Shown: positions 1 through 29,170 of the stretch, piece after piece | How the letters are laid out: each line of letters opens with the position of its first letter | How positions within the stretch are numbered: position 1 is the first letter of the stretch | IMG/VR virus record: IMGVR_UViG_3300037493_003062 | Span: 1-29,170 of that record | Direction: 5' to 3' (one strand) | DNA length: 29,170 nt | From: a virus | Notes under the pieces: generated by a model | What the model saw: only the letters and a program-made list of their open reading frames with translations | What the model was told of the DNA's origin: nothing | The model's database searches: none | Position numbers and translations under genes: made by a program

Positions 1-51
1 GAAGGCGTGGTGACGGCTCCGGTGGTGACGCTGCCGTACATCGCGGCGTAA
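1..51 (+). CDS. 3' end of an upstream gene (partial)
   Basis: An open frame enters from the left edge and ends at TAA 49-51. Only the last 16 residues are visible (EGVVTAPVVTLPYIAA), too few to name it. Since the other end of the window stops inside the tail module, this may be the last gene of the structural operon on a circular or permuted map, but that is inference. A promoter starts 27 bases later, so this gene closes a transcription unit. Confidence 0.55.
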   Translation, partial: EGVVTAPVVTLPYIAA

Positions 52-65
52 TAATCCCCAGCCGT

Positions 66-105
66 TGAAATAAACACTTGCGTGCGACGCCGGGTGTGCA
101 ATAAT
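66..105 (+). promoter_or_regulatory. Promoter, TTGCGT-N16-AATAAT
   Basis: The -35-like TTGCGT is at 78-83, the spacer is 16 bases, and the -10-like AATAAT is at 100-105. The 17 bases TGAAATAAACACTTGCG at 66-82 recur exactly at 18122-18138, in front of another small gene. An A-rich stretch just upstream could act as an UP element. The predicted transcript begins near 112 and holds a short TTGGC/GCCAG hairpin before the start codon at 148. The promoter argues against the longer frame starting at 82. Confidence 0.65.
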
Positions 106-147
106 CCGGTGTTGGCAGTCGCCAGCGCAACCGAACCTAACCGAAAA

Positions 148-333
148 ATGAACACCGCACTTTACCCCGTTGAAATCAAATTTACGCGCCACTTCACAAA
201 GGGCTGGTCAAAGGGTTCAACATACCGTGATTCCCTCAGCTTTACATCAAGAGACAGAGCGGCCAGTTGGCTGCGCGGAGTGAGGGAAAACGTCAGGAAT
301 GGCAAGCTTGATTTTCGCATCACGCTCAAGTGA
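148..333 (+). CDS. Small unknown phage protein, 61 aa
   Basis: I do not recognise this protein. It is basic (many Arg and Lys) with a middle stretch SLSFTSRDRAASWLRGVREN that looks like a short helix after a beta strand, and it ends in a likely strand (FRITLK). I chose ATG 148 rather than the in-frame ATG 82 because a promoter occupies 78-105 and the leader AACCGAACCTAACCGAAAA directly precedes 148. There is no Shine-Dalgarno site. It is the only gene between its promoter and a strong terminator at 341-370, so it is probably expressed alone. Confidence 0.7.
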   Translation: MNTALYPVEIKFTRHFTKGWSKGSTYRDSLSFTSRDRAASWLRGVRENVRNGKLDFRITLK

Positions 334-340
334 CCACCAC

Positions 341-370
341 GCCGCCCCTTTAATCGGGGGCGGCTTTCTT
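341..370 (+). terminator. Rho-independent terminator
   Basis: GCCGCCCC (341-348) pairs perfectly with GGGGCGGC (357-364) around an 8-base loop, and TTTCTT follows. It closes the single-gene unit 148-333. The next gene starts 6 bases after it, so that gene needs read-through or another promoter. Confidence 0.85.
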
Positions 371-375
371 CACCC

Positions 376-612
376 ATGAAAACCTTCCTCGAACGCCAAC
401 ACCTCGCCCGCCTCAGAGAACCCGGCTGGGACGCGCACGTTTCCGATTTCCATTCAAACGGCTGCGCTTTCCGCTTCTGCGGGCGGAACTACAGCTTGAC
501 CAGATCCGGGAACGCATTCTTGGTCAGGTGCGGCACAGAACTCATCTGGCCCAAGCCAACATACCCAGACGCCGCACTGGCGCACGTTTGGCGTCACTCA
601 CGCAATAACTAA
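376..612 (+). CDS. Unknown small protein, 78 aa
   Basis: Not recognised. The protein has three cysteines and several aromatic residues (CAFRFCGRNYSLTRSGNAF) that suggest a small beta-rich fold. There is no signal peptide or membrane segment. The start ATG 376 lies just after a terminator hairpin with no Shine-Dalgarno sequence. The following gene begins 15 bases downstream of its stop, so the two are probably co-transcribed. The frame is supported by tight packing and phage-like composition rather than by homology I can name. Confidence 0.6.
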   Translation: MKTFLERQHLARLREPGWDAHVSDFHSNGCAFRFCGRNYSLTRSGNAFLVRCGTELIWPKPTYPDAALAHVWRHSRNN

Positions 613-626
613 CACAACCGCACACC

Positions 627-884
627 ATGAACGAAACCGAATCACTCCGAGCACGCATCGCCTCGCTTGAGGCCGAGCTTGCAGGCATTCACAAGCGCCG
701 CGCCGCGATTGAGGCGATGGATGCGTACAAGGCCCATGCCACCACCCACGCGCAAGAGATCGCCAGCGAGGCTGCGTCTATGTGTCTGTGGATTGGAGCA
801 AAACCCGAAAGCGTACCATTTGTCTCGGAGTTTATCAGGCTCCGCACTGAAGCCGACCGTCTGCGGAAGGAGGTGCAGCCATGA
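627..884 (+). CDS. Small coiled-coil protein, 85 aa
   Basis: Residues 1-30 (ESLRARIASLEAELAGIHKR) and the C-terminal FIRLRTEADRLRKE segment show heptad-like spacing of Leu and Ile with charged residues, so a helical hairpin or coiled coil is likely. I cannot assign a function. The leader is A/C-rich without a Shine-Dalgarno site. The stop overlaps the next start in ATGA, and the last codons of this gene contain AAGGAGGT, which serves as ribosome-binding site for the next gene. The two are therefore translationally coupled. Confidence 0.65.
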   Translation: MNETESLRARIASLEAELAGIHKRRAAIEAMDAYKAHATTHAQEIASEAASMCLWIGAKPESVPFVSEFIRLRTEADRLRKEVQP

Positions 885-1270
885 TCCCTGACGGAAGCCA
901 TGAGCGGATGGAGCCACCCGACTGCAACGCGGATGACCCGTGGTTCTGCGAGACGTGCGGAAGCGTGACCGCAGAAGAAGGGCACTGCCCTGACTGCCAA
1001 CGCGAACGCGACGAGATGAACGGCATCTACGAAAACGGCACGGAGGAAACCGTCAAGATTACCCTGCCCAAATTCAAGACAACGGACGGACGCGGGACGT
1101 GCGGGCTGAATTTCAGGCATGACCACATGGCGTGTCCGTTGATTCGATGCACCAGATTCGGCCTTAGCTATTCATGCGCGTGGACTGGATCTAGGATTTA
1201 CTCCGACAAGGCAGACGGCTCCGGCTACCTTCGTCCCTGCGAAAACTGCCCCATCCACAAATCTCCATGA
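881..1270 (+). CDS. Zn-ribbon protein, 129 aa
   Basis: A clear CxxC pair (Cys23, Cys26) followed by a second (Cys36, Cys39) in FCETCGSVTAEEGHCPDCQR makes a small zinc ribbon. A second cysteine-rich part lies in the C-terminal half (ACPLIRC, CENCP) and could bind another metal. The family and partner are unknown. The start at 881 is supported by AAGGAGGT eight bases upstream, one of the few clear Shine-Dalgarno sites in this module. Its stop overlaps a very short downstream gene in ATGA. Confidence 0.65.
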   Translation: MIPDGSHERMEPPDCNADDPWFCETCGSVTAEEGHCPDCQRERDEMNGIYENGTEETVKITLPKFKTTDGRGTCGLNFRHDHMACPLIRCTRFGLSYSCAWTGSRIYSDKADGSGYLRPCENCPIHKSP

Positions 1271-1422
1271 CACCCCAATACAGACACCACCTCATCCTCA
1301 CTGGCAAGCTCCCGATCACATGGGACGAGTTTTCAAGGCTCATGCGATTCGCAATCGCGGCTGTGATTCAGCTTGCGCCGAAGGAATCCGCGCCCGAAAC
1401 AACATCTCACCCGAAACCATAA
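1267..1422 (+). CDS. Mini-protein, 51 aa
   Basis: A short frame starts at ATG 1267, overlapping the previous stop by ATGA, and ends at TAA 1420-1422. The product begins MTPQYRHHLILTGKLPITWD and has a central hydrophobic helix (RLMRFAIAAVIQLAP), possibly amphipathic or membrane-associated. I do not recognise it. Support comes from the stop-start overlap and from the exact fit between its neighbours, since the RecT-like gene begins 19 bases after its end. Confidence 0.5.
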   Translation: MTPQYRHHLILTGKLPITWDEFSRLMRFAIAAVIQLAPKESAPETTSHPKP

Positions 1423-1441
1423 CAAGAAACACCACAACAAC

Positions 1442-2251
1442 ATGTCCGAAGAACTATCTATCACCACCGCCGAAACCGCAGCCTTTGAATTGGTGCAGCG
1501 GCAGGCCAAAATGCTCGCATCGTCCACCCTCATCCCCAAGGAGTTTCAGGGGAATATGAGCAACTGCGCGATTGGGCTCAACATTGCCAAACGTCTCGGC
1601 GCTGACCCGTTCATGGTCTTGCAAAACATCGACGTGATTCACGGTCGCCCGTCGTTTCGCGCCACATTTCTCATTGCCATGGTCAACGCATCGGGCCGCT
1701 TTTCCCCTATCAAGTTCAAGCTGGAAGGCGAAGCCGCAGACCGTACCTGCTATGCCTACGCCACCGATAAGGCGAGTGGCGAAACCGTGGAGGGGCCGAC
1801 GGTTTCCATGGCCATGGCGAAGGCGGAGGGGTGGTCAACGAAGAGCGGATCAAAGTGGTTGACGATGCCGGAACTCATGCTGCGGTATCGGTCGGCGGCA
1901 TTTTTCGCTCGCCTCTACGCGCCTGACATTACTCTTGGAATGCAGACGGCGGAGGAGGTGGAGGAGGTGGAGGACATCGCACCAGAGCGCAACGTGACGC
2001 CTGCGCGGGTGCCGGCGGTCGCCGGGCTGTTTGCGCCGCCGTCGTCCGACCATCCCGAAATCAGTCCGATTGACGAACTGCGGTTCCGGCTCGCATCCAC
2101 TGGCATTGACAGCGGCAAGGCCACGGAATACCTCCGCAGCCAAGCCGTCACCGAGGCCCTGACGTTTGACGAAATCACCGACGACGAAGCCACCGCCGCA
2201 ATCACTGGATTCTCTCACCTCGCCGCCGCCCTCGCCCTTGTTGCGCCGTGA
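1442..2251 (+). CDS. recT: RecT-family single-strand annealing protein
   Basis: Phage recombinases of the RecT type anneal complementary single strands during recombination-dependent replication, working with a 5'-3' exonuclease. The family pattern seen here includes IPKEFQGNMSNCAIGLNIAK, then GADPFMVLQNIDVIHGRPSF and the conserved stretch WLTMPELMLRYRSAAFFARL followed by YAPDITLGMQT. The length of 269 residues is normal. After about residue 180 comes an acidic, probably flexible tail (EEVEEVEDIAPE). I chose ATG 1442 because the upstream in-frame extension is low-complexity His/Asn/Lys and overlaps the previous gene. The nuclease partner is two genes downstream at 2788. Confidence 0.85.
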   Translation: MSEELSITTAETAAFELVQRQAKMLASSTLIPKEFQGNMSNCAIGLNIAKRLGADPFMVLQNIDVIHGRPSFRATFLIAMVNASGRFSPIKFKLEGEAADRTCYAYATDKASGETVEGPTVSMAMAKAEGWSTKSGSKWLTMPELMLRYRSAAFFARLYAPDITLGMQTAEEVEEVEDIAPERNVTPARVPAVAGLFAPPSSDHPEISPIDELRFRLASTGIDSGKATEYLRSQAVTEALTFDEITDDEATAAITGFSHLAAALALVAP

Positions 2252-2349
2252 AATCCCTCATCCTCATCATCGCCCTCGCCGCCCGCCGGAAGCGCAGGCG
2301 CAGGATTCGGGAGCGGAAGATCGATGTTTGCTCCGTCTGGTACAGATAA
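2248..2349 (+). CDS. Possible mini-protein, 33 aa, GTG start
   Basis: GTG at 2248 overlaps the recT-like stop by GTGA and opens a frame to TAA 2347-2349. The peptide has a hydrophobic start (SLILIIALAA) and then an extremely basic run (RRKRRRRIRERK), as in a tiny membrane or nucleic-acid-binding peptide. No family is recognised. The overlap is typical of this phage, but the gene is very short and composition alone could produce it. A promoter-like element begins 7 bases after its stop. Confidence 0.35.
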   Translation: MKSLILIIALAARRKRRRRIRERKIDVCSVWYR

Positions 2350-2355
2350 AATCCC

Positions 2356-2428
2356 TTGCGCTGACCAGAGCGCATGACTATGGAGGGGCGCGCATTCCAA
2401 CAACGCGCAACACTAACCGAAACACAAA
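2356..2428 (+). promoter_or_regulatory. Promoter and hairpin leader A
   Basis: TTGCGC at 2356-2361 matches the -35 shared by other promoters here, and TATGGA at 2379-2384 is a possible -10 with a 17-base spacer. Nine bases after the start of the -10 a stem GCGCG (2388-2392) pairs with CGCGC (2404-2408) around the loop CATTCCAACAA. Twenty bases then lead to ATG 2429 through AACCGAAACACAAA. The same layout with a compensatory base-pair change occurs at 2738-2787. The hairpin would sit at or near the 5' end of the mRNA, where it could protect the message or bind a protein. Confidence 0.55.
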
Positions 2429-2734
2429 ATGACTCCCGAAGAAAAAGACAAAGCCATAATCGAAATGCTGTCCGCTCGTGCGAGCGGGCTGCAACTCCAG
2501 AAAAACTACGGCACCGAATCGGACCCTGATTGGCGCGTTAAATCCACAGCCCCGAACCATGACGACGTTCAAAAATGGCGCATCAAGCCTCCCGTGTGTC
2601 CAGTCTGGTGCGTGACAATGCCGGACGGTCGGCAGGAGTGGACGCGTGATCAGGAATTGGCGCTTGCGTGGGTGCGGACGTATCACGAAAGGGTGTTCCG
2701 CGTGGATTGGCCGCAATCGCCGTTTTCACGATGA
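2429..2734 (+). CDS. WRIKP-family small protein (paralog 1), 101 aa
   Basis: One of four proteins in this window that share a W-R-(I/L/V)-(K/R/N)-P signature, here VQKWRIKPPVCPVWCVTMPD at about residues 48-67. The aromatic spacing after the signature (W-x-V in other members) is partly kept. The C-terminal half, with WTRDQELALAWVRTYHERVF, is helical and unlike the others. The function is unknown. It lies between the recT-like gene and its nuclease. It has its own hairpin leader and no Shine-Dalgarno site, which suggests separate expression control. Confidence 0.65.
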   Translation: MTPEEKDKAIIEMLSARASGLQLQKNYGTESDPDWRVKSTAPNHDDVQKWRIKPPVCPVWCVTMPDGRQEWTRDQELALAWVRTYHERVFRVDWPQSPFSR

Positions 2735-2737
2735 TCT

Positions 2738-2787
2738 TATAGGGGGGAGCGCATCCTACCAACGCTCTGGATTTAACCGAAACACAA
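2738..2787 (+). promoter_or_regulatory. Hairpin leader B, paralog of leader A
   Basis: TATAGG at 2738-2743 corresponds to TATGGA of leader A. The stem GAGCG (2747-2751) pairs with CGCTC (2763-2767) around CATCCTACCAA, and after exactly 20 bases ATG 2788 follows through AACCGAAACACAAA. Compared with leader A, one stem pair has changed from C-G to A-T on both sides, so pairing is kept. The -35 region is weak (AATCGC at 2715-2720), so whether this is a promoter or only an mRNA element is open. Confidence 0.5.
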
Positions 2788-4032
2788 ATGACAACAGACC
2801 CAAGACAAGGACTCCCATCCGCATCCGGCCTTTACCGCCTCCGCAACTGCCCCGGCAGTTACGCGATGGGGCGCGAGGCAATCGCCCGCAACATGACACC
2901 CCCGGACGGCGGCGACGACGCAGCGTCAGGGACGCGGATTCACAAATGGCTGGAAACGGAAGCCCCGGAGGACTGGAACGCTCTGGGCTACGCGGAGCAA
3001 CAGACGGCGGCGCTTTGCCAATCGCAGGCGCGGTGGCTGCTGGCAGATTTTGCAAAGCGGCATGGCGAGGTGACATGGATGGGGCGCGAAAAACGCCTAG
3101 CCATCAACGCATTCGGGATCGTCCTCGACGCAGCATCCTCGCTCAATCGGATCGGCAGCGGACAGGCTGACCTGATCGCGCAGGCTGGCGACAACCTACT
3201 CGTCATCGACTACAAAACTGGGAGGGGCGACATCACCCCAGCAGATGCCAACGACCAACTGCGCGGACTGGCTGCGCTCGCCGGCCACATCAATCGCGGA
3301 TCGGTCACCGTCGCCATCGTCGCCCCAATGATCGGCCAGCCAACCGTCGCCGTATTCGATCGGGAGGCGCTCAAAGCCGCGAAGGCGTGGCTCGTCCGCA
3401 CATGGCTGGACGCGCCGAACGCCACGGAGACGGCGGCAGGCGATTGGTGCCAGTACTGCCCCGCCCGGCTCATCTGCCGCGCCTACGCGGACCACAACGC
3501 GCAGACACTGGCACCGCTGACTCAGGACGGGTTGCCAGAAGGCAAGATCAAGGAGGCGCTCTTCGCTCGCGCCTACGAATCCAACGCCACCACCCTCGCG
3601 GAAATGGGTGAGCGGGTCAAAATGCTCGAGTGGGGAGCGGCTGCGATCAAGTCGGCAATCAGGAAACGGCTGGAGGAAGGCGGGCAAGACGCGGAGGAGC
3701 TCAAGGCCGCGGGCTGGTCGCTCAAGGAGGAGGGTGGGGCGAGGGAGATCACCGACCCGGACAAAGCCGCGCAGTTACTCGCGCCACTGCTGGCGGGGGC
3801 GGAGGGCGGCGCACAGGGGGCGCTGATGCGTGCGGCCAAACTGTCGGCGGCGACGCTGACAGAGGAACTGCACAAGGCGAGCGGCAAGAAGTCGCCGACC
3901 CGGTACAAAATCACCGGAAAAGACGCGAAGGAATTGCTTGCGTCCACGCTGGGAGAATTGATAGTGCAGAAGCCGCGGACCAAACTCGTCCACGGCAAAA
4001 CCGAAACAGATGAAACCGAAATCGAATACTAA
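2788..4032 (+). CDS. RecB/Cas4-like PD-(D/E)XK exonuclease with Fe-S-type cysteines
   Basis: This protein likely resects DNA ends to make the single strands used by the RecT-like protein. Nuclease motifs are visible: a conserved His in GTRIHKWLE (His52), Asp128 in GQADLIA, and the core LLVIDYKTGRG with Asp141 and Lys143. One N-terminal cysteine (Cys21 in RNCPGSY) and three C-terminal ones (Cys221, Cys224, Cys230 in WCQYCPARLICRAY) match the four-cysteine arrangement that holds a 4Fe-4S cluster in AddB and Cas4. After residue 240 comes a helical region and a C-terminal part resembling DUF2800-type phage proteins. The length of 414 residues fits. Confidence 0.8.
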   Translation: MTTDPRQGLPSASGLYRLRNCPGSYAMGREAIARNMTPPDGGDDAASGTRIHKWLETEAPEDWNALGYAEQQTAALCQSQARWLLADFAKRHGEVTWMGREKRLAINAFGIVLDAASSLNRIGSGQADLIAQAGDNLLVIDYKTGRGDITPADANDQLRGLAALAGHINRGSVTVAIVAPMIGQPTVAVFDREALKAAKAWLVRTWLDAPNATETAAGDWCQYCPARLICRAYADHNAQTLAPLTQDGLPEGKIKEALFARAYESNATTLAEMGERVKMLEWGAAAIKSAIRKRLEEGGQDAEELKAAGWSLKEEGGAREITDPDKAAQLLAPLLAGAEGGAQGALMRAAKLSAATLTEELHKASGKKSPTRYKITGKDAKELLASTLGELIVQKPRTKLVHGKTETDETEIEY

Positions 4033-4033
4033 C

Positions 4034-4330
4034 ATGAACATGACCATTTACGAATACAAATCACGATGCGAGTGGCTGGCTGCATTTTACAAGGAGGCGG
4101 CGGAGACGGGGCGGGCAATGCAGTTTCATAACGGGGATTGGGTGGATTACGACCGGGGGCCAAACATGCAATCCCACCCGGACGAATGGCGGATCAAGCC
4201 AGGTCCTCAGAAGTTCTGGATCGTATGGGAACCAAATGGATGTCCGTGCGTCTTTCTTGGCAAAAAACTAGCAAACAACCACGCAAAAATCAGCGGCGGC
4301 ACCATCCAAGAAATCACCCGCCCTGAATAA
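4034..4330 (+). CDS. WRIKP-family small protein (paralog 2), 98 aa
   Basis: It has the full family layout: a helix FYKEAAETGRAMQ, then GPNMQSHPDEWRIKPGP, then a strand FWIVWEPNG, and the ending IQEITRPE. The next gene shares every one of these elements in the same order, so the two arose by tandem duplication. The function is unknown. I took ATG 4034 as start because the earlier in-frame ATG lies inside the nuclease gene; ATG 4040 is also possible. The stop and next start share bases (TAATG), which indicates translational coupling. Confidence 0.7.
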   Translation: MNMTIYEYKSRCEWLAAFYKEAAETGRAMQFHNGDWVDYDRGPNMQSHPDEWRIKPGPQKFWIVWEPNGCPCVFLGKKLANNHAKISGGTIQEITRPE

Positions 4331-4629
4331 TGAACACACACGAACAAACGAAATGGCTATCTGAGTTCTACGGCGAGGCGCATCGGACTGGCCGGAAGAT
4401 TGAGAAGATGCACTGCGGCCGGTGGGAGGATGACACCCTTGGTCGCGGCCCTGGGTTGCATTCCGATCCGAAGTTCTGGAGACTAAGACCCGAGCCTGAA
4501 AAGGTCTGGGTTGTCTGGTATCCTTCATCCACTGTCCCCCAGGTGTTTCTGGATGCAGCATCAGCCGAGCATTACGCCAGTAGGACCAACGGAATCATCC
4601 AAGAAATCACCCGCCCCGAACCGCAATGA
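4330..4629 (+). CDS. WRIKP-family small protein (paralog 3), 99 aa
   Basis: Tandem copy of the preceding gene: FYGEAHRTGRKIE, GPGLHSDPKFWRLRPEP, VWVVWYPSS and the ending IIQEITRPEPQ. The family signature is WRLRP here instead of WRIKP. Even the DNA of the C-terminal codons (ATCCAAGAAATCACCCGCCC) is repeated in both genes, which suggests a fairly recent duplication or gene conversion. The sequence has no known domain that I recognise. The stop overlaps the next start as ATGA. Confidence 0.7.
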   Translation: MNTHEQTKWLSEFYGEAHRTGRKIEKMHCGRWEDDTLGRGPGLHSDPKFWRLRPEPEKVWVVWYPSSTVPQVFLDAASAEHYASRTNGIIQEITRPEPQ

Positions 4630-5231
4630 GCGCCACCGAAAAAGCCAGCGAAACGAAGCCGTGCGGATTTTGCAAGCGGCCCATCCAACGAGGATGCCGC
4701 AGGAAAGAGCGGTGGGTGTCGCTTCAGTTCTGCGACCACCGATGCGCCGCGCTTCATCGCGGGAAGCTGATGGGAGAATGGAAGACCACCCCGAAGGCGT
4801 GCAAGCTGTGCCTTGCGGACTTCCTGCCAACTCCCGGCATCCGAAAAAACATGTGGCGATTGCGTCGGTACTGCTCCGGGACATGCGCGGTTTTGGCTGG
4901 CATGGGCGAGACGGCAACCCGTCAAATCATGCTGCCGGATGAATGCACGACACCCGGACTGCGTGCCAAGTTCCTGCGGTTGGCAACGTCTACCGACGGT
5001 CGCAAAAAGAAGCTGGCGGTGTTTGCCCTATCAAGAAAAGCTGGTATCAGTCCCGACACGATTGATCGGATTGAGGAGGGGCGGGCCGTGATTGTAAAAT
5101 GGCAACCGCTGATCTGCGGGGCGCTCAAGGTGCCTGAAAAACTGTTGACATGCGACATGGAAACATGGATGGAGCAGGTGGGCAAGTATCAGCTAACCGC
5201 ATACGAACTCAGAAAAACCGAACACCAATGA
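4626..5231 (+). CDS. Double zinc-finger protein with Xre-like HTH, 201 aa
   Basis: Two fingers of the form CxxC-x(19-20)-CxxxC lie at Cys13/16/36/40 and Cys59/62/83/87. The second residue pair of each finger sits in FCDHRCAALH and YCSGTCAVLAG, like FCS/MYM-type treble-clef fingers. Residues about 125-165 (FALSRKAGISPDTIDRIEEG, then LKVPEKLL) resemble a Cro/C1 helix-turn-helix. It may be a DNA-binding regulator, since zinc fingers joined to an HTH are unusual in phage. A one-finger relative is encoded at 8165. The start overlaps the previous stop. Confidence 0.65.
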   Translation: MSATEKASETKPCGFCKRPIQRGCRRKERWVSLQFCDHRCAALHRGKLMGEWKTTPKACKLCLADFLPTPGIRKNMWRLRRYCSGTCAVLAGMGETATRQIMLPDECTTPGLRAKFLRLATSTDGRKKKLAVFALSRKAGISPDTIDRIEEGRAVIVKWQPLICGALKVPEKLLTCDMETWMEQVGKYQLTAYELRKTEHQ

Positions 5232-5452
5232 ATCCAACCGAACTCACCAAAAGCATCGTTGCCACACGAAACGAACTCTCGGACTCGATGCGCCGGAATC
5301 CTGACAACATTTACCGGAGGATGCCGCAATCCGCACAGGACGCATGGGATGAGATTGGATTGCCTCAGGTCTGGTTGACGACGTTCCCGCGGAAGCTGGT
5401 TGGCGTCATTACGCTTCGGGCCGCACGCATGGCGGAAGGGGGTGGGGCGTGA
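5228..5452 (+). CDS. Unknown small protein, 74 aa
   Basis: The start ATG 5228 overlaps the previous stop by ATGA and follows an AACCGAACACCA leader. The sequence (MNPTELTKSIVATRNELSDS, then QDAWDEIGLPQVWLTTFPRK) looks mainly helical, and I know no family. An earlier in-frame ATG at 5150 falls inside the upstream gene and is unlikely. Its last codons contain a GGAAGGGGGTGGGG stretch that serves as a purine-rich ribosome-binding site for the GTG start of the next gene. Confidence 0.6.
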   Translation: MNPTELTKSIVATRNELSDSMRRNPDNIYRRMPQSAQDAWDEIGLPQVWLTTFPRKLVGVITLRAARMAEGGGA

Positions 5453-5664
5453 CCACCGGCCGCATCATCACCGGCGGGAAATTCCCCGTCGTCACTCCGA
5501 TTAACGGCCCGCAGAGAGCCGACTGGCTCCGCACGGACCAAGGCGTCGAGGTGGTTGGCAAGCTCGCGGACAACGACGGCTGGAACGGAGAGATTGAGGT
5601 GCGGACGATGACGAACCAGCACCTCGCCGTTCCGCCTGACAACATCGAAATCACACTAATATGA
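5449..5664 (+). CDS. Unknown small beta-rich protein, 71 aa, GTG start
   Basis: GTG 5449 overlaps the previous stop by GTGA and has a purine-rich upstream site. The protein alternates short hydrophobic strands and turns (GRIITGGKFPVVTPI, then VEVVGKLADNDGWNGEIEVR), which suggests a small barrel such as an SH3-like fold. It has no recognisable catalytic residues. Its stop overlaps the next start in the sequence TATGA. The function is unknown. Confidence 0.6.
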   Translation: MTTGRIITGGKFPVVTPINGPQRADWLRTDQGVEVVGKLADNDGWNGEIEVRTMTNQHLAVPPDNIEITLI

Positions 5665-5927
5665 TCGACCCAGAAGACTACATCCTAGGAAACATTGACG
5701 TTGACCTTGTGGACCCTGACTTTTTCCATGAAGGGGAGAAAAGGATTCAGCTCGACATCGTTATCAAGACGGCGTTTGAGCCGTCATGCGGGAATACCTT
5801 GCGCATATATCAACAGATTCCCAAGCAAAAGCGGACGCCTGACACCCGGATCATTCCAATCGGTTGGGCGAAGATATCCTCCCCACCACCACGTTTCGCA
5901 GACGACAAAACCACCGACACATATTGA
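5661..5927 (+). CDS. Unknown small protein, 88 aa
   Basis: An acidic N-terminus (IDPEDYILGNIDVDLVDPDF) precedes a beta-like section (RIQLDIVIKTAFE) and a Pro-rich tail. I do not recognise it. It directly precedes the SSB-like gene by 3 bases, so it probably belongs with the DNA-metabolism genes. The start ATG 5661 overlaps the previous stop. There is no membrane segment or signal peptide. Confidence 0.55.
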   Translation: MIDPEDYILGNIDVDLVDPDFFHEGEKRIQLDIVIKTAFEPSCGNTLRIYQQIPKQKRTPDTRIIPIGWAKISSPPPRFADDKTTDTY

Positions 5928-5930
5928 ATC

Positions 5931-6227
5931 ATGGAACCAATCAGCATCAAAATCGACGTTACGAAAATTGACAAAGCCGCGCTCTACAAAGGCGAAAAAG
6001 GCACCTACCTCACACTGGTGGTATGGCCAAACCGTGACGGTGATGACGATTACGGAAACTATGCTGGAGTGAAACAAGACCTCGGCAAAGATCGCCGCGA
6101 CGAAAAAGCGCCTTACATTGGCAACGCCAAAATCATCAAGCGAAAGAACGCGACACCACCACCCAAGAACTACGAGAAACTGCCGACTGCGGCGGAGATG
6201 GCGGCAGAAGACGATATTCCATTCTAA
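5931..6227 (+). CDS. SSB-like single-stranded DNA-binding protein, 98 aa
   Basis: The last five residues are DDIPF, the acidic tip by which bacterial SSB proteins recruit partner proteins. The N-terminal part (ISIKIDVTKIDKAALYKGEK, then GTYLTLVVWPN) has the strand pattern of a short OB fold. A proline-rich linker (ATPPPKNYEKLP) joins the two, as in SSB. At 98 residues it is shorter than typical SSB, but similar compact phage proteins exist. It likely coats single strands produced by the nuclease at 2788 and hands them to the RecT-like protein. The assignment rests on the tail, strand pattern and context. Confidence 0.65.
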   Translation: MEPISIKIDVTKIDKAALYKGEKGTYLTLVVWPNRDGDDDYGNYAGVKQDLGKDRRDEKAPYIGNAKIIKRKNATPPPKNYEKLPTAAEMAAEDDIPF

Positions 6228-6241
6228 CCAAACCCAACACC

Positions 6242-6445
6242 ATGACACCAGAAGAAATCAGAACCAAAGCATCCGAACTCGCGGCGCTTTACGTCGCCAA
6301 GGCAAACGGGCGGGTGCTGCAATACCTCGTCGAATCGCTGGGGTGGATAAACGAGCCTGACACCCAAGGACCAAGCATGGACAGCGACCTGAGCCGCTGG
6401 AGGGTCAACCCATTGTGCGCAAATTACGCGGAGGTACTCCCATGA
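6242..6445 (+). CDS. WRIKP-family small protein (paralog 4, short), 67 aa
   Basis: The shortest of the four paralogs: a helix with ALYVAKANGRVLQ, then QGPSMDSDLSRWRVNPLC, after which the protein ends within 10 residues, so the later W-x-V-W strand of paralogs 2 and 3 is missing. This could be a truncated copy or a minimal functional form. The signature has changed to WRVNP. The function is unknown. The end of this gene carries GGAGGT six bases before the next start, so the next gene is translationally coupled. Confidence 0.6.
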   Translation: MTPEEIRTKASELAALYVAKANGRVLQYLVESLGWINEPDTQGPSMDSDLSRWRVNPLCANYAEVLP

Positions 6446-6636
6446 AAACCCGCACCTTCGGAGACGTTGTGGCTGAGGTTGACGGCGGTGATTCCGGCGT
6501 ATTCCTCCACGCTCGCAACAACCTATCACTCCGCGCAGCCGAGGAACTGGTTGAGAATCTGCGGGAAGCACTCGCATGGATCCGCGACCAGCAACGCCGT
6601 GAGAAAGAAGACGAAACCCCACTCCTGCCCCTATGA
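6442..6636 (+). CDS. Unknown small protein, 64 aa
   Basis: ATG 6442 overlaps the previous stop and has GGAGGT at 6430-6435, so I prefer it to the in-frame upstream ATG at 6415. The protein starts with a short strand region (RTFGDVVAEVDGGDSGVFLH) and continues as a charged helix (AAEELVENLREALAWIRDQQ). It may oligomerise through that helix. No family is recognised. The stop overlaps the next start by ATGA. Confidence 0.6.
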   Translation: MKTRTFGDVVAEVDGGDSGVFLHARNNLSLRAAEELVENLREALAWIRDQQRREKEDETPLLPL

Positions 6637-6914
6637 CCGCCGCCGAACTCCTCCGCAAAGCCGCCGACACCATCGAAGCCCGAGGCGTCCAATACGACAC
6701 CACTGGCAAGTCACAGGAACGATCCATGCCGCGAATCTGCGAGCTATTTGGCGAAGCCACCGGGCGGCAGATGACCGTTTCCGAGGGCTATCAATTCCTG
6801 ATCGCGCTCAAGACGGCACGGATTGAACGGTCGCCGGATCACATTGACAGCTATGTGGACCGGCTGGCGTACATGGCCCTACAGGACGAGCATGAAATGG
6901 GGGCGCTGGTATGA
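6633..6914 (+). CDS. DUF6378-like phage protein, 93 aa
   Basis: The pattern LLRKAADTIEARGVQYD, then a middle RICELFGEATGR and a C-terminal FLIALKTARIERSPDHIDSY matches a common small phage domain that I know as DUF6378. Its biochemical role is not established. The conserved ending with SPDHxDSxVD is clear here. The start overlaps the previous stop, and its own stop overlaps the RuvC-like gene, so all three are co-translated. The length is typical for the family. Confidence 0.65.
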   Translation: MTAAELLRKAADTIEARGVQYDTTGKSQERSMPRICELFGEATGRQMTVSEGYQFLIALKTARIERSPDHIDSYVDRLAYMALQDEHEMGALV

Positions 6915-7417
6915 GCATCACCGTCATCGGCATCGACAACGGATTGCACGGCGGGATTGCTGCCATTGACGAAACGGGAATTGGCAGCATCTGCAAGATG
7001 CCGTTGGAGCCATGCGGAAAGCGCATAGACGGGCTAACGGTTTACGCACTTATGCGGTCATGCGCTCCCGCAAACTCCATCATCGCCATCGAACTCCTCC
7101 CGGACCACATGGACTCCGCCGCCACCATGCGGAGTTTTGCCATGAACTACGGCATCATCTACGCAGCCGCGAAGCTGTCAGGGTTGCGCGTGGTCGAGGT
7201 GCCGTGCGGGAATCTTCTGGCAGGCTGGCAGCGCCGGTTGCTGGGAAGGCAGACGAAAGGTGGGAACAAGAAAGCCGCTGAGGCGCTGGCGCGGAAGCTG
7301 TGGCCTGACTATCCTTTCCCCACGCTACGCCCGAAGGGAAAGGCGCTTCATGACGGCATTGTCGATGCCTGCCTGATTGCGTGGGACACACTCCAAACCG
7401 AACTCAAAGCCAAATGA
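6911..7417 (+). CDS. RuvC-like Holliday junction resolvase
   Basis: This RNase H-fold nuclease likely resolves branched DNA before packaging. The visible acidic residues fit the family: Asp9 in VIGIDNGLHGG on the first strand, Glu61 in IIAIELLPD, and the pair Asp148 and Asp152 in LHDGIVDACLIAW on the last helix. The length of 168 residues is normal. It sits at the end of an overlapping group after the SSB-like gene. Its last codons (CCAAACCGAACTCAAAGCCAA) also form the start leader of the next gene, and almost the same stretch recurs before 7681. Confidence 0.8.
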   Translation: MSITVIGIDNGLHGGIAAIDETGIGSICKMPLEPCGKRIDGLTVYALMRSCAPANSIIAIELLPDHMDSAATMRSFAMNYGIIYAAAKLSGLRVVEVPCGNLLAGWQRRLLGRQTKGGNKKAAEALARKLWPDYPFPTLRPKGKALHDGIVDACLIAWDTLQTELKAK

Positions 7418-7653
7418 ACGAACAACAGCTCCGGCTAAAAAGAAGAATGCAACTAAAGCGAATAGAGATCAAAATCCAGAAAGCCGCGGACGATAACTTT
7501 GGATACGATCCTAGTTACGATTGGTATCACAAATTACTAGAAACAAGGAGCGCATTGTCCGGCACGGTTACCAGAGAAGACCATGATTGGTGGTTGTTAT
7601 TTGAAGAGTATCGGTATAACGAAAACTGCAAAAGCCTTCCCGTGTTCAATTAA
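7414..7653 (+). CDS. Unknown basic and acidic helical protein, 79 aa
   Basis: A very basic N-terminal helix (RLKRRMQLKRIEIKIQKAAD) is followed by an aromatic acidic half (DHDWWLLFEEYRYNE). The DNA is richer in A and T than its neighbours, hinting at recent acquisition. No family is recognised. I chose ATG 7414, which overlaps the previous stop, rather than the earlier in-frame ATG at 7381 inside the resolvase gene. Confidence 0.55.
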   Translation: MNEQQLRLKRRMQLKRIEIKIQKAADDNFGYDPSYDWYHKLLETRSALSGTVTREDHDWWLLFEEYRYNENCKSLPVFN

Positions 7654-7680
7654 AGACACGCTCCAAACCGAACTAACCAA
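7654..7680 (+). promoter_or_regulatory. Duplicated A/C-rich start leader
   Basis: The stretch GACACGCTCCAAACCGAACT just before ATG 7681 nearly repeats GACACACTCCAAACCGAACT (7386-7405), which is followed by ATG 7414. In the first case it codes for the end of the resolvase, in the second it is non-coding. A start-leader cassette therefore seems to have been copied to a new place, which supports a role in translation initiation without a Shine-Dalgarno site. Confidence 0.45.
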
Positions 7681-7920
7681 ATGAGCCTAGTATCAAGAAA
7701 ACAACGCGTCATCCTTGACGCCCTCGCCAAACAACAAGTCATCGCGATTCCGCAAGCCGTGCGGCTGATCGGCGGGAACATCTACCACAACGAAGCAAAG
7801 CACGTCGGGGCCGTACTCTCCAACATGGTGAAACGCGGCATGATCCGGCGATTGAGTCCGGGGGTGTTTGCGCTGCCGGAGCAACCGAAGCCGGAAGCAT
7901 TTACGCTAGACGCCAAATGA
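7681..7920 (+). CDS. Winged-helix-like small protein, 79 aa
   Basis: The order of helices and a final hairpin is that of a winged helix: SRKQRVILDALAKQQVIAIP, HNEAKHVGAVLSNMVKRG and MIRRLSPGVFALPE as the wing. Such domains bind DNA or mediate contacts, so a small regulator is possible. A related short protein lies at 19094. The leader is A/C-rich without a Shine-Dalgarno site. Its stop overlaps the next start as ATGA. Confidence 0.6.
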   Translation: MSLVSRKQRVILDALAKQQVIAIPQAVRLIGGNIYHNEAKHVGAVLSNMVKRGMIRRLSPGVFALPEQPKPEAFTLDAK

Positions 7921-8168
7921 CCACACCCAGCAAATATCCCGCGCTCATCGACATGATGAATCATTATCAACTAGACGTAAATCGCTGGCTGAACGGGAAA
8001 ACCGGAGTGGACGGATTTAAGGCATCGGTACAACCAGCGTTCGGCGCAGCATCTGGGAGTGACCACGAAGTCTGGGCTGAAACTTTTGAAGGTGTGCTGG
8101 ACGCAATAGATCAGTCCATTGCGAAAAAGTGGTATCCTCAGTTCTGGCGCGGAGAGGAGGGCGAATGA
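7917..8168 (+). CDS. Unknown small protein, 83 aa
   Basis: Mostly helical, acidic, with several aromatic residues (DMMNHYQLDVNRWLNGKTGV, then AKKWYPQFWRGEEGE). I do not recognise a family. Its 3' end contains GGAGAGGAGGG, the Shine-Dalgarno site for the overlapping zinc-finger gene that follows. Gene limits are supported by ATGA overlaps on both sides. Confidence 0.6.
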   Translation: MTTPSKYPALIDMMNHYQLDVNRWLNGKTGVDGFKASVQPAFGAASGSDHEVWAETFEGVLDAIDQSIAKKWYPQFWRGEEGE

Positions 8169-8362
8169 GAAACTCCCCCATCTCCTGCAAACCCCAGCCG
8201 CATTCCAACTGGCGCGACGATGTCAAGACCTGCCCTGTCTGCGGGGAACGGTTCTGGCCCGCCGAAACGACCACCCGGAAAAACTGGCTGGTCAAAAAGT
8301 ACTGCTCCAACGCCTGCAATGCGAAGGCGGCATCGGTGTGGAGGCACCAGAAACAACCGTGA
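8165..8362 (+). CDS. Single zinc-finger protein, 65 aa
   Basis: One finger CPVCGERFWPAE to KKYCSNACNAK uses Cys23, Cys26, Cys47 and Cys51. This is the same CxxC-x20-CxxxC spacing as the two fingers of the protein at 4626, so they are likely relatives. Around it is a basic, probably disordered sequence. A nucleic-acid-binding or adaptor role is plausible but unproven. The start at 8165 has GGAGG just upstream. A GTG at 8359 overlaps the stop and is in frame with the next gene, an alternative start for it. Confidence 0.65.
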   Translation: MRNSPISCKPQPHSNWRDDVKTCPVCGERFWPAETTTRKNWLVKKYCSNACNAKAASVWRHQKQP

Positions 8363-8403
8363 CAACCCCGCAACCCGATCCAACAACCCAACCACAAAAC
8401 ACA

Positions 8404-8679
8404 ATGAAACAAACGATCATCTCAGTCATCGGATCTTCCGGCATCGGAAAATCCACATACATCAATCCCATTGCCGATCAGCTTCGCCGCAACGGATATA
8501 CGTTTGAGGTACTCAGCACCACCGACACTCAGCTTCCGCGATTCATGAAAGCACTGAAAAGCGAGGCGCAGTTTGTTTTCCTGCACATTGGGGACAGCAA
8601 CCCAAACATGCGGATTGAGTTCCATGATTGGAGTGGACCCATGGAATTGATCCGTGCGTTACACAGAAAAAACACTTGA
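8404..8679 (+). CDS. Short P-loop protein, 91 aa
   Basis: The N-terminus TIISVIGSSGIGKSTYI carries a perfect Walker A motif (residues 10-18). It is followed by QLRRNGYTFEVLSTTDTQLP, as in small nucleotide kinases, and ends at residue 91 after a short acidic strand (FVFLHIGDSNPNMRIEFHDW). It lacks a lid or the rest of a kinase core. It could be a minimal NTP-binding protein or a truncated kinase. GTG 8359 is an in-frame alternative start adding 15 Pro/Thr-rich residues. The stop TGA is embedded in a TTGACG promoter-like hexamer. Confidence 0.6.
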   Translation: MKQTIISVIGSSGIGKSTYINPIADQLRRNGYTFEVLSTTDTQLPRFMKALKSEAQFVFLHIGDSNPNMRIEFHDWSGPMELIRALHRKNT

Positions 8680-8704
8680 CGCAACCCGCGAACCGCGCCA
8701 CAAA
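8668..8704 (+). promoter_or_regulatory. Weak promoter candidate overlapping a stop codon
   Basis: AAACACTTGACGCAACCCGC at 8670-8689 is nearly the same as AAACACTTGCGCAACCCGC at 18128-18146, where a better promoter sits. Here one A is inserted, which makes TTGACG at 8676-8681. CACAAA at 8699-8704 is the best -10 candidate, and it is poor. The stop codon of the P-loop gene is inside the -35 hexamer. It would drive the coiled-coil gene at 8750. Confidence 0.35.
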
Positions 8705-8749
8705 CACCCGCCGCAAGGCACAACCGAATAACCAAACACCACACCACAC

Positions 8750-9814
8750 ATGAGCACAGAACTTGAACTAGCCAACATTTCCGACACCGCCATTGAAGTC
8801 ATGCCACGGGCAAACGGCATTGCGAAATTTCAGCCGTTGCTTGCGTCGTTGCCTGAGGCTGAAGCCCGCATTGCGTCGCTCGCCATCACCGACACCGACA
8901 CTCCGCAGGAAATCGCCAAGAAGTCGGCGGCGGCAAAGCGCCTGCGGTTGGATGCCTTCCGGGCCGTCCGTATTGAAGCCAAAAAGATTCACGGTGAGTT
9001 GAAAGAGGGGGTCTTGAAAATCACCCGCGAGCTTGACGGTGCCGAGCGTGAGATCCGCCAGCGTTGCGAGGGTCACGAGGAAACCCTATCGCAAATCGAA
9101 CAGCACGCGGAGAAGATGGAGCAGCAACGCCGCGCCACACTTCGAGAAGCTCGTGCCGCCGAAATCTCCCCATTCCTCACCGGCCCGCTAACGGTTGACC
9201 TTGCGGACCTGACGGAAGAGCAGTTTGCCGCGCAACTCACCGATGCCCGCGACCTCCACGAAATGCGGGAGGCGAAGCGCCGGAAGGAGGAAGAGGACCG
9301 CAAGGCCGCGGAGGCGGCGGCAGAAGCCCAGCGGAAACGGATTGAGGCGGAGCAGGAGGCGGAGCGGAAGCGGCTGGAGGAGGAAAACCGTAGGCTTGAA
9401 GCCGAGCGGAAGGCGGAGCGTGAGGCGGCGGAAGCTGAGCGGAAGCGCATCGAAGCCGAGCGCGAGGAAGAGCGGAAGGCGGCGGCTGAGGAGCGCCGGA
9501 AGCTGGAGGAGGCACAGGCGGCGGAGCGGGCGCGACTGGCAGAAGAGGCGCGGAAGGCGGAGGCGGAGCGGAAGCGGCTTGCGGATGCGGCGGCGGAGGC
9601 AGCAGCAGCCAAAGCCAAAGAGGAGGCAGATGCGGCAGCGGCCAAACGTCGCGCAGCGGCAGCGCCCGACGCGGCGAAGATTGCCACGCTAGCGGAAGGA
9701 ATCACTGCCCTCATCCCGGAGTTTTCGAACCCGCTACTCGCCGGATCGGTTGCGCGTGCGGTCGGACTCGCCACCACAGAGCTTGCGCGGATTCGCGAAA
9801 AGCTGGAAGGTTGA
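8750..9814 (+). CDS. Long charged-helix protein, DUF1351-like, 354 aa
   Basis: Residues about 1-150 form the N-terminal domain, with repeated helical segments (KKSAAAKRLRLDAFRAVRIE, KITRELDGAEREIRQRCEGH). They resemble the DUF1351-type proteins often found beside RecT in phages; I am not certain of the family. Residues about 165-310 are almost only Glu, Lys, Arg and Ala in i/i+4 order, which predicts a stable single alpha helix or coiled coil. The end (LAEGITALIPEFSNPLLAGS) is a small globular cap. The function is unknown, perhaps a DNA-metabolism scaffold. The DNA of the helix is internally repetitive (GGCGGAGCGGAAG-type units). The stop lies inside the next promoter. Confidence 0.7.
   Translation: MSTELELANISDTAIEVMPRANGIAKFQPLLASLPEAEARIASLAITDTDTPQEIAKKSAAAKRLRLDAFRAVRIEAKKIHGELKEGVLKITRELDGAEREIRQRCEGHEETLSQIEQHAEKMEQQRRATLREARAAEISPFLTGPLTVDLADLTEEQFAAQLTDARDLHEMREAKRRKEEEDRKAAEAAAEAQRKRIEAEQEAERKRLEEENRRLEAERKAEREAAEAERKRIEAEREEERKAAAEERRKLEEAQAAERARLAEEARKAEAERKRLADAAAEAAAAKAKEEADAAAAKRRAAAAPDAAKIATLAEGITALIPEFSNPLLAGSVARAVGLATTELARIREKLEG
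9280..9615. repeat. Internally repetitive DNA coding for the charged helix
   Basis: Degenerate units built on GCGGAGCGGAAGCG and GAGGAGGC recur many times with strong purine bias on the + strand. They result from the Glu/Arg/Lys/Ala helix repeats. The complementary strand therefore shows a long false Ser/Ala-rich frame. Such repeats can slip and change copy number. Confidence 0.6.
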
Positions 9815-9838
9815 CAACCCCCGCGTCTGCGGTAAATT
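9811..9838 (+). promoter_or_regulatory. Strong promoter TTGACA-N16-TAAATT
   Basis: A perfect -35 TTGACA (9811-9816), a 16-base spacer and TAAATT (9833-9838) make the best sigma70-type promoter in the window. The stop codon of the preceding gene (9812-9814) lies within the -35. The transcript should start near 9845, at the beginning of the structured RNA that precedes the replication genes. Confidence 0.8.
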
Positions 9839-9844
9839 CCCCCA

Positions 9845-9963
9845 GCGCATCAGCGCCCGGAAGTGAAACTCCGGTTCCTCCATGATAGCACTTGCCACTC
9901 CCTCTCATCCGTCCGGTTTTTCATGGCCGAGTTTCACCGGATGGGTTGGGGGTGGCCTTTTTT
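9845..9963 (+). ncRNA. Structured leader or small RNA with alternative folds
   Basis: About 119 bases between a strong promoter and a terminator. In order: GCGC/GCGC hairpin (9845-9856), CCGGAAGTGAAACTCCGG hairpin (9857-9874), then the large terminator hairpin (9894-9956) with its U-run. The sequence GTGAAACTC (9863-9871) is exactly complementary to GAGTTTCAC (9929-9937), which lies in the loop and first bases of the 3' arm of the terminator. The two folds compete, as in an attenuator. Alternatively the product is a stand-alone small RNA of about 120 nt. I do not recognise the class. Confidence 0.6.
9894..9963 (+). terminator. Long two-part intrinsic terminator before the replication gene
   Basis: GCCACTCCC (9894-9902) pairs with GGGGGTGGC (9948-9956). 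After a small internal loop, ATCCGTCCGGT (9907-9917) pairs with ACCGGATGGGT (9936-9946). Together these make 20 pairs, three of them G-U, around an 18-base loop. CTTTTTT follows (9957-9963), only 10 bases before ATG 9974. Reading the replication genes requires read-through or antitermination. Confidence 0.75.
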
Positions 9964-9973
9964 ATGACCATCC

Positions 9974-10768
9974 ATGAGAATTCGCACGATCAAGCCGGAG
10001 TTTTTCACCCACGACGGCATCTTTGAGGCCGAGGAGGAAACGGGGCTTCCGCTCCGCCTTGCCTACATCGGATTGTGGTGCGCCGCCGACCGGGAAGGGC
10101 GGTTCCGGTGGGAGCCGCGCAGGCTGCGGGTGCAGATCCTCCCCTATGACGACGTGGATTTTTCACGCGTGCTTGACGCGTTGGTCACGCGTGGATTTCT
10201 CGTGAAGTACGCGTCGGAAGGGCGTGAGTTTGGGGCGATTCCATCGTTTCCGCGTCACCAGATCATCAACAACCGGGAAAGGGAGTCGGAATTGCCTGAG
10301 CCGTTGAGTATCAACATCATTGACGCGTGCCCCACGCGTGAACCACGCGAGCCCCACGCCGGGAAAGCGGAAGGGAAGGGAAGGGAAGGGAATATGGAAG
10401 GGAACAAGGAAGGGGAAGGGGAAGGGGAGGGGAACGCGTCGGCTACGCCTCCCGCGCCCGAACCGGAGAAACCAAAGCGGCAGAGGTTCACGAAGCCGAC
10501 CCTTGACGAGTGGACCGCCTACGCAAAGGAGATGGAAAACCCATTGACCGAGAATCAGGCACTGGGAGCGTGGGACCACTACGAAGCCAACGGTTGGAGG
10601 GTAGGAAAGGTCGGGATGAGCGACTGGCAAGCTACCCTCCGTGGGTGGTCCCGCAGGCAAAGGGAATTCCAGCAAACCAAAACGGCACCCCAATCAAACC
10701 GAACCGCAACACTCGCAGATGGCACTGTCGTCAAAAACGTCCGCAGTCAGTTTGCCAAATCCCGATAA
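9974..10768 (+). CDS. Phage replication initiator-like protein (O/DnaD type), 264 aa
   Basis: The N-terminus MRIRTIKPEFFTHDGIFEAE with GLWCAADREGRFRWEPRRLR is the winged-helix start typical of phage replication organisers that bind the origin and load the helicase. A low-complexity Gly/Glu/Lys linker (about residues 128-160) is followed by a C-terminal domain (FTKPTLDEWTAYAKEMENPL and GAWDHYEANGWRVGKVGMSD) seen in many phage replication proteins. It is followed by the DnaB-type helicase. Two arrays of 11-bp ACGCGT repeats and a purine tract lie within the gene, as the lambda origin lies within gene O. It begins just after an intrinsic terminator. Confidence 0.75.
   Translation: MRIRTIKPEFFTHDGIFEAEEETGLPLRLAYIGLWCAADREGRFRWEPRRLRVQILPYDDVDFSRVLDALVTRGFLVKYASEGREFGAIPSFPRHQIINNRERESELPEPLSINIIDACPTREPREPHAGKAEGKGREGNMEGNKEGEGEGEGNASATPPAPEPEKPKRQRFTKPTLDEWTAYAKEMENPLTENQALGAWDHYEANGWRVGKVGMSDWQATLRGWSRRQREFQQTKTAPQSNRTATLADGTVVKNVRSQFAKSR
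10163..10225. repeat. Iteron array 1, 11-bp period, ACGCGT core
   Basis: ACGCGT occurs exactly at 10165, 10176, 10187 and 10209, all multiples of 11 bp apart, and degenerate copies (TCTCGT at 10198, GGGCGT at 10220) fill the register. The consensus is NNACGCGTGNN. Since 11 is not a multiple of 3, each copy falls in a different reading frame, so protein repetition cannot explain it. It is probably a binding array for the initiator encoded by the same gene. Confidence 0.75.
10321..10364. repeat. Iteron array 2, 11-bp period
   Basis: ACGCGT at 10323 and 10334, ACGCGA at 10345 and ACGCCG at 10356 are spaced by exactly 11 bp. Units read TGACGCGTGCC, CCACGCGTGAA, CCACGCGAGCC and CCACGCCGGGA. A single further ACGCGT is at 10434. 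Arrays 1 and 2 flank about 100 bp of less GC-rich sequence, which may be the unwinding region. Confidence 0.7.
10369..10433. repeat. Purine-only tract of GGGAA and GGGGAA repeats
   Basis: About 65 bases contain only A and G except for TAT at 10393-10395 and one C. Units are GGGAA about five times and later GGGGAA three times. The tract codes for the Gly/Glu/Lys linker. Runs of three to four G at regular intervals could form triplex or quadruplex DNA beside the iterons. Slippage is likely. Confidence 0.6.
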
Positions 10769-10788
10769 TCACACACACCCCAGACAGC

Positions 10789-12189
10789 ATGAACCAAACC
10801 ACCGTCTACCGCCCCAGCGTTTACGATCCGGCGCGACCACTCCCCGGATCAGAGCAACTCGACAAACTGGTCCTGTCTTGCATGATGCAGCGCCCGGAAA
10901 ACATTCAGATCGTCCGCGACACCATCAAGGCATCCGACTTTTTCACTCCGCACTGCGCCATGATGTTCGACATCATTATCGACCGTCATGATGCCGGCAT
11001 GGCTGTGGATTGCACAGCGCTCGCATCCTACCTGCTCAACCGTGACCGCATCACCGAAATCGGCGGAATGCACCTGCTCGTCGAAATCGAAACCGCAGCA
11101 CCCTTGCCGTCACAGGCCGCAACCCGCACGCATTGCGCCGAACTCAAGCAGGCCGCAGGCAGCAGGCGCATGATTACTCTCGGGATGCAGGTTGCCGAGC
11201 TTGGATTCGCCAACGCAGACAACCGGGACACCGATCTGGCAGATGTCGTTTCCGAACTGGAGCGCATTCGGGAAAACGTCACCACCGATGTCTCCGTGCC
11301 AATCCGCCAAACGGTTCAAGAATGGATTGCTGATTACCTGTCGCCAACCCGCGACCCACGGGACCAGCCAGTCACCACTGGCATCAATGCTCTTGATCAA
11401 TTGTTTGACGGCGGCGTGAGGCGTGAGGCGTACCTGATCGGAGCAAAGACCGGGCACGGGAAGACCCTGATCAGTATGCAGATTGCTGGGAACCTAGCCA
11501 TCGCAGGCAGGCGCGGACTCATTGTGGGCTACGAAATGACCCGCAAGCAAATCCTCCAGCGGGACATCGCCCGCGAATCGGATGTTCACCTTGGCATTGT
11601 CATGCATCGACGCGAAGGCGACACTGGGGACTATGAGGAAATCATCGCAGCCGTGGACAGAATCGCCGAGTGGGATGTCCACACGATCGATAAGGCATCA
11701 ACATCGCTCCAAACCGTATGCGCCGAGGCGCGGCGACTGCACAGGCTGAAGCCACTCGACTTCATGGTCGTTGACTATCTCCAAATCATCCCACGCGAAC
11801 ACCGTCGCGATCAACGCACCGATCAACTTCTGGATTGGATGATGGTCGTTGTGAAGAGCCTGCAAAAGGAAATCGGCTGCACGCTTATCGTTCCCGTCCA
11901 ACTCAACGACGACGGACTTATCCGAGACTGCCGCACCATCGAAAACCACGTTGAAAACAACATGCGGATTGAGATGGATGTCGCTGAAGACGATGAAGGA
12001 AACGAAGTCATCCTCGACGCTGGAAGGATTCGCATCCTCAAGAACCGATACGGACCATCCAACCGGATCATCAACATCAGCAAGCACGGTGCCACCCAAC
12101 GGTTCACCGATGCAGCACCAAAGGAATCCCCGCCGCCATCGCCAAAGAAAAACACCTGGCGTGCAGGGAGGACGCGCAACGCGGATTGA
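10789..12189 (+). CDS. Replicative DNA helicase, DnaB type
   Basis: Hexameric helicase that unwinds the phage replication fork. The N-terminal domain (about residues 15-140) has the DnaB helical pattern SEQLDKLVLSCMMQRPENIQ and GGMHLLVEIETAAPLP. The RecA-like core carries Walker A GAKTGHGKT (residues 218-226), YEMTRKQILQRDIA, and Walker B FMVVDYLQII with Asp329. Further on are QLNDDG and the arginine-finger region IRILKNRYG. The length of 466 residues is typical. I start at ATG 10789; the in-frame upstream extension overlaps the initiator gene and lacks family similarity. It probably works with the protein at 9974. Confidence 0.88.
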   Translation: MNQTTVYRPSVYDPARPLPGSEQLDKLVLSCMMQRPENIQIVRDTIKASDFFTPHCAMMFDIIIDRHDAGMAVDCTALASYLLNRDRITEIGGMHLLVEIETAAPLPSQAATRTHCAELKQAAGSRRMITLGMQVAELGFANADNRDTDLADVVSELERIRENVTTDVSVPIRQTVQEWIADYLSPTRDPRDQPVTTGINALDQLFDGGVRREAYLIGAKTGHGKTLISMQIAGNLAIAGRRGLIVGYEMTRKQILQRDIARESDVHLGIVMHRREGDTGDYEEIIAAVDRIAEWDVHTIDKASTSLQTVCAEARRLHRLKPLDFMVVDYLQIIPREHRRDQRTDQLLDWMMVVVKSLQKEIGCTLIVPVQLNDDGLIRDCRTIENHVENNMRIEMDVAEDDEGNEVILDAGRIRILKNRYGPSNRIINISKHGATQRFTDAAPKESPPPSPKKNTWRAGRTRNAD

Positions 12190-12214
12190 TCCCCCAACCA
12201 ACCAACCAACAGCC
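12190..12214 (+). repeat. CCAA tandem repeat in a start leader
   Basis: CCAACCAACCAACCAAC precedes ATG 12215. It is an extreme case of the A/C-rich unstructured leaders used by many genes in this window and contains no Shine-Dalgarno site. Confidence 0.5.
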
Positions 12215-12529
12215 ATGAGCGAACAATCCACATCCGACATCGTCACCCGCATGGTTCAGCCGACCGGCGCCGCTCCGTGTGCGGGCTGCGGGGCAATCGT
12301 CGAAACCGCGACCGTGCTGGGGCGGACGGTTTACGCCTGCGATGCGTGTGCCAACGTGCGGTGTTCGTGGTGCGGCAAGTCACGCAAGCCGTCAGCCTAC
12401 GCCGGGGACGACCATTTTCCGCGACTGTTGGACATCTGCCAGTGGTGCAGGGGGACGGAGACGAGGCGGAATGGCAAGGCGAGAAAACCCTTGCGTGAGG
12501 GGGAAAAGGAGGGACAGTCCGACGAATGA
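12215..12529 (+). CDS. Double Zn-ribbon protein, 104 aa
   Basis: Four CxxC pairs are present: CAGC and CDAC form one ribbon, CSWC and CQWC another (residues about 22-80). The C-terminal tail (GKARKPLREGEKEGQSDE) is charged and probably disordered. Proteins with two ribbons often bind nucleic acid or act as adaptors, but I cannot name this one. It follows the helicase by 25 bases and overlaps the next zinc protein, so it belongs to the replication transcript. Confidence 0.65.
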   Translation: MSEQSTSDIVTRMVQPTGAAPCAGCGAIVETATVLGRTVYACDACANVRCSWCGKSRKPSAYAGDDHFPRLLDICQWCRGTETRRNGKARKPLREGEKEGQSDE

Positions 12530-12780
12530 GCAACGAACAGACACCACGAAAACCCCGAACGCCGGAGCAGGCGGCGAGAAACCGGGAAGCCATCGCCGCC
12601 AAAGTCGCAGCAAAGGCCCGCGCAGCAGGCCGGGAACCGGGACGCAGGGGCAGGCCACCCCGGAAATGCCACGCCTGCGGGCTGGCTCAACCGAAGGGGA
12701 AGGGGGGCAAGTGCCTGGGCTGCGGGGCGGGCGCGGGCTACCCAAGCAAGAAAAAAGAAAAAAAGACTTGCGCGGAATGA
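12526..12780 (+). CDS. Basic AT-hook-like and Zn-ribbon protein, 84 aa
   Basis: The middle GREPGRRGRPPRK resembles an AT-hook (core GRP flanked by Arg), a minor-groove binding motif. It is followed by a zinc ribbon CHACGLAQ to CLGCGAG. The N-terminus is a charged helix and the C-terminus is Lys-rich (SKKKEKKTCAE). A DNA-binding role is likely. The Lys-rich codons are an A-tract that also forms the upstream part of the next promoter, whose -35 overlaps the end of this gene. Confidence 0.6.
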   Translation: MSNEQTPRKPRTPEQAARNREAIAAKVAAKARAAGREPGRRGRPPRKCHACGLAQPKGKGGKCLGCGAGAGYPSKKKEKKTCAE

Positions 12781-12795
12781 GGGATGTGGTATTCT
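12751..12795 (+). promoter_or_regulatory. Promoter TTGCGC-N16-TATTCT with A-tract
   Basis: TTGCGC at 12768-12773, a 16-base spacer that contains the stop codon of the preceding gene, and TATTCT at 12790-12795. The A-rich AAAAAAGAAAAAAAGA (12751-12766) could serve as an UP element. The leader CCGGTGTCAG resembles the leader behind the promoter at 78-105. It drives the gene at 12827. Confidence 0.7.
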
Positions 12796-12826
12796 CCGGT
12801 GTCAGCAACTCCAACCGAAATCAAAA

Positions 12827-13108
12827 ATGAAACTCACGATCACTCTCATCACCCGCAACAACGCAAAGCTTTCCCTCCTCACGGGGCTTTGCGCTCAGTA
12901 CAAGTTTCAGCGCGAGTTTATCGACGGCGCGAAAAAAGGCAAGCTAACGGAATACGCCATCGACCAACCCGGCATCTATCACTGTCGCGAAACGATCGAA
13001 ACCGCCACATGGCGCTACAGCAGCTACATCCGCGTTTCTGACGCTGGCGAAATCACGGAGATCACCGAGGCGGAAGCGACCGCAGAATTCGCCCTCGCCG
13101 CCGCATGA
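12827..13108 (+). CDS. Unknown small protein, 93 aa
   Basis: It starts with two strands (MKLTITLITRNNAKLSLLTG) and continues with mixed helices and strands (GIYHCRETIETATWRYSSYI). I know no family. It has its own promoter, an AACCGAAATCAAAA leader and no Shine-Dalgarno site, which suggests independent expression, perhaps early. It ends just before the three-way-junction element. Confidence 0.6.
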   Translation: MKLTITLITRNNAKLSLLTGLCAQYKFQREFIDGAKKGKLTEYAIDQPGIYHCRETIETATWRYSSYIRVSDAGEITEITEAEATAEFALAAA

Positions 13109-13114
13109 CACTTT

Positions 13115-13209
13115 CCCGGCCCGCCACCGTCCCCGCTCTGGCGAGTGGGGCAGCGATTAACTCTTGCAACACAAGGGGACGAAAATTAAACGCTGAGGGG
13201 CGGGCCGGG
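13115..13209 (+). ncRNA. Three-way-junction structured element, 95 nt
   Basis: P1: CCCGGCCCGCC (13115-13125) pairs perfectly with GGCGGGCCGGG (13199-13209). P2: CCCCGCTC (13131-13138) with GAGTGGGG (13143-13150), one G-U pair, loop TGGC. P3: CAGCG (13151-13155) with CGCTG (13191-13195), an A-A mismatch, TTAA with TTAA, an 8-base bulge GACGAAAA (13178-13185), then CTCTTG (13161-13166) with CAAGGG (13172-13177) and loop CAACA. In total 34 of 95 bases start a pair. It fills the gap between the gene ending at 13108 and the lysis cassette. It could be a riboswitch, small RNA or DNA cruciform. Confidence 0.6.
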
Positions 13210-13234
13210 GTAATCTTCCCAACCAAAATCACCC

Positions 13235-13426
13235 ATGAAAAAACACATTGCACTACTCGCGGCGTTTGCCGCACTCACCGCCGCCGCCCCAGCAACAATG
13301 CAAAATGCCGACTGGGGATTGTACCACGATGATCCAATCGCGGCACCAGAGCCGTCTTCGCCAATCGTCCTGCTGGCGCTGGCTGGCGCGGCTCTCATCA
13401 TGCGCCGGAACGGAGGTGCCCGGTGA
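13235..13426 (+). CDS. PEP-CTERM-like mini-protein or holin candidate, 63 aa
   Basis: An N-terminal signal-like segment (KKHIALLAAFAALTAAA, cleavage possible after APA) is followed by about 20 polar residues and then APEPSS, a hydrophobic stretch PIVLLALAGAALIM and a basic end RRNGGAR. PEP plus a membrane helix plus Arg is the PEP-CTERM sorting signal read by exosortase. The mature part between the signals is only about 20 residues. It is the first gene of the lysis cassette, so it could alternatively be a small two-helix holin. The leader has no Shine-Dalgarno site. The stop overlaps the next start by GTGA. Confidence 0.6.
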   Translation: MKKHIALLAAFAALTAAAPATMQNADWGLYHDDPIAAPEPSSPIVLLALAGAALIMRRNGGAR

Positions 13427-13596
13427 TTTCCCATCCCCCTGAAGACGACTGGACAGCCGAAGACCTTGCCAACCAGCGGCGCGTTGCCGAGGACGTCGAG
13501 CGGGCGCTGGAGCGGCATTACTCGATGATGGTCATCTGGGTCTGCGTTGCAGGCATCGCAATCGCCGCCGCAATCCATTTCCTCTCCACGCCATGA
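13423..13596 (+). CDS. Small membrane protein, 57 aa, GTG start
   Basis: GTG 13423 overlaps the previous stop and has GGAGGT at 13412-13417 as ribosome-binding site. Residues 1-34 are charged and helical (DWTAEDLANQRRVAEDVERA), and residues about 35-54 form one membrane helix (MMVIWVCVAGIAIAAAIHFL). The position between the PEP-CTERM-like gene and a lipoprotein in the lysis cassette suggests a holin or antiholin role, but the topology is unusual and no family is recognised. Confidence 0.55.
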   Translation: MISHPPEDDWTAEDLANQRRVAEDVERALERHYSMMVIWVCVAGIAIAAAIHFLSTP

Positions 13597-13829
13597 ATCC
13601 ACTACTCGCCGCAATCGGCGCAATCGCCGTCGCCATCATCCCGTCATGCACCGCACCCGGCGGGAGCTTTGAAGGCATCTACACACTACCGGGGGGAAAG
13701 GGCACGATCCGCGTGGAGGTGCCGCTCTACCGCATCCCGATTGCACGGCCAAAGCTGCCGGACCCGCCGAAGGTGCTGGAGTATGAGCCGGAGCCAGAGT
13801 CTGATCTTTTCCCGGAGGCGACGAAATGA
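13593..13829 (+). CDS. Lipoprotein, outer spanin candidate, 78 aa
   Basis: The N-terminus LLAAIGAIAVAIIPSC ends in a lipobox-like IPSC, so the mature protein would start at a lipidated Cys. The mature part is short and proline-rich (RIPIARPKLPDPPKVLEYEP, then EPESDLFPEATK), as in Rz1-type outer spanins that span the periplasm and help break the outer membrane. The place just before the endolysin fits. A convincing inner partner with N-terminal anchor and coiled coil is not next to it; a candidate is encoded at 26581. Confidence 0.6.
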   Translation: MNPLLAAIGAIAVAIIPSCTAPGGSFEGIYTLPGGKGTIRVEVPLYRIPIARPKLPDPPKVLEYEPEPESDLFPEATK

Positions 13830-13924
13830 AATCGCTTGACCTTGCGGCTGAAATCCTCCTCGGCATCGGGGCCACGCTTTTGTTCATTGCGTTTGTCCAG
13901 CATTTCTTTACCTTTGCGCCATGA
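13826..13924 (+). CDS. Single-pass membrane mini-protein, 32 aa
   Basis: ATG 13826 overlaps the previous stop, ATG of the next gene overlaps its stop, and GGAGG lies upstream. The peptide is one membrane helix (LDLAAEILLGIGATLLFIAF followed by VQHFFTFAP). Its position inside the lysis cassette suggests a holin regulator or pinholin-like function; this is inference. Similar tiny one-helix proteins are at 18024 and 26805. Confidence 0.5.
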   Translation: MKSLDLAAEILLGIGATLLFIAFVQHFFTFAP

Positions 13925-14136
13925 CGCCAGACAACCCATTGATCGAAAACGGAAAGATGGAGCTTCTAACGTTTGAAAGCACGCTCACCAAACGGGAACA
14001 ATTTGCGATGGCGGCGATGCAGGGGCTGTGCGCGAATCCGAACTACCTGCAATTTGACGGACCGGATTTTGCCAGATTGGCAAGGATTGCCGCTGATTCA
14101 CTCGCCGCCGAACTCAAAGCCAACCCCGCCCCATGA
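13921..14136 (+). CDS. Small phage protein, 71 aa
   Basis: The sequence TLTKREQFAMAAMQGLCANP followed by a helix with FARLARIAADSLAAELKANP is a pattern I have often seen in phages as a small protein of unknown role. There is no signal or membrane segment. It is translationally coupled on both sides (ATGA overlaps), directly before the endolysin gene. Confidence 0.6.
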   Translation: MTPDNPLIENGKMELLTFESTLTKREQFAMAAMQGLCANPNYLQFDGPDFARLARIAADSLAAELKANPAP

Positions 14137-14654
14137 GTACCCTCGCCATCAGACAAGCCCTTGTCGAAATTGCCCGCCGCGACGTGGGCAAGGTGGAGGT
14201 GACGCGAAACCGTGCGCCATTCATCGCGAAATACTGGCCGGCCACCACGCTTCCCAACGGACACACCGACCGCCAACCCTACTGCGCGGCTGCGGTCTGC
14301 TACTGGGTCAGGGAATGGCTCAAGCTGCCGGAGGTCATGGCGGCGCTTAAGGTGACGCCGGCGGGGGCGGAACGGTGGCGCTGCAAGTCGCCGGCGGCAT
14401 TCGGGTGGCTGGACTGGGCCAATGCGCGAAGACTGGATGTGCTGTCAGACAGCCCGACGGAGCGACTGCGGGTGGGCGACCTCATGATTTTCGATGTGAG
14501 CCACATTGGAATTGTCAGGGACGACGATGGCGGGAACGTCTGGACGATTGAGGCCAACACCGGGAACGGCAGCGTGAGGGATGGGGACGGGTGTTTCGAG
14601 CGGAAGCGGGACCGGAGCGCGGCGAGAGCTTTCATCCGACTGATTGAGCCATGA
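14133..14654 (+). CDS. CHAP-type endolysin (peptidoglycan hydrolase), 173 aa
   Basis: This enzyme likely cuts peptidoglycan peptide bonds at the end of infection. A catalytic Cys is in RQPYCAAAVCYWV (Cys51), the His in FDVSHIGIVRD (His124) and the third residue in WTIEANTGNG (Glu140 or Asn142), the order used by NlpC/P60- and CHAP-like amidases. The start GKVEVTRNRAPFIAKYW is typical. There is no signal peptide or cell-wall-binding domain, so a holin is required for release. It follows the membrane-protein cluster, completing the lysis cassette. Confidence 0.75.
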   Translation: MSTLAIRQALVEIARRDVGKVEVTRNRAPFIAKYWPATTLPNGHTDRQPYCAAAVCYWVREWLKLPEVMAALKVTPAGAERWRCKSPAAFGWLDWANARRLDVLSDSPTERLRVGDLMIFDVSHIGIVRDDDGGNVWTIEANTGNGSVRDGDGCFERKRDRSAARAFIRLIEP

Positions 14655-15340
14655 GAGAAAACCCAGAAAAACCCGGAAAAACCCAAAACCCGGAAAAACC
14701 CGTTGCACACGACGAGGGCGAAAACCTCGTCAAGCGCAGGCGAGGACCGGACGGGCTCTACGGGCAACTTCGGGATGCCGGGGTTCTGGGGCAGGTCATG
14801 GATGCACTCAAGCGCGGCGACACGCTCAGGCAGGTCGCGGAGCTTTGCGGGAAGCTAGGGCATCCGGCAGAAACGGGGCAAGTCTATCGGCTCAACCAGC
14901 GATGCCGGATTGAGTGGGAGGAAGCGGAGTTTCGACGCAGGGCGATGGAGGCGCACGTTGACGGCGCGGGGGACAGTGACACGACAATGGAGGTGCTGAT
15001 TGATCGGACGATCATCGCCCGCTTTGCTAGCATGATCGAGGACGCGGAAGGGCCGGATGCGCTGGCAACCGTGATGCCGCTATGGACGGCATGGAAACGG
15101 ATGCGGACGGCAGAGAAGGCCGAGGCGCGGGCGGAGCGTGCGGAGGAGCGGACGGCGAAGGAGTTGAGCAAACAGGTAGCGACGCGATTCCTCGACATGA
15201 TTAACAGCGAGGACATGGCAGCGAAGGCGCGGGCGGTGCGGGATGGAGTGGTTGCCGATGGCGGCGGGATTGAGAAGCAAGTGGAGGCGATACAGGAGTT
15301 TCTTTGGGGCGACGTATTCTCGCAGGACAAAGCCGCTTGA
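14651..15340 (+). CDS. terS: Putative small terminase subunit, 229 aa
   Basis: The position directly upstream of the packaging genes, the length and an N-terminal DNA-binding-like helical part (LRDAGVLGQVMDALKRGDTL, QVAELCGKLGHPAETGQVY) fit a small terminase, which recognises the packaging site. The C-terminal half is a long charged helix (EKAEARAERAEERTAKELSK), as in oligomerising TerS proteins. The first 20 residues contain a repeat (NPEKP twice) coded by phased A-tracts. Motifs alone do not prove it. A homing endonuclease gene separates it from the large subunit. Confidence 0.6.
   Translation: MRENPEKPGKTQNPEKPVAHDEGENLVKRRRGPDGLYGQLRDAGVLGQVMDALKRGDTLRQVAELCGKLGHPAETGQVYRLNQRCRIEWEEAEFRRRAMEAHVDGAGDSDTTMEVLIDRTIIARFASMIEDAEGPDALATVMPLWTAWKRMRTAEKAEARAERAEERTAKELSKQVATRFLDMINSEDMAAKARAVRDGVVADGGGIEKQVEAIQEFLWGDVFSQDKAA
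14657..14702. repeat. Phased AAAACCC repeats at the start of terS
   Basis: AAAACCC occurs at 14658, 14668, 14678, 14685 and 14695, that is at intervals of 10, 10, 7 and 10 bp. A-tracts phased with the helix turn bend DNA. Curved DNA is common at packaging (pac/cos) sites, which often lie in or near terS. The coding effect is a Pro/Lys-rich N-terminus. Confidence 0.6.
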
Positions 15341-15501
15341 TATTCCGACGAAACCGATGTAAGGCAAAGCAGCGTACACCGCGCCACTGAAGTCGAACCC
15401 AGTGCTTACCCATGCAAGATTTGCCACCGCCTTTTTCAACGTCCGCGCAGCATGTCGCGGGTTCGACCGTTGGAGGATGCGGTGGCTTCTTTTTGACCGA
15501 C
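15341..15501 (+). other. Non-coding leader between terS and HNH gene, structured
   Basis: No gene fits here. GCCACCGC (15423-15430) pairs with GCGGTGGC (15479-15486), inside it CAACG (15437-15441) with CGTTG (15468-15472) and CCGCG (15443-15447) with CGCGG (15456-15460). TTCTTTTT follows at 15487-15494, like a terminator. A competing 9-bp pairing joins GTCGAACCC (15392-15400) and GGGTTCGAC (15459-15467). This may be the leader or remnant of a mobile homing element, a terminator after terS, or both. Confidence 0.5.
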
Positions 15502-16140
15502 ATGATTGACGACAACGATCTTTTTGCCTACGCGGCGAACCAAAAACAAGTCCCGACAAAGGTGAATCCGAGTGCAGTGATTCCTCTGCCTGTGACAGTG
15601 ATTCGTGAAGCGCTGGAAATTAATGAATCCGCTCCAAGCGGGCTTATATGGAAAATGCGACCACGGCATCATTTTGCGACAGAGCGCGCGTGGAAGATAC
15701 GCAACAAAAGAGACGCCGGGAATCACGCGGGGGCTCGGTTTGAAAATAACTCAATTTACTATCGGGTCAAAATCAACGATGTGTCATACATGAGCCACAG
15801 AATTGTATTCCTTTTAGCGAACGGCATTGATCCGGTCGACAGCTATATTGACCACCGTAACCCGTCGCTTCTATTCCCTAATGTTGCGGCAAATCTTCGA
15901 TTAGCAACACACACGGAGAACATGCGGAATCGTGGACCGCAAACCTGCAACACAAGCGGAACGCCTAGCGTCCACTGGAGCAAATCCGCGCAAAAGTGGC
16001 ACGCGCAGATCAGGATCAACGGGAAAAATGCGCACCTCGGATTCTTCGCCGATAAATCCGACGCCGTTGCGGCGAGAAAAGCTGGAGAGGTCCGTTATTT
16101 CGGCGAGTTCTCGTACAGCGCATCACGCAACGTCTCGTAA
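15502..16140 (+). CDS. HNH homing endonuclease with AP2 domain, 212 aa
   Basis: Free-standing mobile endonuclease. The HNH core is visible in VSYMSHRIVFLLANGIDP, then SYIDHRNPSLLFPNVAANLR and LATHTENMRNRG. After it NTSGTPSVHWSKSAQKWHAQ and IRINGKNAHLGFFADKSDAV form an AP2 DNA-binding domain ending in YFGEFS. Such enzymes often insert beside packaging or DNA-metabolism genes. The DNA is richer in A and T than the flanks. The start is uncertain: ATG 15502 follows the hairpin and T-run, whereas ATG 15412 would add 30 Gly/Ser-rich residues coded by the hairpin. I prefer 15502. Confidence 0.75.
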   Translation: MIDDNDLFAYAANQKQVPTKVNPSAVIPLPVTVIREALEINESAPSGLIWKMRPRHHFATERAWKIRNKRDAGNHAGARFENNSIYYRVKINDVSYMSHRIVFLLANGIDPVDSYIDHRNPSLLFPNVAANLRLATHTENMRNRGPQTCNTSGTPSVHWSKSAQKWHAQIRINGKNAHLGFFADKSDAVAARKAGEVRYFGEFSYSASRNVS

Positions 16141-16152
16141 TTAACAAGCAGC

Positions 16153-16326
16153 ATGAACACACTACCCAACGACATAGCCCGATGTGGAGGCGTCGGCAGC
16201 GACGAGGAAGGATGGCGCGAGGGGTGCGATACCTGTTTGCGCAGGACGGCAGCAAGAGGCAAGGAGTGGGTTGAGCCGCCTCCGATCATCGCGTTTGAGT
16301 GCGAGAATTTGATTGAGCCGGAATGA
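16153..16326 (+). CDS. Small Cys-containing protein, 57 aa
   Basis: ATG 16153 opens a frame whose stop overlaps the terminase start by ATGA. The product has IARCGGVGSDEEGWREGCDT followed by CLRRTAARGKEW and a late FECENLIEPE, so four to five Cys could bind a metal. Small proteins with a GWREGCxxCLRR-type motif are familiar to me from phages, but their function is not known. It keeps the packaging operon intact between the HNH gene and terL. Confidence 0.6.
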   Translation: MNTLPNDIARCGGVGSDEEGWREGCDTCLRRTAARGKEWVEPPPIIAFECENLIEPE

Positions 16327-18014
16327 GCGAGCCAGCCCTAAAGCTCCGCACCTATCAACTCCCCGTTTTTCTCTACGACGGGAAACTGTTGATTGCGGAG
16401 TTTGCAAGACAGCGGGGAAAATCCTTTACGCTCGCGAATTGGGCGGTGCGTCGGATGCTGAAAAAGCTGGCAGAGTCACGCAAGCCGAAGACGACGGACA
16501 GCAGCAAGAAGGCCTACGACTGGAGTATCTTCGTCATTTCCAACAGTCTCAATAACGGGATCGAGTTCGGGGCTAAGGTTTCCGAAATCATGGAAGCCGT
16601 AAGGGTGGCTGATGAATCGTTGCGTGAGGCGACTGTCACCAGCAGTGACAAGCTGGACGTGTCGCTGGACCCGGAATTGGGTGCATATGGAGAGCTTCCG
16701 CCGATTGAGGTAACGGACTTTTTCCGGCGGATGGAAATCAGGATTGGAAACCGCGTGGGGCGCATGTTGATCCTTGCGGCATCACCCCGGACGGCGCGGG
16801 GATTCACCGGGGATCTGCTGCTCGATGAGTTTGCACACCAAGAAGACGCGGAGATGATATGGGACGCAGCAGAGCCCATCATCAGCAGCAACCCGGAGTT
16901 TCAAGTGAGGATCAGCAGCACGCACAACGGCAACGGGTCGCTTTTCAATCGCATGATCCGCGACGGATACCCGACCGCTTCCGTTTCGCTGTCTGAGGCG
17001 TGGCACATGGGACGCGGAAGCCGCGGGCACATCGAAGCGTTTCGGGAACGGTGGATGCGGATTGATCCCGCGAACTGCGAACGGTGGTGGGCTCAGACGA
17101 AGGGCGAACCGCAACCGCAAGATAGGATCGTCATCACCAGCCTCAAGAGGAAGAACGCGGATGGGGAGATGATGGAGCTGACGCCAGAGGAGCGAGAGGC
17201 GGAGGCGGACAACCCGAAGCGGTATCGGCAGAACTATGAGAATGAGCCGACGGACGGAGACAACAACCCAATCCTGAGTTGGGACGTGATCCGCAGATGC
17301 GCCACGGCACCGGCGTTTGAGCCTGACAAGAATGGGTGGGACGAGGGCACGCTGGAGCGCATCCGGCGGACGATGGGGGATATTCTGGTGGGGCAGGACT
17401 TTGCCCGCCAGGGTGACCTTTCGGTCGTCTCGCTCATGCTGGTCAGCAACCGCATCCGCCACATCGCACGACTCGAAATGCGCGACGTCTCCAGCCCGGA
17501 ACAGCGCCGGCAGATGGAGCGGCTGATTAAGGCGCTGGCGCATCGGTGCAAACGCGTCGTCATCGACATGACAGGGAACGGCACCGGGCTGGCGGAGGAA
17601 CTGGCGGATCGGTACGGGAGCCTCATCCTGCCGGTGCATTTCGGGAGGAGCGTGGAGCTTGATGAGTCGTTGCGGCTGGACGGCGACAAACGCGGCACGA
17701 TGCCAATCCCGGAGCGCATGGCGATTGACCTGGCGCGGGCGTTTGACGATGGGTTGATTGAGATCCCGGACGACCCGCTACTGCTGGACGACCTGCGGAA
17801 ACCGTACCGGGTGCAGTCGGGCAACCGGGTGTCCATCGCGGCTGCGAAGACGGCGGAGGGCCACGCTGACCGATTCTGGTCAATCGCGTTGGCACTCCAC
17901 GGCCATTATGTCAGCGGCTTCGGGGCGTGGACGGCTCAGGATGTGACTGGCGCGGTGATCGGCGGGCAGCACGACGCCGGGGACATTTTCGACGTGGGCG
18001 CGATTCGGTGGTGA
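16323..18014 (+). CDS. terL: Terminase large subunit (ATPase and nuclease)
   Basis: Motor that packages DNA into the prohead and cuts it. ATPase domain: a Q-like start LRTYQLPVFLYDG, Walker A ARQRGKSFT (residues 28-36, a variant form), Walker B DLLLDEFAHQ with Asp168 and Glu169, coupling motif RISSTHNGNGSLF. Nuclease domain: Asp359 in LVGQDFARQGD, Asp415 in VVIDMTGNGTG and Asp516 in EGHADRFWSIALALH. The length of 563 residues is usual. The sequence style is that of the Mu gp28-like group, in agreement with the Mu-like portal downstream. The start overlaps the 57-residue gene. Confidence 0.88.
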   Translation: MSEPALKLRTYQLPVFLYDGKLLIAEFARQRGKSFTLANWAVRRMLKKLAESRKPKTTDSSKKAYDWSIFVISNSLNNGIEFGAKVSEIMEAVRVADESLREATVTSSDKLDVSLDPELGAYGELPPIEVTDFFRRMEIRIGNRVGRMLILAASPRTARGFTGDLLLDEFAHQEDAEMIWDAAEPIISSNPEFQVRISSTHNGNGSLFNRMIRDGYPTASVSLSEAWHMGRGSRGHIEAFRERWMRIDPANCERWWAQTKGEPQPQDRIVITSLKRKNADGEMMELTPEEREAEADNPKRYRQNYENEPTDGDNNPILSWDVIRRCATAPAFEPDKNGWDEGTLERIRRTMGDILVGQDFARQGDLSVVSLMLVSNRIRHIARLEMRDVSSPEQRRQMERLIKALAHRCKRVVIDMTGNGTGLAEELADRYGSLILPVHFGRSVELDESLRLDGDKRGTMPIPERMAIDLARAFDDGLIEIPDDPLLLDDLRKPYRVQSGNRVSIAAAKTAEGHADRFWSIALALHGHYVSGFGAWTAQDVTGAVIGGQHDAGDIFDVGAIRW

Positions 18015-18023
18015 GAATATTTT

Positions 18024-18116
18024 ATGGAAAACCTAGCAAAAGCAGGAATAGTGTTTGGTGTTTTCGCCATCATCGCCGAAATCGTGTATTTTTCATGCCG
18101 CCATTTATGGGGGTGA
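18024..18116 (+). CDS. Single-pass membrane mini-protein, 30 aa
   Basis: ATG 18024 to TGA 18114-18116 codes for one predicted membrane helix (KAGIVFGVFAIIAEIVYFSC) with a short basic and aromatic end. It begins 9 bases after terL stops and ends 5 bases before the next promoter's A-rich element. There is no Shine-Dalgarno site. Its existence is inferred from composition and the exact fit; the role is unknown. Confidence 0.4.
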   Translation: MENLAKAGIVFGVFAIIAEIVYFSCRHLWG

Positions 18117-18121
18117 AATGC

Positions 18122-18161
18122 TGAAATAAACACTTGCGCAACCCGCAGGACGTGGCATCAT
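18122..18161 (+). promoter_or_regulatory. Promoter TTGCGC-N16-CATCAT
   Basis: TTGCGC (18134-18139), 16-base spacer, CATCAT (18156-18161). The 17 bases TGAAATAAACACTTGCG at 18122-18138 are identical to 66-82. The short leader CTGGCAACCGAATCACAAA leads to ATG 18181. Confidence 0.65.
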
Positions 18162-18180
18162 CTGGCAACCGAATCACAAA

Positions 18181-18489
18181 ATGAGCCTCAAGTCCGACAT
18201 CCAAGCCTACAAAGCAATCAGCAAGCGCGTTGCCGACATCTACGCCGAAATCGGGACAGACCAGATCGCCGCACGACTCAGGCGCGAAGAGCGGTGGGGC
18301 ATGAACGCAGCGAAGCGTGAGGCCGCAGAAAACATTATCATGGCGATGATCGGGGAGCACAAGCCAGCGCTGCAACGGGCGGGTCTGGTTGACCTGTACG
18401 AAGAGATGGCAGCGGGAAAGCACGAATCAGACGCCGCGTTTTACGCAATTGTTGATGCCACGGTGAAATACTACGACGGCAGAAAATGA
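18181..18489 (+). CDS. Unknown helical protein, 102 aa
   Basis: Predicted to be nearly all helix (SDIQAYKAISKRVADIYAEI, AENIIMAMIGEHKPALQRAG), moderately charged, with no membrane segment. I know no family. It is the first gene after its own promoter and has an AACCGAATCACAAA leader. The next gene starts 7 bases after its stop. Confidence 0.6.
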   Translation: MSLKSDIQAYKAISKRVADIYAEIGTDQIAARLRREERWGMNAAKREAAENIIMAMIGEHKPALQRAGLVDLYEEMAAGKHESDAAFYAIVDATVKYYDGRK

Positions 18490-18496
18490 GCACGCC

Positions 18497-18706
18497 ATGA
18501 ATAATCAGCCGACCATTTGCCAGCATTGCGGATATTACGCCAAAGTTTATCGGCGCGCAGTCAATCACGGATGGCACGTTGCCGAGTGGGGGGAGTGCCG
18601 CAAAGCCGACCTGACAAAACAAGGGGTGATGACTGGAGAAAATTCAACATGCGACAAATTCACGCCGGACCCTCGAAAATGGCCGAACACTCCTGAGGAG
18701 AAATAA
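18497..18706 (+). CDS. Small Cys-containing protein, 69 aa
   Basis: TICQHCGYYAKVYRRAVN has a CxxC pair, and later Cys residues (EWGECRKADL, NSTCDKFTPD) could complete a zinc site. The pattern with ENSTCDKFTP at the end is like small phage zinc proteins of unknown role. It is co-transcribed with the preceding gene, and a new promoter follows at 18734. Confidence 0.6.
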   Translation: MNNQPTICQHCGYYAKVYRRAVNHGWHVAEWGECRKADLTKQGVMTGENSTCDKFTPDPRKWPNTPEEK

Positions 18707-18720
18707 TTCGTGGTGAAATA

Positions 18721-18761
18721 TCGAAAATAATGCTTGCGCGGGGCGGAATCGGTGGCAGAAT
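18721..18761 (+). promoter_or_regulatory. Promoter TTGCGC-N16-CAGAAT
   Basis: TTGCGC (18734-18739), 16-base spacer, CAGAAT (18756-18761), preceded by the A-rich TCGAAAATAATGC. The leader GCACTCACAACCGAACGCCA leads to ATG 18784. It is the third clear member of the TTGCGC family. Confidence 0.65.
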
Positions 18762-18783
18762 GCACTCACAACCGAACGCCAAA

Positions 18784-19092
18784 ATGAAAATGAACACGCC
18801 ACGCGAACCAAAGCAATCAGCAAAATTGACAAAGGTGTCAACCCTTCTGGGTCAAAAAACGCTAGTAAAGCATGTCGGCAAAAAGTCTGCATCATACTGG
18901 ATCATGCATCCATCAATCAACGGAATGGAGTGCCCAATGGTTTTTGTTCAGCAAGTGACCCTGCCAATGCTGGCTATTGACGAAGCCAGAATTATTCGAC
19001 TTGCTGAAATCGCAGTCTCTCCGACAACCCGGTCAAGCCTAGATGGTCTTGATGTAGGGAAATTTATGGTTACAACGATCAACGCTCGATGA
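18784..19092 (+). CDS. Unknown protein, 102 aa
   Basis: A basic N-terminus (KMNTPREPKQSAKLTKVSTL) leads into a mixed region with KSASYWIMHPSINGMECPMV and a later helix (IDEARIIRLAEIAVSP). No family is recognised. I take ATG 18784 because the upstream in-frame ATG at 18730 precedes the promoter -35; ATG 18790 is also possible. The A/T content is higher than in the flanking operons, suggesting separate origin. The following gene starts 1 base after its stop. Confidence 0.6.
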   Translation: MKMNTPREPKQSAKLTKVSTLLGQKTLVKHVGKKSASYWIMHPSINGMECPMVFVQQVTLPMLAIDEARIIRLAEIAVSPTTRSSLDGLDVGKFMVTTINAR

Positions 19093-19093
19093 T

Positions 19094-19276
19094 ATGATAA
19101 CACTGAAAGACACCGAAATTCTTTCCCGTTTCCCGGTCGGAAAATGGTTTACGGCCAAAGCGTACAGCATTCACGCATCAAAGCTTGCCAGACTTTATCG
19201 TTTGGGATTGCTCTTTCGCAAAGCTCCGGCGGATAGTAAAATGGCTTGTGCGTGGAAATACTACCGCCCACGATAA
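19094..19276 (+). CDS. Small winged-helix-like protein, 60 aa
   Basis: The sequence ILSRFPVGKWFTAKAYSIHA, then SKLARLYRLGLLFRK and a final strand MACAWKYYRPR follows the helix-helix-wing order of a winged helix and loosely resembles the protein at 7681. It may be a small DNA-binding regulator that acts near the switch to late genes, since the late promoter is about 290 bases downstream. The unit ends in a strong terminator. Confidence 0.55.
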   Translation: MITLKDTEILSRFPVGKWFTAKAYSIHASKLARLYRLGLLFRKAPADSKMACAWKYYRPR

Positions 19277-19282
19277 TCACCC

Positions 19283-19309
19283 ACCCCGCCCTCACCGGCG
19301 GGGTTTTTT
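19283..19309 (+). terminator. Rho-independent terminator
   Basis: CCCCGCC (19284-19290) pairs with GGCGGGG (19297-19303) around CTCACC, followed by TTTTTT (19304-19309). It closes the transcription unit ending at 19276 and separates the middle genes from the late operon. Confidence 0.9.
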
Positions 19310-19565
19310 GTGCCCGCGTCCGACCATTCTCCCGCCGCCGGGAAGATGGTGGATCGTTTTCCCGACGCTGGGAAGACGAAAAACCCCGCCGCCATGGAGA
19401 CGAACGGGGTCCGCTTCGGGCGAGGAAACACAGAAACTCGCCGTCTTGCTTTGGGCTTTGCACCTGAGACGACACGCGGGCTGTGCCCGGCCATGGTCGC
19501 CGCATCAGGCGCAAGCACCCCAACCCAGCCACAACCCGCCCGACCGTCAAGCGATTTCTTTCCAT

Positions 19566-19594
19566 TTGACACGATTTCCGCACACCCGTAATTG
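19566..19594 (+). promoter_or_regulatory. Putative late promoter TTGACA-N17-TAATTG
   Basis: A perfect TTGACA at 19566-19571 with TAATTG at 19589-19594. It is well placed for the structural operon starting with the portal gene at 19610, with a short leader of about 10 bases. The -10 is weak, so an activator may be needed. Confidence 0.5.
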
Positions 19595-19609
19595 TGCGCA
19601 GATCAAAGC

Positions 19610-21055
19610 ATGGCCGCACGTCGCAAACTCGCCCAACCACTTACCGCCCCGGCAGCACCGGACGCGGGCGTAGCCGGGAGTGCGTACTACGATCCTGTTG
19701 AGCGGATCATTTACCCAGCCACTGCCGAAAGCATCCTAGCAGGGGCATGGGGCGGGGACATGCGGGACACCCGGAACCTTTTCACCTCCGCGTGCGACAC
19801 TTGGGATAGGCTAGCGGACAATATGCGGACGGTGGAGAACGCATTGATCGCCGCTCCCTTCGAGTTTCAGCCGTTCTCAAGCCCGGATGGGACGGTCAGT
19901 GACTCCGCAAAAGAGAAGGCAGAACTGGTTGACCACGCGCTGAAACAACTCCGGCCCGACCCAGCCAACATGGAGGTGGGGCGTGATGGACTGCTGCGAA
20001 TCCTCGCCCGTGCGTCCATTGTCGGGGTGGGGGTGGCGGAACTGGTCTGGCATAACCAGCTTCAAGACTGGAACGGGCAGCAATGGATTCTCCCCAAATA
20101 CGCAGTCAACGTCGGCGCTCGTTGGTACGGCTACCCGACCATTCCCGGCGGGCTCAAATTCCGCACGCAATCCGGTGCATGGGAAAACTTCCCCAAGCTG
20201 CGATTCCTCCCGCAAGTCGTCAGCGCCACCGACGCTCACCCGTCGCAGGCAGGACGCTTCCGAACGCTGGTCAAATACTACTGCGCCAACGTCTACGGCT
20301 TCAAATGGCTCATGGAGTTCACGCAACGCTTCGGCACGCCGTTCCGGTGGGCGACGTATGCGGAGCGCAACGCGCAGGTGAAGAATCAGCTATTGACGAT
20401 GTTGGCAAATCTGGGCAGCAGCGGCTACGGAGCCTTCCCGGAGGGCACGAAATTGGAACTGTTGGAGTCGAAGAACGCGGGCGACCTCCCGCAGGATCTA
20501 GTCATCAAGATGACCAACCAAGCCTGCGACATCGTCATTCGCGGCGAAACCGCCAGCAACGGCAGCGAGGGCGCGGGCGGACTGGGGAACACGGGCGCGG
20601 TGTTCGCGGGTGTGAAGCGGGAAGCAATGCAGGGCTACTGCAACGACGCTTGCGTGACGCTCCAGAAGTTTGCGGAATACGTTATTCGCGTGAACTACGG
20701 TGAACTCACCGAGGTGCCGACCGTCGTTTGTGAAATCCCGGAGCCGATTGACGCCAAGCTCAACGCGGAGCGAGATGAGGTGCTGATTCGGTCAGGGATG
20801 AAGATTCCGCGCAAGTGGTGGCATGAACGGCACGACGTGCCATTGCCAACGGAAGATGATGACGTGGTTGAGCAAGCGATTGCGCCCGTCCAGCCGCTCA
20901 CCGCAAGCCTCACGGCAGCGAAAGCGGAGACTCAGAACGAGGTACTGCAACGGCTGGTCAGCTCATTCCTCAACGCGGCGCTGGAGGACGGCGCGGCGGA
21001 TGCGGAAGGCGACATGGACGAGCAGGAAACCGCTGACATGAAGGAGGCCGCATGA
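19610..21055 (+). CDS. Portal protein, DUF935 / Mu gp29-like, 481 aa
   Basis: Ring at the unique capsid vertex through which DNA passes. Sections typical of the DUF935 family are visible: YDPVERIIYPATAESILAGA, LFTSACDTWDRLADNMRTVE, LVWHNQLQDWNGQQW, MEFTQRFGTPFRWATYAERN and YGAFPEGTKLELLESKNAGD. The C-terminus is acidic and probably flexible (EDGAADAEGDMDEQETADMK). The normal length is about 450-520 residues. I start at ATG 19610 because the promoter -10 covers the upstream TTG at 19592. Its stop overlaps the next start. Confidence 0.82.
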   Translation: MAARRKLAQPLTAPAAPDAGVAGSAYYDPVERIIYPATAESILAGAWGGDMRDTRNLFTSACDTWDRLADNMRTVENALIAAPFEFQPFSSPDGTVSDSAKEKAELVDHALKQLRPDPANMEVGRDGLLRILARASIVGVGVAELVWHNQLQDWNGQQWILPKYAVNVGARWYGYPTIPGGLKFRTQSGAWENFPKLRFLPQVVSATDAHPSQAGRFRTLVKYYCANVYGFKWLMEFTQRFGTPFRWATYAERNAQVKNQLLTMLANLGSSGYGAFPEGTKLELLESKNAGDLPQDLVIKMTNQACDIVIRGETASNGSEGAGGLGNTGAVFAGVKREAMQGYCNDACVTLQKFAEYVIRVNYGELTEVPTVVCEIPEPIDAKLNAERDEVLIRSGMKIPRKWWHERHDVPLPTEDDDVVEQAIAPVQPLTASLTAAKAETQNEVLQRLVSSFLNAALEDGAADAEGDMDEQETADMKEAA

Positions 21056-22089
21056 AGACCGAACTCATCGCAGCATTCACCGCTGAAATCCACGGCAACG
21101 CGCCAGAGTGGATCATGTTCGCCCCTGCGGGACGGCATAACATCTCCGCGAAGGTGAACGGCAGGCCGTCCAAAGTCAGCGTCACTGTTGACCCTGCGGC
21201 GGCGACGGCGCTCCAATCCGATCTTGAGGCGCGGAAGGCATCCGGCGGCTCACAGCCCTTTTTTGATCTGCACCACGACGCACGCGAGGCGAGCGCCTAC
21301 CCGGAGGAGTTTCAATGGCGCGAGGATGGAATCTGGGCGCGGGTGACGTGGACTCCCGCCGGACTGGCGGCGACGAAGGCCGACCCGGAAGCGGGGATTC
21401 TGCCAAGCGTGCGGTACTTCTCCCCACGGTGTGCAATCGCCAACGGGCGCATCGTCGGGCTCATGGACGCGGCAAGCGGGAACGCCGCCGGCGGACTGGT
21501 GTCCGACCCTGCCTTCACTCAGATTGCGCTAGTCGCATCACTCACCCCAAACCCTGACAACATTATGGACCCAATGAAGGCGCGTATGCGCAAAATGCTT
21601 GGCATCGAAGACGGTGTCGAAATCGAAGACGAGGAACTTATGTCGAAGCTGGAGGCCGCGATGTGTGGCGCTACCAAAAAGACCGACATGATGGCCGCGA
21701 AGGTTTCCGATCTGGAGGCATCCAAAGCCACCACCGAAAAGGAACTCGCCGCCGCGAAAACGGAACTGGAAGCAGCCCGCGCCGAGGCCGCTGAGTCGTT
21801 CGTCTCCGAACTCGTCGCCAGCCACAAGATCGCCCCGAAGGCCGAGAAGATGAAGCAGAGCCTCAAAAAGCTGTTCCTCACCAATCCCGCCGAAGCCCGC
21901 GATTTCGCCTCCGAACTGATTGCAAGCAACCCCGGCACCGAACGGATCACGGACGAAGGCAACGCCAAGTCTGCCAGCGAAGCCGACAAAGGCTCGCTCC
22001 GTCAGGCCAAGGCTGAAGAACTTGTCGCCACCAAAGCGGCCGCAACCTTTGACATCGCATGGCAAACCGCGTGCGCTCTAATCCCCTGA
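21052..22089 (+). CDS. Prohead protease and scaffold, Mu I-like, 345 aa
   Basis: The N-terminal half has the Mu I-type protease pattern: APEWIMFAPAGRHNISAKVN, QPFFDLHHDAREASAYPEEF, REDGIWARVTWTPAGLAATK, PSVRYFSPRCAIANGRIVGL and a later IALVASLTPNP. It would cleave scaffold and capsid proteins during head maturation. The C-terminal half from about residue 172 is a charged coiled coil (SDLEASKATTEKELAAAKTE) fitting a scaffold. An in-frame ATG at 21565 preceded by AACATT, as at the next gene's start, could make the scaffold separately, as with gpZ of Mu. The start overlaps the portal stop. Confidence 0.75.
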   Translation: MKTELIAAFTAEIHGNAPEWIMFAPAGRHNISAKVNGRPSKVSVTVDPAAATALQSDLEARKASGGSQPFFDLHHDAREASAYPEEFQWREDGIWARVTWTPAGLAATKADPEAGILPSVRYFSPRCAIANGRIVGLMDAASGNAAGGLVSDPAFTQIALVASLTPNPDNIMDPMKARMRKMLGIEDGVEIEDEELMSKLEAAMCGATKKTDMMAAKVSDLEASKATTEKELAAAKTELEAARAEAAESFVSELVASHKIAPKAEKMKQSLKKLFLTNPAEARDFASELIASNPGTERITDEGNAKSASEADKGSLRQAKAEELVATKAAATFDIAWQTACALIP

Positions 22090-22124
22090 CCCTCAACCCA
22101 ACAACCCCAACCTGATCTAACATT

Positions 22125-22496
22125 ATGGCTGAACCACTCTTCGATGTGCGGCAAGGACGCCGCACCTACACCGCATCCGGCGCGATTACCGCCGGGATGT
22201 TCGTCGCCCCTCACTCGACCGCCGGACAGGTGGTTGCATCCCCCACCATCATCGCCCCATGTATGCTCGCCGTCACTGACGCGCTCACCGGGACTGATGT
22301 TGAGGTGGTGCCAATTACCCGCGGCGCTGAATACCGCGTTCTCTGTGGAGCTACCTCAATTTCCGCAGGCGCTGAAATCGCAATCGGCGCAACGACCGAA
22401 ATCGGCAAAGCTATCACCTACGCTTCCGGCGTCAAGGCCGGGCGAGCGTTGGAAGCTGGCGCTTCCGGCGGGCTGATGAAGATCGTCGCTTACTGA
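22125..22496 (+). CDS. Capsid decoration (DUF2190-like) protein, 123 aa
   Basis: The small beta-rich protein shows the pattern of phage head decoration or cement proteins: AEPLFDVRQGRRTYTASGAI, AGMFVAPHSTAGQVV, and later ISAGAEIAIGATTEIGKAIT with Ala/Gly-rich turns. It sits between the protease/scaffold and the capsid gene, the usual place. It would bind the outside of the capsid to stabilise it. The leader CTAACATT has no Shine-Dalgarno site. Confidence 0.7.
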   Translation: MAEPLFDVRQGRRTYTASGAITAGMFVAPHSTAGQVVASPTIIAPCMLAVTDALTGTDVEVVPITRGAEYRVLCGATSISAGAEIAIGATTEIGKAITYASGVKAGRALEAGASGGLMKIVAY

Positions 22497-22530
22497 CCAC
22501 CCTCAACTCAACCCCTGACATTCACCCACT

Positions 22531-23490
22531 ATGGCAACCCGCTCCAGCGCTCTCGCCGCAATCCAAGGCCTGACCAATTTTGCGTCAGGCTATGCGAACG
22601 ACCGCATCGCCCAAAGCATCCTCGCTGATGCCTACTTCCTCACCGGCCAACCGATCAAGGCTGCTCTGAATTTTGAATTCGCTCAGTTTGACCGTGCCGA
22701 CGGGATCACAATCCCCGACACCAAAACGGCCCTCAACGACACCCGCGGGGCAATCCTCGCGTTTGGTGGCTCAAAGGTTTCCGGCTTTCTGGACACTCAC
22801 CGCGCAACGACTGACTGGTACGACGTGGGGCCTGACATCACCGACGCTGACCTCCTCCTGCAACTGCAAGGGGGCGCAAAGCTCGGCACTCAGGCTCTTG
22901 TCACCGGGAGATTCAAGCGCATTCTTGACGCCGCATCTACGGCTGCGGGTGCGGCGGCGGCAACGATTGTCGCAACAGGCGGCAGCGCAACGCAAGCCGT
23001 TAGTCAGATTCAGACGGTCGTGCAGACGGTCCAGAAGGCGTGCGCGGGTTACTGCGACATCAACGTGCTGTTTGGCGCGGGTGCGTTCCAGTTGTTCAGC
23101 AACGCCACCAACGTCCAAGGCCGGATCAGCGGGGGTTCCACCAAAGCTATTCCATCCACCCCGACAGAGCAGGATGTTGCGCGGCTGATTGGCTACAACG
23201 TGACCGTGAAAGTCACCAATGCCGTCTACAACTCAGCGGCGGTCGGGCAGACGGTCGCGGGCGCGTTCCTCCTCGATAACAGCATCTACGTTGCTGCGGT
23301 TTCCCCCAGCCCGGACAGGCAAGACCCATCGGCGCTCAAGGTGTTTGAAGGGTACGGCTCCAACGGGTTTTCCCCGACCTACATCAAAGACAACAACCCC
23401 GCGTTTGAGGCTTGCACTTGGGGCTGGAAAGAGAAGATCGTTGCGACGAACTCCGGCGCAATCAAGCTCATTGCCATCCAAGCGACGTAA
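22531..23490 (+). CDS. Major capsid protein, 319 aa
   Basis: Position after protease and decoration genes and length point to the major head protein. Sections such as ASGYANDRIAQSILADAYFL, DWYDVGPDITDADLLLQLQG and CDINVLFGAGAFQLFSNATN, and the ending FEACTWGWKEKIVATNSGAI, are consistent with the HK97-type capsid group of Mu-like modules, though I see no diagnostic motif. Numerous Ala/Gly/Thr residues are normal for coat proteins. A strong hairpin follows, probably to limit downstream expression. Confidence 0.75.
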   Translation: MATRSSALAAIQGLTNFASGYANDRIAQSILADAYFLTGQPIKAALNFEFAQFDRADGITIPDTKTALNDTRGAILAFGGSKVSGFLDTHRATTDWYDVGPDITDADLLLQLQGGAKLGTQALVTGRFKRILDAASTAAGAAAATIVATGGSATQAVSQIQTVVQTVQKACAGYCDINVLFGAGAFQLFSNATNVQGRISGGSTKAIPSTPTEQDVARLIGYNVTVKVTNAVYNSAAVGQTVAGAFLLDNSIYVAAVSPSPDRQDPSALKVFEGYGSNGFSPTYIKDNNPAFEACTWGWKEKIVATNSGAIKLIAIQAT

Positions 23491-23505
23491 CATCTGCGGC
23501 ATGGA

Positions 23506-23541
23506 GCCCCGTCGCCGTGTGGTGCGGCGGCGGGGCAGTTT
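23506..23541 (+). terminator. Hairpin after the capsid gene, weak terminator
   Basis: GCCCCGTCGCCG (23506-23517) pairs over 12 bp (one G-U) with CGGCGGCGGGGC (23525-23536) around TGTGGTG; AGTTTC follows. The U-run is poor, so it may attenuate rather than stop transcription, or protect the capsid message end. Confidence 0.55.
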
Positions 23542-23555
23542 CTCCCTTTCCTGCT

Positions 23556-23999
23556 ATGGCCTGGATCACCCTGACAGACAAAGACGCCGCTTCCCGCTTC
23601 GCCATCTACGAATGGGAAGCGATGACGGCGACGGCGCGTGAGTCTGGCGTGGGTGACGTTATTCAGAGGAGCATTGACCGGGTGACGACGCGGGTGCGGT
23701 CCTACATCCGAAGCTGCCACCAGAACACGCTAGGGCCTGACGGCACCATCCCGGACGAACTCCACAGCGCAGCGGTTGCGTTGCTCATGGAGGACATCGC
23801 CACCAATCTCCCTGCGTCGGGAGTCATCATGGACGAGGGTCGGCGGATGACTGTCAGCGAGGCCAAAGCTGAACTCAAGATGGTGGCAAAGTGCGAGCTA
23901 CTGGTTGCCCTGTCCGACACGACATCGACCAACTCCCCAGCCATCGACGAGGGTGGGTACGGTGGCGAAGAATACACCGATTTTTCCGTACTACGCTAA
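23556..23999 (+). CDS. Head-tail connector-like protein, 147 aa
   Basis: Follows the capsid gene and has the length of connector proteins (Mu gp36 / HK97 gp6 groups). It is mostly helical: TLTDKDAASRFAIYEWEAMT, DVIQRSIDRVTTRVRSYIRS, IPDELHSAAVALLMEDIATN, with a conserved-looking RMTVSEAKAELKMVAKCELL. It probably joins the portal vertex to the tail. Start chosen at ATG 23556; the longer upstream in-frame reading covers the hairpin and the capsid gene. Confidence 0.6.
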   Translation: MAWITLTDKDAASRFAIYEWEAMTATARESGVGDVIQRSIDRVTTRVRSYIRSCHQNTLGPDGTIPDELHSAAVALLMEDIATNLPASGVIMDEGRRMTVSEAKAELKMVAKCELLVALSDTTSTNSPAIDEGGYGGEEYTDFSVLR

Positions 24000-24002
24000 C
24001 AC

Positions 24003-25607
24003 ATGGAAGCCCGCAAAATCTCCGTCAAACTCAGGCGCGACCCCCGCGAAACCGCGGAGCGGCACAGCCAAGCCAATCCCCTCACGTTGGAATGCACGCT
24101 GGCGAGCGGGGAGACGGTGACGGAGACGATGGACCTGCGGGCGGAACTGCACGCCGCGCAGACGCCGGCCACAACGCCGCTGGCAACGACGGCGACCGTG
24201 GTGATGGCGTCGGGCAGCGCGGGACCATGGGAGCTTGAGTTTTCCGGGGCGCAAATGAACCAGACGGTGCTACCGGATTCCGCAGAGGATTTCTGGCTTG
24301 TCGTCTACGCCACCAACGCGGCGGATGACTTGTTCACACTGGGCAAGATTGCGCTGACCCTGACATTCGACAACGTCAGCCAAGCGACGCCTGCCCCACC
24401 GGAACCTCCGCTTTACGCGACATATGCGTTTCGGACGATTGCGGTGGCGGGGCAGTCTTCGGTGGTTGCGGAGACGACGGCGGACACGCTCACGCTGGTG
24501 GCTGGCAGCAACATCACGCTGACCACAAACGCGGCGACTGACACGATCACGATTGCCGCGAGTGGCGGGGGCGGAGGGACAACCGACCTGACAATGACGC
24601 GCACCGCCAATAACGTCACGATCACCCCCAGCGGCGGCGGCACGGCGGCAACAATTCCGCAGGCGAACAACACCAATGCGGGAGTCTTGACGGCGGCGCA
24701 TCACGCCGCCCTTGAAGCACTCGGCACGATGTCGACGCAGTCGTCCACAAGCGTCGCCATCACCGGCGGCACTATCACTGGCACCACGGTCAGCGGCATC
24801 ACGCTCAGCGGCACCAGCACCCCCACGCTGGCGGTGAGCGGAACAACGTCGGTCAGCGGCACGAACACGGGCGACCAGACAATCACGCTGACGGGAGACG
24901 TTACCGGATCGGGCACCGGATCATTCGCGGCAACCATCGCAGCCAGCGCAGTCACCTACGCCAAAATGCAAGCCGTCTCGGCAGCGTCCCGACTGCTCGG
25001 GCGCGGCACCGCAGGGACAACGGCGGTGCGGGAGGTTTCGCTGGGCACCGGGCTCTCCATGTCCGGGGATGTCCTATCAGCTACGGCCACGGGCGGCGGC
25101 ACCAACACCATCCTCCAATTCTTCCCGAGGGACGCGGAGTTTCCGGTAACGGATTTTGCGACGATTGACACCCGGAATAATCACCCAGTTTTAGACTTCA
25201 ACGACACCACCGTCGAAACCGTTTTCTTCACCGGATTCATCCCGCAGGGCGCATCCTTCGCCACTTCGGGAACGGCACTCACTTTTGTCCTTGAGTCAAC
25301 CGCCACTAGCGCAACCAGTGGAAACATCGGGTGGAACGTGGCGCTTGAGCGGATTGTGGCTGGAGGAATCGACATCGACGCTGACAATTTTGGGACGGCT
25401 CAACCCGGAAGCGCCGCAGTATCGGGGACATCCGGCATCGTCACCGAGGTTTCTGTTACATTCACGCTGGCCCAACTCCCATCACTTTTGGCCGCTGGCG
25501 ACATGATCCGCGTCCGCGTCCAGCGCAACACCTCCGTGTCAGGGGACCACGCAGGAGACGCCGAACTCCTCGGAGTCTACGCCAACATGACACCTCAGAT
25601 CCCATAA
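24003..25607 (+). CDS. Tail fibre-like protein, 534 aa
   Basis: The N-terminal part (about 1-140) contains beta strands that may attach to the virion. The middle is a Thr/Gly/Ser-rich repetitive shaft (SSTSVAITGGTITGTTVSGI, TLSGTSTPTLAVSGTTSVSG) with TNTGDQTITLTGDVTGSGTG and YAKMQAVSAASRLLGRGTAG, motifs typical of fibre proteins. The C-terminal domain (FIPQGASFATSGTALTFVLE, GWNVALERIVAGGIDIDADN) looks like a globular receptor-binding or virion-exterior domain. It is unusual to find it before the tail-tube genes. Attachment to head or tail cannot be told from sequence. Confidence 0.65.
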   Translation: MEARKISVKLRRDPRETAERHSQANPLTLECTLASGETVTETMDLRAELHAAQTPATTPLATTATVVMASGSAGPWELEFSGAQMNQTVLPDSAEDFWLVVYATNAADDLFTLGKIALTLTFDNVSQATPAPPEPPLYATYAFRTIAVAGQSSVVAETTADTLTLVAGSNITLTTNAATDTITIAASGGGGGTTDLTMTRTANNVTITPSGGGTAATIPQANNTNAGVLTAAHHAALEALGTMSTQSSTSVAITGGTITGTTVSGITLSGTSTPTLAVSGTTSVSGTNTGDQTITLTGDVTGSGTGSFAATIAASAVTYAKMQAVSAASRLLGRGTAGTTAVREVSLGTGLSMSGDVLSATATGGGTNTILQFFPRDAEFPVTDFATIDTRNNHPVLDFNDTTVETVFFTGFIPQGASFATSGTALTFVLESTATSATSGNIGWNVALERIVAGGIDIDADNFGTAQPGSAAVSGTSGIVTEVSVTFTLAQLPSLLAAGDMIRVRVQRNTSVSGDHAGDAELLGVYANMTPQIP

Positions 25608-25608
25608 C

Positions 25609-26247
25609 ATGGCACGAACCTTCAACGGCACTAACGACAGCATTGAAGCGGCATCCGCTCCGGTGACGGCGGTTCCGCTGACGATTGCGTGCTGGTTTTA
25701 CCCGACATCCTCAGCAGGGGTGGCGGTTGTTGCCCTGGGTGTTTCCGGCGGATCGGATCGCTTCCAGATGAGTTGCGTTCCCGGATCAACGCCAGTCGGT
25801 GCGGCATCTGTTCAAAGCGGGGTAGCATCACAATCTTCGTTTTCTGGCACAGCATCACTTAATCAATGGCACCACGCCGCCGCCGTGTTTGCGTCGTCTA
25901 CAAGTCGCACGGCGTATTTCAACGGATCCGCAGCAACGGCAAACACGACGGCATCTACACCCACAGGTATCAACAGACTTAACATCTCCGGCCGATACCT
26001 TACCACCCTGGGCGCTTTCTTCCAAGGAGCCATTGCCGAAGTCGGCGTCTGGAATGCCGCGCTCAATGCCGACGAAATCACCAGTCTATCCAAGGGCTTC
26101 CCCTGCCGACTGGTTCGCCCGTCTGCACTCGTTTTCTACTCCCGCCTCATCCAAAACGTGATGGACATCCGCAACGGGGTGACCCTATCCGAACTCGGCA
26201 CCGGAACCACAGTCTCAGATCACCCACGCATCATCTACCCATGCTGA
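25609..26247 (+). CDS. LamG/concanavalin A-like lectin domain protein, 212 aa
   Basis: The pattern TFNGTNDSIEAASAPVTAVP, LTIACWFYPTSSAG, LNQWHHAAAVFASSTSRTAY, FNGSAATANT and AIAEVGVWNAALNADEITSL is the laminin-G / concanavalin A-like jelly-roll fold (LamG_3 type). Such domains on virions bind surface polysaccharides. The C-terminal LVRPSALVFYSRLIQNVMDI region is seen in phage proteins of this type. It directly follows the fibre gene and probably helps host recognition. The stop overlaps the next start. Confidence 0.72.
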   Translation: MARTFNGTNDSIEAASAPVTAVPLTIACWFYPTSSAGVAVVALGVSGGSDRFQMSCVPGSTPVGAASVQSGVASQSSFSGTASLNQWHHAAAVFASSTSRTAYFNGSAATANTTASTPTGINRLNISGRYLTTLGAFFQGAIAEVGVWNAALNADEITSLSKGFPCRLVRPSALVFYSRLIQNVMDIRNGVTLSELGTGTTVSDHPRIIYPC

Positions 26248-26579
26248 CTCCGCCTCCACCACCTGCCGACCCAGCCGCACGAGTGGCTGCGCGGACCATC
26301 TTCCAAGAGGTATCCTATGAGCTACAGCGACGGATTGCGCTGCACCAGAACCTGTTCCAGAAGGTCTGGCATTCGACCGACTACACGCCACAACAATTCT
26401 TTGACGAGTGCGGTGAGCAGGGCGAGAAATTCCTCGCCATCGCAGGCGCGAACGTGGCCCACATCGCCGCTCTCGCCGTGATCGACGGCAAGACCCTCAA
26501 CGACCTGATCGACCCCAGCGAGTACACACCGCCAGTTTCCTACAGCATCAACCAAGACGGATCAGTCACCCTCTCATAA
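26241..26579 (+). CDS. Unknown phage protein, 112 aa
   Basis: A proline-rich beginning (MLTPPPPPADPAARVAARTI) and helical middle (LHQNLFQKVWHSTDYTPQQF) with Gly/Ala-rich AIAGANVAHIAALAVIDGKT. I recall similar proteins beside LamG or fibre genes in phages but know no function. It overlaps the LamG gene by 7 bases and is followed directly by the small membrane genes. Confidence 0.6.
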   Translation: MLTPPPPPADPAARVAARTIFQEVSYELQRRIALHQNLFQKVWHSTDYTPQQFFDECGEQGEKFLAIAGANVAHIAALAVIDGKTLNDLIDPSEYTPPVSYSINQDGSVTLS

Positions 26580-26580
26580 C

Positions 26581-26808
26581 ATGCAGGAACTCAACACAAT
26601 CTTCTCCACACTCGGAACTCCGGGTTTACTCATCGCAAGTGTTTACTACGTCGTCCGCGAGGTGAAGACGCAGTTTGACAGCCGCGTGGGGGAGCTGAAA
26701 AATCAGTACGACGCACGGATTGCGGCAATCGAACGCCGGAGCGAAGAGTGCGAAAAGGACCGGGTGGCGCTCCGTGACCTCATCATCAAACGCACCACCA
26801 CCCCATGA
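26581..26808 (+). CDS. Membrane protein with coiled coil, holin or inner-spanin-like, 75 aa
   Basis: One N-terminal membrane helix (LGTPGLLIASVYYVVREV) is followed by a charged helix (TQFDSRVGELKNQYDARIAA, IERRSEECEKDRVALRD) predicted to be a coiled coil. This is the topology of an inner-membrane spanin or a BhlA-like holin. If a spanin, its outer partner could be the lipoprotein at 13593, although that is 13 kb away. The next gene is another tiny membrane protein, so a second lysis cluster may lie in the structural operon. Confidence 0.55.
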   Translation: MQELNTIFSTLGTPGLLIASVYYVVREVKTQFDSRVGELKNQYDARIAAIERRSEECEKDRVALRDLIIKRTTTP

Positions 26809-26921
26809 AAAACGACGAGGAGGAAAGGCTGGCGGTCGGCTGCTTCATTGCGGCCGCCGCCGCCTTCCTCCTTGCGTTTCTGGTCATCATAGAGCTTATT
26901 GTCCGCACCATCCATGGCTGA
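26805..26921 (+). CDS. Single-pass membrane mini-protein, 38 aa
   Basis: ATG 26805 overlaps the previous stop by ATGA, and the next gene's ATG 26914 overlaps its end. It has an acidic N-terminus (KNDEEERLAVGCF) and a strong membrane helix (IAAAAAFLLAFLVIIELIV). A holin or antiholin function is possible from the context; no family is known to me. Confidence 0.5.
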   Translation: MKNDEEERLAVGCFIAAAAAFLLAFLVIIELIVRTIHG

Positions 26922-27459
26922 GAACAACGAAGACTTCCTAACGCAGTGCCTGCTTACGATGAAAGGCACGATGGAAGCCGACGCCTATTTTTCGCCGACT
27001 GCGTCCGCGCCGATTCCCGTTGTCGTTGAAGTCAACCAAGACATCCAGCAGGCCATTCAGATGGTGCAGATGCGGGGCTTACTCGTCACCATCGCCATGG
27101 AGCAGGCGAGCGCCACAGGTCAGGGTGGATGCTTGACGGCATCGGTTCAATTCGTTGTGAGGGTGCTGGAGATGATCTCAGTGAACCGCAGCCCATCCGG
27201 CATTCAAGAGAACGGTTTGCGCGTGGCATCGAAGATCGCCGGCATCATCAACGGATCACCCGCAGCCAAACGGGAAGACGGCAGCACATTCGGCGGTGGC
27301 AGCTACAAATTCACAGGCATCACGCCAGCCATGATGAGCGGCCCGGACGGACTCCCCAACCCGCAAGGGCGAGCCTACCACGTCAATTTCTCGATCCCAC
27401 AGGGGACTCTCAACACATTCACCCGGCGGAATGGATCACCTCCCGCTGGAGCTCCTTAA
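26914..27459 (+). CDS. Tail terminator / completion-like protein, 181 aa
   Basis: The order of strands and helices (MEADAYFSPTASAPIPVVVE, VNQDIQQAIQMVQMRGLLVT, CLTASVQFVVRVLEMISVNR) with a Gly-rich KFTGITPAMMSGPDGLPNPQ fits phage tail-completion proteins that sit between connector and tail tube. The gene directly precedes the likely tail-tube gene, the usual place for the terminator. Motifs are not diagnostic. I took ATG 26914; an in-frame TTG at 26899 lies inside the previous gene. Confidence 0.5.
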   Translation: MAENNEDFLTQCLLTMKGTMEADAYFSPTASAPIPVVVEVNQDIQQAIQMVQMRGLLVTIAMEQASATGQGGCLTASVQFVVRVLEMISVNRSPSGIQENGLRVASKIAGIINGSPAAKREDGSTFGGGSYKFTGITPAMMSGPDGLPNPQGRAYHVNFSIPQGTLNTFTRRNGSPPAGAP

Positions 27460-27477
27460 CCTCCACCCTATCAAATT

Positions 27478-28734
27478 ATGTCTTGCGATTGCACTGTTAT
27501 TTCCGGCCCCTGCCTCGTTGGATGGCGCGGGTATTGGTTCCGCTCCAAGGGCGATGTCACTATCACCAAGGAGACGACGTTGACGCCTGTCACCGTGGAC
27601 TCCGCTGGCGTTACCGACCAGCGGGTGAACACGGTGCGGCACACCATCGGATTTACGCCATCAAGCAGCCTGGGTGATACCAGCTCCATGCTTGCGGACT
27701 ACGTCGCGCCACTCACGGCAGAGCGGCAACCCGGCCAATCTCTTTTCAAGTGGGCAAGTGCCGCTATCACTGCATACGCCACGGCGGACGCGGGCGCGGC
27801 CACCACCATCACAATCGCGTCCACGACGGGCATGGTGGTGGGGCAGTATGTGACCATCAGCGGAAGCTCCACCGCAGGCTACAACGGATCATGGCGGATT
27901 GCGTCAGTGACAAGCTCCACGCAACTCAAGCTGGAAGTTGCGTACACGACCGACCCAACGACGGACGGTACTCTCTACTATTCCGACACTCTCGTCATCC
28001 ACCCGCTTTTCCAATCAGGCGGGACTGAGAAAATCATCACGTTCCAGAATGTAGCCCTCACCGGACTCCCAACCCTGACGTTTTCCGCTACCGAGACGAT
28101 CATGGGTGCGGTCACATTCACGGCAATCTACCACAGGAAACTGGAAGCAGATGATGTTGATGCGATTGTTGATTACCGCACATGGAGCGCCCCGATTTCC
28201 ACTCAACTGGACGATTTCGACCCTGACAGCATTTATACCGTTCCCCCGCGGATGCGTTACGGGGCGGCATCTGTCAACGCATGGACAAGCTCCGACCCGG
28301 TTGCCGCGCCATGGAATGACTTCTGCACGGCAAACGGTGCAACGGTTGCGCTCAACCTCGCCACCGCGGATCACGTCGTCGATTCCTGCGGCTTGGTGGA
28401 CATCAAATATACCGACCTCGCGGTTACGGTCACGGCTCAACCAGTCGGAGAACTCGCCACGGATGAAGAGGTTCAGAAACTCCTTCTCCAGCAAAATATG
28501 GGGACCGAAGGACGGAAGCGCGGGCAATCCATGAAGGCTTCAACGCCGATGGAGCTTCAACTGAGGATGGACGGAGAAAGCACCATGTATCTCACGCTGG
28601 CAAGCTCCGCCGTCTCTGCCGCGGCCAACAACTACGGCGTCACCACCATGCGAAACGGGGATCTTGTCTGGCAGGGTCTGCGGACGTTCTCCAGCGGAGT
28701 CCGTCAGAACATGGTCGAAATGACCATTCCTTAA
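27478..28734 (+). CDS. Probable major tail (tube) protein, 418 aa
   Basis: Large beta-rich protein with many Thr, Ala and Gly. The part ITIASTTGMVVGQYVTISGS and GYNGSWRIASVTSSTQLKLE is an Ig-like or baseplate-type insertion found in tail-tube proteins. The flanks (DVTITKETTLTPVTVDSAGV, IGFTPSSSLGDTSSMLADYV and TATETI-type strands) are consistent with a tail tube monomer with decoration domain. The position after the completion protein agrees. The leader CAAATT is without a Shine-Dalgarno site. Confidence 0.55.
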   Translation: MSCDCTVISGPCLVGWRGYWFRSKGDVTITKETTLTPVTVDSAGVTDQRVNTVRHTIGFTPSSSLGDTSSMLADYVAPLTAERQPGQSLFKWASAAITAYATADAGAATTITIASTTGMVVGQYVTISGSSTAGYNGSWRIASVTSSTQLKLEVAYTTDPTTDGTLYYSDTLVIHPLFQSGGTEKIITFQNVALTGLPTLTFSATETIMGAVTFTAIYHRKLEADDVDAIVDYRTWSAPISTQLDDFDPDSIYTVPPRMRYGAASVNAWTSSDPVAAPWNDFCTANGATVALNLATADHVVDSCGLVDIKYTDLAVTVTAQPVGELATDEEVQKLLLQQNMGTEGRKRGQSMKASTPMELQLRMDGESTMYLTLASSAVSAAANNYGVTTMRNGDLVWQGLRTFSSGVRQNMVEMTIP

Positions 28735-28735
28735 C

Positions 28736-29137
28736 ATGCTCGTCACCTACACGCCCAGTCCAAGCGGAACCGCGATCACCCTTGCTGGTTCCGCTTCCGA
28801 CTGCTCCGACGACGTTCAAGGTTTTGCTGCCGCATACCGGGACGCGGACAGCGTGGAGGACATCGTGGGGGCGACACGACCGGAGACGTTCCGGCGGGGC
28901 AATAGGGCCGTTTCTGCATCATTCCGCACGACATGGCTCTATGCCACCGTGGACGCCGCTCAGACGGCGGCGCTGGGGCTGCTGGATGAGTTTGCTGTGA
29001 CCGGGGTGGTGACGTTCAAGGACTCCGCAGCCGTCACCCGGCTCACCCTGACAGGGGCGTTGGTGTCCATGTCCATCGAATCAATGCAGGGTTGCACGGT
29101 CGTCTACGCCTACTCGATCACCGGCTACATCGCATGA
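28736..29137 (+). CDS. Unknown structural-type protein, 133 aa
   Basis: Starts one base after the tail-tube gene stop. It is beta-rich with small residues (LVTYTPSPSGTAITLAGSAS, VVTFKDSAAVTRLTLTGALV, VVYAYSITGYIA). It may be a small tail protein. I cannot name it. It ends with an overlap to the next gene, so the tail operon goes on beyond the window. Confidence 0.55.
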   Translation: MLVTYTPSPSGTAITLAGSASDCSDDVQGFAAAYRDADSVEDIVGATRPETFRRGNRAVSASFRTTWLYATVDAAQTAALGLLDEFAVTGVVTFKDSAAVTRLTLTGALVSMSIESMQGCTVVYAYSITGYIA

Positions 29138-29170
29138 CCACGCCTCGCGCAGAGGAGTATTTTCGGGGAA
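29134..29170 (+). CDS. 5' end of a tail-module gene (partial)
   Basis: ATG 29134 overlaps the preceding stop by ATGA, and the frame stays open to the window edge (MTTPRAEEYFRG). Nothing about its function can be read from 12 residues. It shows that the structural operon continues to the right. Confidence 0.5.
   Translation, partial: MTTPRAEEYFRG

Follow-up and report, generated by a model that had tools for sequence, protein, structure and literature searches.

A short RNA resembling the c4 and CI immunity RNAs is a candidate attenuator of the replication operon in uncultured phages

How might an uncultured phage control the passage of transcription into its replication genes, and what kind of RNA would be suited to that task? 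The window, the whole 29,170-base stretch of a virus record analysed here, derives from an uncultured phage and encodes a DnaB-like helicase, a terminase, a Mu-type portal, and a RecT-like annealing protein. The initial annotation had noted, ahead of the replication genes, a promoter-driven RNA that is structured and ends in a terminator, a reading that the present analysis supports; the parts of this RNA and the genes behind it are given in Table 1. The gene for the replication initiation protein (rep) has no Shine-Dalgarno sequence in front of its start (ATG 9974), which overlaps the stop codon TGA of a leader ORF as ATGA. A sequence search of sequenced phages found only distant relatives of rep. 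The start of the helicase ORF, as listed, is probably too early.

Table 1. Parts of the RNA and the replication genes that follow it (positions of the window).
Feature	Position	Strand	Basis
Sigma-70-like promoter, TTGACA-16-TAAATT	9811..9838	+	10 of 12 consensus match
Hairpin 0, GCGC-AUCA-GCGC, abuts hairpin 1	9845..9856	+	folds
Hairpin 1, CCGGA-AGUGAAAC-UCCGG, 8-nt loop holding a	9857..9874	+	folds
a, GUGAAACU, in hairpin-1 loop, pairs with a'	9863..9870	+	exact complement of 9930-9937
b, CCAUGA, over leader start codon, pairs with b'	9880..9885	+	pairing search
Leader ORF, 31 aa (MIALATPSHPSGFSWPSFTGWVGGGLFYDHP), runs through terminator	9882..9977	+	predicted
C4-like hairpin, long outer stem	9894..9956	+	folds; topology of the Rfam C4 consensus
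b', UCAUGG, in and beside apical loop	9921..9926	+	pairing search
a', AGUUUCAC	9930..9937	+	complement of hairpin-1 loop
T-run, makes the C4-like hairpin an intrinsic terminator	9958..9963	+	TTTTTT
Replication initiation protein (rep), 264 aa	9974..10768	+	PHROG 16167, E 1.6e-41
DnaB-like helicase, after rep	10510..12189	+	PF03796, E 1.2e-27

The promoter had been called the best in the window; its elements are as described (TTGACA at 9811-9816, a 16-nt spacer, and TAAATT at 9833-9838), and within the 5-15 kb stretch scanned it ties for best. Of 200 dinucleotide shuffles of RNA 9845-9968, 2 fold as well as the RNA itself (z -3.2), whose minimum-energy fold (-48.5 kcal/mol) contains a terminator stem of 20 pairs (9+11) across 9894-9956. 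The hairpins, this stem, and the TTTTTT at 9958-9963, ending 10 nt ahead of ATG 9974, all lie where the initial annotation had put them. The 9-nt complementarity that it reported between GTGAAACTC (9863-9871) and GAGTTTCAC (9929-9937) is also exact, and each of the two sequences occurs once on the + strand of the window.

The idea that this pairing would drive an alternative fold and so disturb the terminator does not hold. The complement lies in a bulge: an apical hairpin (9914-9929) is followed by a', which is unpaired and leads straight into the 3' strand of the stem. A fold with the terminator intact and 9930-9937 unpaired has an energy of -47.5 kcal/mol, just 1 kcal/mol above the minimum; the nested alternative that uses the 9-nt pairing reaches only -32.9 kcal/mol, 15.6 kcal/mol weaker than the minimum and too weak to compete. 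Because a' sits in an unpaired bulge of the terminator, a/a' pairing and the terminator can coexist, as a pseudoknot.

The same anatomy recurs in related phages. The loci of rep-protein relatives were fetched from viral contigs and bacterial genomes, yielding 95 distinct stretches upstream of rep, about 18 of which carry hairpin 1, a linker, a terminator hairpin with the loop complement, a T-run, and the gene start. The hairpin-1 loop has 7 to 9 nt, mostly 8, on a stem that is preserved although its base pairs differ among the relatives. The loop complement stays single-stranded in nearly all members, where it separates the apical hairpin from the 3' strand of the terminator stem. Loop complements of at least 7 nt are present in 15 of the 95 upstream regions (0.95 in shuffles), and complements of 8 nt in 8 (0.1 in shuffles). 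A wider search added L345, L012, L078, L072, L074, and L049, and several of the members found in this way precede another gene that itself precedes rep. In total there are about 20 distinct relatives, which are uncultured phage contigs and carry the RNA mostly directly upstream of the same rep gene. L002 and L003 have the window RNA nearly unchanged, and more than half of the relatives have a tandem hairpin of the hairpin 0 type. Promoter-like elements similar to that of the window stand before the RNA in L009, L049, L073, L074, L077, and L161; no recognisable promoter was found ahead of several relatives, and the promoter is clear in part of the family only.

Variant arrangements were seen at some loci. 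In L125 (2880-2990), exceptionally, the loop complement precedes the apical hairpin on its 5' side rather than following it. L049 (2280-2470) has a promoter and hairpin 0 as in the window (83% identical), an RNA that differs from that of the window (loop AUUAGACC), and another gene next to it; the tail of its rep gene, elsewhere in the contig, is 100% identical to that of the window over 49 aa, a mosaic that suggests module exchange. A similar layout, with a strong promoter, a hairpin, and a terminator containing the loop complement, precedes a more distant rep gene in L161 (4830-5000) and L182 (4850-5000), contigs binned as Eubacteriales and Bacteroidota, an assignment that is uncertain. The structured leader before a related rep gene in L026 (2830-2990) is of another architecture, with several long complementary segments and a strong terminator. 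Within rep itself (window 10165-10440) lie 7 of the 10 ACGCGT sites of the whole + strand, partly at 11-bp steps (10165, 10176, and 10187; 10323 and 10334). All 11 viral relatives checked have such steps as well, at about +191, +202, and +213 and once more around +350 to +395, and so do, with a shift of 3, L130 and L137; a 75% DNA match in Vibrio phage VvAW1 covers part of this stretch. The repeats look like iterons of an origin within the initiator gene.

Aligning the hairpin pair with MAFFT gave a covariance model with zero consensus pairs, which was unusable. Loop and bulge sequences vary widely among members, yet a/a' pairing is preserved: 17 of 22 members have at least 7 of 8 nt complementary between own partners, a level reached in 24 of 462 cross comparisons, and runs of 7 occur in 15 of 20 members, against 1.2 under permutation (p < 5e-5 for own against permuted partners, and likewise when each close pair contributes a single member). 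The initial annotation had made its reading depend, beforehand, on compensatory changes in related phages, and these are present, with own partners matched. Between L116 (GGUGAAAU/AUUUCACC) and L121 (GGUAAGAU/AUCUUACC) there are two compensated changes in an otherwise similar RNA. In L061 (AUUCGCAC/GUGCGAAU) and L064 (AGUAGAGU/ACUCUACC) the loops are entirely different and each is internally matched; the identity of these two phages is 98% over the first 500 nt of rep and 93% over the 500 nt upstream, and only 65% from hairpin 1 to the gene. This pattern suggests selection for different specificities, or else module replacement, and loop diversification favours a trans-acting component.

The same pairing could serve a purely cis-acting attenuator, in which hairpin 1 docks in the terminator bulge as a pseudoknot and tunes terminator efficiency, with no trans RNA and no specificity function, the loop changes being compensatory drift. 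Pairing within one molecule can explain the covariation, a pseudoknot is compatible with the terminator, and a second target copy is absent; however, the loops are wholly different where neighbouring genes are 98% identical, a faster change than drift of a structural contact predicts, and the nearest relatives in anatomy act in trans (PMC4825925). A function in cis only is unlikely.

The leader ORF ties the RNA to the gene behind it, and a second pairing lies over or beside its start codon. Of 23 members, 18 have a start codon 3-32 nt past hairpin 1 (7.4 expected), and 13 have an ATG-started ORF that ends at most 12 nt from the start of the next gene (2.7 expected from 300 shuffles, with a maximum of 9). 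Segment b, at or near the leader start codon, pairs with b' near the apical loop; runs of at least 6 are found in 9 of 20 members, against 2.9 under permutation (p 2.5e-4, mildly optimistic for a directed search made after the likeness to C4 had been noticed; p 0.003 with one member per close pair), and in all nine of these b' lies 3-8 nt before a'. The elements follow one another in the order a, b, b', a', with a/a' in nearly all members and b/b' in about half. In L010, L116, and L121 the leader ORF has its stop codon within the hairpin, and L088, L072, and L074 are without a leader AUG and without clear b/b' pairing. Leader peptides diverge widely among members; selection on the peptide itself is unsupported, the sequences not being visibly conserved, and it may be the reading frame and position of the leader ORF that matter.

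No known class had been recognised at first; the anatomy nevertheless matches P1 c4 and P4 CI, with each element in the corresponding place, though Rfam cut-offs are unreached. P1 has, one after another, promoter, a1b1 hairpins, C4 RNA, a2b2, icd, and ant1. As in the c4 system of P1 and P7 (immI; RF01695 and RF03163), the regulator is sense-encoded within the operon that it regulates, and two hairpins come close behind the promoter; the second c4-a1b1 hairpin holds a1 in its 8-nt loop region, and b1 lies a few nucleotides later. A long outer stem comes next, within which b' belongs to an inner hairpin and a' is left unpaired just ahead of the 3' strand; b' lies about 6 nt before a' in P1, in line with the 3-8 nt of the nine members above. 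The leader gene icd ends on the next start (ant1) by ATGA, and the P1 pairing sequences set heteroimmunity. The Rfam C4 consensus has a long stem around hairpins, seven unpaired bases (which are a' in P1), and the 3' strand; in the RNA studied here, too, the outer stem surrounds one or more hairpins, and the 7-8 unpaired nt of a' immediately precede its 3' strand. Rfam c4-a1b1 has tandem hairpins close behind the promoter, the second with a 4-bp stem and an 8-nt loop; the hairpins studied here fit this architecture, though with model hits below the cut-off only, and hairpin 0 is putatively the first of such a pair. P1 differs in its separate C4 RNA, its two target pairs (a1b1 and a2b2), and its antirepressor target; new in the RNA described here are that the C4-like hairpin is itself the terminator, that one a/b target, at the start of the leader ORF, stands in for two, and that the target is a phage replication operon.

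P4 CI acts through seqA and seqC to end transcription prematurely, which prevents expression of the replication genes (PMC4825925), and translation over the site prevents termination (PMC10111431). Control of replication genes by termination, countered by translation, is thus a point of likeness with the mechanism proposed below, and the a/a' geometry is equal (P4 loop CGUGAGAA, partner UUCUCAC); P4 CI differs in being processed from a longer leader and in having targets on both sides, whereas no seqC-like copy was found here. IsrK, a structural homolog of seqA, has a short terminated form and a read-through form with a leader ORF coupled to the gene that follows (PMC4825925). Gifsy-1 IsrK/orf45-anrP (RF01394) resembles the present RNA in its tandem hairpins and terminator, which make up the short form, in its long read-through form, and in the translational coupling of the leader ORF to the following gene. 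It differs in that its terminator is short and without the complementary segment, which lies downstream, and in that short IsrK activates its own long form, whereas repression is proposed here.

The P4 immunity leader (CI RNA, seqA/seqC) is matched by the C4, isrK, and c4-a1b1 models, and the C4 and isrK models are reported to detect CI and seqA relatives (PMC10111431). At gathering thresholds the window has zero Rfam matches; the C4 model has no match at E <= 10 in 15 contigs, the c4-a1b1 model has none in the window, and the isrK model gives weak hits only, under its cut-off. The best c4-a1b1 hits fall on the RNA in L061 (E 9.4e-6), L345 (1.0e-4), L012 (1.6e-3), L062 (0.010), and L058 (0.015), all below the curated cut-off and with E-values reckoned per contig. 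A second target copy (a2b2/seqC) was not found downstream, where 18% of members have a 7-of-8 match to their own segment and 16% have one in cross comparisons. Because the Rfam cut-offs are unreached and a second target was not found, the RNA is not filed as a C4 member; by its anatomy it would be a c4/CI-type variant that works like these RNAs, and common descent with them is plausible. RNAs of the c4/CI type are listed for Proteobacteria and their phages (PMC2864571).

The RNA is probably a compact attenuator that works like P1 c4 and P4 CI RNA, and its loops would determine specificity. Computational support comes from the anatomy, the covarying a/a' segments, the weaker b/b' pairing, the excess of leader ORFs, and the localised divergence of the pairing sequences. 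In the scheme that we infer, which extends to transcription, termination, the direction of regulation, action in trans, and self/non-self specificity, the promoter would produce an RNA with two small hairpins followed by the C4-like hairpin that carries a' and b'. In the OFF state a' and b' would pair with a and b, either in cis or on another copy by way of the accumulated RNA of about 119 nt; with the leader start codon covered, ribosomes would not enter, the terminator would stand, and transcription would stop at about 9963, leaving the replication operon silent. In the ON state a ribosome translating the leader ORF would melt the hairpin, transcription would read through, and translation would be handed to rep at the ATGA overlap.

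Searches of 23 related contigs, many of them fragments, turned up no tyrosine integrase, and searches of 20 records, the window among them, no serine recombinase; lysogeny, where such RNAs act, is therefore not evident, though the records may be incomplete. A related explanation, which overlaps in mechanism with the c4/CI-type attenuator, is copy-number control of an extrachromosomal (phage-plasmid) replicon, the loops setting incompatibility groups as in plasmid RNAI/RNAII. The RNA does precede a replication initiator, the integrase searches were negative, and diversified kissing sequences resemble incompatibility determinants; however, the regulator is sense-encoded inside the regulated transcript, not antisense, and the window ORFs searched contained no recognisable partition gene, which makes this explanation improbable. 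That the product is instead a stable small RNA with other phage or host targets, placed before the replication genes only for a convenient terminator, would suit the promoter, the compact fold, and the terminator of a small RNA of about 119 nt, but is very improbable given that the loop covaries with its own partner in the RNA, that the full 8-nt pairing sequence is found nowhere else on the + strand of the window, and that the leader ORF couples the RNA to the next gene. An anti-CRISPR repeat mimic and a multimer like the phi29 pRNA were dropped as candidates, since C4 geometry accounts for the pairing in full.

As a c4/CI-type attenuator, the RNA extends this type of immunity RNA to uncultured phages in which no Rfam model exceeds its cut-off, and in a minimal form, with regulator, target, and terminator in one RNA of about 119 nt. 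Pairing sequences that differ sharply between near-identical phages are as expected of a self/non-self RNA. A less likely possibility is that phages lacking an integrase carry, ahead of the replication operon, a hypervariable pairing code made of RNA and needing no protein, and that this confers heteroimmunity outside classical lysogeny. If so, a resident phage would keep an incoming phage of its own type from replicating, and a sister phage differing solely in these few nucleotides would escape the shut-off; the natural near-identical pairs with swapped pairing sequences make this self/non-self idea directly testable.

Follow-up and report, generated by a model that had tools for sequence, protein, structure and literature searches.

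The replication origin of phage lambda lies within gene O, where four iterons of 18 bp are accompanied by an AT-rich element of 38 bp (PMC3349717). In plasmid pSK41, the N-terminal winged helix of the initiator binds boxes located centrally in rep, and the ori region encodes a part of the protein that can be dispensed with (PMC5703833). The iterons of RepA_N replicons are mostly semi-palindromes arranged around a poly-A tract (PMC7145576). For mycobacteriophages, a 2020 study proposed that the origin is situated either upstream of repA or inside it (PMC7157519). A further short element, the DnaA-trio, is built of a three-nucleotide unit bound by DnaA (PMC10797057).

The window analyzed here is the whole stretch from position 1 to 29,170 (29,170 nucleotides) of IMG/VR virus record IMGVR_UViG_3300037493_003062. 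It very probably contains, judging from sequence comparisons, a theta-type phage replication origin that lies within the gene for the phage's initiator. That the window is a fragment was counted against this interpretation. The gene (9974-10768, plus strand) encodes a protein of 264 aa with the PHROG annotation "replication initiation protein". Its N-terminal domain matched the profiles phrog_16167 (E 1.6e-41), PHROG 1408 (E 3.6e-23) and PHROG 2149 (E 7.2e-19), which places the protein among the phage replication initiation proteins of these groups. In AlphaFold models it comprises a winged helix (residues 1-110; confident, pLDDT 94 for residues 1-116), a linker predicted to be disordered (~115-172) and a helical C-terminal part (177-237). 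The adjoining gene (10789-12189, plus strand, with an ATG at 10789 in the listed frame) encodes a DnaB-type replicative helicase (PF03796, E 1.2e-27; phrog_19, E 3.6e-59). The initiator family and the adjacent dnaB gene were both counted in favor of an origin. In named relatives the initiator gene lies in a cro/CII-type early region and is followed by a gene for a DnaC-like loader or DnaB, and by NinB; Walker-A genes are found downstream in 27 of the 43 relatives with sufficient flanking sequence, a count too crude to be relied on. Upstream of the initiator gene of the window, a long Glu/Arg/Ala-rich ORF (8750-9814), probably encoding a coiled-coil protein, gave no family match except for a weak one to a tail tape-measure protein.

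Structural comparison was less specific. Profile searches of solved structures revealed no relative of the initiator, and Foldseek with the initiator models gave no match at E <0.001. Fold searches with the full model and with the N-terminal domain returned generic winged helices only (Z ≤7), which was counted against an origin; 4pql_A (Z 6.5), 4pt7_B (Z 6.0) and 2v79_B (Z 5.6) were level with many unrelated winged helices, and the RepA_N and DnaD N-domains among the matches did not stand out from the others. Family assignment by fold was thus abandoned.

Two arrays of the hexamer ACGCGT were found 190-360 bp into the initiator gene. Array 1 (10165-10225) has exact copies at 10165, 10176, 10187 and 10209 and degenerate ones at 10198 (TCTCGT, two mismatches) and 10220 (GGGCGT, two mismatches), and encodes SRVLDALVTRGFLVKYASEGRE of the winged helix. 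Array 2 (10323-10361), within the DNA for the disordered linker, has exact copies at 10323 and 10334, followed by ACGCGA at 10345 (one mismatch) and ACGCCG at 10356 (two mismatches). The six exact and four degenerate copies had been listed in an earlier sequence-only reading of this DNA, and all of them were found in place; a seventh exact copy, unreported there, occupies 10434-10439, directly 3' of a GGGAA tract, and copies in similar positions occur in relatives of the STED subgroup. The 11-bp register described for both arrays was confirmed (10165/10176/10187/10209 and 10323/10334), as was the occurrence of copies in all three reading frames. Of the "short palindromic iteron" proposed earlier, the ACGCGT core stands, while the actual unit is 11 bp long with an 8-bp S-ACGCGT-S core. 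The total of ACGCGT in the window is not unusual (10 observed, 10.6 expected); seven of the ten copies are packed into 275 bp. In 100,000 synonymous resamplings of the initiator gene, neither seven copies nor three pairs at 11 bp were ever obtained (maxima 5 and 2). GC skew across the window was uninformative, with no clear switch at the arrays, and this was counted against an origin.

The distribution of the arrays was analyzed in whole phage records and in 103 non-redundant homologs, drawn from viral contigs and bacterial genomes with protein similarity as the sole criterion. In 18 of the 20 phage records (30-124 kb), ACGCGT-N5-ACGCGT is confined to a single cluster of ~0.25 kb; the other two, those of loci L030 and L033, contain none. 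Among the 103 homologs, an exact 6-mer repeat was found at a distance of 11 bp in 87, of 22 bp in 69 and of 33 bp in 29; distances of 10 (28/103) and 21 (26/103) reflect arrays with an occasional 10-bp step, and the remaining distances are far lower. The sequence-only reading had held that similar ACGCGT clusters elsewhere in the genome, or loss of the 11-bp register in related initiators, would speak against an origin. Neither was observed: the clusters in those 18 records are the only 11-bp arrays present, and the register is conserved across homologs, so that the proposed intragenic phage origin gains support from these comparisons. When viral contigs were scanned, without bias toward the initiator, for ACGCGT occurring three times in 11-bp steps, initiator homologs made up 69 of the 80 matches listed. 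When gaps of 0-30 between copies were allowed, spacings within homologs concentrated at 11 bp (66/92), followed by 10 bp (13/92) and 22 bp (9/92), and were flat outside them.

More than 100 related phages and prophages show this layout of array and tract, so that it very likely marks the start site of phage DNA copying. The prophage copies come from hosts such as Rhizobium, Mesorhizobium, Janthinobacterium, Caballeronia and Acidobacteria. The initiator family is also present in 36 PLSDB plasmid records (H81-H90 among them), e.g., of Endozoicomonas (54 kb) and Bradyrhizobium (47 kb), which are possibly phage-plasmids. At four further loci (L056, L077, L088 and L103), 11-bp ACGCGT arrays lie in phage genes of a replication-like, winged-helix type that seem unrelated to the initiator and did not match the profile of its family; one of these resembles DUF1376 proteins by eye. 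Four relatives with HQHINQRE-like motifs (L030, L033, L468 and L471) are devoid of ACGCGT; their repeats resemble GCACATGC/GCACGTGC and are, in L471, ~10 bp apart.

Directly 3' of array 2 lies a tandem GGGAA tract (10369-10434, plus strand), with GGAA every 5 bp and a coding strand almost free of T; it is absent from the sequence-only reading. The 12 GGGAA copies of the initiator gene were matched in only 1 of 20,000 synonymous resamplings; the purine run, taken in the window gene alone, is largely forced by the peptide. Together with array 2, the tract is conserved in 97 aligned relatives, where it begins 23-107 bp (mostly 38-56 bp) past the start of the array, the GGAA spacing is 4-7 bp (mostly 5 bp), and the coding strand is nearly T-free. 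No clear AT-rich unwinding element was found beside the arrays, which was counted against an origin; the AT content of the tract (~0.45) is close to the gene mean (0.43), and values of no more than 0.54-0.57 were found 5-20 bp upstream of array 2. Natural variants of the tract exist. In L230 and L253 it is inverted (TTCCC on the coding strand) and the linker is Pro/Phe/Ser-rich instead of Glu/Gly/Lys-rich, in L040 it consists of GAACA units, and in L155 it precedes the array. In one subgroup (L012-L026, L144, L158 and L169), an imperfect 16-bp inverted repeat, e.g., CTTGTGCATGCACAAG, is located directly before the GGGAA tract; the window lacks this repeat.

More distant relatives have other cores and tracts of 7-8 bp units containing GGAA. 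In Mycobacterium phage Raymond7 and Propionibacterium phage PFR2, the 11-bp spacing is combined with a TCGCGA core and an 8-bp (GGAACAGG) tract, and in Bordetella phage vB_BaM-IFTN1 and Escherichia phage Louie with a TGCAAG-type core and a 7-bp CTGATTC unit, the reverse of GGAATCA. Several of the relatives come from actinophages and bear the annotation replication initiator or RepA-like. Among 47 actinophage-type genes chosen by motif (HQ[RK][IV]D, TCGCGA core), a lag-11 repeat was present in 41 (synonymous null: mean 2.7, maximum 9). Of the 103 protein-selected homologs, initiators with HQx[IVL]Nx[RK]E had ACGCGT pairs in 70/82 cases and those with other post-HQ motifs in 2/21; these tallies, like the 41/47, are free of 11-bp preselection bias. 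TCGCGA genes carried HQ[RK][IV]D in 44/44 cases, a tally in which the ACGCGT set of comparison includes loci preselected for 11-bp spacing. The iteron core goes with the protein motif after the conserved HQ, in a pattern confounded with phylogeny; the match was counted in favor of an origin, the confounding against it.

It could be argued that the repeats are a by-product of selected peptides, namely SRVLDALxTRGF, DAxxTRxxRVxDA and the EGKGREGK linker. The same peptides do come back in relatives, and long purine runs can follow from the linker peptide by itself, the observed run being attained in 6.7% of resamplings. The synonymous sites speak against this explanation. In 28 aligned N-terminal domains of homologs gathered by protein similarity, the third base of the iteron codons is nearly fixed (TCA 26/26, GCG 28/28, GAC 23/23, CGT 25/25), whereas in equally conserved neighboring codons it is mostly free, typically 0.3-0.6. 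Such an alignment had been proposed in the sequence-only reading, and the sites proved to be frozen exactly at the iterons. Moreover, the copies fall in all three frames at a spacing that is not a multiple of 3, and the residues of array 1 are gone from the divergent STED-type relatives, which keep the wing. The inverted tracts of L230 and L253 encode quite different peptides, as do the GAACA units of L040; because of the inversions, the tract must be kept at the DNA level, and together with the tract-first arrangement of L155 these cases allow selection on the DNA to be told apart from selection on the peptide. The claim that the protein cannot explain the repeats was borne out by the synonymous-site, frame and inversion evidence, and a peptide origin, to which we assign hardly any probability, was rejected. 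It should be noted that the location of array 1 inside the winged-helix coding region and its absence from the whole STED subgroup were also counted against an origin.

The arrays might instead be operators, through which the initiator or another phage protein represses its own gene or controls copy number or partition rather than the start of replication. Phased arrays bound by winged helices also serve as centromeres and operators, and the partition protein-DNA complex 5k5q was among the Foldseek matches. This explanation is nevertheless improbable, given that the arrays lie 190-360 bp inside the gene and not at a promoter, that they stay together with the GGAA tract and the initiator gene even where the phages infect widely differing hosts, and that the same position is that of the origin in lambda and pSK41. 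A different proposal concerns the tract alone and is compatible with the arrays as origin: with its G-rich non-template strand, the tract could act through an R-loop or G-quadruplex formed during transcription of the gene, and would then not serve the initiator or the helicase as a site. The proposal is favored by the strong tendency of (GGGAA)n to form quadruplexes and by the coding-strand G-runs in 101/103 ACGCGT-class members, a set that includes loci preselected for 11-bp spacing. Lambda requires transcription through its origin (PMC3349717), which also fits. Against the proposal, inverted tracts are found in L230, in L253 and across the whole TGCAAG class (26/57 "other" genes). The GAACA tract of L040 and the CTGATTC tracts, moreover, have no G-runs, which weakens a G-quadruplex as the common denominator of the tracts, and we consider this role of the tract unlikely, if less so than operators in the case of the arrays.

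For an origin embedded in the initiator gene, the following course of events can be envisaged. The N-terminal winged helix would bind the ACGCGT iterons, most of them situated where the disordered linker of the same protein is encoded. As 11 bp per unit is about one helical turn, the bound copies would lie on one face of the DNA and could form a cooperative complex. This complex might strain the adjoining DNA, where the strand-asymmetric GGAA tract would open or offer a strand-specific site, and the helicase DnaB, encoded by the neighboring gene (in many relatives the neighbor is a DnaC-type loader), may then be placed at the tract. We tentatively suggest, at somewhat less than even confidence, that the GGAA tract, which has a class-specific period of 4-8 bp, is not AT-rich and can be flipped, constitutes a distinct origin element, a strand-specific opening and helicase-loading site for a very large group of phage initiators, in which core and initiator motif would co-evolve, so that the linker would in large part be an imprint of the origin within its coding DNA.

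The function of the tract is the most interesting part of these findings, and the natural variants with inverted tracts and changed cores provide a handle on the opening of origins that have no AT-rich element. The odd conserved peptides DAxxTRxxRV, EGKGREGK and DSLNLIPDSLNLIP would be explained as translated origin DNA. Short palindromes phased at 11 bp, combined with a GGAA tract in the linker of an initiator with a winged helix, amount to a sequence rule that points to a likely origin in hundreds of phages and prophages, and in some plasmid records, that have none annotated. A literature search for ACGCGT iterons, GGAACAGG repeats and intragenic phage origins with a purine tract found nothing matching, which is weak evidence, subscription journals being poorly covered. 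The locus is well supported as an origin-type element; it is a variant that differs from lambda and pSK41 in repeat length and in that a GGAA tract takes the place of the AT-rich element.

Compared with the DnaA-trio and other unwinding elements of bacterial oriC, the GGAA tract is likewise a short tandem motif beside double-stranded initiator boxes, and it may be a strand-specific element of similar function. The trio, however, has a 3-nt unit and is bound by DnaA, whereas here GGAA units of 4-8 bp (in the aligned relatives spaced by 4-7 bp, mostly 5 bp) accompany a winged-helix initiator. For the RepA-like initiators of mycobacteriophages, the accessible part of the 2020 study (PMC7157519; phages Miko and Rachaly) mentions no iterons in repA. 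Among the RepA_N initiators and the RepA of PLE satellites, that of pSK41 resembles the present protein in having an N-terminal winged helix and binding boxes (putative ones here) central in the initiator gene, array 2 and the tract lying in the linker region; the linker encoded by this DNA is predicted to be disordered, comparable to the dispensable ori-encoded segment of pSK41, which was counted in favor of an origin. Unlike here, RepA_N iterons mostly surround poly-A and no GGAA tract has been described for them, and the RepA_N Pfam profile matched 0/40 members of the family at E up to 1. As the sequence-only reading had noted for lambda, the origin would lie inside the initiator gene. Phased initiator sites beside a distinct element, putative sites here and confined to one place in 18 of the 20 phage records, are a second common feature; the gene order agrees too, the initiator being followed by a DnaC-type loader or DnaB, with a cro/CII-type early region in relatives. 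The two differ in that lambda has 18-bp iterons and an adjacent AT-rich element, whereas the units of the present locus are 11 bp long around a core of 6-8 bp, and its GGAA tract is not rich in AT. Lambda and pSK41 are the closest working models for this locus.

Follow-up and report, generated by a model that had tools for sequence, protein, structure and literature searches.

A compact three-way-junction element lies upstream of the lipoprotein and endolysin genes of an uncultivated phage and is shared by four related contigs. Comparison of the five sequences argues that this element is a real functional RNA whose shape has been kept across related phages. Apparently undescribed as a family, this structured RNA belongs to a general kind that is known, phage regulatory RNA. 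Our preferred reading, held tentatively at a probability of roughly 40%, is that it acts in cis as a structured RNA in the late (lysis/packaging) mRNA of a small phage family.

Sequence and predicted fold of the element

The DNA analyzed here, referred to as the window, is a stretch of 29,170 bases that makes up uncultivated virus record IMGVR_UViG_3300037493_003062. Genes for a DnaB helicase and for recombination lie upstream of the element, and genes for a lipoprotein, an endolysin, terminase, and portal lie downstream (Table 1). The element occupies a 126-bp intergenic gap (13109 to 13234). The preliminary description had reported an 11-bp outer stem, an 8-bp hairpin, and a 15-pair bulged hairpin with no spacer between the second and third stems; rereading of the sequence bore out each of these, with P3 pairs arranged as 5+4+6 and P3 beginning at the base directly after P2. 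The predicted fold was likewise the three-way junction that had been proposed, with a minimum free energy of -55.7 kcal/mol compared to a mean of -35.2 kcal/mol (SD, 3.8) for shuffled sequences (z, -5.43), and 0 of 200 shuffles folded as well. The complementary strand was nearly as stable (z, -5.6), as expected of palindromic stems, which left the choice of strand to covariation. Scanning of the whole window revealed a few other 95-nt stretches with similar z scores, mostly within open reading frames (ORFs); thus, the z score alone is not decisive, and covariation decides. Elsewhere in the window, a very stable long hairpin (26803 to 26883; z, -6.7) lies inside a small ORF (26805 to 26924) that reads as a transmembrane (TM) protein.

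Table 1. Positions of the RNA element, its parts, and neighboring features in the window
Feature	Position	Strand	Remarks
A-tract and promoter-like leader (TTGCGC-N16-TATTCT)	12758..12826	+	Aligned in four contigs
Variable upstream gene, 93 aa	12827..13108	+	Nonhomologous in L004, L003/L026, and L048
Upstream-gene stop codon and 5' flank CACTTT	13106..13114	+	From homolog comparison
Whole three-way-junction RNA element	13115..13209	+	Kept in five contigs
P1 5' arm	13115..13128	+	From fold; perfect 11 bp (13115-13125/13199-13209), bulged A (13126), then 2 more bp
P2 hairpin	13131..13150	+	8 bp, UGGC loop
P3 bulged hairpin	13151..13195	+	Lower helix with 1x1 mismatch, upper helix, variable apical loop
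One-sided 8-nt bulge GACGAAAA	13178..13185	+	Identical in all five contigs
P1 3' arm	13197..13209	+	From fold and homolog alignment
PEP-CTERM-motif ORF, 63 aa	13235..13426	+	Window only; absent from four relatives
Small TM protein gene	13423..13596	+	Directly after element in L003, L004, and L026
Lipoprotein-like gene	13593..13829	+	Common to all five contigs
Endolysin gene	14133..14654	+	PHROG lysis families; common to all five contigs

Homologs share the fold and its genomic site

The homolog set comprised five contigs, all from uncultivated phages: the window, L003, L004, and L026, which are close to one another, and L048, which is distant. A search with the window terminase as the query yielded three close relatives (L002 to L004), a DNA pattern led to L026 as a further element-bearing contig, and L048 was reached through the endolysin. 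The L003 and L004 elements share 81% and 76% nucleotide identity, respectively, with that of the window; no copy was found by model in L002, whose sequence is a fragment. The elements of L003, L004, and L026 each fold into the three-way shape of the window element, and the minimum-energy fold of the L048 element has the same architecture. Model R1, built without L048, detected the element in L048, exactly at the syntenic gap, with a score of 19.6 bits (E = 0.036 over 44 kb) and gave no false match at an E value of ≤1 in 283 kb of other phage DNA. None of the four homologs lacked a stem; all three were kept. The element measures 95 to 103 nt across homologs and, in all five contigs, begins ~6 nt after a stop codon, ends 25 to 34 nt before the next start, and lies upstream of the lipoprotein and endolysin genes.

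Searches beyond this set returned no further copies. Looser DNA patterns picked up chance matches in viral contigs, with the fold absent. The endolysin relatives L047, L049, and L050 have another gene layout and no element. In the isolate phage collection there was no nucleotide match to the element region and none to the endolysin or lipoprotein, and the terminase and portal had distant relatives only. The best isolate portal relative by E value was from Akkermansia phage Chantilly (24% identity); neither that phage nor 24 distant relatives carried the element according to model R1 or R2. Neither the exact pattern nor a terminase relative was found in bacterial and archaeal genomes (0 matches each), and these genomes thus yielded neither a prophage nor a host. 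Our guess for the host group is Verrucomicrobiota, on the basis of the portal relative in Chantilly and a fitting PEP-CTERM motif.

Covariation supports an RNA on the plus strand

In the alignment of four sequences, which was not fitted to a model, 10 of 36 pairs showed compensatory change, versus 0 to 1 in slid controls. With L048 added, the count rose to 19 of 35 pairs, versus 0 to 3 in partner-shifted controls and 7.2 on average after shuffling, in an alignment that is biased towards the structure because it was fitted to the model. Every helix adds to the signal, and P1 has 5 pairs with both sides changed once L048 is included. Covariation in related phages, which the preliminary description had proposed to look for, is thus present.

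The same alignment settled the strand. Pairs formed in 98.8% of cells on the plus strand and 89.5% on the minus strand, and 16 of 171 cells on the plus strand were G-U pairs, which are A-C mismatches on the other strand. This argues for an RNA transcribed in the same direction as the neighboring genes rather than a DNA cruciform. Among the roles listed in the preliminary description, then, a structured regulatory RNA is supported and a DNA cruciform is disfavored. Both flanks of the element show turnover of genes, and replication genes adjoin it, as would suit a structure acting at the DNA level (a single-stranded DNA hairpin, or a joint for cassette exchange, used in replication, packaging, or recombination). 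Such a joint would keep sequence and not compensated structure, however, and together with the G-U pairs this makes a DNA-level role highly improbable.

Several other sources of conservation were rejected. An overlapping ORF (13105 to 13332; ATGA overlap) does not account for it because its reading frame is not kept: the window, L003, and L026 have an open frame, in L004 a 1-nt insertion in the apical loop disrupts it, and GACGAAAA in L048 falls in a different frame. Substitutions between the window and L026 are distributed 4/4/8 over codon positions and are mostly amino acid changing. A readthrough or frameshift signal at the stop codon came into consideration because only ~6 nt separate that codon from the structure. 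The extension frame closes, however, after no more than ~15 to 30 codons in the window, L003, and L048, it fuses to the next gene in L004 only, and the L048 stop is UAA. The element also fails the defining features of a put RNA, a hammerhead, a CRISPR-like decoy, and a terminator. There were no matches in the window to Rfam 15 at gathering thresholds, and permissive searches of the window, L048, and L026 gave best scores of 12 to 19 bits versus cutoffs of 39 to 100. The element resembles the candidate RNAs from comparative genomics (PMC2864571) in being a conserved, covarying, undescribed motif of uncultivated or phage DNA and differs from them in not being among the Rfam 15 families.

An invariant bulge is the probable recognition site

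The bulge GACGAAAA is invariant in all five contigs, including L048; the UGGC loop of P2 is kept in the four close homologs and changed in L048. Outside the apical loop, unpaired positions are less variable than paired positions (Fisher P = 0.04 with five sequences and 0.08 with four). In the 5' flank, TRACACTTTCC is found in four of the five contigs, and L004 has CGATTT in place of CACTTT. In every sequence, the last bases of the flank together with the first base after it read UUUC, which is complementary to GAAA of the bulge and could pair with it as a tertiary contact. We consider the bulge the probable recognition site of the element.

A three-way junction whose unpaired bases are more conserved than its paired ones would also befit a riboswitch or self-cleaving ribozyme. 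Like a hammerhead, the element has three helices and a GGGGACGAAA string, which resembles part of the hammerhead core. Unlike a hammerhead, it has no catalytic CUGANGA in any homolog, its junction is arranged otherwise, and its candidate stem II is not conserved; a GUCCCC/GGGGAC pairing that is possible in the window is lost in the relatives. With no Rfam match, no expression platform seen, and a downstream gene that differs between phages, we regard either activity as very unlikely. In particular, no gene travels with the element, which argues against a riboswitch for one gene.

The element is kept while flanking genes change

The gene upstream of the element has no family match in the window and differs among the window, L004, L003/L026, and L048. 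Directly downstream, L048 encodes an unrelated 74-amino-acid protein. The preliminary description had placed the element just upstream of a PEP-CTERM-like lysis gene. The ORF there does match the PEP-CTERM motif (TIGR02595; 20.1 bits versus a cutoff of 16); the lysis role was not supported, as the ORF carries no lysis marker and the endolysin is the recognizable lysis gene. A link between the element and this ORF fell away as well: the ORF is missing from all four relatives and both flanking genes vary, so the element does not serve it. Small PEP-CTERM ORFs were also seen in other uncultivated phages, two in tandem on the minus strand beside the endolysin in both L047 (3394 to 3886) and L049 (3696 to 4197), and phages with PEP-CTERM proteins may be a pattern.

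Retention of the element while its neighbors are swapped points to a function that is needed whatever genes these phages carry there. Because the element tracks no neighboring gene, it behaves as an independent module, as would a noncoding RNA that is cut from the operon transcript and acts alone in trans, e.g., as a decoy for a host defense or regulatory protein. We regard this processed RNA as the main rival to a cis-acting element, albeit a rather unlikely one. Its compact closed fold and conserved bulge would suit protein binding, and phage RNAs that resemble CRISPR repeats and block Cas proteins (PMC10651486) provide a precedent. Like Racr and solitary CRISPR repeat RNAs, the element is a small structured phage RNA, and its P2 is vaguely repeat-like. 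Unlike them, it has no promoter of its own, and its similarity to CRISPR repeats is negligible (CRISPR-DR57, 13.2 bits versus a gathering cutoff of 39); solitary repeats form no such junction, and a repeat would include neither of the covarying helices P1 and P3. Neither a promoter nor a terminator of its own adjoins the element. An antisense role through the bulge was rejected: no complementary TTTTCGTC target occurs on the window's plus strand, and the DNA examined from the relatives contains a single one.

A candidate cis-acting role in the late operon

The plus-strand junction takes up the space that separates an exchangeable gene upstream from the block of lipoprotein, endolysin, and terminase genes. 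We propose that the element is transcribed as part of the operon mRNA, because the DNA upstream is unrelated coding sequence in which a conserved promoter dedicated to the element would have no space and because a terminator is lacking downstream. Since genes on both sides change and the element stays, its target would be the operon mRNA as a whole and not a single gene. In the cis-acting reading, the three helices would position the bulge for a partner that recognizes it, either RNA polymerase or an RNA-binding protein of phage or host origin; this recognition would alter how the long late mRNA is elongated or processed. Against this reading stands the small number of known sequences, five only. 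The element is a covariation-supported motif absent from Rfam, in phages with no close match to cultured phages, and its invariant bulge offers a direct handle for finding the partner. Were it to govern the late switch, it would join the few phage RNAs that regulate an operon in cis.

The exact fill of the intercistronic gap in all five contigs and the long, stable stems are also what might be expected of a site for mRNA processing, stability, or translation insulation (an RNase III-type cut at the irregular helix, protection of the 5' end of the downstream mRNA, or a barrier to ribosomes that run on from the upstream gene). However, a plain stem would need neither an invariant 8-nt bulge nor a kept three-way junction, and the downstream starts carry their own leader (AACCRAAA-type), which lies outside the element; we therefore judge this role unlikely.

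A concrete version of the cis-acting reading is put-like antitermination. In phage HK022, the distance from the start site to putR is ~270 nt, and put activity lasts over at least 10 kb (PMC9378689). Like put (putL and putR), the element would be a phage cis RNA on a long operon, and it lies ~310 nt downstream of the promoter-like leader. Unlike put, which is ~70 nt with two stem-loops, it is larger and carries an 8-nt bulge; two adjacent stem-loops were not found, and a three-way junction was present in all five sequences. The late regions of the window and L004 do contain an intrinsic terminator, which would give antitermination something to act on. In L048, neither the leader upstream of the element nor a clear terminator after it was seen, and L002 showed no terminator ahead of portal. 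Antitermination is therefore not a general need, and we offer the put-like reading as a hypothesis. By analogy, the RNA, alone or with one host protein, might reprogram transcription of the late operon as a put-like antiterminator with a different fold, acting through the GACGAAAA bulge and forming a new class, probably in Verrucomicrobiota phages; in this specific form the proposal is quite doubtful.

Transcription and translation signals in the surrounding DNA

Promoter function of the leader is putative; a promoter scan did not score it, and no such leader was seen by eye upstream of the L048 element. The leader block recurs in L003 (2400 to 2476), L004 (1840 to 1917), and L026 (minus strand, near 1045 to 1130). 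Between the conserved leader and the conserved RNA is an exchangeable gene slot, with a first gene that differs per phage lineage.

No intrinsic terminator was called at the element, and none of the homologs has a U run in the 3' flank. The intrinsic terminator noted above, which has a compensated stem, lies between the terminase region and portal (window, 19283 to 19309; L004, 6985 to 7012).

Many start codons in the window are without a Shine-Dalgarno sequence. An ACCRAA (AACCGAAA-type) motif, far above its background of 0.055 per 35 nt, occurs within 35 nt upstream of the starts at 2429, 2788, 4010, 6242, 7681, 8750, 12827, 13235, and 18181; it is possibly a translation initiation signal of the host group. 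Finally, an ORF that by eye resembles an HNH homing endonuclease (15412 to 16140) lies between the genes for the small and large terminase subunits, and a related sequence sits elsewhere in L026.
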